Origin: Dechloromonas sp.
GTDB lineage: Bacteria > Pseudomonadota > Gammaproteobacteria > Burkholderiales > Rhodocyclaceae
NCBI GenBank assembly: GCA_016791065.1
Contig: JAEUOD010000071.1
Location: 1 to 53,243 of the forward strand
DNA length: 53,243 nt
Direction of reading: 5' to 3'
Part shown: positions 1-53,243 of the stretch, in pieces
Numbering within the stretch: the first letter of the stretch is position 1
Layout: every line of letters starts with the position of its first letter
The notes under the pieces: generated by a model
Seen by the model: the letters and a program-made list of their open reading frames with translations, nothing else
What the model was told of the DNA's origin: nothing
Database searches by the model: none
Translations under genes and position numbers: made by a program

Positions 1-399
1 GAACTGATCGATGGCTGGCAAAGCCGGGGCACGGGCATCGAATTTGCGCTGGAACAATCCGCCCCCTTGGCCGGCGTCAACGAATCAGTCGCGCTGACCC
101 TCTACCGGATCGTGCAGGAGGCGCTGACCAACGTCGTGCGACACAGCGCCGCCCACCACTGCTCGGTACGCATTACCGGTAACGAGCAGGAAGTCAGCCT
201 CAGCATTGAGGACGACGGCAAGGGCCTGCCCGACGCTGGCCTGGTCGAGCGCGGCGGGCTGCTCGGCATGGCCGAACGGGTCGAGATGGCCGGCGGCCGG
301 CTGACGCTGACCGGCAGTCCACAAGGCGGGCTCGGCATCACAGTACTACTGCCACTGAAAATACGTGAAATACAAGCAATGACGGGAGAAGCGACATGA
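1..399 (+). CDS. NarL-family sensor histidine kinase, C-terminal part (5' end outside window)
   Basis: The reading frame is open from base 1, so the gene begins upstream of the window. Only the ATPase part of the kinase is visible: an N-box (LYRIVQEALTNVVRHS), a G1 box (DDGKGLP) and a G2 box (GLLGMAERV). This layout is typical of NarX/UhpB/DegS-type histidine kinases, which phosphorylate LuxR-type response regulators. Its stop overlaps the start of the downstream regulator gene by four bases (ATGA), so the two are translationally coupled and almost certainly a cognate pair. The sensed signal cannot be read because the input domain lies outside the window. Confidence 0.9.
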   Translation, partial: ELIDGWQSRGTGIEFALEQSAPLAGVNESVALTLYRIVQEALTNVVRHSAAHHCSVRITGNEQEVSLSIEDDGKGLPDAGLVERGGLLGMAERVEMAGGRLTLTGSPQGGLGITVLLPLKIREIQAMTGEAT

Positions 400-1043
400 T
401 TCGCATCGCACTGATCGACGACCATGCAGTCGTCCGCACCGGTTATCGGCGACTGCTGTCAGCCGAGCCGGATATCGAGGTCGTCGGCGAGGCCGCCAGC
501 GCCGACGAAGCAAATGCGCTCGTCGCCCGCAGCCAGCCCGATGTCGCCCTGGTCGACCTGAGCCTAAAGGGCAGCAGCGGCCTCGAAGCCATCCGCGGCA
601 TGCTGGCGCGCCATCCCCGCCTGCGCATCCTGGTGCTGTCGATGCACGACAGCGCTGGCCATGTCACCCAGGCCCTGAAGAGCGGTGCACATGGCTACCT
701 GACCAAGTACAGCGAACCCGACGCAGTGATCGATGGCATCCGGCGAATCGCCGCTGGCAAGCGAGTCTTTTCGCCCGAAATCGCGGACGTCCTGGCCGGC
801 GAGGCAATCGACGGCGATCCGATGCTGCAGCACCTGACTCCACGAGAATTCGAGGTCCTGCGCATGCTGGTTCAGGGCGAATCGGCCAACGGCATCGCCA
901 CCAGCATGCACCTGAGCCCGAAGACCGTCCTCAACTACCTCTCGCTGATCCGGCAAAAACTCGATGCTGACAGCGACTTCAAGCTACTGCACTTCGCAGC
1001 GCGCCACGGCATGGTCGAGTTCGGCAACAGCCTTGCCGCCTGA
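396..1043 (+). CDS. NarL/FixJ-type response regulator
   Basis: A 215-residue two-domain regulator. The receiver domain (about residues 3-118) has the acidic pair D8/D9 (LIDDHAVV), the phospho-acceptor Asp in VALVDLSLKG and the conserved Lys in YLTKYSE. The C-terminal LuxR-type helix-turn-helix (about 148-210) begins LTPREFEVLRML and includes the recognition helix SPKTVLNYLSLIRQKL. It is coupled to the kinase upstream and followed 42 bases later by a cytochrome c gene, which may be its target or an operon partner. NarL-type pairs of this kind (ExaD/ExaE) control ethanol oxidation in pseudomonads. The alcohol-oxidation genes in this window make that role possible, but it is not shown. Confidence 0.93.
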   Translation: MIRIALIDDHAVVRTGYRRLLSAEPDIEVVGEAASADEANALVARSQPDVALVDLSLKGSSGLEAIRGMLARHPRLRILVLSMHDSAGHVTQALKSGAHGYLTKYSEPDAVIDGIRRIAAGKRVFSPEIADVLAGEAIDGDPMLQHLTPREFEVLRMLVQGESANGIATSMHLSPKTVLNYLSLIRQKLDADSDFKLLHFAARHGMVEFGNSLAA

Positions 1044-1085
1044 CCTGCCATCTTTTGACAACGCAGCAACCTTGGGAGTAACGAC

Positions 1086-1466
1086 ATGAAATACCGCCAC
1101 CTCACTATCACCCTGCTCATCACCAGCCTGCTCAGCCCACTCGCCCTGGCCGACGCCAAGAACGACACTGAAATGAAGAAGCTGGCCAGCGCCAGCGGCT
1201 GCATGACCTGCCACGGCATCGAAGCCGGCAAACCCGGCCCGGATGGCATGAAGCCGATCGGCCCGGCCTGGAGCGACGTCGCCAAGCAATACAAGGGCAA
1301 GCCGGGCGCTTCGGAGTTCCTCACCCGCGTCGTGCTCGAGGGCTCCAATCCCTACAGCAGCCACTGGAAGGGCAAGGTCAGCGGCCTGTCGATGCCGCCC
1401 AATGCAGTCGCCATCACCGAAGGCAATGCGCGCCAGCTGGTGAACTGGATTCTGGCGCTCAACTAA
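1086..1466 (+). CDS. periplasmic class I cytochrome c (c551-like)
   Basis: A 126-residue protein with a signal peptide (hydrophobic core LTITLLITSLLSPLALA, cleavage near residue 22) and one heme c site C39-M-T-C42-H43. A Met-Pro in SGLSMPP is the likely sixth heme ligand. The size and the C-terminal helix (QLVNWILALN) match small c551/c552 electron carriers. It likely shuttles electrons in the periplasm, for example from a dehydrogenase to a terminal oxidase or reductase. A GGGAG-type ribosome site precedes the ATG. A hairpin follows the stop by about 28 bases. Confidence 0.9.
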   Translation: MKYRHLTITLLITSLLSPLALADAKNDTEMKKLASASGCMTCHGIEAGKPGPDGMKPIGPAWSDVAKQYKGKPGASEFLTRVVLEGSNPYSSHWKGKVSGLSMPPNAVAITEGNARQLVNWILALN

Positions 1467-1493
1467 TCAGCAAAAGCAGTCGCCCAAAAGCGA

Positions 1494-1520
1494 GAAGCCC
1501 ATGCTTGATGCATGGGCTTC
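1494..1520 (+). terminator. hairpin downstream of the cytochrome c gene
   Basis: A perfect 11-bp inverted repeat (GAAGCCCATGC / GCATGGGCTTC) with a 5-base loop TTGAT, about 28 bases after the cytochrome c stop. A mixed GTGGTTCTTC stretch follows rather than a clean T-run. It probably ends the kinase-regulator-cytochrome transcript, with moderate strength. Confidence 0.55.
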
Positions 1521-1745
1521 GTGGTTCTTCTGCCTCGGCACTCATGGCCTTGGCGTTCGGCTTTTAGCCGTTTGGGTGCTACGCGATCTTCCTTAGAAAC
1601 TGCGGCGGACTATCAACCATGCAGACTCCTTTCGCTTGATGAACCCTCGTTCCGACTGAAGCTCTTGCTGCCTGGAACTCGATTTCAGATTACGCCTTTG
1701 GTCAGGAAAGTCCACAACATTTTTCGCTGACATTCGCGCAACAAA
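1521..1745. other. intergenic stretch without a convincing gene
   Basis: Between the cytochrome c hairpin and the minus-strand terminator, the only frames are short (72 codons or fewer), lack ribosome sites and have unusual composition. The sequence is visibly less GC-rich than the neighbouring genes. I see no RNA gene or repeat in it. Confidence 0.4.
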
Positions 1746-1769
1746 AAGGCCGGCATTTCTGCCGGCCTT
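1746..1769 (-). terminator. intrinsic terminator for the small minus-strand gene
   Basis: A 10-bp perfect stem (AAGGCCGGCA / TGCCGGCCTT) with loop TTTC. Read on the minus strand it is followed by TTTTTG, a proper U-tract. It lies about 30 bases past the stop of the small gene at 1802-2008, which supports that gene being transcribed. Confidence 0.75.
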
Positions 1770-1801
1770 CGGCCTTTTCGGCCGTACCAACGAGTTCCGG
1801 A

Positions 1802-2008
1802 CTAGCCCCCGGCGGGAGCCAGTTGCAGCGAAACCAGGGAACGCTCAGACACAATCAGGCGCTTCTTTATTCCCGAGCCGATTTTTCGTTCGACTTCCCA
1901 CATCGCCAGCCCTTTGACCACGGCAACTTGTTGAATGGCTGTCACGACATCGCCCAGCTTGGTGCAGAGATACTCCGCGCCACGCTCGATTGAAGACTTC
2001 ACTTTCAT
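1802..2008 (-). CDS. small hypothetical protein
   Basis: A 68-residue reading frame. An AGGAG sits nine bases before the ATG at 2008; an earlier in-frame ATG at 2017 would abut the AGGAG and is less likely. The protein is charged, with a hydrophobic stretch in the middle (VVTAIQQVAVVKGLAMW) and no signal peptide or known motif. It is isolated from its neighbours, and a strong intrinsic terminator follows its stop. I do not recognise the family. Support comes from the ribosome site and terminator rather than homology. Confidence 0.45.
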   Translation of the reverse strand: MKVKSSIERGAEYLCTKLGDVVTAIQQVAVVKGLAMWEVERKIGSGIKKRLIVSERSLVSLQLAPAGG

Positions 2009-2111
2009 TCGGCTCATCTCCTGCGTGATGGTTGGGAAAGGCAATCCTACTCAAATTGTGAGGTGGCGGAAACCATGTATTCCGAACATGCATTTCGAAC
2101 AAATCGAAGCA

Positions 2112-2807
2112 TCAGTCCAGTTCAGGCTGGAGCAGCGTCGCACCGAGATGACCGACCTTGACGTAGATCAGCGCCCCCTCCGCGCCGGTAAAAGGGGTGT
2201 GCTTGCTCCAGCGCGGATTGCGCAGCCATGTCCCCGCCGGATACTCGCCTTGTTCGTCGCGGAAGACACCGTCAAGGACGAAGATTTCCTCGCCGCCAGG
2301 ATGAGTATGGGGATTGAAACGGGTATGCGGCGCCCAGCGGACCAGGGCCGAGTTGATGCCGTCAAATTCGTGCAGCGGCATCACCGAAAGGCCGGGCACC
2401 AGCCCCTGGCGCCATGGTGTAGTACGGGTATCGATTCTGAGTTGCCGCTCGTCTCCCGGCGAAAACTGCCAGACCTTGACGAAGATCGTGCAGCCATCCT
2501 TGCTGAACGGCGCATGCCTTGAACCCGGCGGATTGCGGACGTAGGTGCCGGCCGGGTAATCGCCGTGCTCGTCAGAAAACACGCCATCAAGGACGATGAA
2601 TTCTTCGCCGCCACCATGGGTATGTGCGGTGAAGCCGGCCCCCGGTGCGTAACGGACGATGCTGGTGGCGCGTGCCACCTCGCCCCCGGTCCGGTCGAGA
2701 CAATGCCGCCAGACGCCCGGGGAGGGCGAAGCGAGCCAGTCGCCCTCCCCGGCCGGGGGAATGACGACGCGCTGCTCAAAGTCGGCGTTGATCAGATTGC
2801 TGTTCAA
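2112..2807 (-). CDS. double-cupin protein (ChrR-like cupin repeats)
   Basis: A 231-residue protein made of two copies of a ChrR-type cupin domain (about residues 15-120 and 125-225). Both halves carry the metal-binding pattern: HTHGGGEEFIVLDGVFSDE in the first and HTHPGGEEIFVLDGVFRDE in the second, each followed by YPAGT and a histidine. Such domains bind a divalent metal and occur in anti-sigma factor ChrR and in stand-alone stress proteins. The ChrR zinc-binding anti-sigma domain is missing, so this is not a full anti-sigma factor. It lies 63 bases downstream of fghA on the same strand, so a link to aldehyde or peroxide stress is possible but inferred. Confidence 0.82.
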   Translation of the reverse strand: MNSNLINADFEQRVVIPPAGEGDWLASPSPGVWRHCLDRTGGEVARATSIVRYAPGAGFTAHTHGGGEEFIVLDGVFSDEHGDYPAGTYVRNPPGSRHAPFSKDGCTIFVKVWQFSPGDERQLRIDTRTTPWRQGLVPGLSVMPLHEFDGINSALVRWAPHTRFNPHTHPGGEEIFVLDGVFRDEQGEYPAGTWLRNPRWSKHTPFTGAEGALIYVKVGHLGATLLQPELD

Positions 2808-2870
2808 GCTGGCGAACCCATGTGCGGAGTGTTTAGGAGTGCCCGCAACCGGGAACGTTCCCGACCCGGC

Positions 2871-3716
2871 TCAGGCTTTCAGTGCCTGCGCATGATGACG
2901 CAGATGGTCGTCGATGAAACTGGCGATGAAATAATAGCTATGGTCGTAACCGGCCTGCAGGCGCAAGGTCAGCGGTGCCTCCGCCGCGAGGGCGGCGACC
3001 TGCAGAACCTCCGGCTTGAGCTGGATGGAGAGAAACTGGTCGCGGTCGCCCTGGTCGATCAGGATGGGCAACTTTTCGCCGGTATTGAGCAGCAGTTGGC
3101 TGGCATCCCACTCTCGCCATGGCGCGCGGTCCTCGCCGAGATAACGGGAAAACGCCTTTTCGCCCCAGGGCACGCTCATTGGATTGCAGATTGGCGCGAA
3201 GGCGGAAAGCGACTGGTAACGCCCGGGATTGCGCAGGGCGCAGACCAAGGCGCCATGCCCACCCATCGAGTGGCCGCTGATCCCCCGCCGCTCCGAAACC
3301 GGGAAACTGGCTTCGACCAGCGTGGGCAATTCACGCGCCACGTAGTCGTGCATCCGGTAGTGCCGGTCATACGGTGCCTGCGTTGCGTTCAGGTAAAAAC
3401 CCGCGCCGTGGCCGAAATCCCAGCCGCCGTCCGGGTCGCCCGGGACGTCTTCGCCGCGCGGGCTGGTGTCGGGGGCGACAATGATGATGCCGAGTTCGGC
3501 TGCCAGACGCTGGGCGCCGGCCTTCTGCATGAAATTCTCGTCGGTGCAACTCAGGCCGGAGAGCCAGTAGAGCACCGGCAGTTTCTCACCCTGTTCGACC
3601 TGCGGCGGCAGGTAGATCGAGAACACCATGTCGCAGTTGAGGGTGTTCGAGCGGTGGCGGTAGCGCTTGGTCCAGCCGCCAAAGCATTTCTGGCAGGAGA
3701 TGTTTTCGAGGGACAT
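2871..3716 (-). CDS. fghA: S-formylglutathione hydrolase
   Basis: A 281-residue alpha/beta hydrolase of the esterase D family. It hydrolyses S-formylglutathione to formate and glutathione, the second step of glutathione-dependent formaldehyde oxidation in the cytoplasm. The nucleophile Ser is in [14 protein letters not shown]. The family oxyanion region [19 protein letters not shown] and the catalytic Asp (DQGDRDQFL) and His (GYDHSYYF) are all present. Length matches the family (about 280). It starts ten bases after adhC stops, so the two genes form one operon and together turn the hydroxymethyl-glutathione adduct into formate. Confidence 0.96.
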
Positions 3717-3726
3717 GTCCGGCGCC

Positions 3727-4851
<1,125 letters not shown>

Positions 4852-4881
4852 CTATGAAGGATTCGAATGCGGCCCAGTATA

Positions 4882-4897
4882 ATTAATGCCGAATAAT
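4882..4897. promoter_or_regulatory. candidate LysR operator between adhC and lysR
   Basis: The A/T-rich 102-base divergent gap holds a near-palindrome ATTAAT-GCCG-AATAAT (arms match 5 of 6). LysR-type regulators commonly bind such sites between their own gene and a divergent target. This is a pattern call only; no experimentally known motif was matched. Confidence 0.3.
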
Positions 4898-4944
4898 GAA
4901 TAAATCTCCAATCCAGAATTGATTATTGCCATATAGGGATAAAA

Positions 4945-5862
4945 ATGAGCCGCTGGGAAGGTCTGGATGAATTCGTCGCCGTCGCCGAGTGCTGCAGCTT
5001 TTCGCGCGCCGCCGAACGCCTGCGTCTGTCATCGTCGCATGTCAGCCGGCAGGTCGCCCTGCTGGAGGAAAGGCTGCAGGCCCGGCTGCTCTATCGGACA
5101 ACCCGGCGCGTTTCCCTGACCGAGGCCGGGCAGACCTTCCTCGCGCGCTGCCAGCGCCTGATTGAGGAGCGCGATGAAGCTTTCCTGAGTATTGGCGACC
5201 TGCACAGCGCACCGACCGGCCTGCTGCGCATGACGGCAGCCATTGCCTATGGCGAGCGCTTCATCGTGCCGCTGGTTAACGATTTCATGGCCCTGCATCC
5301 GGCCCTGAAGGTCGAGATCGAGCTGACCAATCGCACCCTCGACATGGTTCACGAAGGCTTCGATCTCGCCATCCGTCTCGGCCGGCTCAGCGAATCCAGT
5401 CTCGTCGCCACTCGCCTGGCACCGCGCGCCATGTATCTCTGCGCCGCACCAGCCTATCTGGAAAAATACGGCCGGCCACATACCCTTTCCGAACTGGCGC
5501 AGCACAACTGCCTGCTTGGCACCGGCGATACCTGGCTGTTCGAGCAGGATGGCAAGGAATACCCGTTCCGGCCCAGTGGCAACTGGCGCTGCAACAGTGG
5601 TCAGGCAGTGCTCGACGCCGCACTGCGCGGCTTCGGCCTGTGCCAGCTACCGGATTATTACGTGCTCGATCAGCTGCGTCGGGGCGAACTGGTTTCCTTG
5701 CTGGAAGCCAGTCAGCCGCCTAATACCGCCGTCTGGGCGGTCTACCCGCAACGGCGTTATGCACTGCCCAAGGTACGCCTGCTGATCGAGGCCTTGAAGG
5801 ACGGCCTGGCGCGACGACCGGAGTATGACGGGAGTCCGAAGGTGGGCCGGCATCACTGCTGA
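4945..5862 (+). CDS. LysR-family transcriptional regulator, divergent from adhC
   Basis: A 305-residue LysR protein. The N-terminal winged helix-turn-helix (about 1-62) reads FVAVAECCSFSRAAERLRLSSSHVSRQVALLEE. A co-inducer-binding domain follows (about 90-295), with the CrgA-like start PTGLLRMTAAIAYGERF. The ATG follows TATAGGGATAAAA. Divergent orientation next to the formaldehyde operon makes adhC-fghA its likely target, with formaldehyde or a glutathione adduct as possible effector. The effector is not readable from sequence. Confidence 0.92.
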   Translation: MSRWEGLDEFVAVAECCSFSRAAERLRLSSSHVSRQVALLEERLQARLLYRTTRRVSLTEAGQTFLARCQRLIEERDEAFLSIGDLHSAPTGLLRMTAAIAYGERFIVPLVNDFMALHPALKVEIELTNRTLDMVHEGFDLAIRLGRLSESSLVATRLAPRAMYLCAAPAYLEKYGRPHTLSELAQHNCLLGTGDTWLFEQDGKEYPFRPSGNWRCNSGQAVLDAALRGFGLCQLPDYYVLDQLRRGELVSLLEASQPPNTAVWAVYPQRRYALPKVRLLIEALKDGLARRPEYDGSPKVGRHHC

Positions 5863-5923
5863 GAAAGCACCTGCCCGGCTGTTGCACACCCGAAAATAAG
5901 CCAGGCGCCAAGAGCGCCAGAAA

Positions 5924-8900
5924 TCAGGCAGGCCCCTGCGTCGAGGAGCGGAAAACGCTCAGGGCGTTGCGCCCTGCCGCCTTGGCCTGTCGCATGGCGC
6001 TCTCCGCCTCGCTGATCAATTGTTCGACGAGCTTGCCGCCACCGGCAAACAGGGCGATGCCAATGCTCGGCGTCACCAGGCAGCTTTGTTCGCCAAGCGG
6101 AAAAGCCTGGTTGAGCGCCGCCAGCACCTTGTTACCGATGCGCTCGACATGCAGCGATGCCTCCTCGGCGTCGCCCCCCAGACCTTCGCAGAGCAACACG
6201 AATTCATCGCCGCCATAACGGGCGACGGTATCGGCCTCGCGTACGCAGCCTATCAGGCGGATGGCGACCTGACGCAGGAGCTGATCGCCGGCGGCCTGCC
6301 CCAGGCGATCGTTAAGTCCCTTGAAATCGTCAAGATCGATGAAGAACAGGGCGCCATGAAGACCGGAGCGACGGGTGGCGGCGAGCGCATGGGCGAGACG
6401 GTCGTGCAGCAGGCGACTGTTGGGCAGTTGGGTAAGCGGATCGAAGTAGGCGAGCTGGCGGATTGACTCTTCGGCGCGGCGCCGCTCGGTAATGTCCTGG
6501 AAAACGACGACTGCTCCCGCCGTGCAGCCATTCTCGATGACCGGAGCGACGTTGAGGGAAACCGGGAAGCGTCCGCCATCCTTGCGCCAGAAGCATTCCG
6601 TGTCGGTGTAGCGACGAATGCCGTCGCGCAACGTCCGGTTGATCGGACATTCGCTGTCCGGGTAGATGCTGCCGTCGGCGCGCCGATAGTGGAAAAGCGC
6701 ATGCGCCGGGCGGCCGCTCACTTCCTCCTCGGCCAGGCCGAGCAGGTTGAGGGCGGCCGTATTGACGAAGGTGGTCCTGCCCTCGAGGTCCACACCGAAG
6801 ATGCCCTCGCCGACCGAGTCCAGCAGCAGGGCGTTACGCCGGCTCAGATCCTCGATCCGGTGTTGGTTGACACGCTCCGTCGTGACATCGCGGACGATCG
6901 CCAGGAAACCGCTCGGGAAGGTCGCCTGGGCTTCCATCACCGGGCTCAGGATGGCCATTGAAATCAGCGGCTCACCATCGACCGCAAACTGGTATTCGAC
7001 CGTCCGCGACTTGCCGTCGAGCAGAATCTCGCCCATGGCGTCGGCCAGTTGATTGGCGATCTCGACCGGTAGCGATTCGACATAGCGGCCGCCGCGCGGA
7101 TCGCTTTCGTCCTGCCCCGGATGGCGGCTGCCCGGCGGGTAGAAATATTCGACGACACTGCCGCCGGCATCGAAGACGACGACCAGATCCTGCATCGCAG
7201 CCATCAGCCGGGCCAGCCTGGCCTCGCGGGTCAGGATGGCTTCGACGCTGGCCTTGCGCTCGCTGATATCGAGGTTGGTGCCAGTCATGCGCACGGCCCG
7301 CCCGGCGGCATCCCGCTCGACGACACGGCCCCGGCAAAGAATCCAGACCCAGTGCTCGTCCTTGTGACGGACCCGGTATTCCGCCTCGAACATCGGCGTC
7401 TCGCCCTTGAGATGCCGGTAGAGGATGCGGCGCACCTCGGGCAGATCGGCCAGGTTGATCAGCCCAGTGTACGTATCGTTGTCGAGCTGCAATTCGCCAG
7501 CGGCATAGCCCAGGATCTCGGTCATCCGGGCATTGCAGACAAATGCGCCACTCGGGATGTGCCAGTCCCACAGGCCGAGACTGGCGCCGGCCAGGGCCAG
7601 CTCCATGCGCTGTTCGCTGCGCGCGACGCGGCTCAGGGCGAAACGCAGTTCGCTGATATCGACGAAGGCCCAGAGCGATTCGCCGATTTCGCGGTCGAGC
7701 ATGGCACCGCTGACATTGAGCCAGACGGTATGGCCATCCCGGTGGCGCTGCTGGAACTGCGAACGGTACACCTTGCCGGCCGCGAGTATCGGGTAGGACT
7801 CCCGGCCGAATGCCTCGTAAGCCTCGTCATCCAGGTAATTGTGCCGGGTCGGCAGGCCATTGAGTTCGCCCGGCCCGTAGCCGAGCATCTTCTCGAATGC
7901 CGGATTGGCCCAGATGATCGTCCGCTCGCGGACCCGGACAATGCCGACCAGTTCGTTTTCGATGATCGCCTTCTGCTCGGCCAGCAAGCGGTGCAACTGC
8001 TGTTCGGTGCGCTTGCGTTCGGTGACATCCTCGATCACGGACAGGCTGCGGATGATCCTCCCCTCTTCATCGCGCTCCCCGTGCGCCGAGAGCAGAACGT
8101 CGAGGACGCGACCGTCGGCAGCCAACATCCGGTATTCAACATCCTGGCAGTGCCCGGTGCGGAAAAATTCGGGAAGTATCTGGTCGTTGGCGTAACGTCG
8201 CGAGTCCTCGGTCAGGAAATCGGTGGACTTGCGACCGATCACCTCGTCGCGGCGATAGCCCAGTGTCTCGAGCCAGGCATCGCTGACGCTGACGATACGG
8301 CCTTCGGCGTCGATGGAATGCATCATCGTCGGCGTCGCGTTGTAGAGCGAACGGTAGCGCACCTCGCTGGCCGCGAGCCGCTGCTGCGTCAGCAGGTACC
8401 AGCGCGTTGCCAGGGCCGCCAGCAGGCTGAGCACCAGCGCGGCAGCGATCTCGAATGCTAGCCGGCCCGCCCCCAGCCAGCCAGCGGCCGGCGCCAGGCT
8501 GAGCATCCAGCGGCCGTTGGGCACCTCCAGCGGAATGGCGACCGGATTGTCGGCCAGGCGTGCCGCCGATTCGGCAAAGATCTGGCGTGCGCCGGTATCC
8601 GGATGCGTGCGCCAGAAGTGGTAGGCATAGCCCTGTTCGGCGAGATCCTCCAATTCGAGCGCACTCAGGAAATTGGCGAAATCGATCACCGCAATTGTAA
8701 AGCCCCAGAACTCCTGGCCGGAGTCACCGAGAAAGACCGGCAGCCGCCCGACCACGGCCTCGCCGCCCTGAATCAGGGTGAAGGGCCCGGCCAGGGTAAG
8801 ACGACGCGTCTCGACGGCAAGACGCGCTTCCTTGTTGCGCTTGGTGTCGGTCAACAGGTCATGACCAATCGCCGGCTCGTTACCGCGCAACGGAACGATC

Positions 8901-9238
8901 TGCCGGATGACGCCGGCCGGTGCCAGTTGCAGCGAGGCGACGCCAGGGTAGTGCGGAAGAAACTGCGCCGCGACCTGCTCGAAATCCGCCACCTGCCCCT
9001 TGCCCAGCTTGACCAGCCCGGCCAGCGCATACGTGGCGGACAGGCCGTGCCCGAGCTGACGCTCGATCTGTCGCGCCTTGTGCTCGGCCATCTCCACGGC
9101 ATCGGCGCGATTCACCGCCAGCCGGTAGTTTTCGAACAGGGCGATGCCGATGCCGCAAACGACGAAGACGATCAGGAAGACCCCGAGGGTCGGGCGAGAA
9201 ATGCGCTCTTGTTGCTTGGACATGCTTGAGTGGTTCAT
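5924..9238 (-). CDS. membrane diguanylate cyclase with CHASE, five PAS domains and GGDEF
   Basis: About 1104 residues from the ATG at 9238; ATG at 9223 or TTG at 9256 are alternatives, and none has a clear ribosome site. Order: transmembrane segment (about 15-40), periplasmic CHASE-like domain (about 65-250), second transmembrane segment (about 260-285), roughly five PAS/PAC modules (about 290-920, several ending in DITERK/DISERK-like linkers), and a C-terminal GGDEF domain. The catalytic motif is intact (ARYGGDEFVLL). An RxxD inhibitory site (READ) lies five residues before it, so product feedback by c-di-GMP is likely. No EAL domain follows. It should synthesise c-di-GMP in response to an external ligand plus internal redox or ligand cues. 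Confidence 0.92.
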   Translation of the reverse strand: MNHSSMSKQQERISRPTLGVFLIVFVVCGIGIALFENYRLAVNRADAVEMAEHKARQIERQLGHGLSATYALAGLVKLGKGQVADFEQVAAQFLPHYPGVASLQLAPAGVIRQIVPLRGNEPAIGHDLLTDTKRNKEARLAVETRRLTLAGPFTLIQGGEAVVGRLPVFLGDSGQEFWGFTIAVIDFANFLSALELEDLAEQGYAYHFWRTHPDTGARQIFAESAARLADNPVAIPLEVPNGRWMLSLAPAAGWLGAGRLAFEIAAALVLSLLAALATRWYLLTQQRLAASEVRYRSLYNATPTMMHSIDAEGRIVSVSDAWLETLGYRRDEVIGRKSTDFLTEDSRRYANDQILPEFFRTGHCQDVEYRMLAADGRVLDVLLSAHGERDEEGRIIRSLSVIEDVTERKRTEQQLHRLLAEQKAIIENELVGIVRVRERTIIWANPAFEKMLGYGPGELNGLPTRHNYLDDEAYEAFGRESYPILAAGKVYRSQFQQRHRDGHTVWLNVSGAMLDREIGESLWAFVDISELRFALSRVARSEQRMELALAGASLGLWDWHIPSGAFVCNARMTEILGYAAGELQLDNDTYTGLINLADLPEVRRILYRHLKGETPMFEAEYRVRHKDEHWVWILCRGRVVERDAAGRAVRMTGTNLDISERKASVEAILTREARLARLMAAMQDLVVVFDAGGSVVEYFYPPGSRHPGQDESDPRGGRYVESLPVEIANQLADAMGEILLDGKSRTVEYQFAVDGEPLISMAILSPVMEAQATFPSGFLAIVRDVTTERVNQHRIEDLSRRNALLLDSVGEGIFGVDLEGRTTFVNTAALNLLGLAEEEVSGRPAHALFHYRRADGSIYPDSECPINRTLRDGIRRYTDTECFWRKDGGRFPVSLNVAPVIENGCTAGAVVVFQDITERRRAEESIRQLAYFDPLTQLPNSRLLHDRLAHALAATRRSGLHGALFFIDLDDFKGLNDRLGQAAGDQLLRQVAIRLIGCVREADTVARYGGDEFVLLCEGLGGDAEEASLHVERIGNKVLAALNQAFPLGEQSCLVTPSIGIALFAGGGKLVEQLISEAESAMRQAKAAGRNALSVFRSSTQGPA

Positions 9239-9291
9239 CGTTGGCGGCGGGCGCAACAGTTGTCACGACCTAAGGGCACCTGAGCCCGATA

Positions 9292-9310
9292 TATTAGCGA
9301 TTTGCTAATA
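9292..9310. promoter_or_regulatory. perfect inverted repeat upstream of the diguanylate cyclase gene
   Basis: TATTAGC-GATTT-GCTAATA, a perfect 7-bp inverted repeat in an A/T-rich patch 54 bases before the cyclase start. There is no T-run on the minus strand, so an operator is more likely than a terminator. The cognate protein is unknown. Confidence 0.35.
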
Positions 9311-9434
9311 CTTTAGTCATAGACGACTGTGCCAACCAGTGCCCATTCACTGGCAACGTGAAACAACTCACACGGTGCTGCGCCTCAGCACAACGGTTCG
9401 CCACGCCTCCTCGGCCTGGCGCTCGTTGCACCGC

Positions 9435-9716
9435 TCAGGAAACGCTTTCCGAGGCTTGCGCCTCCCGCTTCAACTGGCGGACCCGCATTTCGATATAGCG
9501 GGCCCGGGCAACGCCCTCGTCGCCATGGGCGATGCGGATGGCGTCATCCCAGAGTGCCGGATCGATCCGCTCCAGATGCAGTTCGCGATTGGCGATCATG
9601 AAGCGCTGCAGGTCGTTCTCGTCAGGCGCGTGGGCCTGCGCCGTGGTGCGGGAGTAGATGAAATAGCAGGCACCCACCAGCAGGGCCAGGGCAAGGAAGG
9701 CAAATACGGTGGCCAT
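9435..9716 (-). CDS. small single-span membrane protein
   Basis: A 93-residue protein. The start at 9716 is chosen because AGGAG lies nine bases before that ATG; the frame is open further upstream without a ribosome site. One N-terminal transmembrane helix (ATVFAFLALALLVGACYFIYS) is followed by a charged cytoplasmic tail rich in Glu and Arg (AHAPDENDLQRFMIANRELH...). I do not recognise the family. It is convergent with nothing and sits alone between the cyclase and the exaC promoter region. Confidence 0.65.
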   Translation of the reverse strand: MATVFAFLALALLVGACYFIYSRTTAQAHAPDENDLQRFMIANRELHLERIDPALWDDAIRIAHGDEGVARARYIEMRVRQLKREAQASESVS

Positions 9717-9880
9717 GGAAGGGAACTCCTGACGGTGGCAAAGGGGGGCAGCATAACACCGACTGCCCGGCAAGGTCGTCGGGCTGCCGCCCTGTACCGG
9801 ACACCTGCTCCAGATTTCAGCAACTGCTGATCAATTGACCAGCCAGGCAACTTGAGCAGCACCAGGAAATTCGACCATAG

Positions 9881-9906
9881 GATATTGATTTAACAACATA
9901 AATATC
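9881..9906 (+). promoter_or_regulatory. candidate upstream activator site for exaC
   Basis: GATATT and AATATC form an inverted repeat separated by 14 A/T-rich bases, 26 bases before the sigma-54-like promoter at 9932. Sigma-54 activators bind upstream inverted repeats, although usually at a greater distance. Weak evidence. Confidence 0.25.
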
Positions 9907-9918
9907 AACACAACCGGG

Positions 9919-9950
9919 AAGCGCATGCCCCTGGCACACGACATGCGCTT
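9919..9950. repeat. inverted repeat overlapping the exaC promoter
   Basis: AAGCGCATG and CATGCGCTT, a perfect 9-bp inverted repeat with a 14-base spacer, enclose the -24 element and overlap the -12 element of the putative sigma-54 promoter. A protein bound here, or a cruciform, could affect promoter opening. Confidence 0.5.
9932..9946 (+). promoter_or_regulatory. sigma-54-type promoter of exaC
   Basis: TGGCAC-ACGAC-ATGC matches the -24/-12 consensus TGGCAC-N5-TTGC with one mismatch, and the GG-N10-GC spacing is exact. It lies about 100 bases before the aldehyde dehydrogenase start. The AcoR-type sigma-54 activator at 25844-27826 is the obvious candidate activator. Confidence 0.6.
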
Positions 9951-10048
9951 AATTGGCCACGAGCAGCGGCAGGAAGGATTCAGGACAAACAGCCTGCCGC
10001 CCGTGACCAACCCGTTCGCAACGCAAACCCAGAAATCAGGAGACACCC

Positions 10049-11569
<1,521 letters not shown>

Positions 11570-11579
11570 GCAAACGCCA

Positions 11580-11634
11580 CGTCATTCCGGCACCCCAAGG
11601 GTACTGCCTGCGGGGTGCGAAAGCCGGAATGACG
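11580..11634. repeat. nested palindromic repeat element
   Basis: CGTCATTCCGG...CCGGAATGACG forms an 11-bp outer stem, and CACCCC/GGGGTG forms an inner stem, around a 15-base loop. It begins ten bases after the exaC stop. Its CGTCATTCC ends resemble widespread bacterial REP-like intergenic palindromes. It may stabilise the exaC mRNA 3' end. Confidence 0.6.
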
Positions 11635-11690
11635 ATGCAACACTTTCTTGGCAACGCATCTCCTCCACTGGCCCTGTTGCGGGCATCTTC

Positions 11691-11719
11691 GGGGGGCGGG
11701 CAACCGCCCCCCTCTTTTT
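11691..11719 (+). terminator. strong hairpin with T-tract just before the DUF779 gene
   Basis: GGGGGGCGG, a GCAA tetraloop and CCGCCCCCC are followed by TCTTTTT, a textbook intrinsic terminator. It ends only about 12 bases before the DUF779 start codon, and the ribosome site (CGGAG) lies directly after the T-tract. It would terminate exaC transcription or act as an attenuator that limits DUF779 expression. Confidence 0.75.
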
Positions 11720-11731
11720 CCGGAGAACACC

Positions 11732-12103
11732 ATGGTCGACCGCGTCATCGCCACCCCGGCCACGCTGGAACTGATCGCCTTCCTCAAGGAGCGCTACGGT
11801 CCGGCGCTGATGTTCCACCAGTCCGGCGGTTGCTGCGACAACAGCGCCGCCAACTGCTACCTGCCGACCGACCTCACCATCGGCCCCTACGATGTCCATC
11901 TCGGCGACATCGGCGGCGTGCCTTTCTACATCAGTGCCTCGCAGTATGAATACTGGAAGCACACGCAATTGATCATCGACGTCATCGAGGGCTCGGGCGG
12001 CACCTTTTCGCTCGAAGGCAATACCGGCAAGGCCTTCCACACCCGCTCCCGTCTCTTCACCGATGCCGAGTGGGCCGAACTGCAGGCCGCCGGCCTCGTC
12101 TGA
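11732..12103 (+). CDS. DUF779 family protein
   Basis: A 123-residue protein; the start is chosen from CGGAG eight bases before the ATG. It has the family's conserved cysteine cluster (HQSGGCCDNSAANCY) and the YEYWKHTQLIIDV block. DUF779 genes very often follow ExaC/AcoD-type aldehyde dehydrogenases. The function is not established. The Cys pair suggests a metal or redox role supporting the dehydrogenase, but this is inference. Confidence 0.88.
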   Translation: MVDRVIATPATLELIAFLKERYGPALMFHQSGGCCDNSAANCYLPTDLTIGPYDVHLGDIGGVPFYISASQYEYWKHTQLIIDVIEGSGGTFSLEGNTGKAFHTRSRLFTDAEWAELQAAGLV

Positions 12104-12120
12104 CCACGCAAGGAAACCCC

Positions 12121-12450
12121 ATGAAACTGAAAACCACACTGCACCTCCTGCCGCTGCTGGCAGCCACCCTCGTAACCATCGCCAGCCCGGCCAAGGCCAG
12201 CGAGGAAATCGTCAAGAAGGCCCGCTGCGTCGCCTGCCATGCGGTCGATACCAAGCGCGTCGGCCCGGCCTACAAGGACGTTGCCGCCAAGTACAAAGGC
12301 GACGCCAAGGCGCCGGCCATGCTCTTCGAGAAAGTTCGTCACGGCGGCTCCGGCAACTGGGGCACCGTACCGATGCTGCCCCACCCGGCCGACAAGATCA
12401 GTGACGATGACCTGAAAGCGGCCATCGCCTGGATTCTGGCACTGCACTGA
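12121..12450 (+). CDS. periplasmic cytochrome c (c551 family)
   Basis: A 109-residue preprotein with signal peptide (HLLPLLAATLVTIASPAKA, cleavage about residue 26) and heme site C36-V-A-C39-H40. Met in VPMLPHP is the expected distal ligand. It starts 17 bases after the DUF779 stop with AAGGAA before the ATG. Small c551-type cytochromes accept electrons from PQQ ethanol dehydrogenase in pseudomonads (cytochrome c550, ExaB). The position next to exaC fits a similar role. Confidence 0.9.
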   Translation: MKLKTTLHLLPLLAATLVTIASPAKASEEIVKKARCVACHAVDTKRVGPAYKDVAAKYKGDAKAPAMLFEKVRHGGSGNWGTVPMLPHPADKISDDDLKAAIAWILALH

Positions 12451-12607
12451 CCGGAGAAACGGCCGCAATGCAAGGCATGGCGTAAAGCCTGGATCGGCCC
12501 GAACGGACTGGAAGATTGCGGACGATAGGCGGACAATGTGCCGCTGTTGTCCGCACACTGCGCCAAGCGCACATAACCAGCCCACGGCATTTCGACCAGG
12601 AGACACC

Positions 12608-13729
12608 ATGAAGAAAATCGCTTTCGCCCTTGCCTGCCTCGGCCTCGTCGGCGGCACCAACGCCGCCCTGGCCCAGACGGTCGTCAAGATCGCCTTTGCC
12701 GGACCGCTGACCGGCCCGATCGCTCATATCGGCAAGGAAGAGGAATACGCCACGAAACTGGCGCTCGACGACGCCAATGCCAAGGGCGTCACCATCGGCG
12801 GGCAGAAACTCCGTTTCGAATTGATGTCCGAGGATGACCAGGGCGACCCGCGCCAGGCCACCATCGTCGCGCAGCGTCTGGTCGATGCCGGCGTCAAGGG
12901 CGTCGTCGGCCATGTCACGTCGGGCGCCGCCATTCCGGCTTCGTCGGTCTATGAACAGGGCGGCATCCCCGCCATCACCCCGTCGGCGACCAGCCCGAAG
13001 CTGACCCAGCAAGGCCTCAAGGTCGTCTATCGCGTCATCGCCAACGACTTCCAGCAAGGTGAGGCGATGGCCAAGTTCGCGGCCAACGTGCTCAAGGCCA
13101 AGACCATCGCCATCGTCGACGACCGCACCGCTTACGGCCAGGGCCTCGGCGACGCACTGGCCGACAACGTGAAAAAGCTCGGCATCCAGGTCGTCGCCCG
13201 TGAATACACCAGCGACAAGGCGGTCGACTTCACCGCCCTGCTGACCCGCATCAAGAGCAAGAACCCGGATGCCATCTTCTACGGCGGCATGGATGCCCAG
13301 GGCGCACCGATGCTCAAGCAGATGAAGCAACTCAGCATCGCCGCCAAGTTCCTCTCCGGCGATGGCTCATGCACCAGCGAAATGCTCAAGCTCGCCGCTG
13401 CGGCTCTGTCGCCCGACGTCTATTGCACCCAGGCCGGCATCCCGGCAGAGAAGATGCCGGGCGGCGTCGAGTTCAAGAACCGCTTCAAGCAGCGCTTCAA
13501 TACCGACGTCCAGCTCTACGCCCCGTATGCCTATGACGCGGCAAATGTGCTGATCGAAGCGATGAAGCTCGCCAATTCGACCGATCCAGCCAAGTACCTG
13601 CCGATGCTGCAGAAGGTGAACATGAAGGGCGTTACCGGCACCATCGCCTTCGACGCCAAGGGCGACAACCGCTACGGCGGCATTACCCTGAACCAGTTCA
13701 ACGGCGGCAAGTGGGTCGTGCAGAACTGA
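12608..13729 (+). CDS. branched-chain amino acid-type ABC transporter substrate-binding protein
   Basis: A 373-residue periplasmic binding protein of the LivJ/LivK type. Signal peptide about 1-22 (MKKIAFALACLGLVGGTNAALA). The mature part has the family features VKIAFAGPLTGPIAHIGKE, DDQGDPRQATIVAQRLV and the ligand-loop region VVGHVTSGAAIPASSVYEQ. The start follows CAGGAGACACC. No permease or ATPase genes are adjacent, so the rest of the transporter is elsewhere or the protein serves another purpose. The ligand could be an amino acid or a small amide or acid. Confidence 0.93.
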   Translation: MKKIAFALACLGLVGGTNAALAQTVVKIAFAGPLTGPIAHIGKEEEYATKLALDDANAKGVTIGGQKLRFELMSEDDQGDPRQATIVAQRLVDAGVKGVVGHVTSGAAIPASSVYEQGGIPAITPSATSPKLTQQGLKVVYRVIANDFQQGEAMAKFAANVLKAKTIAIVDDRTAYGQGLGDALADNVKKLGIQVVAREYTSDKAVDFTALLTRIKSKNPDAIFYGGMDAQGAPMLKQMKQLSIAAKFLSGDGSCTSEMLKLAAAALSPDVYCTQAGIPAEKMPGGVEFKNRFKQRFNTDVQLYAPYAYDAANVLIEAMKLANSTDPAKYLPMLQKVNMKGVTGTIAFDAKGDNRYGGITLNQFNGGKWVVQN

Positions 13730-13747
13730 GTCCGGCACCCACGCCAC

Positions 13748-13778
13748 AAGCCCTCCCGCCCCGGCCGGAGGGCTTTTT
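13748..13778 (+). terminator. intrinsic terminator after the LivK-type gene
   Basis: AAGCCCTCC and GGAGGGCTT form a 9-bp stem around a GC-rich loop, followed by a T-run. It lies between the convergent LivK-type and kup genes. The T-run is on the plus strand, so it ends the exaC-side transcript. Confidence 0.8.
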
Positions 13779-13781
13779 CAT

Positions 13782-15662
13782 TTAAAGCACGACCTGCGAA
13801 CCCAGCTCGACCACCCGGTTGGAGGGAATTCTGAAGTAGGCGGTGGCGCTGCCCGCATTGCGGAACATGGCGACGAAGATCAGCGTACGCCAGTAGGCCA
13901 TGCGCGAGCCTAGCCGGGGAATCAGCGTTTCCCTGCCGAGGAAGAAGGAGGTATCCATCATGTCGGCCTCCAGCCCGGCGTGACCGCACAAGGCCAGCGC
14001 CGCCGGGATATCGGCCTCGTCCTTGAAGCCGTAATGCACGATGAGCTGAACGAAGTTGCCGGCCAGCCGATGCACCTCCACCCGGTCGACCTCGGGCACG
14101 TAGGGCACGTCGAAAACCTTGACGCTGAGGATGACGACCTGCTCGTGCAGCACCTTGTAATGCTTCAGGCTGTGCAGGAGCGCGTGCGGCACCGAATCCG
14201 GGTCGGGCGTCATGAACACCGCGGTGCCAGGAACCCGTTCGACGCCGCCCTCGGCGATGCTGGCGATGAAGGGCGGCAACTGCATGGCATCGGCCGCCAG
14301 GCGCTCGCCAAGCAGTTCGCGACCACGCTTCCAGGTGGTGAGCAACATGAAAACAAGCAGGCCGAAGACCAGCGGAAACCAGCCGCCATCGGGAATCTTC
14401 ACCGAATTGGCGAGGAAGAAGCCGAGGTCGATGCAGATGAAGGGCAAGGCACCGAGGATGGCGCGCGCCGGGCTCCAGTCCCACAGCCTGACGGCCACGG
14501 CGATGGCGAGGATGTTGGTGATCAGCATGGTACCGGTGACCGCGATGCCGTAGGCTGCAGCCAGGTTGCTCGATGAACGGAACTCGACGACGAGCAGGAT
14601 GATGGAAATGAGCAGCAGCCAGTTGATTGCCGGCAGGTAGATCTGCCCGATCTCGCGCTCCGAGGTATGCTGGATTTCGAGGCGCGGCGTGAAGCCGAGC
14701 TGCATCGCCTGCTGGGTGATCGAGAATGCCCCCGAGATGACGGCCTGGGAAGCGATGATGGTCGCTACCGTGGCCAGGATGACCAGCGGGTAGCGTCCCC
14801 ATTCCGGCGCCAGCAGGTAGAAGGGGTTCTCGACGGCGCTCGGGTCGGCAAGCAGCAGCGCCCCCTGCCCGAAATAATTGATCAGCAGCGCCGGCAACAC
14901 ATAGCCCAGCCAGGCGTACTGAATGGGGCGTGCGCCGAAGTGCCCCATGTCCGCATAAAGGGCTTCGGCCCCGGTGATGCAGAGCACGACGGCGCCGAGC
15001 GCCAAGAAGCCGAGCACGGAATTGCCGAGCAGGAAGTTGAGGGCGTGGATCGGATTGACCGCCGCCAGCACCGCCGGGTTCTCGACGATGGCAGCGGCGC
15101 CCAAACTGGCGAGCACGGCGAACCAGAGCAGCATGACCGGCCCGAACAAGGCGCCGACGCTGGCCGTGCCCCGGCGCTGGAAAACGAAGAGCCCGATCAG
15201 GATGGCCAGGGTGATCGGCAGGACGAAGGGCTTGAAGGCCGGCGTGATGATTTCCAGACCCTCGACCGCAGAAAGCACGGAGATGGCCGGCGTGATGACG
15301 CCGTCGCCATAGAACAGCGCAGCACCGAACAGGCCGAGGATGACGAGCGACTTCTGCTGCCAGGTGCCAGCCACGCCCTTGTGCAGGGCCAACGTCATCA
15401 GCGCGATGATGCCGCCCTCGCCCTTGTTGTCGGCACGCATGATGAAGGAAACGTACTTGAGCGTGACGACGATGAGCAGCGACCAGAAAAACAGGGAGAG
15501 AATGCCGAGCACGTTCTCGGGCGTGATCGGCACCGGATGATGGGCTCCGCCGAAGACTTCCTTGATCGAATAGAGGGGGCTGGTGCCGATATCGCCATAG
15601 ACGATGCCGAGCGCCGCCAGCGTCAGCGTCGCCAGACGCTTCCGGTCCTGAGTCTGTTGCAT
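13782..15662 (-). CDS. kup: Kup-type potassium uptake transporter
   Basis: A 626-residue low-affinity K+/H+ symporter of the inner membrane with about 12 transmembrane helices in the first 430 residues and a cytosolic C-terminal domain. The N-terminal family signature GIVYGDIGTSPLYSIKEVFGG is present, as are GDGVITPAISVLSAVEGLE and QGALLLADPSAVENPFY. The start at 15662 is chosen from TAGGAG six bases before the ATG; an upstream extension would overlap kdpE. It begins nine bases after the kdpE stop, so it is in one operon with a KdpDE-type two-component system. Confidence 0.95.
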   Translation of the reverse strand: MQQTQDRKRLATLTLAALGIVYGDIGTSPLYSIKEVFGGAHHPVPITPENVLGILSLFFWSLLIVVTLKYVSFIMRADNKGEGGIIALMTLALHKGVAGTWQQKSLVILGLFGAALFYGDGVITPAISVLSAVEGLEIITPAFKPFVLPITLAILIGLFVFQRRGTASVGALFGPVMLLWFAVLASLGAAAIVENPAVLAAVNPIHALNFLLGNSVLGFLALGAVVLCITGAEALYADMGHFGARPIQYAWLGYVLPALLINYFGQGALLLADPSAVENPFYLLAPEWGRYPLVILATVATIIASQAVISGAFSITQQAMQLGFTPRLEIQHTSEREIGQIYLPAINWLLLISIILLVVEFRSSSNLAAAYGIAVTGTMLITNILAIAVAVRLWDWSPARAILGALPFICIDLGFFLANSVKIPDGGWFPLVFGLLVFMLLTTWKRGRELLGERLAADAMQLPPFIASIAEGGVERVPGTAVFMTPDPDSVPHALLHSLKHYKVLHEQVVILSVKVFDVPYVPEVDRVEVHRLAGNFVQLIVHYGFKDEADIPAALALCGHAGLEADMMDTSFFLGRETLIPRLGSRMAYWRTLIFVAMFRNAGSATAYFRIPSNRVVELGSQVVL

Positions 15663-15670
15663 GATTTCTC

Positions 15671-16363
15671 CTACGGCTGGAAGCGATAGCCCACGCCGGT
15701 TTCCGTCAGAAAATGCTGCGGTTGCGTCGGATCGTCTTCGAGCTTCTGGCGCAGATGCCCGACGTAAACCCGCAGATAGTGGCTGCTCTCGATATAGGAC
15801 GGCCCCCATATCTCGCGCAGCAGATTGCGCTGGGTCAGCACCTTGCCGGGCTGGCCGAGCAAGGTGCTGAGCAGGCGGTATTCGATCGGCGTCAGGTGGA
15901 CCGGCTCGCCGGCCCGCGTTACCACCCGGCGCGACAGATCCACCGCAACCTGACCGAAGGCGACCAGCGGCGATGCCGATTCACCGCTGCGGGCACGCCG
16001 CCGCAGGAGCGCCCTGACCCGGGCACGCAACTCGCCGACGCCGAAGGGCTTGGTCAGGTAATCGTCGGCCCCGGCATCGAGCGCAGCAATTTTGTCTTCC
16101 TCCTGCGAACGGGCCGAAAGAATCAGGATCGGCACGTCGGACCAGCCACGCACGTCGCGGATCAACTCGATCCCGTTGCCGTCGGGCAGGCCGAGATCGA
16201 GCACGATCAGGTCGGGTTGCCGGGTGCCCGCCTCGACCAGGCCGCCGGCCATGGTTTCCGCTTCGGCAACCTGGCAGCCCTCCTCCTCCACTGCGACCCG
16301 GACGAAGCGGCGAATCTGCTTTTCGTCCTCGATGACCAGAACCTTGGCCGGGATTGCGCTCAT
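15671..16363 (-). CDS. kdpE: KdpE-type response regulator
   Basis: A 230-residue OmpR-family regulator. Receiver: E12/D13 (VIEDEKQIRRF), phospho-acceptor D56 (LIVLDLGLPDGNG), Lys in YLTKPFG. The winged-helix output domain includes LTPIEYRLLSTLLGQPGKVLTQ and SHYLRVYVGHLRQKLE. The sequence is closest to KdpE, which normally activates kdpFABC at low K+. No kdpFABC genes lie nearby; kup follows instead. The start overlaps the end of the kinase gene by four bases. Confidence 0.93.
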   Translation of the reverse strand: MSAIPAKVLVIEDEKQIRRFVRVAVEEEGCQVAEAETMAGGLVEAGTRQPDLIVLDLGLPDGNGIELIRDVRGWSDVPILILSARSQEEDKIAALDAGADDYLTKPFGVGELRARVRALLRRRARSGESASPLVAFGQVAVDLSRRVVTRAGEPVHLTPIEYRLLSTLLGQPGKVLTQRNLLREIWGPSYIESSHYLRVYVGHLRQKLEDDPTQPQHFLTETGVGYRFQP

Positions 16364-17892
16364 GCCGCTTCCTCCTCGACCACCGGCGGATTGCCGCGCG
16401 GCAAGGTGAAGCTGACGCAGGCACCGCCATCCGGCCGGTTATCCGCCCGGATACGCCCCCCGTGCGCTTCGACGATGGCCCGGCAGATCGCCAGACCGAG
16501 GCCGGTTCCCGGCTTGCCGGATTCGGCTTCGCCACGGACGAACATCTTGAACAGGTCGTCGCGCTCGGGAAAACCGGGACCGCGATCGGCAACGCTGATC
16601 TCGATACTATCGCCGGCCTGGCCTGCAACGAGTTCGATGCTGCTGCCGGCCGGGGCATACTTGGCGGCATTCTCCAGCAGGTTGCAGAAGACCCGCTCGA
16701 TGAGCACCGCGTCGAATTCGAGCAAGGGCAAATCCCGGGGCAGATCGACGCGAACCGGGTGAGCCGCCAGCGCACTGCCGAGCAACTTGATGCTTGCCCC
16801 GATGACCTCCTCCAACGGCTGCCACTCGCGGCGCAGTGTCACCTCGCCGGCATTGAGGCGAGCCATGTCGAGCAGGTTGCCGACCAGCCCGGCCAGCCGT
16901 GCCGCCTGTTCGTGCAGGGCCTGCGCGGTTTCCAGGGCATTGGCCGGCAAAGCCGGCTTGATCAGGAAGAGCGAATCGGCCAGCCCGACCAGCGCGGTCA
17001 GCGGCGTGCGCAAGTCGTGCGACAGTGCGGAGAGGATGGAACTGCGCAGGCGCTCGGTCAGCATCTCCATCTCGCTGGTCTGGGCCACCGCAACGTAATG
17101 CAGGCGTTCGACCGCCACCGCGATCAGCGAAGCTAGCGCGTCGAGAAGCGACAAGGTTTCATTGCTCGGCTCCTGAATGCCTTCGGCAAAACGGATGGCG
17201 AGCACGCCGCGGGTTCGCGTCGAACCGTGCAGCGGCAGATAGAGGGGCGCGTAGCCCAGACGACTGACCTCGTCGCTGCGAACCAACTGACCGCTGTTCA
17301 TCGCCACTTGCGCCAGGTGCGACTCGATCGGCAGCGCCGTCGATTGCGCCACGGCACTCAAGCCATGTGCCGTTTCGTCGGGCAAGAGCAGCGCCGAACG
17401 TGCCTGCAACTGCTGCCCGATGAAAACTTCGGCAATCTCGGCCACCTCGGCAATGCTCAGGCTGCCGGCCAGTTGCCGGGCGAGTTGGTAGAGGGCCTGC
17501 GTCCGCTGTTCGCGGCGTCGCGATTCGTCTGCCCGCTGCCGCAAGCCGGCGGCCAGATGCGCCGTGATCAGCGCTGTCGCCAGCATGACGACGAAGGTGA
17601 CGAGGTACTGGATATTGCTGACCGCCAGCGAAAAGCGCGGCGGCACGAAGAAGATGTCGAACAGCAAAACGCTGAGCACGGCGGCCAGGATTGCCGGGTT
17701 GCGCCCCAACTTCACCGCAACCAGCAACACCGTTAGCAGAAAGAGCATGACGATGTTGGCGAGGTCGAGATAACCCAGCATCGGCGTCGCCACGAGGGTC
17801 GTGCCGACGCAGGCAAGAACGCTCAGCAGCAGCCCTTGCGCCGGGGTGGAACGTTCCGGCCTTTCTTCCGGCAGTGAAACCAGGTCGTCCAT
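16360..17892 (-). CDS. kdpD: short KdpD-like sensor kinase lacking the N-terminal KdpD/Usp region
   Basis: 510 residues against about 890 for classical KdpD. It begins directly with the four-helix DUF4118 membrane domain (about 18-115), then a GAF-like domain (about 130-265), a HisKA domain with phospho-acceptor H292 (ALSHDLRTPLTAL), and a HATPase domain with LLENAAKYAP, DRGPGFP and GTGLGLAI. The cytosolic N-terminal KdpD and UspA-like domains (Walker motifs) are absent. It therefore probably senses through membrane and GAF parts only. It is translationally coupled to kdpE (ATGA overlap). Confidence 0.9.
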   Translation of the reverse strand: MDDLVSLPEERPERSTPAQGLLLSVLACVGTTLVATPMLGYLDLANIVMLFLLTVLLVAVKLGRNPAILAAVLSVLLFDIFFVPPRFSLAVSNIQYLVTFVVMLATALITAHLAAGLRQRADESRRREQRTQALYQLARQLAGSLSIAEVAEIAEVFIGQQLQARSALLLPDETAHGLSAVAQSTALPIESHLAQVAMNSGQLVRSDEVSRLGYAPLYLPLHGSTRTRGVLAIRFAEGIQEPSNETLSLLDALASLIAVAVERLHYVAVAQTSEMEMLTERLRSSILSALSHDLRTPLTALVGLADSLFLIKPALPANALETAQALHEQAARLAGLVGNLLDMARLNAGEVTLRREWQPLEEVIGASIKLLGSALAAHPVRVDLPRDLPLLEFDAVLIERVFCNLLENAAKYAPAGSSIELVAGQAGDSIEISVADRGPGFPERDDLFKMFVRGEAESGKPGTGLGLAICRAIVEAHGGRIRADNRPDGGACVSFTLPRGNPPVVEEEAA

Positions 17893-17968
17893 GTCGCGTT
17901 TCCGATGACGGGATAGCCACAGCGTAGGCCACCCCGGATAAAAACGCCGATCATTCTGACCATCCGGA

Positions 17969-17985
17969 CGTAAAAATGTCGTAAA
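17969..17985 (-). promoter_or_regulatory. candidate KdpE-type binding site
   Basis: On the minus strand TTTACG-ACATT-TTTACG is a direct repeat of two 6-mers with an 11-base period. The E. coli KdpE site at kdpF is, from memory, TTTATA-N5-TTTACA, the same arrangement. It lies 77 bases before the kdpD-like start, which would allow autoregulation and control of kup. Confidence 0.5.
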
Positions 17986-17997
17986 GACTGCGCTGCG

Positions 17998-18708
17998 TCA
18001 GGCCGGCTTGCGCAGCAGATCCACGCGCTGCGGCGGGTAGAAGGTGGCGCCCTCAGGCGTCATGTGCGCCATGAACTTTTCTCGGACCTGTGCATGGAGT
18101 TCAGGGGAAAGTTGGTGATCGGTGTGCGTGACCTGGATCATCCGGGCATCGAACTGCTCGAAGTTGTCGAACTGGCTGCGCGTCTGGAAGAACAACTGCT
18201 TTTCAAGCGCCAGCGCACCGCTTTCGACTGCCTTGCAGACAGCGGCGAAGGCCGCCTCGCGCACGATCTTCTCGTCGTGGAAGAGGCGCATGATCTCGTT
18301 GAGATCGCCGGCATAGACCGGCTCCGAAATCCAGGCCAGGCCGCCCGGCCGGAGTACCCGGCGGATTTCGCCGAGGGCTTGGTCCATGTGCTCGACCGGC
18401 ACGTGATGCAGCGATTTGAGCATGATCACGATGTCGACGCTGCCGTCCTCTGCCGGAATGGCTTCGGCACCGCCCTGGCGGAAACTGACCTGGGGCAAGT
18501 CGGTGATCAGCAGGTTGCGCGCGTGCTGGATGGCATCGACTTCGAGCGCGACGATCTCCCGCACGCCCCCTTCCTGGGCCAGCGTCCGCGTCTTCTCGGC
18601 CCGGCCGCAACCCAGCTCGAGCACCCTCGCACCGGCAAAGGGCAGTTCGCCGAGCATCAATTTCACTTCGTTACAGCGCATGGTCTGGGTCGGGTCGGCA
18701 ATTTTCAT
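17998..18708 (-). CDS. SAM-dependent class I methyltransferase
   Basis: A 236-residue protein with a Rossmann methyltransferase domain. Motif I is VLELGCGRAEKTRTLA, motif II ends IVALEVDA, the post-motif region has GSVDIVIMLKSLHHV, and RVLRPGGLAWISEPVY follows, as in Methyltransf_11 members. The ATG at 18708 is preferred over an upstream in-frame ATG. The C-terminal part (about 150-236) is not diagnostic. It stands alone between two divergently placed units; its substrate cannot be predicted. Confidence 0.88.
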   Translation of the reverse strand: MKIADPTQTMRCNEVKLMLGELPFAGARVLELGCGRAEKTRTLAQEGGVREIVALEVDAIQHARNLLITDLPQVSFRQGGAEAIPAEDGSVDIVIMLKSLHHVPVEHMDQALGEIRRVLRPGGLAWISEPVYAGDLNEIMRLFHDEKIVREAAFAAVCKAVESGALALEKQLFFQTRSQFDNFEQFDARMIQVTHTDHQLSPELHAQVREKFMAHMTPEGATFYPPQRVDLLRKPA

Positions 18709-18789
18709 CGGGCGTGTCCTGAAAGCTGGCAAAGCGCCATATTAACCGACGCTGATATATGGCGTTCCTTCAGGGTTTGACGCCGCTCA

Positions 18790-19938
18790 TCACAAGCCCC
18801 CCGTCGCCGGTTCAAGCCGCAGCAGCCTGCCGTCCGGCGCATCGGTCAAAAGATAGAGCAGCCCGTCCGGGCCCTGGCGGACGTCGCGGATGCGGCCTTC
18901 GCGGCCGGTGAGCAGGCGTTCCTCGCGCACTACGCGGTTGCCGTCGAGTTCGAGCCGGACCAGCATCTGGAATTTCAGGGCGCCGACGAACAGGTTGCCG
19001 CGCCAGCCGGGGAAGCGATCGCCGATATAGAAAGCCATGCCGGAGGGGGCAATCGATGGCGTCCATTGGTGCAGCGGCTGCTCCAGCCCATCCTTGTGGG
19101 TACCGACGCCGATCTTCGTGCCGATGCCGTAATTGACGCCGTAGGTAATGATCGGCCAGCCGTAGTTGCGGCCGGTGCGGGCGATGTTGATTTCGTCGCC
19201 GCCCTGCGGGCCGTGTTCGTGCGTCCATAGTTCGCCTGTAGCAGGGTGCAGCGCCGCCCCCTGCATGCTGCGGTGGCCGACGCTGAAAATTTCCGGCCGG
19301 GCGCCGGCCTGGCCGGCCCACGGGTTGTCGGCCGGGACGCGGCCGTCGTCGTGCAGGCGCACCAGCTTGCCGGCCAGATCGTCGAGACGCTGGGCGCGCT
19401 CCATGTCGCCGCGGTCGCCCTGGGTGACGTAGAGATATCCGGCGCGGTCGAACACCAGGCGCGAGCCGAAATGCACACGGCCGTTCGACTTCGGTTGCTG
19501 GCGGTAGATCACTTGCAGACCTTCCAGCCGGGCGCCAGCGGCATCGATCACCAGCCGCCCACGCGCTACCTCGGTGCCGACGCCGCCTTCGCCAGCCCCG
19601 GCATAGCTGAGATAGACCCAGCGGTTGTCGGAAAACTTCGGGTGTAGTGCGACATCGAGCAGCCCACCCTGCCCGACTGCGGCGACCGCAGGCACGCCAG
19701 CCACCGGCTGCGGATCGAGGCGGCCGTCGGCGGTGATCAGGCGCAGCCGACCAGGGCGTTCAGTGACCAGATAGCGGCTGTCGGGCAGGAAGGCGACCGC
19801 CCACGGATGCTCCAGGCCGTCACTGACGACGGCAATGCGAAACGTCGCCTTGTCGCTGCGAATCGGCTGCTCGGCCGCCCGAAGGAATCCGCTCAGGGCT
19901 ATGGCCAGCAGGCCGGCGGCGATCAATCCCTTGCGCAT
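18790..19938 (-). CDS. secreted PQQ-dependent aldose sugar dehydrogenase-like protein
   Basis: A 382-residue protein with signal peptide (about 1-21, cleavage after LRA) and a six-bladed propeller of the glucose/sorbosone dehydrogenase (GSDH, YliI/Asd) family. Landmarks are HPWAVAFLPDSRYLVTERPGRL, the GDRGDMERAQRL region, HRSMQGAALHP and the cofactor-site block HEHGPQGGDEINI. Such enzymes oxidise aldoses in the periplasm using PQQ and pass electrons to the respiratory chain. It starts 13 bases after a LysR gene on the same strand, so they form an operon. Confidence 0.92.
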   Translation of the reverse strand: MRKGLIAAGLLAIALSGFLRAAEQPIRSDKATFRIAVVSDGLEHPWAVAFLPDSRYLVTERPGRLRLITADGRLDPQPVAGVPAVAAVGQGGLLDVALHPKFSDNRWVYLSYAGAGEGGVGTEVARGRLVIDAAGARLEGLQVIYRQQPKSNGRVHFGSRLVFDRAGYLYVTQGDRGDMERAQRLDDLAGKLVRLHDDGRVPADNPWAGQAGARPEIFSVGHRSMQGAALHPATGELWTHEHGPQGGDEINIARTGRNYGWPIITYGVNYGIGTKIGVGTHKDGLEQPLHQWTPSIAPSGMAFYIGDRFPGWRGNLFVGALKFQMLVRLELDGNRVVREERLLTGREGRIRDVRQGPDGLLYLLTDAPDGRLLRLEPATGGL

Positions 19939-19951
19939 GGTGCTCTCCTGG

Positions 19952-20899
19952 TCAGCGACTACGGCCCAGCCACAGGCGTTCCTCCCCCGGCGCTGGCGGC
20001 CGGTCCCAATAGGGCTCGGCGCCGAAACGCTGCTGCAGGAAGTCGATGAAGGCTCGCACCTTCAGCGGCAGGTGGCGGTTGGGCAGATGGACGGCATAGA
20101 TGAAACGCTCGACCGGCACATAGCCGGGCAACACTTCGACCAGCCGCCCGGCCTGCAGTTCGCTGCCGACGATGAAGGTCGGCAGCAGGGCCAGGCCGAG
20201 ACCGCCAAGCACCGCCTGCGACAGCGCCTCGTCATCGTTGATGCGCAGGCGACCGGCGACCGGTACGGCCACCTCGCCTTCCGGTCCGTGCAAATGCCAG
20301 AGCCCCTGGGCGTTCATGTAGGTGTAGTCGAGGCAGTTGTGCGCGGCGAGATCGGCCGGCGTCTGCGGTACGCCACAGCGAGCGAGGTAGGCCGGGCTGC
20401 CGCAGATCTTGCGGCGGATCGGCGCCAGCCGGCGGGCAACGAAATTGAGGCCCGGCTCCGGGGCGATGCGCAGGGCTAGGTCGTAGCCTTCCTCGACGAG
20501 ATCGACCAAGCGGTCGCTGATCGTCATATCCACCGCCAGATCGGGATACTGGGCCATGAAATCGGCCAGCGCCGGGGCCACATGCAAGGTGCTGAAGGCC
20601 ACCGGGGCGCTGAATTTCAGCTTGCCGCGCGGTTCGCGATGCAGGCTGCCAATGGTGGCGTCGGCCTGGGCCAGCTCGTCGAGGATGCGGTCGCAATGCT
20701 CGAAATAGGCCTCGCCGACCTCGGTCAGGCTCAAGCGCCGGGTACTGCGCTGCAGCAGGCGAACACCAAGCTCCGCCTCGAGCCGCGCCACCGATTTGCT
20801 GACGCGCGACTTGGAAATGCCCAGCCGGGCCGCCGCACCGGAAAAACTGCGCGCCTTGACCACCTGGGCGAACAGGAGCATGTCGTTGATGTTCTGCAT
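19952..20899 (-). CDS. LysR-family regulator upstream of the PQQ sugar dehydrogenase
   Basis: A 315-residue LysR protein. The start at 20899 (MQNINDMLLFAQVV) fits the family N-terminus; the longer frame runs into the promoter region. DNA-binding domain: ARSFSGAAARLGISKSRVSKSVARLEAELG. The effector domain includes GKLKFSAPVAFSTLHVAPAL. It is co-directional with and 13 bases from the sugar dehydrogenase gene, and divergent from rnk. It may control both its own operon and the dehydrogenase. Confidence 0.92.
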   Translation of the reverse strand: MQNINDMLLFAQVVKARSFSGAAARLGISKSRVSKSVARLEAELGVRLLQRSTRRLSLTEVGEAYFEHCDRILDELAQADATIGSLHREPRGKLKFSAPVAFSTLHVAPALADFMAQYPDLAVDMTISDRLVDLVEEGYDLALRIAPEPGLNFVARRLAPIRRKICGSPAYLARCGVPQTPADLAAHNCLDYTYMNAQGLWHLHGPEGEVAVPVAGRLRINDDEALSQAVLGGLGLALLPTFIVGSELQAGRLVEVLPGYVPVERFIYAVHLPNRHLPLKVRAFIDFLQQRFGAEPYWDRPPAPGEERLWLGRSR

Positions 20900-20947
20900 G
20901 ATGAAGCCGATTGTTATCGAAATGGAAACAGTTTTATTCAAACTTGC

Positions 20948-20962
20948 CGGCTTATCAAGCCG
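20948..20962. promoter_or_regulatory. inverted repeat between lysR and rnk
   Basis: CGGCTT-ATC-AAGCCG is a perfect 6-bp inverted repeat in the divergent gap, 49 bases upstream of the lysR start and 76 bases upstream of rnk. It is a plausible LysR autoregulatory operator. Confidence 0.35.
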
Positions 20963-21037
20963 ACAGCCAGCCACTACCATCCGCAATCGTCACAACCCTC
21001 TTGGACAAACAATCCAACGCAAAGAAAAACCTCAAAA

Positions 21038-21421
21038 ATGCAACAAACTACCCTGATCATCAGCGAAGCCGATTTCATTCGCCTGATGGCTACCCAACCG
21101 CCGACCGATCTGCGCGCCGAGCTTGAGCGCGCCATTGTTGTCCCCAACGACCTAATGCCCAGCGGCATTGTCACCATGGGTTCGCGCGTGCGCTATGCCG
21201 AGAGCACTACCGGCCATTGCCGCGAGGTCGAGATCGTTTTCCCTGAAGAAGCCGACCCCACGCACAACAAGGTCTCGGTCTTCGCCCCCGTCGGCGCCGC
21301 ATTGATCGGCCTAGCCGTCGGCCAGGAAATCGACTGGGACTTTCCCGGCAGCAGCCGGCGCCTGACCGTCGTCGAGGTCATCCCGCCCGGCGCCACCGAC
21401 GACAAGACACAAAAACATTAG
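21038..21421 (+). CDS. rnk: nucleoside diphosphate kinase regulator (Rnk, GreA/GreB family)
   Basis: A 127-residue protein with the Rnk N-terminal segment (MQQTTLIISEADFIRLM) and the C-terminal GreA/GreB-like domain (VTMGSRVRYAESTTG...SVFAPVGAALIGLAVGQEIDW). Rnk binds RNA polymerase near the secondary channel without transcript-cleavage activity. The start codon follows an A-rich leader (AAAGAAAAACCTCAAAA) without a strong ribosome site. It stands 22 bases before gdhA on the same strand. Confidence 0.9.
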   Translation: MQQTTLIISEADFIRLMATQPPTDLRAELERAIVVPNDLMPSGIVTMGSRVRYAESTTGHCREVEIVFPEEADPTHNKVSVFAPVGAALIGLAVGQEIDWDFPGSSRRLTVVEVIPPGATDDKTQKH

Positions 21422-21443
21422 TAATCCAAAGGAGCCCCGTTTC

Positions 21444-22787
21444 GTGCGCTACACCTCGTTCGAACAATTCATCACCCAGGTCGCCGCACGAAACCCCGGC
21501 CAACCCGAGTTCCTACAGGCCGTCACCGAGGTCATCGAGAGCCTCTGGCCGTACATTGAACGGCACCCGAAACTCGCCGAGCACGGCCTGCTCGACCGCC
21601 TGGTCGAGCCGGAACGCATCATCCTGTTCCGCGTCTGCTGGGTGGACGACCACGGGGACGTGCAAGTCAATCGCGGCTACCGCATCCAGCATTCGTCGGC
21701 CATCGGCCCGTACAAGGGCGGTATCCGCTTCCACCCGTCGGTCAACCTGTCGATCCTCAAGTTCCTCGCCTTCGAGCAGACCTTCAAGAACGCCCTGACC
21801 ACGCTGCCAATGGGCGGTGGCAAGGGCGGTTCCGATTTCGACCCGAAGGGACGCAGCCCCGGTGAAGTGATGCGCTTCTGCCAGGCCTTCGTCAGCGAGC
21901 TGTTCCGCCACATCGGCAGCGATACCGACGTGCCGGCCGGCGACATCGGCGTCGGCGGCCGCGAAGTCGGCTTCATGGCCGGCATGATGAAGAAGCTCTC
22001 CAACCGTGCCGACTGCGTATTCACCGGCAAGGGCCTGAGCCTCGGCGGCTCGCTGATCCGCCCCGAAGCCACCGGCTACGGCACCGTCTATTTCGCCGAG
22101 CAGATGCTTGCCCAGCAAGGCTGCAGCTTCGCCGGCCGCCGCGTCAGCGTCTCCGGCGCCGGCAACGTCGCCCAGTACGCGATCGAGAAGGCCATGGCGC
22201 TGGGGGCCAAGGTGGTCACCGTCTCCGATTCGAGCGGCACCGTCGTCGACAACGACGGCTTCACGCCGGAGAAACTGGCCGAACTGATGGAGGTGAAGAA
22301 CCACCTGTACGGCCGGGTCAGCGATTACGCCCGGCGCGTCAAGGCCAACTTTTTTCCCGGCGCGCGCCCGTGGCACGTACCGGTAGACATCGCCCTGCCC
22401 TGCGCGACGCAGAACGAACTTGATGGCGGCGACGCGCGGACGCTGGTGAACAATGGAGTGATCTGCATCGCCGAAGGCGCCAACATGCCTTCCACGGCGG
22501 CGGCGGTAAAAATCTTCGAGGAAGCCGGCGTGTTCTACGCCCCGGGCAAGGCCAGCAATGCCGGCGGGGTCGCAACCTCGGGCCTGGAGATGAGCCAGAA
22601 CGCGATGCGCCTCGCCTGGCAGCGCGACGAGGTCGATGCCCGCCTGCACGAGATCATGTGCAATATCCACGAGACCTGCCTGCATTACGGCCGTGGCGCC
22701 GACGGCAAGGTCAGCTATGTGAATGGCGCCAACATCGCCGGCTTCGTCAAGGTCGCCGAGGCGATGCAGGCCCAGGGGATTATTTAA
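21444..22787 (+). CDS. gdhA: NADP-type glutamate dehydrogenase
   Basis: A 447-residue hexameric glutamate dehydrogenase, which makes glutamate from 2-oxoglutarate and ammonia in the cytoplasm. It starts at GTG with AAGGAG nine bases before. Catalytic Lys127 is in LPMGGGKGGSDFDPKG, the substrate site is in GPYKGGIRFHPSVN, and the dinucleotide-binding motif is VSGAGNVAQYAIEKA. Length matches the small bacterial NADP-specific type. It is probably co-transcribed with rnk. No terminator hairpin is obvious after the stop. Confidence 0.96.
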   Translation: MRYTSFEQFITQVAARNPGQPEFLQAVTEVIESLWPYIERHPKLAEHGLLDRLVEPERIILFRVCWVDDHGDVQVNRGYRIQHSSAIGPYKGGIRFHPSVNLSILKFLAFEQTFKNALTTLPMGGGKGGSDFDPKGRSPGEVMRFCQAFVSELFRHIGSDTDVPAGDIGVGGREVGFMAGMMKKLSNRADCVFTGKGLSLGGSLIRPEATGYGTVYFAEQMLAQQGCSFAGRRVSVSGAGNVAQYAIEKAMALGAKVVTVSDSSGTVVDNDGFTPEKLAELMEVKNHLYGRVSDYARRVKANFFPGARPWHVPVDIALPCATQNELDGGDARTLVNNGVICIAEGANMPSTAAAVKIFEEAGVFYAPGKASNAGGVATSGLEMSQNAMRLAWQRDEVDARLHEIMCNIHETCLHYGRGADGKVSYVNGANIAGFVKVAEAMQAQGII

Positions 22788-22852
22788 AGCAAGCGCCCGC
22801 CTGATGGGCAGCCTGGGTTATGACAACGTTCCAGGCTGGAGCACCTGTTCAG

Positions 22853-23383
22853 TTATGGAGCACTTTTGTCGGGCAACATCCGGCTCAGGGTGCCGTCGCG
22901 CAGCAGTGCATGCTTGGCGGCACCAGCCACATGCAGAAGGATCAGGCCGCCACCACCCCAGACCATCGCCTGGTGCAGCAGCTTGAAGACGCCGTTGAGC
23001 CCTTCATCCGGCCAGCCGGCCTTGGGAATTTCGACGCCGAAGAACTTGAGTGCATAAGGCGTGAAAGACGAGGCCAGGTAACCGGCCAACGGCGCCAGCA
23101 CGAGGAAGAGGTAAAGGGCATGATGCGTCGCGTGTGCCAGACGGCCTTCCCAGCCTTGCGCCGTAAGGGCCGGCGGCGGATTGCGCCAGCGCCAGGCGAG
23201 GCGGACGGCAACCAGCAGCAGTGCGAGCAGGCCGAGCGATTTGTGCAGACCATAAGCCGCACTGCGCTCCGCCCCCTTGGGCAGGTCGGTCATCGTCCAG
23301 CCCAGCCAGAGCAGCCAGACAATCAGGATGGCCTGGCCCCAGTGGAGCAGGATGGCGGGCAGGCTATAGCGTTGGCCGTTCAT
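22853..23383 (-). CDS. cytochrome b561-type membrane protein
   Basis: A 176-residue four-helix diheme membrane protein. Heme-ligand histidines are in SLPAILLHWGQ, YGLHKSLGLL, the HATHHALYLF stretch and LHVAGAAKH. The start ATG overlaps the stop of the propeller gene by four bases, so it is the last gene of the pedF operon. Cytochrome b561 proteins move electrons between the quinone pool and periplasmic partners. In this operon it could link quinoprotein or cytochrome c electron flow to quinones. Confidence 0.92.
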   Translation of the reverse strand: MNGQRYSLPAILLHWGQAILIVWLLWLGWTMTDLPKGAERSAAYGLHKSLGLLALLLVAVRLAWRWRNPPPALTAQGWEGRLAHATHHALYLFLVLAPLAGYLASSFTPYALKFFGVEIPKAGWPDEGLNGVFKLLHQAMVWGGGGLILLHVAGAAKHALLRDGTLSRMLPDKSAP

Positions 23384-24312
23384 TGGATGCTCACTCCCCA
23401 GGGCAGTTCGCCGACCGCGATATCGGCCAGGCGAGACTGGGTGGCTGTATCGATCACCGACACGCTGCCCGAGCGACCGTTGGCAACGTAAAGCCGGGCG
23501 CCGTCGGGCGTGATCGCCATGTTCCACGGCCGCTTGCCGACCGGGATGGTGGCGACGACCGCGTTGCTGGCCACGTCGATGACCATCACCGTGCCGTCGC
23601 GCCCGTTCGAGACGAAAACCCGCTTGCCGTCCGGATGCACGGCGACCCCGTTCGGATACTGGCCGGCGGTGATTTCGGCCACCGCCCTGCCTTGCGCGAC
23701 ATCGATCGCATAGACCTTGCCGGCCAGTTCGCAGGCGACATAGGCCCGACTGCCATCGGGCAGGAAGCCGATGCCGCGCGGCCGCTTGCCGACCGCGACG
23801 CTCGCCACCTGGCGGCGCTGCGCGACATCGATCACATCGACCTGCTCGGCCTCTTCGGCGCTGACGTAGAGCCAGCGGCCATCCGGGCTGAAGACGGCAT
23901 GCTCCGGGTTCTTGCCCTGCACCTTGATACGGGCTATTTCCCGGCCTTCCGGCGCCCCCAGCAAGACGACGCTGTTGTCGTCCTCGACCGCCACGGCGAG
24001 CAAACGCCCATCGGCCGAGAGGCTGACGCCCTCGGGTGAATCGCCAACCGCAATGCTGCGCCGGAGCTTGCCGTTCGCAGCCTCGACAATGAGCAGACGG
24101 CCGCTCGCGCCATCGGTCACATAGAGTTGCCCGGCGCCGCCCGCGATACCGCGCGGCCGCTGGCCGACCGGCAGGTCGCCACGTTTCTCGCCGGTGGCAG
24201 TATCGATGACGCTGAGACTGGCCGATTTCTCGTTCGGCACGTAGGCCAAGGGCTGCGCCAGGGTGCCACCAGCGACGAGCAGGCCGAGCAGGAGTGCGGA
24301 AAGCGCTTTCAT
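23380..24312 (-). CDS. periplasmic YVTN-repeat beta-propeller protein
   Basis: A 310-residue protein with signal peptide (about 1-19) and about seven repeats of the form LYVxNxxSxxVxVIDTAT...VxVGxxPxG. Examples are AYVPNEKSASLSVIDTATGE near the start and LYVANGRSGSVSVIDTATQ near the end. Such propellers are common in PQQ ethanol and methanol dehydrogenase gene clusters, where their role is not settled. It sits nine bases after the MxaJ-like gene and overlaps the b561 gene. Confidence 0.92.
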   Translation of the reverse strand: MKALSALLLGLLVAGGTLAQPLAYVPNEKSASLSVIDTATGEKRGDLPVGQRPRGIAGGAGQLYVTDGASGRLLIVEAANGKLRRSIAVGDSPEGVSLSADGRLLAVAVEDDNSVVLLGAPEGREIARIKVQGKNPEHAVFSPDGRWLYVSAEEAEQVDVIDVAQRRQVASVAVGKRPRGIGFLPDGSRAYVACELAGKVYAIDVAQGRAVAEITAGQYPNGVAVHPDGKRVFVSNGRDGTVMVIDVASNAVVATIPVGKRPWNMAITPDGARLYVANGRSGSVSVIDTATQSRLADIAVGELPWGVSIQ

Positions 24313-24321
24313 GTCGGCACC

Positions 24322-25188
24322 TCAGGCGGCCTGGTAGGTAATGCCGTGCTGCCGGAAGATGGCCGCGATGCTGCCATCGCGCTTGAGCTCGGCGACTGCG
24401 CTGGCGACGGCCTCGGCCAGCGCCTGCTCCTCCGCCTTGCAGGCCATGCCGAGCGGCCAGCTATCGACCTTGAGTTCGGCGAACTTGGCGCTATCGAGCA
24501 CCAGGCTATCACGGCCGCGCAGCGCCGCTTCGAGCTCGGCACGCGGCGCCAGGACGGCGGAAACGCGCCCGTCGGCCAGGGCCGCCGTCGCCTCGGCAAC
24601 CGTGGTGAAATGCACGACGTTCTCGCGCAGGCGGCCGTTGAGCACGCCGAGCAGGAAGGAGTCGGCGAGCGAGGCCGTCTCGACGCCGATCTTCTCGCGC
24701 GTGAAGATTTCCAGCGCCACGGCGGCCGAGCCCGAAAGCGCCGGCACACGTTCCGGATTGCGCGCCAGGGCAATCGTTTCGCGGTGATACGCCCCGAAGA
24801 TGCGAACCTTGTCGTTGGCCCGCGCCAGCACCTCATCGACCGGCACGTGCAGCATCACATCGGCCGGCTGGGTGCCGAGATAATGGCCTTTCCAGACCAT
24901 GTTGCGCAGGTCGTCGTTCATGTCCTCATCGGCATTGAAGCCGACGATCTCGGCGGTCAGGCCCAGACGCCGGGCGATGGCGCGGCCGATATCGGCGTCG
25001 ATGCCCTTGCCGCCCTTGAGCGAATACGGCGGGAAGTCGTTATAGACGGCGATGCGCAAGCTACCGCGCTGGCGCACGGTTTCAAGGGCATCGGCGGCCT
25101 TGGCCGGCAGGGCGGCGACGAGCGGCAGGGCGGCGACGAGCGGCAGGGCGGCCAGGGCATGCAGGAAGCTGCGACGATCAGTCTTCAT
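24322..25188 (-). CDS. quinoprotein-associated substrate-binding protein (MxaJ-like)
   Basis: A 288-residue SBP_bac_3-type periplasmic protein with a Tat-like start (TDRRSFLHALAA) and a signal peptide ending about residue 32. The mature part starts LETVRQRGSLRIAVYNDFPPYS and includes GIDADIGRAIARRLGL and PADVMLHVPVD, the last typical of the MxaJ group linked to PQQ dehydrogenases. MxaJ-type proteins are thought to help assemble or load quinoprotein dehydrogenases rather than transport. The signal peptide contains a tandem duplication. It overlaps the pedF stop by 11 bases. Confidence 0.9.
   Translation of the reverse strand: MKTDRRSFLHALAALPLVAALPLVAALPAKAADALETVRQRGSLRIAVYNDFPPYSLKGGKGIDADIGRAIARRLGLTAEIVGFNADEDMNDDLRNMVWKGHYLGTQPADVMLHVPVDEVLARANDKVRIFGAYHRETIALARNPERVPALSGSAAVALEIFTREKIGVETASLADSFLLGVLNGRLRENVVHFTTVAEATAALADGRVSAVLAPRAELEAALRGRDSLVLDSAKFAELKVDSWPLGMACKAEEQALAEAVASAVAELKRDGSIAAIFRQHGITYQAA
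25111..25146. repeat. 18-bp tandem duplication inside the signal peptide of the MxaJ-like gene
   Basis: Two perfect copies of GGCGGCGACGAGCGGCAG plus the first six bases of a third. In the protein this gives a repeated ALPLVA unit in the hydrophobic core of the signal peptide. It keeps the frame and only lengthens the core, consistent with recent slippage. Confidence 0.9.
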
Positions 25189-25606
25189 GGACGGTCTCCA
25201 GCCAGGTGCGGATCGCCCACATCGCCTCTTGGCTCAGCGTGCCTTCGAACGGCGGCATATAGACGCGACCGTCGCGCACAGCGCCCTTGCGGATGCGCTG
25301 CAGGAAGACCTCGTCGCCCTCATCGCCAAGCGGCAGGTAGCGCAGGTCGGGTGCGATGCCGCCGGAAATGGCGCCCAGGCCGTGGCAGCGGGCACAGTTC
25401 TGGTTGAAGGCGGAGTCGCCGATGCGGATCGCCGTCTTGTCCTTGCGGTAGGGGTTGGCCGGCAGGAAGTCGGCCCCGAGGTTCTTGAGGCCGGTGGTGT
25501 CGACTGCCTGCGGCACGACGTCGCCGTGGGCGATGGCGCGCGGAGCGAGGGCAGCGAGGGTGGCAGCGGTGGCGACGACGCCGATGAATTTGAAAGCGTG
25601 TTTCAC
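25178..25606 (-). CDS. pedF: cytochrome c PedF-like, electron carrier of the quinoprotein system
   Basis: A 142-residue preprotein starting at GTG 25606, with AAGGAG five bases upstream. Signal peptide cleaved about residue 27 (PRAIA-HGDV). Heme c site C71-A-R-C74-H75, with Met in VYMPPFEG as likely axial ligand. The GLKNLGADFLPANPYR segment is typical of cytochrome c-550 PedF found beside PQQ alcohol dehydrogenases. First gene of the four-gene operon pedF / MxaJ-like / YVTN / b561, and about 35 bases downstream of the predicted transcription start of a sigma-54 promoter. Confidence 0.92.
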   Translation of the reverse strand: MKHAFKFIGVVATAATLAALAPRAIAHGDVVPQAVDTTGLKNLGADFLPANPYRKDKTAIRIGDSAFNQNCARCHGLGAISGGIAPDLRYLPLGDEGDEVFLQRIRKGAVRDGRVYMPPFEGTLSQEAMWAIRTWLETVHED

Positions 25607-25652
25607 AATGTCTCCTTTATCGATTCGATGAACAGCCTGTGGCGAACTGTCT

Positions 25653-25667
25653 GCAAAGGCTGTGCCA
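25653..25667 (-). promoter_or_regulatory. consensus sigma-54 promoter of the pedF operon
   Basis: The minus strand reads TGGCAC-AGCCT-TTGC, an exact match to the -24/-12 consensus with GG-N10-GC spacing. The predicted start, about 12 bases downstream near 25641, gives a leader of about 35 bases to pedF. The divergent AcoR-type gene encodes a sigma-54 activator. Confidence 0.85.
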
Positions 25668-25725
25668 ACTGCCCGATGCAACGTCGCCGTCCGCGGAAAC
25701 ATCCATGGCAACCCCCCGTATTTCC

Positions 25726-25740
25726 TGGCACGCACCCTGC
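25726..25740 (+). promoter_or_regulatory. possible sigma-54 promoter facing the activator gene
   Basis: TGGCAC-GCACC-CTGC has correct GG-N10-GC spacing and one mismatch to the consensus. It points toward the activator gene 104 bases away, so the activator may drive its own expression. Confidence 0.45.
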
Positions 25741-25843
25741 TTAACAAGTTCGCGAGATCCAGAGCACATTGCTTATAAAATGGGCAGGTGCTACGTTATG
25801 AAGCAACAAAATAAAAAAATCAGGCAGGACAGCTGGAGGAGAG

Positions 25844-27826
25844 ATGGGACAAATTCAACTGGCATCCGGGTTGCACGGCACGCAACTTCTGGAAGCAAGA
25901 GCACTGTATTTCGAACGTGGCGAACTGCCGGCGGGACTGGTCGACCCGGTCATCCTGCGCTCCTGGGAGCGTTGCCGCCGCTTCGGCCTGAGTGAAGGCC
26001 ACCACCTGCCGGGCGTCGAAGCGCTCGACCGTGTCGCCCTGAAAGTCGAACAGGAACGCAACCGCGCCCTGCTCAAGCAGGTGCGGCCGATCATGGAGCA
26101 CGTCTACGAGCAGATTCGCGAATCGGGCAGCATGGTGATCCTGGCCGACGCCAACGGGATGTTGCTCGAAACCGTCGGCGACCCCGATTTCGTCGATCGC
26201 GCCGACCGCATCGCGCTCGCCGCCGGCGCTTCCTGGGATGAAAACCTGCGCGGCACCAATGCGATCGGCACGGCGCTGCTCGAGGAACGCCCGGTCGAGG
26301 TCCTCGGTGCCGAGCATTTTCTCCAGCACAACGGCTTCCTGACCTGCTGCGCCAGCCCGATTTTCGGGCCGGACGGCCGGCTGACCGGCGTACTCGACAT
26401 TTCCGGCGACTATCGCGCGACGCAGCGCCACACCCTCGGTCTGGCGCGGATTTCCTCGGCCATCGCCGAAAAACGGCTCTTCGAGTCGCAACACGGCAAC
26501 GACATCATCGTCAGTTTCCACGGTCGCACCGACTACCTGGGCAGCCCCAAGGAAGGCATGGCCGCCGTTTCGCCCGACGGCCAGGTGCTGGCGATCAACT
26601 ACAACGGCCTCGAAATCCTCGGCATCCGCCGGGTCGATGCGGTGCGCCGCGATTTCTCGATGGTCTTCGAGAGCAGCCTGTCGAGCCTGATCGACCGCCA
26701 GCGCCGCGACCCGCTCGGCAGCTTCGAGATCACGGTCAGCGGCAAGGCCGTCGCCATCCAGTTGCGCGGACGGCTGCCGAATGCCGCGAGCAGCGGTCGG
26801 GTCTATGACGAGGCACCGGTCGAACGCCCGGCGCCGCGGCGCAGCGAGCCGGGCAGCACGCCGGTGCTGACGCTGGACACCCTGAACACCGGCGACGCCC
26901 GCCTGCAGGCGGCAATCGACCGTGCCCGCAAGATGCTCGGCCGCGACATTCCGATCATGATCCAGGGCCAGTCCGGCGCCGGCAAGGAGATGTTCGCAAA
27001 GGCCTATCACAACAGCGGCCCGCGCCGGGCCGGCCCCTTCGTCGCGCTCAACTGCGCCTCGATCCCGGAAACCCTGATCGAATCGGAACTCTTTGGCTAC
27101 CAGGGCGGCGCCTTCACCGGTGCCCGCAAGGAAGGCGCCCCGGGCAAGATCCAGCAGGCCCATGGCGGCACCCTCTTCCTCGACGAAATCGGCGACATGC
27201 CGCTCAACCTCCAGGCCCGCCTGCTGCGCGTGCTACAGGAACGTTGCGTGACGCCGCTGGGCAGCACGCGGGCCATCCAGGTCGACATCTCGCTGGTCTG
27301 CGCCACCCACCGCCGGCTGCGCGAGGAAGTCGCGCGCGGCAGCTTCCGCGAGGATCTCTACTACCGTCTCAACGGCATGAGCGTCACCCTGCCCGCCCTG
27401 CGCGAACGCAGCGACATCCGCCAACTGGTCGCCAAGCTCGCCGCCGAGGAGGCGCGTGACCGCGAGCAGGTGCGCTTCTCGGAAGGTGCGATGCAGGCCA
27501 TCGAACGCTACGACTGGCCGGGCAACATCCGTCAGTTGTTCAACGTCATCCGCGTCGCCATCGCCCTGCTCGACGATGGCGAAAACCTGATCTGCGAGTG
27601 CCACCTGCCGGAAGAGCTGTTCGAGGCCGAACCGCCGATGCCCACCGCCTGTACCGGCGCCCAGTGGGCGGCGGCACCACTCGACCAAGGCAGCGGCAGT
27701 CTCGAGGAAATCGGCCGCCAGGTCGCACAGCGGGCCTTGGAAGCCGCCGGCGGCAACGTCTCGGCAGCCGCCCGCCAACTCGGCATCAGCCGCAACACGC
27801 TGTATCGGAAGCTGGGGCGGTTATAG
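25844..27826 (+). CDS. sigma-54-dependent transcriptional activator (AcoR type)
   Basis: A 660-residue enhancer-binding protein. The N-terminal AcoR-like region and GAF domain span about 25-220, followed by a PAS-like segment (about 230-300). The AAA+ domain has a Walker A at 375-382 (GQSGAGKE), the sigma-54 contact loop GAFTGA at 422-427 and Walker B GGTLFLDEIGDMP. A Fis-type helix-turn-helix ends the protein (AARQLGISRNTLYRKLGRL). AAGGAG-like AGGAGAG precedes the ATG. AcoR-type proteins respond to alcohols, aldehydes or acetoin. The neighbouring promoters make the pedF operon and exaC likely targets. Confidence 0.95.
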   Translation: MGQIQLASGLHGTQLLEARALYFERGELPAGLVDPVILRSWERCRRFGLSEGHHLPGVEALDRVALKVEQERNRALLKQVRPIMEHVYEQIRESGSMVILADANGMLLETVGDPDFVDRADRIALAAGASWDENLRGTNAIGTALLEERPVEVLGAEHFLQHNGFLTCCASPIFGPDGRLTGVLDISGDYRATQRHTLGLARISSAIAEKRLFESQHGNDIIVSFHGRTDYLGSPKEGMAAVSPDGQVLAINYNGLEILGIRRVDAVRRDFSMVFESSLSSLIDRQRRDPLGSFEITVSGKAVAIQLRGRLPNAASSGRVYDEAPVERPAPRRSEPGSTPVLTLDTLNTGDARLQAAIDRARKMLGRDIPIMIQGQSGAGKEMFAKAYHNSGPRRAGPFVALNCASIPETLIESELFGYQGGAFTGARKEGAPGKIQQAHGGTLFLDEIGDMPLNLQARLLRVLQERCVTPLGSTRAIQVDISLVCATHRRLREEVARGSFREDLYYRLNGMSVTLPALRERSDIRQLVAKLAAEEARDREQVRFSEGAMQAIERYDWPGNIRQLFNVIRVAIALLDDGENLICECHLPEELFEAEPPMPTACTGAQWAAAPLDQGSGSLEEIGRQVAQRALEAAGGNVSAAARQLGISRNTLYRKLGRL

Positions 27827-28111
27827 AGAACAGTTTCGGCCCACCGCCGCCACTCGACGATTCCGGAATGCAGCCAAACGACTGACCGCTGAACTCCGAA
27901 ACCTGGTGGAAGTGCAACTCACGCAACTTGGCCGAAGCGGCCGGTCACGGCATTAACCGAATACGTCCGCTTAAGGCTAATTGCAATCGCTCAGGACTGC
28001 AGGTTTTAGCGGCTGCTTGAGACGATACCTGTCTTTCGAGGAAGCAGGTTCGCATCAAATTCGCATCGGTGCGACAAGGGAAAGGTGGTAAAGTTAGGTC
28101 AGCGCAGACAA
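27827..28111. other. noncoding left flank of the defense locus
   Basis: 285 bases between the activator gene and the helicase gene, more A/T-rich than the surrounding genes. It holds short CCGCT/AGCGG-type fragments and no convincing reading frame, tRNA or insertion-sequence end. It may be the left junction of an acquired segment. Confidence 0.4.
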
Positions 28112-29833
28112 CTATGACCAGTCACTGAAGCCGGCGTCCCTGAAGCGCTTGATTAGTTCTGCCTTTGTTGTGTTTGGCAGCGCTACCACCAACAAATCTC
28201 TCGCTCTCGTCAGGCCAACGTAGCCGATCCGCCCATCCTCGTGGACCGGTCCGGCCAGAAGCTTGGACACGTCGCTTGACCGCAGCAAGTACAAGACGGC
28301 ATCGATGCTCTGTCCTTTCGCTTGGTGAACAGTCCTGACGGGGGGGAGTGGTACGGTCGACGTAGCGAGGTCCTGGAACCACAGCGGTTCTTCGGACAGT
28401 TCCTTTGATGTGACCCCATACCCCCACTTCGCGATGTAAGGCAAGCCGCATTTCCTTTCCAGCGTCGTCAGCAACGGCGTTAGATTTGCCTTCAATTTCG
28501 GGAGCCAGTCACTTTTGGCGTTCAATGACGCCGGCGGAATACCCGTCGCAGGCGTCCTGAGGAATGCCCAGATGATGCGTCGCACGGCTTTTGCTCGAAG
28601 GTCGTCGGTGCCGCACAGCACCGTGGCCCTGAGGGTCGGAGGAGGTCTGTCTAGTAACCGAAACGCGCCGTCTACTGCGTGGGTGAAGGCTTCCGCGATG
28701 TCTCCGTTTCGGTCGCGGCTGAAGGCCGCGCGGGCGAAGTGCTCCGTGGCTCCCTGACCCCAACTGTCCCCAGATCCCGCGATGAGCGACACGGTGTCTC
28801 TGGCTCTGCAGAGTACCGCGGCCGAGTCGTGCGCATATCCATGGTTGGCCAGTATTTCAGCGAACGTCGACCGGACCTTGATGAGTTCTTCGTCCTTGTA
28901 AGTCATCAGATACGGTCCACTCATGCGAGTCGGGACGGGTCTGGCGGAGAAGTATGTGGTGCTACTCAGTTTGTTGGTTACGTCCACCAGCACCTGGATT
29001 GAGCGACGGTTCTCCGACAGCGTTTCCTTCTGACCCGTTACCCCAGGATCAAAATTGCGCAGGAAGCTGCCGTCAGCGTGGGCGAACTCGTAGATAGCCT
29101 GGTTGGGATCGCCCACAAGCGAGACGGTCACCCCTTCTGCGATGAGTAACTCCAGTAGGCATCCGTGCACGCTTCCGATGTCCTGTGCTTCGTCGATCAG
29201 GATGTAGGGGTAGCGCTGCGCAAGAATTTTGAGCAATCGCGGCCGATCCACTAACGTGTTAATCGCCCAGTAGCGTCCTAGGTCGTGCGTGTAAGCGCCT
29301 GCCTTGCCCAACTTCCCAATCGCAGCGAGCGCGGTGAAATCGTTGACGGGAACAGCGTTGCCGCGCATAGCGGTGTTGAAGAAGTTCCACTTGGTCCCGT
29401 TCAAGACGGCGGAGAGAAACCGGATTTCCTCGTTGAATTTCCCGTTGAAGAAGGTGAACCCTTTCAGAAATGGTTCGTGACCATTCACTAGGTAGGGCCT
29501 TCGAGCGCACTGCATCGTTGGCGCTGCGTGGGAAGACAGGATGTGCGATGTCACGAAGGCGTCGACCGTGCATATCAGCACTCGGCTCGACAAATCATGC
29601 TGCCCTGCGGTCAACTTCGCATATTCAGCTCGGAAGGTTTCAACCGCGACATTCGAGTAAGAGAGCAGAGCCACGTACTGCCGGGAGGCGCCAAGCTGCC
29701 GGCGGACTTCAGCGAGCCTTCGTACTGCCGTCGCTGTCTTGCCACTGCCGGCGCAGGCGATGACCCGCTGGCTAACGAGGCCTGCCTCAATGATCAGCTT
29801 CTGCTGCGGAGACGGGGTAAATACCCATGTCAT
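28112..29833 (-). CDS. gajB: GajB-like UvrD/Rep-family helicase of a Gabija system
   Basis: A 573-residue superfamily 1A helicase. Q-motif PSPQQKLII near 8-16, Walker A CAGSGKT (27-33), Walker B LIDEAQD (212-218), motif III LVGDPNQAIYEF, motif V VHQAKGQSIDAVL and motif VI YVGLTRARDLL are all present. Its start overlaps the OLD nuclease stop (ATGA), so the two are coupled. In Gabija, GajB senses DNA ends and activates GajA against phage DNA. It is somewhat longer than the reference GajB (about 494). Codon use is clearly less GC-biased than in neighbours, which suggests transfer. A generic DNA-repair helicase is less likely given the partner. Confidence 0.88.
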   Translation of the reverse strand: MTWVFTPSPQQKLIIEAGLVSQRVIACAGSGKTATAVRRLAEVRRQLGASRQYVALLSYSNVAVETFRAEYAKLTAGQHDLSSRVLICTVDAFVTSHILSSHAAPTMQCARRPYLVNGHEPFLKGFTFFNGKFNEEIRFLSAVLNGTKWNFFNTAMRGNAVPVNDFTALAAIGKLGKAGAYTHDLGRYWAINTLVDRPRLLKILAQRYPYILIDEAQDIGSVHGCLLELLIAEGVTVSLVGDPNQAIYEFAHADGSFLRNFDPGVTGQKETLSENRRSIQVLVDVTNKLSSTTYFSARPVPTRMSGPYLMTYKDEELIKVRSTFAEILANHGYAHDSAAVLCRARDTVSLIAGSGDSWGQGATEHFARAAFSRDRNGDIAEAFTHAVDGAFRLLDRPPPTLRATVLCGTDDLRAKAVRRIIWAFLRTPATGIPPASLNAKSDWLPKLKANLTPLLTTLERKCGLPYIAKWGYGVTSKELSEEPLWFQDLATSTVPLPPVRTVHQAKGQSIDAVLYLLRSSDVSKLLAGPVHEDGRIGYVGLTRARDLLVVALPNTTKAELIKRFRDAGFSDWS

Positions 29834-31551
29834 GGTGTTGTCACGTACACCAATGCATCGGCAATGTAGGTCGGCGTTGTAAACGAGACCGCTGGATCCG
29901 CGATGACGGCCGCAAGAGCCTGTGCAAACTCGCCTTTCTTAACGTTGCCGACAGTCGGGCCGCGATCGAACATTCCGCAAAATAACTCGCGCGGCTTATT
30001 TGCGGCCGCTGCCGCATCGACTTTGAGTTTTAGCTCTGCGGCAATGCCAGGATGGATATCTGCCAAGGCAGTCAGCATGTGCGTCTGGTTCGCAGGAAGC
30101 AGCGCCAGATCGTATTCCAGCGTGCGGGCGGCGAAGTACGTCTTGATGTGGGTGTTTGCAAGCTTGGCAATCGCCGTTGCTGCCGCAGACATTGTCGGCG
30201 TAGCCCCTAGGACCGGATAGCCTGGTGCGTCAGCGTCGCTCAGAATGGCAACTCGGATTGGGATCGCAGCGCTGCCGAAGAGCGGGGCGAAGCAATCGAA
30301 GTTCAGCCCTTCTGTGCTCAGGATCGTCACCGAGTGCTCACGCAGCTTGATGCTCATCTTGGCTGCCATGGCTTCGACCAGAAAGCGCTCGGCCGTTCCT
30401 TCTACGAGGATGAGCCGGCGCGCAAAAAACAAGTCCGCACGCGTCACGTCGAGGTAGCGCTGGAGCTTCTCCTTCTTCTTTGGCAGGAAGGTGGCTTCCC
30501 TCGGGAAGAACGCGCCAATCTTGCCTTCGCCCTGATGCAGGCAGGTCAACGAATCGAGCTTTGCCGCGCTAGCGAAATGTGGCGAATGGCTTGTGACGAA
30601 GACTTGAACTGGCTTTTGTCCCGGTACTGGTGCTTCGATGGCCTGTAGATGATCGAGTAGCACGACCTGCAACTGAGGATGTAGGTGAGCTTCAGGCTCT
30701 TCGACAATCAAAGCCTTGTAGGCTGCATCTGGATTCAGGGCCAGCTCGCTCAGGACAACCGCCATGTAGATCAGGTTGTTGTACCCCAGCCCGTTCTGCT
30801 CGATGTCGAGGCCTTCGACTGCAAGCGCCAAGCGCGCGGCCAGCCGCTGAAACTCAGGTGGTGTCAGGCCAATCTTCAGTGCCTGTTTGAGTGTCGAGCC
30901 AAGCATCGCGACATGGCGAGTCTCAATCGCAGACTGGGTCTTCGCTACGGGCTTCTCGACTTCGAGCTTCTCTTCAAATTTCTTTAGTAGCTCGACGAGC
31001 TCTTCCTTCTCGCTGTCGTTGGCGAGCCGATCGATAAGGCGTGCCAGCTGGCTGCTACGGCTGGGCTTGAGTCCTGATGCTGGGTCGCGCAAGGGGGGCA
31101 GATACACCGCCCGGAGATCTTCGAGCATCTCTGTAGTGATGCTGTTCTCTTCATGATCGCCGCACCAACGTTTGGGACGCATGCGGCCGGTCGTTCCGTT
31201 GGTGTTGTACCGCACCCACAGATGTGCCTCGTACTTGTCAGGGGCACCAGGTGCTGCCAGCATTGGCTTCAAGGCCGGGAGAAAGTCCGCCTCTTCATCC
31301 AGCGTGAGGTCCCTGAACACATAGTGAAAGGTGATCTCGGTGGCGGCGTGTCCGCCCGATGCATGGAGATCGTAGGCATCGACTCTGAGAGCACCTTCTT
31401 CCGCAGTTGTGAGCAATGCGCGTAGTCCATCCACCACCGCAGTCTTGCCGACGTTGTTGGGACCGACTAGCACATTTAGTCCTGGTCTGAACCGAAGATT
31501 GAGCTCTTCTACCCGTCGGAATCCTTTGACATTCAAGGCAGCCAAATACAT
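29830..31551 (-). CDS. gajA: GajA-like OLD-family ATPase-nuclease of a Gabija system
   Basis: A 573-residue class 2 OLD protein, close to GajA in size (578). The ABC-type ATPase half has Walker A GPNNVGKT (30-37), a signature-like GLGYNNL (about 254-260), Walker B LIVEEPEAHLHP (281-292) and the His switch TSHSPH (320-325). The C-terminal Toprim nuclease has E384 (LVEGTAE), D439/D441 (LSDADAP) and a late KKGEF segment. AGGGAG lies before the ATG. Pairing with a UvrD-like helicase defines Gabija, where GajA nicks or cuts invading DNA and is restrained by nucleotides. Confidence 0.9.
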   Translation of the reverse strand: MYLAALNVKGFRRVEELNLRFRPGLNVLVGPNNVGKTAVVDGLRALLTTAEEGALRVDAYDLHASGGHAATEITFHYVFRDLTLDEEADFLPALKPMLAAPGAPDKYEAHLWVRYNTNGTTGRMRPKRWCGDHEENSITTEMLEDLRAVYLPPLRDPASGLKPSRSSQLARLIDRLANDSEKEELVELLKKFEEKLEVEKPVAKTQSAIETRHVAMLGSTLKQALKIGLTPPEFQRLAARLALAVEGLDIEQNGLGYNNLIYMAVVLSELALNPDAAYKALIVEEPEAHLHPQLQVVLLDHLQAIEAPVPGQKPVQVFVTSHSPHFASAAKLDSLTCLHQGEGKIGAFFPREATFLPKKKEKLQRYLDVTRADLFFARRLILVEGTAERFLVEAMAAKMSIKLREHSVTILSTEGLNFDCFAPLFGSAAIPIRVAILSDADAPGYPVLGATPTMSAAATAIAKLANTHIKTYFAARTLEYDLALLPANQTHMLTALADIHPGIAAELKLKVDAAAAANKPRELFCGMFDRGPTVGNVKKGEFAQALAAVIADPAVSFTTPTYIADALVYVTTP

Positions 31552-32078
31552 TTATTCTCCCTGTTGAAATATAACTTTGGCGACTTCCATGCTGGTTGCC
31601 CAAGTCATGCTTTGGGGATGCATTTTCAGGCTCAGATAATGATAGCAGGTAGGTTCTCAGTGGTCCGTCACGCACCTCCAAGTAGCGACAACATGCACTT
31701 GTCAATAATCAGCAACAGCACGCGAAAAGCGTGAACGCATTGCCAGTATCCGCATTCGCTGCGCAGTGGCCGTTCAAGAAACTCAGCTCCACAGTCCGCT
31801 CTGGCCGAGGAGCGGCAGTTCGCAATTGTCCACAAGCAGAGGCTTTATTCAGTTACCTGTCGTTGACCGCTTAGCGTAGCGGCAGCCTGGATCAGGCAAC
31901 AGGCTATTCGAAAAGGACAGGGCAGGAGATTTGGAAGCACACCTCAACCTCGGCTAGTTTGAACCACAAGCTCGCCAACGCAACAAAGTCTGCTTCCCGT
32001 ATCAGGATCGCCCGCTTTTTCCGATTTGATTGCCTTTTATCCGCGCAATCCTCATTGAATTACTTTTCCCCGGGCTCA
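31552..32078. other. noncoding right flank of the defense locus
   Basis: 527 bases with no convincing gene. It contains a likely gajA promoter region (A/T-rich GTTATATTT about 25 bases before the start) and two short hairpins of CCGCT/AGCGG arms (31797-31816 and 31868-31883). No tRNA, integrase or insertion-sequence terminal repeat is visible, and no long direct repeat shared with the left flank was found by eye. Confidence 0.45.
31797..31883. repeat. two related short hairpins
   Basis: CCGCT-N10-AGCGG at 31797-31816 and CCGCT-TAGCGT-AGCGG at 31868-31883, both followed by CAG, about 71 bases apart. They look like degenerate copies of one intergenic palindrome. Confidence 0.4.
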
Positions 32079-32453
32079 TCACAGCAAGGGATTTCGAGTC
32101 AGTGCCACACTGACGATGTAGGCGTAGGACAGCAAGGCCAGGGCGAGAAAACGCAGCCGGCCGCTGCGGCTTTTCGCCCTTTTCAAGGCCAGCGCGCCGA
32201 ATACGATATAGGCGAGCAAGCCGATGACCTTGGCGGTCAGCCAGCCCTGGACGAAGGGATATTGGCCGCTCATCCAGGCGAGGGTCAGCGCGCTGCCGAG
32301 CAAGACGGTATCGACCAGATGCGGCAGCGTCTTGCTCAGGCGATGCTGCCGCAGCGGCGACTGGCGCGCCATCCACCAAGCGCGCAGGCAGAAACCGAGA
32401 CCGCTGAGCACGACGCAGGTGACGTGCAAATGCTTGAGGGCGAGATAACTCAT
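32079..32453 (-). CDS. SirB2-family membrane protein
   Basis: A 124-residue protein with four predicted transmembrane helices and the SirB2 features LKHLHVTCVVLSGLGFCLRAWW, LPHLVDTVLLGSALTLAW and WLTAKVIGLLAYIVFGALAL. The biochemical role of SirB2 is not established. It overlaps the upstream heme-copper-like membrane protein gene by four bases and is the last gene of the hemerythrin operon. Confidence 0.9.
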   Translation of the reverse strand: MSYLALKHLHVTCVVLSGLGFCLRAWWMARQSPLRQHRLSKTLPHLVDTVLLGSALTLAWMSGQYPFVQGWLTAKVIGLLAYIVFGALALKRAKSRSGRLRFLALALLSYAYIVSVALTRNPLL

Positions 32454-33748
32454 GGCGTGGCGAGTTTTTCGAGGATGGCGACGCGGTGCTGCCGGTAGCG
32501 GCGCGTCGCCGCAAACAGGTTCCAGGCCAGCCAGGCACCGGCGAACGCCAGCGCAAGACCGGCCGGCCGCGCCAGCCCCTCCGGCCAGAAGATGGCGCCG
32601 AGCAGCAAGCCCAGTGCTGCCGCATGGGCACGCAACTGGCGCTGCATGTCCTGGTCACCGAGTATCTTGTTCATCGGCGGTGCCGGCACCTTGGCCTCGC
32701 CGCAGTTCTGCAGGTGCAGCCAGGCGAGGAAAGGCACGATCTTGTAGAGCATGCCGATGATGAAGGGCAGAAAGCCGCCGACCACGAGCAGGATGCCGAA
32801 AGCCAGCGTCCAGCCCGGCAAGTCGCCGGCTGTCGGAAAAATGGCCGCCGCCGCCAGCATGCTCAGGGCGGCGATGCTCGCACTCAGGCCCAGTTGCCAG
32901 TAGCGGTAGGTCGCATCAGGGCGAGCCCGGCGCCGTTGCGCCTGCAGGCGCAGGGTCAGGCCGGTGAAGGCGATGCCGGCAAGGGCGAGGAGGCCCTGGC
33001 AGAAGCGAACGATGACCGGCCAGTCTGCCAGCACGGCAAGGCTCCACAGCACCAGGGCGCCGGCGACAATCACGGGAAACCACCAGCTCGGCCGTGCCGG
33101 GTAGCCGGGCGTCAGTTGAAACATCGGCACGACGACGTAGGCCATCGCGGCGAGCAGAACGCCGCCCCAGCCGCCCAGCCCCCAGCCCGCGTGGAGGTCG
33201 GTCAGGGCTGCCAACGGCAGACTCCAGCCGTGCCCCATGGCCAGCGCAAGCAGCATGCCGAGACCAATGACGCCTGCCAGGCCGAGCAGCGCCAGCTTGA
33301 GGCCGCGGATGGTCGGGCTGGTCGACGAGACGCCGCGCAACGCGCGCGCGGTGGCGAACAGGAAATACAACGTACTCAGGCCAAGCAGCGCGGCGGCGAG
33401 GCCTAACAAGGCGGGTCGGGAGAAAACGAAACCGGCAGCGAGCAGCAGCGCTCCGAGACTCAGCCCGAGATGGAGCACGGTCGCGACGCGCAGCGGCCGG
33501 GTCAGGTTGGCTCCGGCGACGACGGGCAGTATCTGGATCAGCGCCCCGAGCATGACCTGGAGCATGAAGCCGATGGTGACGAGATGCACGGCGGCCAGAG
33601 TCGCCGGCAGCCAGCGCGAGGCGAAGATGTCCGGCCCGACGCCGGCGACAAGCAGGCCGGCTAGCACGAGGAAAAGCGGCGCGGTCAGGAAGAAGCGCAG
33701 CGGCGCCGCGAACGGCGGCGCATTCTCGAAGGACAGCAGGGCCTGCAT
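32450..33748 (-). CDS. polytopic membrane protein, NnrS / heme-copper-oxidase-subunit-I-like
   Basis: A 432-residue protein with about 12 hydrophobic helices. A conserved-looking block AAVHLVTIGFMLQVMLGALIQILPVVAG, plus later histidines (GHGWSL, DLHAGWGLG, WLHLQ), resembles the His-bearing helices of NnrS and of subunit-I-like proteins found in denitrifiers. Such proteins bind heme and are linked to nitric-oxide stress or electron transfer. The neighbours (DUF2249, hemerythrin) fit that theme. Family assignment is tentative; there is no full set of oxidase ligands that I can confirm. Confidence 0.65.
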   Translation of the reverse strand: MQALLSFENAPPFAAPLRFFLTAPLFLVLAGLLVAGVGPDIFASRWLPATLAAVHLVTIGFMLQVMLGALIQILPVVAGANLTRPLRVATVLHLGLSLGALLLAAGFVFSRPALLGLAAALLGLSTLYFLFATARALRGVSSTSPTIRGLKLALLGLAGVIGLGMLLALAMGHGWSLPLAALTDLHAGWGLGGWGGVLLAAMAYVVVPMFQLTPGYPARPSWWFPVIVAGALVLWSLAVLADWPVIVRFCQGLLALAGIAFTGLTLRLQAQRRRARPDATYRYWQLGLSASIAALSMLAAAAIFPTAGDLPGWTLAFGILLVVGGFLPFIIGMLYKIVPFLAWLHLQNCGEAKVPAPPMNKILGDQDMQRQLRAHAAALGLLLGAIFWPEGLARPAGLALAFAGAWLAWNLFAATRRYRQHRVAILEKLATP

Positions 33749-33760
33749 CGGGTTCGCCCG

Positions 33761-33988
33761 TCAGCGCGAAATCAGGATTTCGAAAGTGCCGTCGGGCAGC
33801 AGTTCGGTTTCCCAGGCGTGGCCGTTCTGGCGCAGGACCTTGTAGAGCGGATGCGGTTCGCGGAAGAGCAGGAGCAGCATCTTCTCGCCCGGTTGCAGGC
33901 GGTCGAGCATCTCCATGGTCTGGACGAAGGGCTCGGGCGGCTCCAGGTAGCGGGCATCGACCACGTGCGGTGTTTTGGCGTGGCTCAT
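33761..33988 (-). CDS. DUF2249 protein
   Basis: A 75-residue protein matching DUF2249: VVDARYLEPPEPFVQTMEML, LQPGEKMLLLLFREPHPLYKVL and a terminal strand FEILISR. Fold and length resemble TusA-like small proteins. DUF2249 genes recur beside hemerythrins and nitric-oxide genes in denitrifying bacteria; the role is unknown. It overlaps the hemerythrin stop by four bases and ends 12 bases before the membrane protein gene. Confidence 0.88.
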   Translation of the reverse strand: MSHAKTPHVVDARYLEPPEPFVQTMEMLDRLQPGEKMLLLLFREPHPLYKVLRQNGHAWETELLPDGTFEILISR

Positions 33989-34431
33989 GCGGCGATCAGC
34001 CCGGTTTCAAGATGTGCCAGGACTTCCGGCAATTCGGCCGCCAGGTGCTGGTCGCACATCGGATAGAGGATGTTCTCCTCCTTCATGTTGTGCTGCTGCA
34101 TCATGATGACCAGGGTTTCGGCCTGACCGAGATAGTCGTCGATCTCGCCGCCTTCCAGCGCGGCGGCAGCAGCCGTCAGCAGTTCGCGCATCTGGATATG
34201 CTCCTGGCGCATGACCTGGGTCGGTCCCATGCGCATGCCGGTCTTGGCCTCGAAAGCGGGGAACAGCGCCTGTTCCTCTACCGCAAAGTGGGCCAGCATG
34301 GCCTGGTGGAAATGGCTGAAGGCAGCGCGGGCGGCATCGAGATTGCCTTTGCCGACAGCCTGTTCGGCATCGGCCAACAGGTCGTCGCAGTGGCGATGAT
34401 CGTCGGTCAGGAGGTTGCGGATGGAAGTCAT
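33985..34431 (-). CDS. hemerythrin HHE-domain protein
   Basis: A 148-residue four-helix diiron protein. The ligand pattern is visible: DDHRHCDDLL, FHQAMLAHFAVEEQALFP, MRQEHIQMREL and MMQQHNMKEENILYPMCD, as in hemerythrin-like/RIC-type domains that bind O2 or NO at a di-iron site. The start at 34431 (MTSIRNLLTDDH) is chosen from domain boundaries. First gene of the operon hemerythrin-DUF2249-membrane protein-SirB2, with an FNR/DNR box about 58 bases upstream. It lacks the N-terminal cysteine domain of YtfE/RIC. Confidence 0.92.
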   Translation of the reverse strand: MTSIRNLLTDDHRHCDDLLADAEQAVGKGNLDAARAAFSHFHQAMLAHFAVEEQALFPAFEAKTGMRMGPTQVMRQEHIQMRELLTAAAAALEGGEIDDYLGQAETLVIMMQQHNMKEENILYPMCDQHLAAELPEVLAHLETGLIAA

Positions 34432-34488
34432 GGTGTTCTCGGTTGGGATCGGGTGGGCCCATTCTCCGGAGCCCCCCACCCGCCTACC

Positions 34489-34502
34489 TTGACTGCCATC
34501 AA
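34489..34502 (-). promoter_or_regulatory. FNR/DNR-type box before the hemerythrin operon
   Basis: TTGAC-TGCC-ATCAA matches the TTGAY-N4-RTCAA consensus in both half-sites. Its centre is about 65 bases before the hemerythrin start. A start site 41.5 bases downstream would leave a leader of about 23 bases, a proper class II activation geometry. Confidence 0.7.
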
Positions 34503-34514
34503 ATTTATGCTGAT

Positions 34515-35255
34515 TCAGGCGCCGGCAATGCCGACCTGCAGTTCGTCGAACCAGTTGATGAAGCGCTGGACGTCGTTGCCCTGGTAAATCGCGCCATGCT
34601 GCGGGCACAACAGGTCGATTTCCATCTGCGAGACGCGTTCGCACCAGCGCCGCTTGGCCTCGTTGGAACCCATCCAGCGCCGGTGGAAACCTTCGGCATG
34701 GCGGATGTGGGCGTCGAAGTTCTCGACGAACAGGCCATCCATGCCGGGCGGCAGCAGCGCCGCACCGACGTCGCCTGAAAAGAGGATCTTCGCGACCTTG
34801 TCGTAGAGGTTGAAGTTGCCCGAGGAATGCAGGTAGTGGGCAGGAACGGCGCGGAGGATCAGTCCGCCGAGCGAAATGTCCATGCCCTCGTCGGGAATCG
34901 CCACGAAGGTGTCGGCATTACCACCGAAATGCGGGATGAAGCCGCCCCAGAGCCAGCTGACATAGCATTTCATGCCGGGATTGAACTCCAGCCAGAGGGC
35001 CAGCGAGGAACAGATGTCCGGATCCTGGTGCGAGGCGAAAATGCCGCTCAGCGCCGAGGGATCGAACTCGGCCGACAGCGCCGAGAAGACGGCGGGGAAA
35101 ATTTCGGCACCGCCGGGGTCGAGCACCAAGGCCTGATCGCCATGCGTCACCAGATATTCGTTGGTGTCGACGAGGAAATTCGGCTTTGCCGGGTCGCGCA
35201 CGATGGCGATCCACTTGTGGCTGCCGTCCTGGAAAATGGTCTTCGTTGTCTTCAC
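34515..35255 (-). CDS. beta-lactamase-fold di-iron protein (ODP / flavodiiron-like, no flavodoxin)
   Basis: A 246-residue protein with the metallo-beta-lactamase fold of flavodiiron proteins. The GTG start at 35255 has GAAGGA ten bases upstream. Metal-site segments: FASHQDPDICSSLALW, VPAHYLHSSGNFNLYD, LFSGDVGAALLP and CPQHGAIY. It resembles stand-alone oxygen-binding diiron proteins that act as O2 sensors partnered with chemotaxis-type proteins. The gene directly upstream encodes an MCP-like protein (16-base gap), which strengthens that reading. Confidence 0.85.
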   Translation of the reverse strand: MKTTKTIFQDGSHKWIAIVRDPAKPNFLVDTNEYLVTHGDQALVLDPGGAEIFPAVFSALSAEFDPSALSGIFASHQDPDICSSLALWLEFNPGMKCYVSWLWGGFIPHFGGNADTFVAIPDEGMDISLGGLILRAVPAHYLHSSGNFNLYDKVAKILFSGDVGAALLPPGMDGLFVENFDAHIRHAEGFHRRWMGSNEAKRRWCERVSQMEIDLLCPQHGAIYQGNDVQRFINWFDELQVGIAGA

Positions 35256-35271
35256 GCCTGTTCTTTCCTTC

Positions 35272-35898
35272 TCAATTGCCGGCAACGAAGGCCGAGCGAC
35301 GCAGCGTTTCGAGCGAGCTGCGGATTTCCTCGACAATGCCGTCGAACTCGCCCGAAACCTGGGCCAGCGCCGGCGCGAAACTCTGACCGTAAGCGGCCTC
35401 GATCTTGGCCGATTTGGCCAGCACACCGCCCAGTTCAACCATCTGGAAGGCATCCTCAAGTGCGCGCTTGAGTTGCCGACGCAGGCTGCTCAGGCGCTGG
35501 GCGTGCTCCTCGCCCGCCTGCTCGCGCGTGTGCAATACCCGGATCAGCGCCGGCTGCGCCGGTGCCAGCCCGGCAGCCTGTTCGAGCAGCCGGGTCTGTC
35601 GCGTATCCTGGAGTACGACCGAGACTTCGTTGACGCAGTCGTGAATGAGACCGGTCAAGGCATCCATGCAGTTGCGCAGATCCTGCGAGAAAACCCGCAA
35701 CTCATTGGACAGGACGCCGAAACCGAGCGCTGCCGTTCCCGCCCGCTTGGCCAGGAAAATGGCGTTGAGCGCCATGATGTTGATCTTGAACGACACCCCG
35801 ACCACGCGCTTGATCTGCTCGTTGATGCGGACGATGCGCAGAAGATCGGCACCGGCTTGCGGGCGCTTGCTCGCCAAGGTCGTCAGCGCGGTGCTCAT
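35272..35898 (-). CDS. soluble chemoreceptor-like signalling protein
   Basis: A 208-residue protein with no membrane segment. The segment KINIMALNAIFLAKRAGTAALGFGVLSNELRVFSQDL clearly mimics the MCP hairpin tip (NLLALNAAIEAARAGE.GRGFAVVADEVR), but with changed residues in the tip (IFLAKRAGTAAL). Long helices flank it. It lacks HAMP and a normal-length coiled coil, so it may not bind CheA/CheW in the usual way. It is co-transcribed with the ODP gene downstream and may be its signalling partner. Confidence 0.75.
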   Translation of the reverse strand: MSTALTTLASKRPQAGADLLRIVRINEQIKRVVGVSFKINIMALNAIFLAKRAGTAALGFGVLSNELRVFSQDLRNCMDALTGLIHDCVNEVSVVLQDTRQTRLLEQAAGLAPAQPALIRVLHTREQAGEEHAQRLSSLRRQLKRALEDAFQMVELGGVLAKSAKIEAAYGQSFAPALAQVSGEFDGIVEEIRSSLETLRRSAFVAGN

Positions 35899-35925
35899 GG
35901 TTTCTGTACCCAGGAAAGCCGCATC

Positions 35926-37674
35926 CTATTTCTCAAGGACGTAGGTGCCCGGTGCATCGTCGAGCGCCGGGAACTTGCGGTTACTCGCCGGGTAGGCTTC
36001 GACCAGGTCGCCCGTCCGCTCGTTGAGCCAGGCCGTCCAGTCGTCCCACCAGGTTCCGGGGCGCTTCTCGGCGCGATCGAACCAGTGTTCCCAATGTTCG
36101 TTGCGCTCCGGCTCGGCGATCCAGTAGGCCCGCTTGGGCGGATTGGCCGGCGGATTGACGATGCCGAGGATGTGGCCGGAGGTGGAGAGAACGAAGCGCA
36201 CCGGCGCCTTGACGTTGATCTGCTTGCGGATGCGGTAGCACTGCTTCCACGGCGCGATGTGGTCATCTTCGGCGGTGACCGCGTAAAGCGGCTGGGTGAC
36301 GCGGTCGAGGTCGATCGATTCGCCGGCGATGGTCAGCTTGTCCCGCTTGATCAGGTTGTTGTGCAGGTACATCTCGCGCAGGTAGTAGGAATGCATGGCC
36401 TGCGGCATGCGCGTCGAATCCATGTTCCAGAAAAGCACGTCGAAGGCCGGCAGCGAATCGCCCATCAGGTAGCTGCTGACCCAGTAGTTCCAGATCAGGC
36501 TGTTCGAACGCAGCATGCGGAAGGAGGCCGCCATCTCCGTGCCGTCGAGATAGCCCTTCTTGGCCATCGACTCCTCGAGGGCGCCGATGCAGGCTTCGTC
36601 GATGAAGACGTCAATGTCGCCGGGATGGGCGAAATCCGTCAGGGTGGTGAACAGCGTCCAGTGCGCGACCGGCATCTTGTCCGGCCCGAAGCGCTTGTTG
36701 GCCCAGGCCATGTAGGTGGTGACCAGCGTGCCACCGATGCAGTAGCCGACCAGATGCACCTGCGGCACCTTGCAGAATTCGCAGGCGACGCGTACGGCCT
36801 CAGCCACGCCTTCCTGCAGGTAGTCGTCGAAACGCACGTCGGCCAGTTCCGGCCCCGGATTCTTCCAGCTCGTGATGAAGACCGAGAAGCCCTGGTCGGT
36901 CAGGTGCTTGACCATGCTCTTGCGGGCCGTCAGATCGAGGATGTAGAACTTGTTGATCCACGGCGTCGTGATCACGATGGGCATCGCCCGCACCTTCTCG
37001 GTGGTCGGCGCGTAGTGGATCAGCTCGAACAGGCGGTTGCGGAAAACGACCTTGCCCGGCGTGGTCGCCAGGTCCTTGCCGACGTCGAAGGCATCGGGCT
37101 CGACCATCAGGATATTCTTGGCCTCGGCATCGCGCATGAAATTGGCCCAGCCCAGCTTCAGGCTCTCGCCCTTGGTTTCGACGAAGCGCTGCATGGCGGC
37201 CGGGTTGAGCCAGAAGAAATTGGGCGGTGCCACCATGTTGAGCCAGTTGCGCAACCAGAAGGCGGAGCGTCGGCGCTCCTTGTCGGACAGTCCCGGGGTC
37301 TCGAACAACATGTCTTCGAGACGGTGCGTGAAGGCCAAGTACCACTCCTTGATGATGTCCCAGGTCGCCGAATCGGTCCAGATCGGGTCGGCGAAGCGGG
37401 CATCGTCGGCATTCGGTTTGATGACGTCGGCGGACGGAATGCCCAGTGCACGCCGCGAAACATGCGTCTGCAGGGCAAACAGGTCGCCGGAAAGGGCGGT
37501 GAGCGCGCGCGCCAGTTCCTGCGGATGCATCATCCAGGCCATCTGCGCATTAAGCAGCGACGTGGTCACGCCGTAGGGGTCGATCGCCTTGCTGACTGAA
37601 TCACCCAGGCTTTCGAGCGGACTCAGGGTGCGGGTGTCGATACCGTTGTTTTTTGCTGACGAATTGCCGGACAT
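35926..37674 (-). CDS. phaC: class I poly(3-hydroxyalkanoate) synthase
   Basis: A 582-residue class I PHA synthase, which polymerises (R)-3-hydroxybutyryl-CoA at the granule surface. The N-terminal PhaC_N domain (about 60-230) is followed by the alpha/beta core with lipase-like box GYC312IGG, Asp471 (AEDDHIAPW) and His501 (SGHILG). This triad corresponds to C319/D480/H508 of Cupriavidus necator. Length and the C-terminal PGTYVLEK match class I. The ATG has AGGTAA upstream. No phaA/phaB genes are adjacent. Confidence 0.96.
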   Translation of the reverse strand: MSGNSSAKNNGIDTRTLSPLESLGDSVSKAIDPYGVTTSLLNAQMAWMMHPQELARALTALSGDLFALQTHVSRRALGIPSADVIKPNADDARFADPIWTDSATWDIIKEWYLAFTHRLEDMLFETPGLSDKERRRSAFWLRNWLNMVAPPNFFWLNPAAMQRFVETKGESLKLGWANFMRDAEAKNILMVEPDAFDVGKDLATTPGKVVFRNRLFELIHYAPTTEKVRAMPIVITTPWINKFYILDLTARKSMVKHLTDQGFSVFITSWKNPGPELADVRFDDYLQEGVAEAVRVACEFCKVPQVHLVGYCIGGTLVTTYMAWANKRFGPDKMPVAHWTLFTTLTDFAHPGDIDVFIDEACIGALEESMAKKGYLDGTEMAASFRMLRSNSLIWNYWVSSYLMGDSLPAFDVLFWNMDSTRMPQAMHSYYLREMYLHNNLIKRDKLTIAGESIDLDRVTQPLYAVTAEDDHIAPWKQCYRIRKQINVKAPVRFVLSTSGHILGIVNPPANPPKRAYWIAEPERNEHWEHWFDRAEKRPGTWWDDWTAWLNERTGDLVEAYPASNRKFPALDDAPGTYVLEK

Positions 37675-37709
37675 CGGGATTACCTCGTGACTGAAATTCT
37701 ATTGCTATC

Positions 37710-39122
37710 TTACAGCGTGACCATGCCGCCCGGGAGCGGCACCTGCACATTCGGCCAGTCTAGGCGGTCGCCGATGGCAGCGGCGAAATGGGCCGACGCG
37801 GCACTTTCGCCATGGACCACGAAACATTGCCGTGGTGGTTTGTGGAATGCCCCCAGCCAGTCGAGCAGCGCCCCCTGATCGGCGTGCGCCGACAATCCCC
37901 CGACGGTGTAGATCCGGGCCCGGACCGGGACGCTTTCGCCAAAGATGCGGACCAGCCGCGCGCCATCGACCAGGCGCCGGCCCAGGGTACCGGCTGCCTG
38001 GAACCCGGCGATCAGCACACTGCTTTCGCTACGCGGCAGGTTTTCGCGCAGGTGGTACTTGATCCGCCCGGCCTCGCACATGCCGCTGGCCGAGAGGATG
38101 ACCGCGCCGCTGCGGATGCCATTGAGCCGCTTCGACGCCTCGACGTCGGCGACGAATTCGAGCTTCATCTTCTCCGGATGCTTGCGCTGCCAGGCGATCA
38201 ACTCACGGGTTTCGGGATCGAGCAGCTCCGGGTGGGACAAGGTGATGCGCGTCGCCGTATCGGCCATCGGCGAATCGACGTAGACCTTGAGCGGAAAAAG
38301 ACGCTTGCGCCGCACGAGGTCGGCGAGCAGATAGATGATTTCCTGCGTCCGTCCGACCGCGAAGGAGGGAATGATCAGGTTGCCGCCGGCAGCGCGCGTC
38401 CGCTCGAAGGCACCGATGATCTCTTCTTCGGTTTCCGGCAGGGAACGATGCAGGCGGTCGCCATAGGTCGATTCGACCATCACCACCTCGGCCGCCAGCG
38501 CCGGCCGCTCCGGATCGCGCAGCACCGGCCGGCCTGGCATCCCGAGATCGCCGGAAAAGACCAGCCGGCGGGCGTTTCCGTCTTCATCGACGAGAACCTC
38601 CAGCCAGGCCGAACCGAGAATGTGGCCGGCATCGTGGAAGCGGACTGTCACGTCCGCGGCCGGCGCCAGGGTCTGGCCGTAGGCGACCGGCTGCAGGAGT
38701 TGCAGTGCCGCCAGGGCCTGGGCGACCGAGTACAGCGGAGCCGGAATGCCGCGCTCGCCCTGGCCGCGCCGGTGGCGATGGCGCAGTTGCCATTCGGCTT
38801 CCTTTTCCTGGATATGGGCGCTGTCGGGCAGCAGCACGGCGAGCAGGTCGATGCTGGCCGGCGTAGCGTAGATCGGCCCACGATACCCAAGCATGACGAG
38901 CCTGGGCAGCAAACCGGAATGGTCGATGTGGGCATGGGTGAGCAGCACGAAATCGATCTGCCGCACATCGAAGCCGAAATTCAGGGCCCGCTGGTTCTTG
39001 GCGTGCGCCTCCCTGCCCCCCTGGAACATGCCGCAATCGACAAGAAAACGGCATTGCCCGGTCTCGACCAGGGTGCAGGAACCGGTCACTTCACCGGCCG
39101 CTCCGAGAAAACCCAGACGCAT
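37710..39122 (-). CDS. beta-CASP metallo-beta-lactamase, predicted RNA exonuclease
   Basis: A 470-residue protein; the ATG at 39122 follows GGAGG by eight bases. Motif 1 to 4 residues are visible: LTHAHIDHSGLLPRL, the DAGHILGSAWLEV histidine and FSGDLGMPGRP. The beta-CASP insert (ESTYGDRLH...AVGRTQEIIYLL...DSPMA) and the C-terminal HADQ and VHGE motifs place it in the Ysh1/CPSF73-like bacterial family. Such proteins process RNA. It lies upstream of phaC on the same strand with a 35-base gap. Confidence 0.92.
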   Translation of the reverse strand: MRLGFLGAAGEVTGSCTLVETGQCRFLVDCGMFQGGREAHAKNQRALNFGFDVRQIDFVLLTHAHIDHSGLLPRLVMLGYRGPIYATPASIDLLAVLLPDSAHIQEKEAEWQLRHRHRRGQGERGIPAPLYSVAQALAALQLLQPVAYGQTLAPAADVTVRFHDAGHILGSAWLEVLVDEDGNARRLVFSGDLGMPGRPVLRDPERPALAAEVVMVESTYGDRLHRSLPETEEEIIGAFERTRAAGGNLIIPSFAVGRTQEIIYLLADLVRRKRLFPLKVYVDSPMADTATRITLSHPELLDPETRELIAWQRKHPEKMKLEFVADVEASKRLNGIRSGAVILSASGMCEAGRIKYHLRENLPRSESSVLIAGFQAAGTLGRRLVDGARLVRIFGESVPVRARIYTVGGLSAHADQGALLDWLGAFHKPPRQCFVVHGESAASAHFAAAIGDRLDWPNVQVPLPGGMVTL

Positions 39123-39205
39123 GTTTGAATTCCTCCCGACTTGGCGTAGCATGAACCCAAGACCGGCGAAACGCAACGCCTGCGGCCCTTTTCAGGAGGT
39201 AGACC

Positions 39206-39649
39206 ATGTTCAAGCATATCCTCGTCCCGACCGACGGTTCCGAACTTTCCCAAGCCACCGCCAAGCGCGCGGTCTCCTTCGCCAAGGAAGCCGGCGCCCG
39301 CATTACCGTCTTCTTCGCCAAGCCCGAATATCCGATTGCCTATTTCGGCGAGGGCGCACTGATCGATCCGACGACTCCCGAGAAATTCGCCGAACTGGCC
39401 GACCAGCAGGCCGCCCAGTATCTCGGCGAAGTCCAGGCGATGTGTGCCGAAGCCGGTGTCGAATGCAGCACGACCACGGCCACCAGCGACATTCCCTACG
39501 AAGCGATCATCGAAGCGGCCGAAAGCTCGGGCGCCGACCTCATCTTCATGGCCTCGCACGGCCGCCGCGGCTTCAGCGGCTTCCTGCTCGGCAGCGAAAC
39601 CAACAAGGTGCTCACCCACTCCAAGGTGCCGGTGCTGGTTTACCGCTGA
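39206..39649 (+). CDS. universal stress protein
   Basis: A 147-residue UspA-fold protein. It begins MFKHILVPTDGSELSQ and ends with the nucleotide-binding segment SHGRRGFSGFLLGSETNKVL followed by VPVLVYR. The G-x2-G pattern and GS suggest an ATP-binding Usp. AGGAGG sits before the ATG. It is divergent from the beta-CASP gene; promoters for both must lie in the 83-base gap. Usp genes near PHA and hydrogenase genes are common in anaerobic or microaerobic regulons. Confidence 0.94.
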   Translation: MFKHILVPTDGSELSQATAKRAVSFAKEAGARITVFFAKPEYPIAYFGEGALIDPTTPEKFAELADQQAAQYLGEVQAMCAEAGVECSTTTATSDIPYEAIIEAAESSGADLIFMASHGRRGFSGFLLGSETNKVLTHSKVPVLVYR

Positions 39650-39664
39650 CGCGGAAACCCTCCT

Positions 39665-39970
39665 TCAGCCCGACTCGGCGAGACGCAACAGGGCGAGCGC
39701 CAGTTCTCGCCGAAGCGCATCGCGCGCCGCACCTTCGGGTGCGGCGTCGAGTTGTCGGCGTAAATCGGCAATTTCCTTGCGCAGCAACACCGCCTGCGGC
39801 GCGAAGCCGGCATTTTTCAGGATGCGGTTGAGCATGCGCTGTTCCGGGGACAGCAGGGGATCGTCGTCGAAAACCAGCGGCTGCCCGGCCCCCGGCAGAT
39901 TGTCCAGTTCACCGCGGGCAATGGCATCGACGATACGCTGCTCGGCCAGGATGTCGAAAAGACGAATCAT
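39665..39970 (-). CDS. DUF1992 protein
   Basis: A 101-residue protein matching DUF1992 (DnaJ-homologue subfamily C member 28 conserved domain). It begins with LFDILAEQRIVDAIARGELDNLPGAGQPL, the family signature, then MLNRILKNAGFAPQAV and a helical C-terminus. Function is unknown. It is convergent with the Usp gene (15-base gap) and lies downstream of the hox operon. Confidence 0.88.
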   Translation of the reverse strand: MIRLFDILAEQRIVDAIARGELDNLPGAGQPLVFDDDPLLSPEQRMLNRILKNAGFAPQAVLLRKEIADLRRQLDAAPEGAARDALRRELALALLRLAESG

Positions 39971-40016
39971 GCGGCAAGACTAGCCTGCCCCCAACACGAA
40001 GTCGAGGCACCACGCC

Positions 40017-40505
40017 TCAGGCGCAGCGCGCCGCCCAAGCCTCCGGCGAAAGATCGTCGAGCAACGCCTCCAGCAAGGCACAAGCCGCTCCGAGATTCGC
40101 CTGCGCCTCCTGGCTCAGGCCCTCGCCCAGTTCGAAGCATTCGCCACGGACGCCGAGCACGAAAGCCGGCGGCGGCTCGTCGCCCTCGGTCTGGCGATAG
40201 ACGCCGAGCACGTTCTCGGGCGGCAGGGCGTGCGTCGAATGCCCGATAACGGTCGATGGCACGGCCCGTGCAAACTGGTAGGGGGCCGGCGTCTGCTCGC
40301 CGGCATCGACGAACAGGGCGAGCCGACGTTCGCAAAGGTCAAGCACATGTTCGATGTTGAGCTGGAAGTCCTCGATCAGCTCAACCTGATCGGCCAGTCC
40401 CCGCGCCTGCAAACGTTCGTCCAGATGGCGGCAGAGCGCCGGCCCGATGGCGTCGTCGCCTCGGCTCGGATTGCCGACGGCAAAGACGACGAGCGGTGCC
40501 CTCAT
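40017..40505 (-). CDS. hoxW: hydrogenase maturation protease
   Basis: A 162-residue endopeptidase of the HycI/HoxW type. The nickel-binding motif near the N-terminus reads VFAVGNPSRGDDAIGP. D67 region LFVDAGEQTPAP and IGHSTHALPPENVL complete the pocket. It cleaves the C-terminal tail of the hydrogenase large subunit after Ni insertion. It overlaps the end of hoxH by four bases, so HoxH is its expected substrate. Confidence 0.92.
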   Translation of the reverse strand: MRAPLVVFAVGNPSRGDDAIGPALCRHLDERLQARGLADQVELIEDFQLNIEHVLDLCERRLALFVDAGEQTPAPYQFARAVPSTVIGHSTHALPPENVLGVYRQTEGDEPPPAFVLGVRGECFELGEGLSQEAQANLGAACALLEALLDDLSPEAWAARCA

Positions 40506-41965
40506 GCGCGACTCAGCGAGTGCACGACCAGCCCCTCGGGATCGACCAGTTCGACCGCCAGCGGCATCTTGCCCAGCGCATGCGTGGCACAGGACAGGCA
40601 GGGATCAAAGGCGCGGATCGCTACCTCGATGTGATTGAGCAGACCTTCCGTCACCTCGCGGCCATGCAGGTAGCGGCGGGCGACGTGGCGCACCGCCTCG
40701 TTCATCGCCTGGTTGTTGTTGGTGGTCGAAACGATGAGATTGGCCATGGTGATCAGGTCGTTCTCGTCCACGCGGTAATGGTGGAACAACGTGCCGCGCG
40801 GCGCCTCGATGACGCCAACGCCTTCCATCTGGCGCTCGCCCTCGACCATGAGGTTGTCGGACAGCAGATCGTCGTCGTGCAGCAGATCCTTGATCACCTC
40901 GGCGGCATGCAGCATTTCGATCATCCGCGTCCAGTGATAGGCCAATGGGGCATGCATCGGCGTGCCGCCGGCGTAGTCGACGAACTCCTTGCGCTCATGC
41001 TCGGCGAAGGGCGTCGAGATCTGGTCGCAGTTCTGGACGCGGGCCAGCGGGCCGACCTTGTACCAGCCGTGCTCCTTGCCGATCGATTTGAAGAACGGGA
41101 ACTTCATGTAGCTCCACGACCGGACCTCTTCCTCGATGTACTGGTCGTACTGCTGGTAATCGACATGGTCGAAGATCATCTTGCCGTTCTCGTCGCGGGC
41201 GCGCAGCGTGCCGTGGTAGAAGTCGAGATCGCCGTTGTGGCCGACAATGGACATGAAGTTGGAGCGGAAGATACCGAAACTGTTGTACAGCCCCGGGTCC
41301 TGCGTATGCACCTTCTGGATCAGGTGCACCGCGTCGCGCGACCATTGGACGATGTGGTAGATATCCTTCAGGAGTTCGTCGCGCTCGGCGATGGTCAGCG
41401 ACTTGTTCACACCGCCCGGCACCGCCCCGGTGCCATGCACCCGTTTGCCGGCCGTGACGCGGATCACTTCCTGGCCGAACTTGCGGAGCAGTACGCCGCG
41501 CTTGGCGGTTTCCGGGTGTTCCATGGCGACGCCGACGATGTTGCGCTTGGTCACATCGCTATCGAAGCCGAACAACAAATCGGGCGAGCAGAGATGGAAG
41601 AAATGCAGGGCATGCGACTGCAGCATCTGGCCGTAGTGCATGAGTCGCCGCAGTTTCTCGGCGGCCGGCGTCAGGCGCTTGGCGCCGACGATGACGTCGA
41701 GCGCCTTGGAGGCCGCCAGATGGTGCGAGACCGGGCAGATGCCGCACAGGCGCTGGACCATGACCGGCACCTCCCAGTACGGCCGTCCCTGGATGAACTT
41801 CTCGAAGCCCCGGAATTCGACGATGTGCAGGCGTACCTGATGCACCTTGTTCTGCTCGTCGAGCAGGATGGTGACCTTGCCGTGGCCCTCGACGCGGGAG
41901 ACCGGATCGATCGCCACGCGGCGCAGGCGTTCGGGATGCTGGGCGGTTTCAAGGTTGTAGGTCAT
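40502..41965 (-). CDS. hoxH: NAD-linked [NiFe]-hydrogenase large subunit
   Basis: A 487-residue group 3d [NiFe]-hydrogenase catalytic subunit. The Ni-Fe site cysteines are C74/C77 ([11 protein letters not shown]) and C456/C459 (DPCLSCATH). The tail after His462 (25 residues, [11 protein letters not shown]...) would be removed by HoxW. Together with HoxY it oxidises or evolves H2 in the cytoplasm, exchanging electrons with NAD through HoxFU. It starts 13 bases after the hoxY stop. Confidence 0.96.
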
Positions 41966-41978
41966 TGCGCTACCTCGG

Positions 41979-42527
41979 TTAATCGTAATGCATCAAGCCA
42001 TGGCCCAATTCGGGTTCCTTGCCGGCCAGCAGGTCGGTCAGCACCTTCCAGATCGCATCGCCGGAAGGCGGGCAGCCGGGAATGAAGTAGTCGATCTTCA
42101 CCACCTCATGGATCGGGTGCACCTTGTTGAGCGGCAACGGCAGTTCCGGATCGTTCGGGATCATGCCGTTGGCCAGCCCGGGGCTGGTGTGATAGACCTC
42201 CTCGAGGATGGTCGTCAGCTGCAAATGGTTGCGTTGCGCCGGCAAACCACCGTTGATGGCGCAGGCGCCCATGGCGATGAGGATCTTGCAGTTCTTGCGG
42301 AACTCGCGCAGGACATGAACGTTCTCGGCATTGCACAAGCCGCCCTCGATAATGCCGATGTCGCAGTCCGGGCTGCATTCCTTGATGTCGGTCAGCGGCG
42401 AGCGGTCGAACTCGATGTGTTCGAGCAGCGTGAACAGACGCTCGTCGATGTCGAGGAAGGACATGTGGCAACCGAAACAGCCGGCCAGCGAGGTCGTCGC
42501 GACCTTGAGTTTTTTCTTGGCAGTCAT
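41979..42527 (-). CDS. hoxY: NAD-linked hydrogenase small subunit
   Basis: A 182-residue small subunit with a single proximal [4Fe-4S] cluster. C17/C20 are in SLAGCFGCHMSFLDID, further cysteines in GGLCNAENVH and MGACAINGG, and the last in IPGCPPSGD. There is no signal peptide, as expected for a cytoplasmic enzyme. ATG at 42527 lies just past the hoxU stop region (TGAGATGAC context), so translation is coupled. Confidence 0.95.
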   Translation of the reverse strand: MTAKKKLKVATTSLAGCFGCHMSFLDIDERLFTLLEHIEFDRSPLTDIKECSPDCDIGIIEGGLCNAENVHVLREFRKNCKILIAMGACAINGGLPAQRNHLQLTTILEEVYHTSPGLANGMIPNDPELPLPLNKVHPIHEVVKIDYFIPGCPPSGDAIWKVLTDLLAGKEPELGHGLMHYD

Positions 42528-42528
42528 C

Positions 42529-43227
42529 TCAGCGGCCCTCCACGGTGGCGGCGATCGGCGCCTTGTCGTAGGTGCGCTCGCCGATCGGTACGGAGAACCC
42601 CTTGCGCTTGACCAGGATGACGCCGACCGGGCAGACCTGCGCCGCCTTGTCGGCCAGCGTGAAGTCGGTATCGCCCAGGCGGCCGGACTTGGCATTGACG
42701 ATCAGGTGCGTCTTGATGCCGCGCCCGGAGAGCGCGAAGACGTTCTTGCCATCGACGTCGCGACTGGCGCGCACGCACAGCGAGCAGAGGATGCAGCGGT
42801 TGAAGTCGAGCAGGACCTCGGGGTGCGAGGCATCGACGGCGCGATTCGGGAAGAAATGGTCGAAATGCGGACTCATCATGCCGAGGTGGTAGGCCGTGGC
42901 CTGCAACTGGCAGTTGCCGCTCTTTTCGCACGACGGGCAGAAATGGTTGCCCTCGACGAAGAGCATCTGGGTCAGCGCCCGGCGTTCGGCATTGATTTCC
43001 TCGGTGTCGCTTTCGACCACCATGCCGGGCATCGCCCGCATCGTGCAGGAAGCGGTCTGCCGGCCATTGACCTTGACCGTGCACAGCTTGCAGGAACCAT
43101 GCGGCTTGAACTCCGGGTGATAGCACAGGTGCGGGATGAATACGCCGGCCTTGGTCGCGGCCTGCATGATGGTCTGGCCGTCCTCGAAGGGGACGGTCTT
43201 GCCGTCGAGCGTGAAGGTCTGGGTCAT
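42529..43227 (-). CDS. hoxU: NAD-linked hydrogenase diaphorase subunit, NuoG-like
   Basis: A 232-residue electron-transfer subunit. N-terminal [2Fe-2S] ferredoxin domain: C35, C46, C49 and C61 (HLCYHPEFKPHGSCKLCTV...ASC). A His/Cys-ligated cluster follows in HFCPSCEKSGNC, then CILCSLCVRAS and CPVGVI. ATG at 43227 is preferred because GGGAGG lies at proper distance; an ATG at 43236 abuts it. It overlaps the hoxF end by a few bases. Confidence 0.94.
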   Translation of the reverse strand: MTQTFTLDGKTVPFEDGQTIMQAATKAGVFIPHLCYHPEFKPHGSCKLCTVKVNGRQTASCTMRAMPGMVVESDTEEINAERRALTQMLFVEGNHFCPSCEKSGNCQLQATAYHLGMMSPHFDHFFPNRAVDASHPEVLLDFNRCILCSLCVRASRDVDGKNVFALSGRGIKTHLIVNAKSGRLGDTDFTLADKAAQVCPVGVILVKRKGFSVPIGERTYDKAPIAATVEGR

Positions 43228-43228
43228 G

Positions 43229-45130
43229 TCAGGCATCCTCCCCGAATTCTTCCTTGATGATGTGCGCCGCCGGATCGTCGCGCCCGGTCATCTGCCGCGC
43301 CGCGGCAAGCGCCCGGTCGAGATCGAAAGCCGGTTCGAAATCGGCCTGCCGCATATGCTTCTCGTAGGCGGGGCGGAACTTTTCAATGGTGTCGAGCACC
43401 GGGTTGCAGGCCGTATGGCCGAGGCCGCAATGGCTCATCGACTGCAGCAACTGGTTGAGCTTCTCGATCTCGGCAAAGTCGTAGGGCGAGCCGCAGCCGT
43501 TGTGCAGCTTGTCCATGAGGTTCTTGAGCAGCGAGGTACCGACCCGGCACGGCGTGCAGAAACCGCAGCTCTCGTGCTGGAAGAAATGCACGTAGTTGCG
43601 GGCGACCTCGAACATGTCGCGGCTGTTGTCGAAAATGGTGAAGGCACCGGCGGTCGGAATGTCCTCGAAACCGATCACGCGGTCGAATTCGGCCGGAGCA
43701 ACACAAATGCCGGAAGGACCGCTGACCTGCACCGCCTGCGTATCCTTGGCGCCGCAGTCTTCGAGCACCTGGCGGACGCTAACGCCGAACGGGTATTCGT
43801 AGATACCCGGCCGCTCGCAATCGCCCGACACCGACAGAATTTTGGTGCCGGCCGAATGCTTGGTGCCGATGCCGGCATACCACTCGCCGCCGTTGAGCGC
43901 GATCAGCGCCGCCGCGGCGAAGGTTTCGACGTTGTTCACGATGGTCGGCTGATCGAGATAGCCATTGGTGACCGGGAACGGCGGCCGGTTGCGCGGCGTG
44001 CCGCGCTTGCCTTCGAGCGACTCGATGAGGGCCGATTCCTCGCCGCAGACATAGGCGCCAGCGCCGAGGTGAATCTCGATATCGAAATCGCCCCCGGGAA
44101 TGCCGATGATGTTGGTGCCGAGCAGGTTGTCCTTGCGCCGTCGTTCGAGCACGACATTGAGCGGTTCGAGCAGATAGCGGTATTCGCCGCGCAGGTAGAG
44201 AAAGCCGCGCCGCGCGCCGATGGCGTAGGCAGCCACCGTCATGCCCTCGAAAACGAGGTCGGCATACGAGGTGAGCAGGACGCGGTCCTTGAAGGTACCT
44301 GGCTCGCCCTCGTCGGCGTTGCAGACGACGAAACGCTGCTGCCCCGCCTTGAGCGGCGCATTGCGGCAGGCCTCCCATTTCAGGCCGGTGGTGAAGCCGG
44401 CACCACCCCGCCCGCGCAGGTTGGCGCGCTTGATCTCGTCGAGCATGGCAGCCGGTCCGCCGAGCCCCGACGGCAGGCCTTCGCGCCAGGAACGCATGTT
44501 GGAAGCGGCCAACCCGTCGCTCGGCACCCGTTCGCGCGCGGCGCGCAGGGCATCGCCTGGCTGCATGCTCGAAGCGAGCAGGATATCGGCCTTGCGGATG
44601 TTGTCCTCGACCGCGAAAAACTCGGCCGGCCAGTCGAGCAGCGGCACCTCGTTGCGGATCAGTTCGGCGATCTGATCGATCCGTTCGACGCTCAACCGGG
44701 TGATCGCCAAATTGTTGACCAGCATGCCCGGCCCCTGGTCGCACATGCCGGTACAGGAGGTCTTGTCGATACTGACCAGTCCGTCTTCCGACACCTTGCC
44801 CGGCTCCACCCACAGGCTGCCGCAGAGACGCTCCATGAGCGCCATGTTGCCCTGCATGCGGTCGGTGACGTTGTCGGAGAACAGAACGCGGTAACGACCG
44901 CGAGGCTGCAGATAGAAGAAGGAGTAAAAGCCGGCGACACCTTCGATCTTGGTGCGCGGTACGCCGAGCGTTGCCTGCAGGCGGTCGATGGCTTCGGGGG
45001 GAATCCAGTCGCAGGCTTCCTGGATTTCGCGCAGGATCTGGACCATACAGGTCGGGTCGCGTCGCCAGCGGCTGACGACCCGGTCCACAATGCCAGCGAC
45101 CGCTTCAGGGTGCATCTCTTTCAGTGCCAC
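43229..45130 (-). CDS. hoxF: NAD-linked hydrogenase diaphorase subunit, NuoE/NuoF fusion
   Basis: A 633-residue subunit. GTG start at 45130 with GGGAGG five bases before. The N-terminal NuoE-like [2Fe-2S] domain includes CTGMCDQGPGMLV. The NuoF-like part has the NADH loop GRGGAGFTTGLKWE, FMN region GAGAYVCGEESALIE and a [4Fe-4S] site ESCGFCTPCRVGTS. It oxidises or reduces NAD(H) and passes electrons to HoxU. First gene of hoxFUYHW; hoxI and the hyp maturation genes are not in the window. Confidence 0.95.
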   Translation of the reverse strand: MALKEMHPEAVAGIVDRVVSRWRRDPTCMVQILREIQEACDWIPPEAIDRLQATLGVPRTKIEGVAGFYSFFYLQPRGRYRVLFSDNVTDRMQGNMALMERLCGSLWVEPGKVSEDGLVSIDKTSCTGMCDQGPGMLVNNLAITRLSVERIDQIAELIRNEVPLLDWPAEFFAVEDNIRKADILLASSMQPGDALRAARERVPSDGLAASNMRSWREGLPSGLGGPAAMLDEIKRANLRGRGGAGFTTGLKWEACRNAPLKAGQQRFVVCNADEGEPGTFKDRVLLTSYADLVFEGMTVAAYAIGARRGFLYLRGEYRYLLEPLNVVLERRRKDNLLGTNIIGIPGGDFDIEIHLGAGAYVCGEESALIESLEGKRGTPRNRPPFPVTNGYLDQPTIVNNVETFAAAALIALNGGEWYAGIGTKHSAGTKILSVSGDCERPGIYEYPFGVSVRQVLEDCGAKDTQAVQVSGPSGICVAPAEFDRVIGFEDIPTAGAFTIFDNSRDMFEVARNYVHFFQHESCGFCTPCRVGTSLLKNLMDKLHNGCGSPYDFAEIEKLNQLLQSMSHCGLGHTACNPVLDTIEKFRPAYEKHMRQADFEPAFDLDRALAAARQMTGRDDPAAHIIKEEFGEDA

Positions 45131-45191
45131 GACAACCTCCCGTGCATGAGCGATGACAAAAGGAAGACTAGCACCAAAAACCGCCAATTTC

Positions 45192-45205
45192 TTGCGCAAG
45201 ATCAA
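45192..45205 (-). promoter_or_regulatory. weak FNR-like site before hoxF
   Basis: The plus strand reads TTGCG-CAAG-ATCAA, with one perfect half-site and one weak half-site (TTG-N8-CAA kept), about 68 bases before the hoxF start. Anaerobic activation of hox would fit, but the left half is poor. Confidence 0.25.
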
Positions 45206-45334
45206 GCCTTGCAATGCTTACCCGCAGATCATTCGCCGCACCGGCCTGTCAACAAACCGCAACCGTAATGTGCAACAATGTTGCTGCACGACAGCACGCG
45301 CCAACACCCGTTGCAGCGTGACGAACGGGCCATT

Positions 45335-45351
45335 TTGGTGCATTGCACCAA
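45335..45351. promoter_or_regulatory. perfect palindrome before fabI
   Basis: TTGGTGCA-T-TGCACCAA, an 8-bp perfect inverted repeat around one base, 27 bases before the fabI start. It is symmetrical enough to be a dimeric repressor site. The half-site TGCACCA resembles that of NtrC, but the arm order is inverted relative to the NtrC consensus. Confidence 0.45.
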
Positions 45352-45377
45352 CGACCCTATTTTTGAGGAAGAACAGC

Positions 45378-46160
45378 ATGAGCACCGAACAAAACCACCT
45401 TCCGCTGGCTGGCAAAAAAGGCCTGGTCACCGGCATTGCCAATGACAAGTCGATCGCTTTCGCCGTCGCCAAGGCCATCGTCGCCCTCGGTGGCGAAGTC
45501 GCCATCACCTACCAGAACGAGAAGACCGCCAAGTACACCCAGCCCCTGGCCGAATCCCTCAATGCCCGCCTGTTCGAGCGCCTCGACGTTTCCGAGCCGG
45601 GCAACCTCGAAGGCGTCATCGCCAAGTGCGGCGAAGTCTTCGGCGAACTCGACTTCGCCATCCACTCGATGGCCTTCTGCAACGCAGACGACCTGCACGG
45701 CCGCGTCATCGACACCACCGAAGCCGGTTTCGACTCGGCCATGAACGTCTCCTGCCATAGCTTCCTGCGCATGGCGAAGGCCATCGAGCCACTGATGGCG
45801 CATGGCGGCTCGCTGATCACCATGTCCTACCTCGGTGCCGAACGTGTCGTTCGCAACTACGGCGTCATGGGCATCATCAAGGCGGCGCTCGAATCGGCCG
45901 TCCGCTACATGGCCTACGACCTTGGCCCCAAGGGCATCCGCGTTTTTGCCGTGTCGCCCGGCCCGATCATGACCCGTGCCGCTTCCGGTATCGCAAACTT
46001 CAACACCCTGCTCGAGAACGATGCCGAAAAGGCACCGCTCGGCCGCACCGTGACCATCGACGAAGTTGGTGCACTGACCGCCTTCCTGTGTACCCCGGGC
46101 TCCTCGGGCATGACCGGCCAGACCATCTACGTCGACGCCGGCGCCCACATCGTCGCCTAA
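45378..46160 (+). CDS. fabI: enoyl-[acyl-carrier-protein] reductase, FabI type
   Basis: A 260-residue short-chain dehydrogenase-fold enzyme that reduces enoyl-ACP with NADH. The FabI-type cofactor region is GLVTGIANDKSIAFAVAKAI. The active-site pattern Y151/Y161-x6-K168 is in SYLGAERVVRNYGVMGIIKAAL. AGGAAG precedes the ATG. It is followed by kinase-like, phosphatase, hotdog-Pta and acetate kinase genes. FabI-Pta-AckA neighbourhoods recur in proteobacteria near PHB genes, so this may be a second, specialised FabI rather than the housekeeping one. Confidence 0.92.
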   Translation: MSTEQNHLPLAGKKGLVTGIANDKSIAFAVAKAIVALGGEVAITYQNEKTAKYTQPLAESLNARLFERLDVSEPGNLEGVIAKCGEVFGELDFAIHSMAFCNADDLHGRVIDTTEAGFDSAMNVSCHSFLRMAKAIEPLMAHGGSLITMSYLGAERVVRNYGVMGIIKAALESAVRYMAYDLGPKGIRVFAVSPGPIMTRAASGIANFNTLLENDAEKAPLGRTVTIDEVGALTAFLCTPGSSGMTGQTIYVDAGAHIVA

Positions 46161-46171
46161 ATCGCCACGAC

Positions 46172-46185
46172 TTGCCGCAGGTCAA
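46172..46185 (+). promoter_or_regulatory. weak FNR-like site within a 9-bp inverted repeat
   Basis: TTGCC-GCAG-GTCAA matches TTGAC-N4-GTCAA with one mismatch, 62 bases before the kinase-like gene. The same bases form part of a perfect inverted repeat CGCAGGTCA (46176-46184) / TGACCTGCG (46199-46207), which could instead be a terminator stem after fabI; there is no T-run. Confidence 0.3.
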
Positions 46186-46246
46186 GGGTTGCCGCTCCTG
46201 ACCTGCGCTAAGCTCGAATCTCCCGAGCAGCGCGAAGGAGAGTGAG

Positions 46247-46819
46247 ATGCCCGATACACCGATCATCACCGATCCGGTACCCGACCACCCCCTGCTCCAG
46301 GGCCGGGCGGAAATCGGACGCGGCGAGAGCACCATCGTCGTCGAGGCCGACACAGTCGACGGCCAGGAACGCGTCTATAAAATTCTGTCGTCACCGACTG
46401 ACTACGCCTACTACACGGCCGAGGACCGGCCGACCGGCCGCCACTTCCCGATCGTTTACGCCGACCACGGCACGGCCGGCCGTTCCAGCCGCGGCTTTCC
46501 CTTCCACATCGTCGAGGTCGAACGGCTCTACCCGCTGCCGGGCATTGGCGAAGCGGCCGAGGTGGCGACCAAGATTTCGACCTCCTACTTCGATGCCTGC
46601 ATGATGTGGCGCAACCTGGCCCAGGACATGGGGCGCATCGCCTTGCACCACATCGCGGTGACGCCGATGGGCTGGACCGATGCGTTACAGGAGTCGCTCA
46701 AGGCGCTGGAAACGTTTTCCGACGAATACGGCGCCCTGCCCGACCTGATCAAGTCCGACAACCTGATGATGCGCAAGGATGGCACGCTGGTGTTCTCCGA
46801 CCCGGTATTCATGGAATGA
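46247..46819 (+). CDS. compact protein-kinase-like protein of unknown function
   Basis: A 190-residue cytoplasmic protein with no family I can name. Several segments mimic a protein kinase: a Gly-rich turn IGRGESTIVVEA (about 23-34), a VxK-like K45 in ERVYKIL, a hinge-like HIVEVERLYPLP (about 87-98) and, near the C-terminus, DLIKSDNLMMRKDGTLVFSDPVF, where N172 and D185 would match the catalytic-loop Asn and DFG-like Asp. The HRD Asp is not obvious. It is far shorter than usual kinases (about 250). GAAGGAGAG precedes the ATG. It is followed 40 bases later by a CX5R phosphatase gene. Confidence 0.6.
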   Translation: MPDTPIITDPVPDHPLLQGRAEIGRGESTIVVEADTVDGQERVYKILSSPTDYAYYTAEDRPTGRHFPIVYADHGTAGRSSRGFPFHIVEVERLYPLPGIGEAAEVATKISTSYFDACMMWRNLAQDMGRIALHHIAVTPMGWTDALQESLKALETFSDEYGALPDLIKSDNLMMRKDGTLVFSDPVFME

Positions 46820-46859
46820 CATCGTTTCCGCCCATCGCTTCAATCGAACCCATCCCGAC

Positions 46860-47348
46860 ATGACCATCAGCCAAGTCCGTTTCGCCTCCCGCGAACTCGC
46901 CGAATCGCTCGCCGGCAATCCCTACATGGCGGTGATTTCGATCACCGATCCGGGCACCCCGGAAGCCAGGCTCGATCCGCTCTTCCAGCACGTGCTGCGC
47001 CTCTCCTTCTTCGATGCCGTGCCCGCCGACGAATTCCTGCCGGCGCCGCTACCCGGTCTGTTCGACCACCTTATGGCGAAGCAGATCAGCGAATTCGTCC
47101 GGAGTCTGCACGCCGCCCCGTTCGAGATCTCGGTGATGGTGCATTGCGAATACGGTGTCAGTCGCTCGGCGGCGGTCGCTCTGTTCGTCGAGGCCTTCTC
47201 CGGTGCGCCGCTGGCCGCCCGCGAATTCACCTACGAAGCCAACCAGTGGGTCCTCCATCGCCTGTCGCTGCTCCATCCCGAACTGGAAATCGACATTCCC
47301 GATGCCAGCAGCGTGCATGACCGCCGTCATGAAAGGCGGGCTTCCTGA
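46860..47348 (+). CDS. dual-specificity / tyrosine phosphatase-like protein
   Basis: A 162-residue protein with an intact CX5R P-loop: VMVHC96EYGVSR102SAAVALF. The Ser-Arg-Ser tail of the loop fits DSP-type phosphatases. D52 in FFDAV is a candidate general acid. The preceding segment AVISITDPG resembles the N-terminal strand of DSPs. No membrane or signal segment. The start at 46860 is chosen because the frame upstream overlaps the kinase-like gene out of frame. It is likely in one unit with the kinase-like gene. Confidence 0.8.
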   Translation: MTISQVRFASRELAESLAGNPYMAVISITDPGTPEARLDPLFQHVLRLSFFDAVPADEFLPAPLPGLFDHLMAKQISEFVRSLHAAPFEISVMVHCEYGVSRSAAVALFVEAFSGAPLAAREFTYEANQWVLHRLSLLHPELEIDIPDASSVHDRRHERRAS

Positions 47349-47486
47349 GGCTTTTCATATTGCAGGTGCACACCCGGCACTTGCAACCAAGGCGGCCAGA
47401 TACAAGATTGTTTGCTGCGATGCAGCAGACTATACTGGCCTGCAAGACGTCACCCCAGTTTCTTGTCCCCCCTGTGGAGCAGAACC

Positions 47487-48905
47487 ATGCAAGACAATAG
47501 CGAACAACGCTACCTGGAAAACAAGACCTACGACGAGATCCGGGTCGGCGATTCGGCCAGCCTGGTACGAACCCTGGCCCCCGAGGATGTCAAGCTCTTC
47601 GCCGTCCTGACCGGCGACTTCAACCCTGCCCTGGTCGACCGTGAATACGCCGAAAGCGGCATGTTCCGCGAGGTCATCGCCCACGGCATGTGGAGCGGCT
47701 CGCTGATCTCGACCGTGCTCGGCACGCAGTTCCCCGGGCCGGGCACCATCCTGATCGACCAGACACTGCACTTCGCCCGCCCGGTGACCATCGGCGACAC
47801 CATCACCATCACCGTCACCGCCAAGCAGAAGTTCGATCACAACCGGCATGTCGTCTTCGACTGCGTCTGCACCAACCAGGAAGGCCTGCAGGTGGTGCGC
47901 GGCACGGCGGAGATCCTGGCGCCTTCGGAGAAAGTCTCGCACCTGAAGACGGTCCACATGCCGCAGGTCCGCATCGATGACAAGTACGAGCGCTACACCC
48001 ACCTGCTCTCCCGCGTGAAGGGCCTGGAACCGATTCCGACCGCCGTCGCCCACCCCTGCGACAAGGAGTCGCTCAAGGGGCCGGTCATCGCCTTCCAGGA
48101 AGGCATCATCGAGCCCATCCTGGTCGGTCCGGAATCCAAGATCCGTGCCGTCGCCGAGGAATTCGGCATCGACCTGCACGGCATCCGCATCGTCAATGCA
48201 GCGCACAGCCACGACTCGGCGGGTATCGCCGTTTCCCTGGTCCGCACCGGCGATGCCGAGGCGTTGATGAAGGGTAGCCTGCACACCGACGAACTGATGG
48301 GCGAAGTCGTCGCCCGTGCCAACGGCCTGCGCACCAACCGCCGGATCAGCCACGTCTTCCTGATGGATGTGCCGACCTACCCGCGCCCGCTGCTGATCAC
48401 CGACGCCGCGATCAACATCGCGCCGACGCTCGAAGAAAAGGTCGACATCATCCAGAACGCCATTGAGCTGGCCCACGTCATCGGCATTCCCGAACCCAAG
48501 GTCGCCATTCTCTCGGCGGTCGAGACGGTCAATCCGAAAATCCAGTCCACGCTCGACGCCGCTGCGCTCTGCAAGATGGCCGACCGCGGCCAGATCAAGG
48601 GCGGCCTGCTCGATGGCCCGCTCGCCTTCGACAATGCCGTCTCGATCGTTGCCGCCAAGACCAAGGGCATCAAGTCCGCCGTCGCCGGCCACGCCGAAAT
48701 CCTCGTCGTGCCCGATCTCGAATCCGGCAACATGGTCGCCAAGCAACTCGAATACCTCGCCAATGCCCTGACTGCCGGCATCGTGCTCGGCACCAAGGTG
48801 CCCATTGTCCTGACCAGCCGCGCCGACACGGCGGAGACGCGCACCGCGTCCTGCGTCATCGCCGCTCTCATCGCCCATGCCAACCGCAAAAATGGAAACA
48901 CGTAA
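47487..48905 (+). CDS. MaoC-like hotdog domain fused to phosphate acetyl/butyryl transferase
   Basis: A 472-residue fusion. Residues about 10-150 are a MaoC/PhaJ-type hotdog domain (LFAVLTGDFNPALVDREYAE, IAHGMWSGSLIS). Residues about 165-470 are a phosphotransacetylase domain (GPVIAFQEGIIEPILVGPESKI, AHSHDSAGIAVSLVRTGDAEALMKG, LGTKVPIVLTSRADT) that interconverts acyl-CoA and acyl-phosphate. In PhaJ the catalytic pair is Asp and His in GDFNPLH; here D44 is kept but the His position is Leu49, so hydratase activity is doubtful. TGGAG precedes the ATG. It ends one base before ackA starts. Confidence 0.92.
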   Translation: MQDNSEQRYLENKTYDEIRVGDSASLVRTLAPEDVKLFAVLTGDFNPALVDREYAESGMFREVIAHGMWSGSLISTVLGTQFPGPGTILIDQTLHFARPVTIGDTITITVTAKQKFDHNRHVVFDCVCTNQEGLQVVRGTAEILAPSEKVSHLKTVHMPQVRIDDKYERYTHLLSRVKGLEPIPTAVAHPCDKESLKGPVIAFQEGIIEPILVGPESKIRAVAEEFGIDLHGIRIVNAAHSHDSAGIAVSLVRTGDAEALMKGSLHTDELMGEVVARANGLRTNRRISHVFLMDVPTYPRPLLITDAAINIAPTLEEKVDIIQNAIELAHVIGIPEPKVAILSAVETVNPKIQSTLDAAALCKMADRGQIKGGLLDGPLAFDNAVSIVAAKTKGIKSAVAGHAEILVVPDLESGNMVAKQLEYLANALTAGIVLGTKVPIVLTSRADTAETRTASCVIAALIAHANRKNGNT

Positions 48906-50087
48906 ATGAAACAAGGCATCCTCACGATCAACGCCGGATCGTCCTCGATCAAGTTCGCCCTCTTCCCGCTCGACCATCCGATCTCGCCGGATGCCGAAGT
49001 CTCGGGCCAGATCGACGGCATCGGCGCCGAAACGACCAAGATGGTCGCCAAGAACCGGGCCGGTGAACGCATCGCCGATCAGGTACTCGAAGGCAGCAAG
49101 GTCAGCCATGCCCAGGCTTTCGACGCCCTGCTCAAGTGGTTCACCGCCAGCCATGCGAGCTGGAGCATCGTTGCCGTCGGCCATCGCGTCGTGCATGGCG
49201 GCGAACGCTACTCGCAGCCGACCATCGTCGACGACACCGTGCTCGGCCACCTGCAAAGCTTCATCCCGCTCGCCCCGCTGCACGAACCGCACAACGTCGC
49301 CGGCATCATTGCCCTGCAGGCCCTCTTGCCCAGCGTGCCGCAGATTGCCTGCTTCGATACTGCCTTCCATCGCAGCCAGCCCGAAGTCGCCCAGACCTTC
49401 GGCCTGCCGCGCAGCATCACGGCCGAAGGCATCAAGCGCTACGGCTTCCACGGTCTTTCCTATGAATTCATCGCCCGCGCCCTGCCGCAGCACTCGGGGC
49501 GCGCCAGCGGCCGTGTCGTCGTCGCCCACCTCGGCAACGGCGCCAGCATGGCGGCCATGGTCAATCGCAAATGCGTCGCCACCACGCTCGGCTTCTCGAC
49601 CATCGACGGCCTGGTCATGGGCACGCGCTGCGGCAACCTCGACCCCGGCGTCGTCCTGCACCTCATGGAAACCAAGAATCTCTCGGTCAAGGACATGACC
49701 AAAATGTTGTACAAGGAATCCGGCCTGCTCGGCGTTTCCGGACTCAGCCAGGACATGCGCACCCTGCTCGCCAGCGACAAGCCGGAAGCCCAGGAAGCGG
49801 TCGACCTGTTCTGCTACCGCATCGCCCGCGAACTCGGCTCGCTCGCCGCTGCCGCTGGCGGCCTCGATGCCGTGGTGTTCACCGGTGGCATCGGCGAACA
49901 CGCTGCCGAAGTCCGCCGCCGCGTCTGCCTGCAGTCCGAATGGCTGGGCATCCGTCTCAATCCGGAGGCCAACGCCCGCCACGAATTGCGCATCAGCGCC
50001 GGCAACAGCAGCGTAGACGTGTTGGTCATCCCGACCAACGAGGAATGGATGATGGCCCACCACGCGCAGACGCTGCTCGCACTCTGA
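48906..50087 (+). CDS. ackA: acetate kinase
   Basis: A 393-residue enzyme converting acetyl-phosphate and ADP to acetate and ATP. Signature 1 is ILTINAGSSSIKFALF at the N-terminus and signature 2 is YGFHGLSYEFIARALP. Other conserved segments: GHRVVHGGERYSQP, HLGNGASMAAM and FTGGIGEHAAEVR. Length is normal for the family. It follows the Pta fusion with no gap, so the two work together in substrate-level phosphorylation or acetate activation. An intrinsic terminator follows. Confidence 0.96.
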   Translation: MKQGILTINAGSSSIKFALFPLDHPISPDAEVSGQIDGIGAETTKMVAKNRAGERIADQVLEGSKVSHAQAFDALLKWFTASHASWSIVAVGHRVVHGGERYSQPTIVDDTVLGHLQSFIPLAPLHEPHNVAGIIALQALLPSVPQIACFDTAFHRSQPEVAQTFGLPRSITAEGIKRYGFHGLSYEFIARALPQHSGRASGRVVVAHLGNGASMAAMVNRKCVATTLGFSTIDGLVMGTRCGNLDPGVVLHLMETKNLSVKDMTKMLYKESGLLGVSGLSQDMRTLLASDKPEAQEAVDLFCYRIARELGSLAAAAGGLDAVVFTGGIGEHAAEVRRRVCLQSEWLGIRLNPEANARHELRISAGNSSVDVLVIPTNEEWMMAHHAQTLLAL

Positions 50088-50106
50088 CAGAATTTTTCTG
50101 TCCAAC

Positions 50107-50143
50107 AGCCCCGGTCCCGAAAGGCGCCGGGGCTTTGTTTTTT
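50107..50143 (+). terminator. intrinsic terminator after ackA
   Basis: AGCCCCGG and CCGGGGCT form an 8-bp stem around a 12-base loop, followed by TTGTTTTTT. It begins 20 bases past the ackA stop and separates the fabI-ackA unit from nrdJ. Confidence 0.85.
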
Positions 50144-50189
50144 CTGCCTTTTCAAGGACATGACAAACCGATTTCACGACCGGCACAGA

Positions 50190-50205
50190 ACACCGTATCT
50201 AGTCA
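50190..50205 (+). promoter_or_regulatory. NrdR box 1
   Basis: ACACCGTATCTAGTCA matches most of the NrdR consensus ACACWATATATWGTGT, including the core TAT-TAGT. It pairs with a second box 31 bases downstream, the usual three-turn spacing. Confidence 0.7.
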
Positions 50206-50220
50206 ACGGATTGCATTGAC

Positions 50221-50236
50221 CTACTATATCTAGTAG
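50221..50236 (+). promoter_or_regulatory. NrdR box 2
   Basis: CTACTATATCTAGTAG is a near-perfect palindrome and matches the NrdR core CWATATNTWGT. It lies 60 bases before nrdJ. NrdR represses ribonucleotide reductase genes when dATP is high. Confidence 0.8.
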
Positions 50237-50296
50237 ATTGCATGCCATTCGAAAATCAATATGTTCAATTCACACAGTTACGCAGAGGAGCAAAAA

Positions 50297-53194
50297 ATGA
50301 GCCCGGTTGCCGAACAGCTTTCCCTCACCGACATTCCCGCCCCCCCACAATTCGCCCCCCTGCAGGAGCAGGAAATCTCCGGCGAAGTGCTCATCGAAAA
50401 ATACGCCAAGGGCAAGGAAACCAATGTTCACGACGTGCGCAAGCGCGTTGCCTGGGCGCTAGCCCAAGTCGAGCAGGAGAAGGATCGGGCACACTGGGAA
50501 GGCAAGTTCCTCTGGGCCCAGGAAAACGGCTTCATCCCGGCGGGCCGCATCAACTCCGCTGCCGGCACCAACCTGCAGGCCACGCTGATCAACTGTTTCG
50601 TGCAGCCGGTTGGCGACTCCATCGTCGAAACCACTGATGGCCGCCCCGGCATCTACACCGCGCTCGCCCAGGCCGCTGAAACGATGCGCCGCGGTGGCGG
50701 CGTAGGCTACGACTTCTCGTCGATCCGGCCGCAGGGCGCCCACGTCAAGGGCACCCAGTCGCGCGCTTCCGGCCCCGTCTCCTACATGCGCGTCTTCGAC
50801 CGCTCCTGCGAAACCGTCGAATCCGCCGGCGCCCGCCGCGGCGCCCAGATGGGCGTGCTGCGCTGCGACCATCCGGACATCGAGGAATTCATCCACGCCA
50901 AGGACAAGGGCGATCTGACCAATTTCAACATCTCGATCGGCGTCACCGACGGCTTCATGGAAGCGGTCGATGCCGACGGCGATGTCGAGCTGACCCACCG
51001 CGCCGAACCGAATGCCGAAATGAAGTCCTCCGGCGCCTACCAGCGCGAGGATGGCCTTTGGGTTTATCGCAAGGTACGCGCCCGCGACCTGTGGGATCAG
51101 GTGATGAAATCCACCTACGACCACGCCGAGCCGGGCATCCTGTTCCTTGACCGCATGAACAAGGACAACAACCTCAATTACTGCGAAGTGATCGAGGCGA
51201 CCAATCCCTGCGCCGAACAGCCGCTGCCGCCCTACGGCTGCTGCTGCCTGGGTTCGATCAACCTGACCCTGTACGTCAAGCACCCCTTCTCCGAGCAGGC
51301 CGAGTTCGATTTCGAGGCCTTCGCCGAAGTCTGCCGCATCTCGACCCGCATGCTCGACAACGTGCTCGTCGCCACCCACTGGCCGCTCGAGCGCCAGCAG
51401 CAGGAAGCCGCCAACAAGCGTCGCGTCGGCCTCGGCTTCACCGGCCTCGGCGATGCGCTGGCCATGCTGCGCCTGCGCTACGACAAGCCGGAAGCCCGCG
51501 CCATGGCTACCCGTATCACCGAAGCCATGCGCGATGCCGCCTACCTCTACTCGGTCGAACTGGCCAAGGAGCGTGGCGCCTTCCCGCTGTTCAACGCCGA
51601 GCTTTACCTGTCCGGCGGCAACTTCGCCTCGCGCCTGCCGAACGACGTCAAGGCCGAGATCCGCAAGCACGGCCTGCGCAATTCGCACCTGCTGTCGATC
51701 GCGCCGACCGGCACCATCTCGCTGGCCTTCGCCGACAACGCCTCGAACGGTATCGAACCGCCCTTCTCCTGGACCTACAACCGCAAGAAGCGCATGCCGG
51801 ATGGCACGCTGAAAGAGTATTCGGTCGAGGACTACGCCTGGCGCCTCTACAAGCACCACGGAGGCGATGTCAGCAAGCTGCCCGACTATTTCGTCACCGC
51901 CCTGGAAATTTCCGCCAAGGCCCACGCCGACATGGTCGCCGCCGTCGCACCGCACATCGACACCTCGATCTCCAAGACCGTAAACGTCCCGGCCGACTAC
52001 CCGTACGAAGACTTCCAGGATCTCTACATGCAAGCCTGGAAGTCCGGCCTCAAGGGCCTGGCCACCTACCGTCCGAACAGCGTGCTCGGCTCGGTGCTCT
52101 CCGTCGAACCGGCCAAGACCGAAACCCCGGCTGCCGCCGATGCCAAGGCGCCGCAGGACTTCGTTTCCGACGCCAACCGCCGCCTGTCGATCAAGAACCT
52201 GCCGGCCCCGGTGCTCTCCAGCCTGCGCTGGCCGGGCCGCCCCAGCCTGCCGGAAGGCAACCTGTGCTGGACTTACATGGTCGACTCGCCGATCGGCAAG
52301 TTCGCCCTCTTCGTCGGCCACGTCGAACCGGAAGGCCGTGCCTGGCCGTTCGAAGTCTGGGCCAACGGCCCGGCCGAACCGCGCGGCCTCGGCGCCGTCG
52401 CCAAGACGCTGTCGATGGACATGCGTGCCAACGACCACGGCTGGCTGCAGATGAAGCTCGACGCCCTGGCCAAGACGCCGGGCGACTCCTTCGAAATGCC
52501 AATGCCGCCGCACGGCGAACGCAAGCGCATGCCTTCCGTGGTTTCCGCCATGGCCCAAGTCATCGCCTGGCGCTGCGAGCAACTCGGTGCTTTCAACCAT
52601 GAAGGCCCGACCCCGGTGAAGGATGCCCTGTTCAGCACCAAGGAGCCAAAGACCGGCACCGACGGCACGCTGTCCTGGACGGTCGACGTCAGCAACCCCT
52701 CGACCAGCGAAGACTTCGTCCTCGGCCTCAAGGAAATCACCCTGCCGGACGGCACCTCGCGTCCGTACTCGATGTGGCTCTCGGGCAACTACCCGCGTGC
52801 GCTGGATGGCCTCTCCAAGCTGCTCTCGCTCGACATGCGCGTCCTCGATCCGGCCTGGATCGGCATGAAGCTGCGCAAGCTGCTCGACTACTCCGAGCCG
52901 CTCGGCGATTTCATGGCCTTCGTTCCGGGTTCGCGGAAGCAGCAGACCTTCCCGTCCACCGTCGCCTACATCGCACAGCTCATCATCCACCGCTACGCCA
53001 TGCTCGGCATCCTCGACGAAGCCGGCTTCCCGCTGCAGCAGATGGGCATCCTCGAAGCCCCGGAAGACACCACCAGCAACAAGGTGCTGCCGACCCAGGG
53101 CAAGCTGTGCGGCGAATGCGGCAACCACACGATGATCCGCAAGGATGGCTGCGACTTCTGCACCGCCTGTGGCGCGGTGGGGACCTGCGGTTAA
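50297..53194 (+). CDS. nrdJ: adenosylcobalamin-dependent class II ribonucleotide reductase
   Basis: A 965-residue enzyme that reduces ribonucleotides using B12, with or without oxygen. The start is set by GAGGAG six bases before the ATG. Redox and radical cysteines: C100 (LINCFVQPV) and C305 ([12 protein letters not shown]); barrel motif [12 protein letters not shown]. After about residue 620 come two TSCPD-like domains in tandem (about 629-775 and 790-920; compare [11 protein letters not shown] with [10 protein letters not shown]). A C-terminal zinc-ribbon-like tail (CGECGNHTM...CDFCTACG) follows. Two NrdR boxes lie upstream. No cobalamin riboswitch is evident in the short leader. Confidence 0.95.
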
Positions 53195-53243
53195 AACAGG
53201 CCCCCGTGGGTCACACCACAAGTAGCGACTATTGACCGCAGAG

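Follow-up and report, generated by a model that had tools for sequence, protein, structure and literature searches.

The window analysed here, a 53,243-nucleotide stretch of a Dechloromonas sp. contig (JAEUOD010000071.1), contains two overlapping genes, for an ATPase-nuclease and a helicase, in a gap between host genes, which raises the question of what system this pair is, how it came to lie there, and how it would act. In our reading it is very probably a complete Gabija system, acquired into a gap between convergent host genes and acting on phage DNA by the mechanism proposed below.

The gene gajA (29830..31551, minus strand) encodes an OLD-family (class 2) ABC ATPase-Toprim nuclease of 573 aa, identified by PADLOC, Pfam and a fold match, and gajB (28112..29833, minus strand) encodes a UvrD-like SF1 helicase, also of 573 aa, identified by PADLOC, Pfam and invariant motif residues. 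The original prediction had described two 573-aa frames with a four-base overlap, assigned them to Gabija, and proposed a profile search as a check. The same coordinates and overlap were found (ATGA, 4 bp, 29830-29833), and the search bore out the assignment, in agreement with the structure matches: the GajA and GajB models were by far the best PADLOC matches, at full length (PDLC00071, 2.9e-227, residues 1-572 of the GajA product; PDLC00106, 8.4e-195, residues 6-572 of the GajB product). In Pfam, the GajA product matched AAA_15 and OLD-like_TOPRIM, both above cut-off, and the GajB product matched UvrD-helicase; a search of NCBIfam returned no match above cut-off for either protein.

The pair could instead be some other combination of an OLD protein and a helicase, for example a solitary class 1 OLD next to an unrelated repair helicase, or a component of a retron or of a PARIS-like system. 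Such a reading could draw on the AriA model of PARIS, which also matches in the PADLOC scan of the pair (1.8e-31), on TsOLD, which ranks first for GajA by both Foldseek and profile search, and on the single-chain model of GajB, which is closest to UvrD. We nevertheless consider it highly improbable, given the PADLOC ranking and the conserved gene order. Among 63 loci with a GajA-like gene (62 genome contigs and one viral contig), 60 have a GajB-like ORF downstream, and the pairing is therefore more than chance; the spacing is within -59 to +13 bp at 57 loci and 529-576 bp at three, and no GajB-like ORF was found downstream at L031, L032 and L047. A class 1 OLD gene stands alone, whereas gajA is overlapped by gajB. 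For a retron (class 3 OLD), no reverse transcriptase was seen among the scanned neighbours, and between 27700 and 32200 no retron or other RNA family reached the gathering score, the one weak match being to a trypanosome snoRNA model (E 0.071). Moreover, OLD proteins that are paired with a helicase of this kind are equated with GajA in a review (PMC10568477). The pair is thus best read as Gabija, and the GajA single-chain model matches the fold of Bacillus cereus GajA over its whole length.

Both products retain their catalytic residues, as the original prediction had claimed from the Walker, Toprim and helicase motifs. In an alignment of 36 GajA sequences (the window's and 35 others), selected like the GajB sequences from the 63 loci, E384, D439, D441, H322, E479 and K539 are invariant, and Walker K36 is a lysine in 35, the remaining late-starting sequence having a gap. 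Residues E384, D439 and D441 align with E379, D432 and D434 of B. cereus GajA, so that the Toprim site is complete; catalytic roles of these three B. cereus residues are described in PMC10781630. In 34 aligned GajB sequences (the window's and 33 others), K32, T33, D214, E215, Q217, D218, Q245, R277, K506 and R543 are invariant, and the helicase Walker A (K32, T33) and DEXQD box (D214, E215, Q217, D218) are present. The length of the window helicase had been taken as a hint of a divergent subtype. This suggestion is rejected: 33 of the 34 GajB sequences are 551-598 aa long and one is 500 aa (median 569), and it is the solved B. cereus chains (493-499 aa) that are short.

These data also bear on whether the pair is a decayed or domesticated chromosomal copy that no longer defends, and is kept, for example, for DNA repair. 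The promoter scan gave 0 promoter-like sites, one end of the transferred unit described below is degenerate, and extra DNA outside that unit is without explanation, all of which would suit a copy in decay. However, the frames are open, the catalytic residues are intact, and dN/dS is 0.11-0.20 across four comparisons (gajA 0.11 and gajB 0.15 between the window and Azonexus sp. GS18), which is purifying selection; further, the pair is missing from 74 of 76 genus genomes, unlike a housekeeping gene. We regard decay or domestication as improbable. A terminator scan gave six terminator-like sites, compared with 4.0 (sd 1.9) in shuffles.

For an intact Gabija pair, we infer assembly, nucleotide control and phage restriction by analogy with characterised Gabija systems. 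In that of B. cereus, the two proteins are reported to assemble into a 4:4 ring, the nuclease being kept inactive at normal nucleotide levels and released once phage replication depletes nucleotides (PMC10822852). The window GajA would probably form a tetramer carrying four GajB helicases, and its ATPase domain would silence the Toprim nuclease as long as nucleotides are abundant. The complex may cut phage DNA once phage replication has reduced the nucleotide supply, or where RecBCD does not hold linear phage DNA, and GajB may help to engage or unwind that DNA during cutting.

How did the pair reach this position? It is bordered by noncoding DNA of 285 bp (27827-28111) and 527 bp (31552-32078), both lengths as originally predicted, beyond which lie two host genes outside the Gabija system, a GAF/sigma-54 activator regulator (25844..27826, plus strand; Pfam) and a SirB-family gene (32079..32453, minus strand; Pfam SirB, 1.9e-42). 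The composition also agrees with the earlier description of a pair less GC-biased than its neighbours: the four 1-kb blocks from 28001 to 32000 have a G+C of 0.550-0.580, compared with 0.586-0.684 in the other blocks of the window, and the gene values are 0.574 for gajA and 0.584 for gajB (GC3 0.651 and 0.702 respectively), taken from an ORF list that includes shadow ORFs.

The comparison with relatives that had been proposed in search of an empty site was carried out, and it found several. With a threshold of E 1e-100, the flanking regulator was found in 49 of the 60 genus genomes searched, and in empty sites it adjoins the SirB-family gene. Each flank was searched in these 60 genomes; 40 have both flanks on one contig, and setting aside three with flanks far apart (G020, G030 and G032) left 37, the window included, among which only the window's own genome has Gabija at this site. 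In 25 of the 37, the flank hits are 383-546 bp apart, enough to fit the SirB-family gene but hardly anything more; the distance is 601 bp in G035, where the regulator match stops short, 961-2142 bp in nine genomes, 34 kb in G063, and 4629 bp in the window. Read base by base, nine empty sites have the flanking genes 4-58 bp apart. Among the 76 genus genomes, GajB turned up in two, G010 and that of the window itself.

The closest copy is in GS18 (L021), whose GajA, at 97% identity, is the nearest named relative of the window GajA. The DNA unit common to the two genomes (27930..31808 in the window, minus strand) is 93.6% identical over 3879 columns, and the GS18 copy of this 3.88-kb unit occupies a different chromosomal site, between genes that we take, from their sequences, to be TetR-like and YidB-like, while the regulator/SirB site of GS18 is empty (28 bp, L159). 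Synonymous divergence between the window and GS18 is 0.116 for gajA and 0.248 for gajB, compared with 1.24 for the flanking regulator, the sole host gene compared. Because relatives have empty sites, a near-identical copy lies elsewhere, and dS is low in gajA and gajB relative to the host gene, acquisition of the pair by horizontal transfer is well supported, as composition and flanks had originally suggested. The accompanying description of an atypical island held as far as an acquired insert is concerned, and was overstated in its extent: the insert is one 4.25-kb stretch with one defence system, and of ten other window proteins compared with PADLOC the single one to match was the flanking sigma-54 regulator, owing to an activator domain that it shares with the models.

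The window's site (27827-32078) holds other cargo in ten relatives (L144-L154), measuring 0.6-1.8 kb in nine of them and including nucleotidyltransferase PF12281 proteins (G072, G076) and a GGDEF protein (G071). In G063 it holds a 34-kb insert with a DDE transposase, in which 10 of about 25 larger ORFs were scanned, giving two weak PADLOC matches, both in one protein; a further ten proteins, taken from other inserts here and elsewhere, were scanned as well.

The gap between the TetR-like and YidB-like genes looks like a one-system defence site (L182-L189). Among eight genus genomes with these flanks close together on one contig, one is empty (G082) and seven have different cargo: Gabija (G010), Drt3a+Drt3b (G008), Drt8 with a PDDEXK partner (G069, G006), an Old-like protein (G070), a NACHT protein (G074) and a DUF3800 protein (G031). 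The empty site (L183, G082:C279:5400-6100) contains a perfect hairpin of 18 bp, whose two arms resemble the sequences on either side of the cargo in G008, G031 and GS18.

With transfer of the pair supported, the limits of the transferred DNA can be examined for its means of movement. One possibility is that the pair travels as a repeat-bounded unit without its own transposase, mobilised in trans. In GS18, a 19-bp inverted repeat (18/19 matching) lies at contig positions 2778-2796 and 6638-6656, which are the limits of homology to the window, and it was reached in 0 of 2000 shuffles; two relatives (L182 and L183) have flanks that stop no more than 11 bp from the unit limits, and in others the distance reaches about 60 bp. 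However, the repeat was found after looking, and it overlaps in part with a hairpin belonging to the host DNA at the site in GS18. In the window, the gajB-side end (27927..27945, plus strand) has the 19-bp motif with two mismatches in a pattern match of its own genome, and the gajA-side end (31790..31809, minus strand) has, by alignment, a degenerate counterpart with more than two mismatches; as an inverted repeat, the two ends lack significance (169 of 2000 shuffles). We noticed no target duplication. The window also has 103 bp between the host regulator and the unit (27827..27929), compared with 4-58 bp in total at empty sites, and 270 bp between the unit and the SirB-family gene (31809..32078), both outside the homology to GS18. 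We consider the repeat-bounded reading doubtful, though possible.

The motif was also considered as a genus-wide repeat family and rejected as such: allowing two mismatches, it has 87 matches, in 46 of 76 genus genomes, compared with 265 for a backward control, with exact matches confined to both ends of the GS18 unit and a single site in G068. This too speaks against the repeat-bounded reading. As DNA queries against the 76 genomes, the unit ends gave, beyond the window's own genome and GS18, six weak hits for one end and three for the other. In G034 (L200, G034:C106, about 1500-1550), 51 bases resemble the gajA-side end at 82% (E 2.8e-7), with different ORFs beside them. The region 27780-32130 contains seven direct and five inverted repeat families of 14-24 bp, none of which accounts for the ends of the shared unit.

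Alternatively, the pair may have arrived on conjugative elements or through recombination between defence loci, with the shared limits arising by chance, a reading to which we give even weight for and against. A third copy, on a DeMMO4_3 contig (L022), is 93.1% identical to window positions 27965-31692, and its limits differ from those of the unit shared with GS18, which also argues against the repeat-bounded reading. This copy lies near a TraI_2-type conjugation gene (4.1e-57), which offers one route for movement of the unit, and near a coupling-protein-like gene that falls below Pfam cut-offs. A total of 1271 plasmid records, 706 of which are conjugative, have relatives of GajA, all at less than 60% identity and 47 with coverage of 80% or more; as DNA there are 20 plasmid matches, none covering 80%. 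On the other side, the ORFs inspected next to the unit, in the window and in GS18, included no conjugation or integrase gene, and this reading leaves the exact repeat found at each of the GS18 limits without explanation. Phage records gave five matches, all at less than 60% identity, and in IMG/VR one of 18 candidate stretches encodes a relative, at 29% identity.

The DeMMO4_3 Gabija is itself flanked by a 774-aa and a 773-aa protein (L022 5208-7532 and 11702-14023), possible further defence genes; the former has a NERD-like C-terminus (PADLOC 4.7e-18) and the latter is without a match.

The window GajA differs from that of B. cereus in one segment that bears on how it would cut. From D439 to E479 it has 41 residues with two lysines, none of them in the loop directly after DAD, where B. 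cereus GajA has LKSKKGKK, and the lysine patch (436-442) of the latter is absent from the window GajA and its closest kin: the same segment has 41 residues and two lysines in L021 and L022, and three lysines in L023. More distant GajA proteins have 1 to 10 lysines there, and a lysine-rich patch is not a defining feature of Gabija as such. Mutation of the loop lysines made B. cereus GajA non-specific, according to PMC10822852. Because the window GajA is without the lysine-rich loop behind B. cereus specificity, it may cut DNA with little sequence preference, a prediction from its sequence. A literature search combining Gabija with sequence-specificity and lysine-rich matched no paper, and we make no wider claim of an unpublished pattern. 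Joined to the repeat-bounded reading, this prediction would give a broader model, which we find unlikely as a whole: betaproteobacterial Gabija would be a 3.9-kb repeat-bounded cassette without a recombinase of its own, inserting between host genes at defence sites that hold one system each, and the GajA it encodes would be a non-specific nuclease with target choice coming from GajB or DNA ends and no recognition sequence.

Gabija itself is well known, being present in more than 15% of sequenced prokaryotic genomes according to PMC10781630, and so common that one further member changes little. The new detail is the compactness of the transferred piece and its landing place; the transfer, the limits of the transferred DNA and the absence of the lysine patch are useful as details and do not amount to a new system. 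The value of the locus is that of a clean transfer case with limits readable in two genomes, and the predicted cutting without sequence preference is relevant to the way in which Gabija distinguishes phage DNA from the cell's own DNA.

Among known systems, Gabija of B. cereus VD045 shares with the window pair the two-gene order, an OLD ATPase-Toprim protein with an SF1 helicase, the same catalytic residues and the GajA fold, and differs in an identity of only about 16-17% in the structural match, in its shorter solved GajB chains (493-499 aa, compared with 573 aa) and in the lysine patch that the window GajA lacks. The class 2 OLD nucleases BpOLD (Burkholderia pseudomallei) and XccOLD (Xanthomonas) are also among the closest known systems, and to our knowledge have been solved for their Toprim regions only. 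LsGajA of Ligilactobacillus salivarius Ren, from a distant lineage and likened here by description, is reported in PMC13304284 to be a non-sequence-specific nuclease, which is the behaviour predicted for the window GajA. Closest of all in DNA is the GS18 unit, which differs from that of the window in its chromosomal site and its intact 19-bp end repeats.
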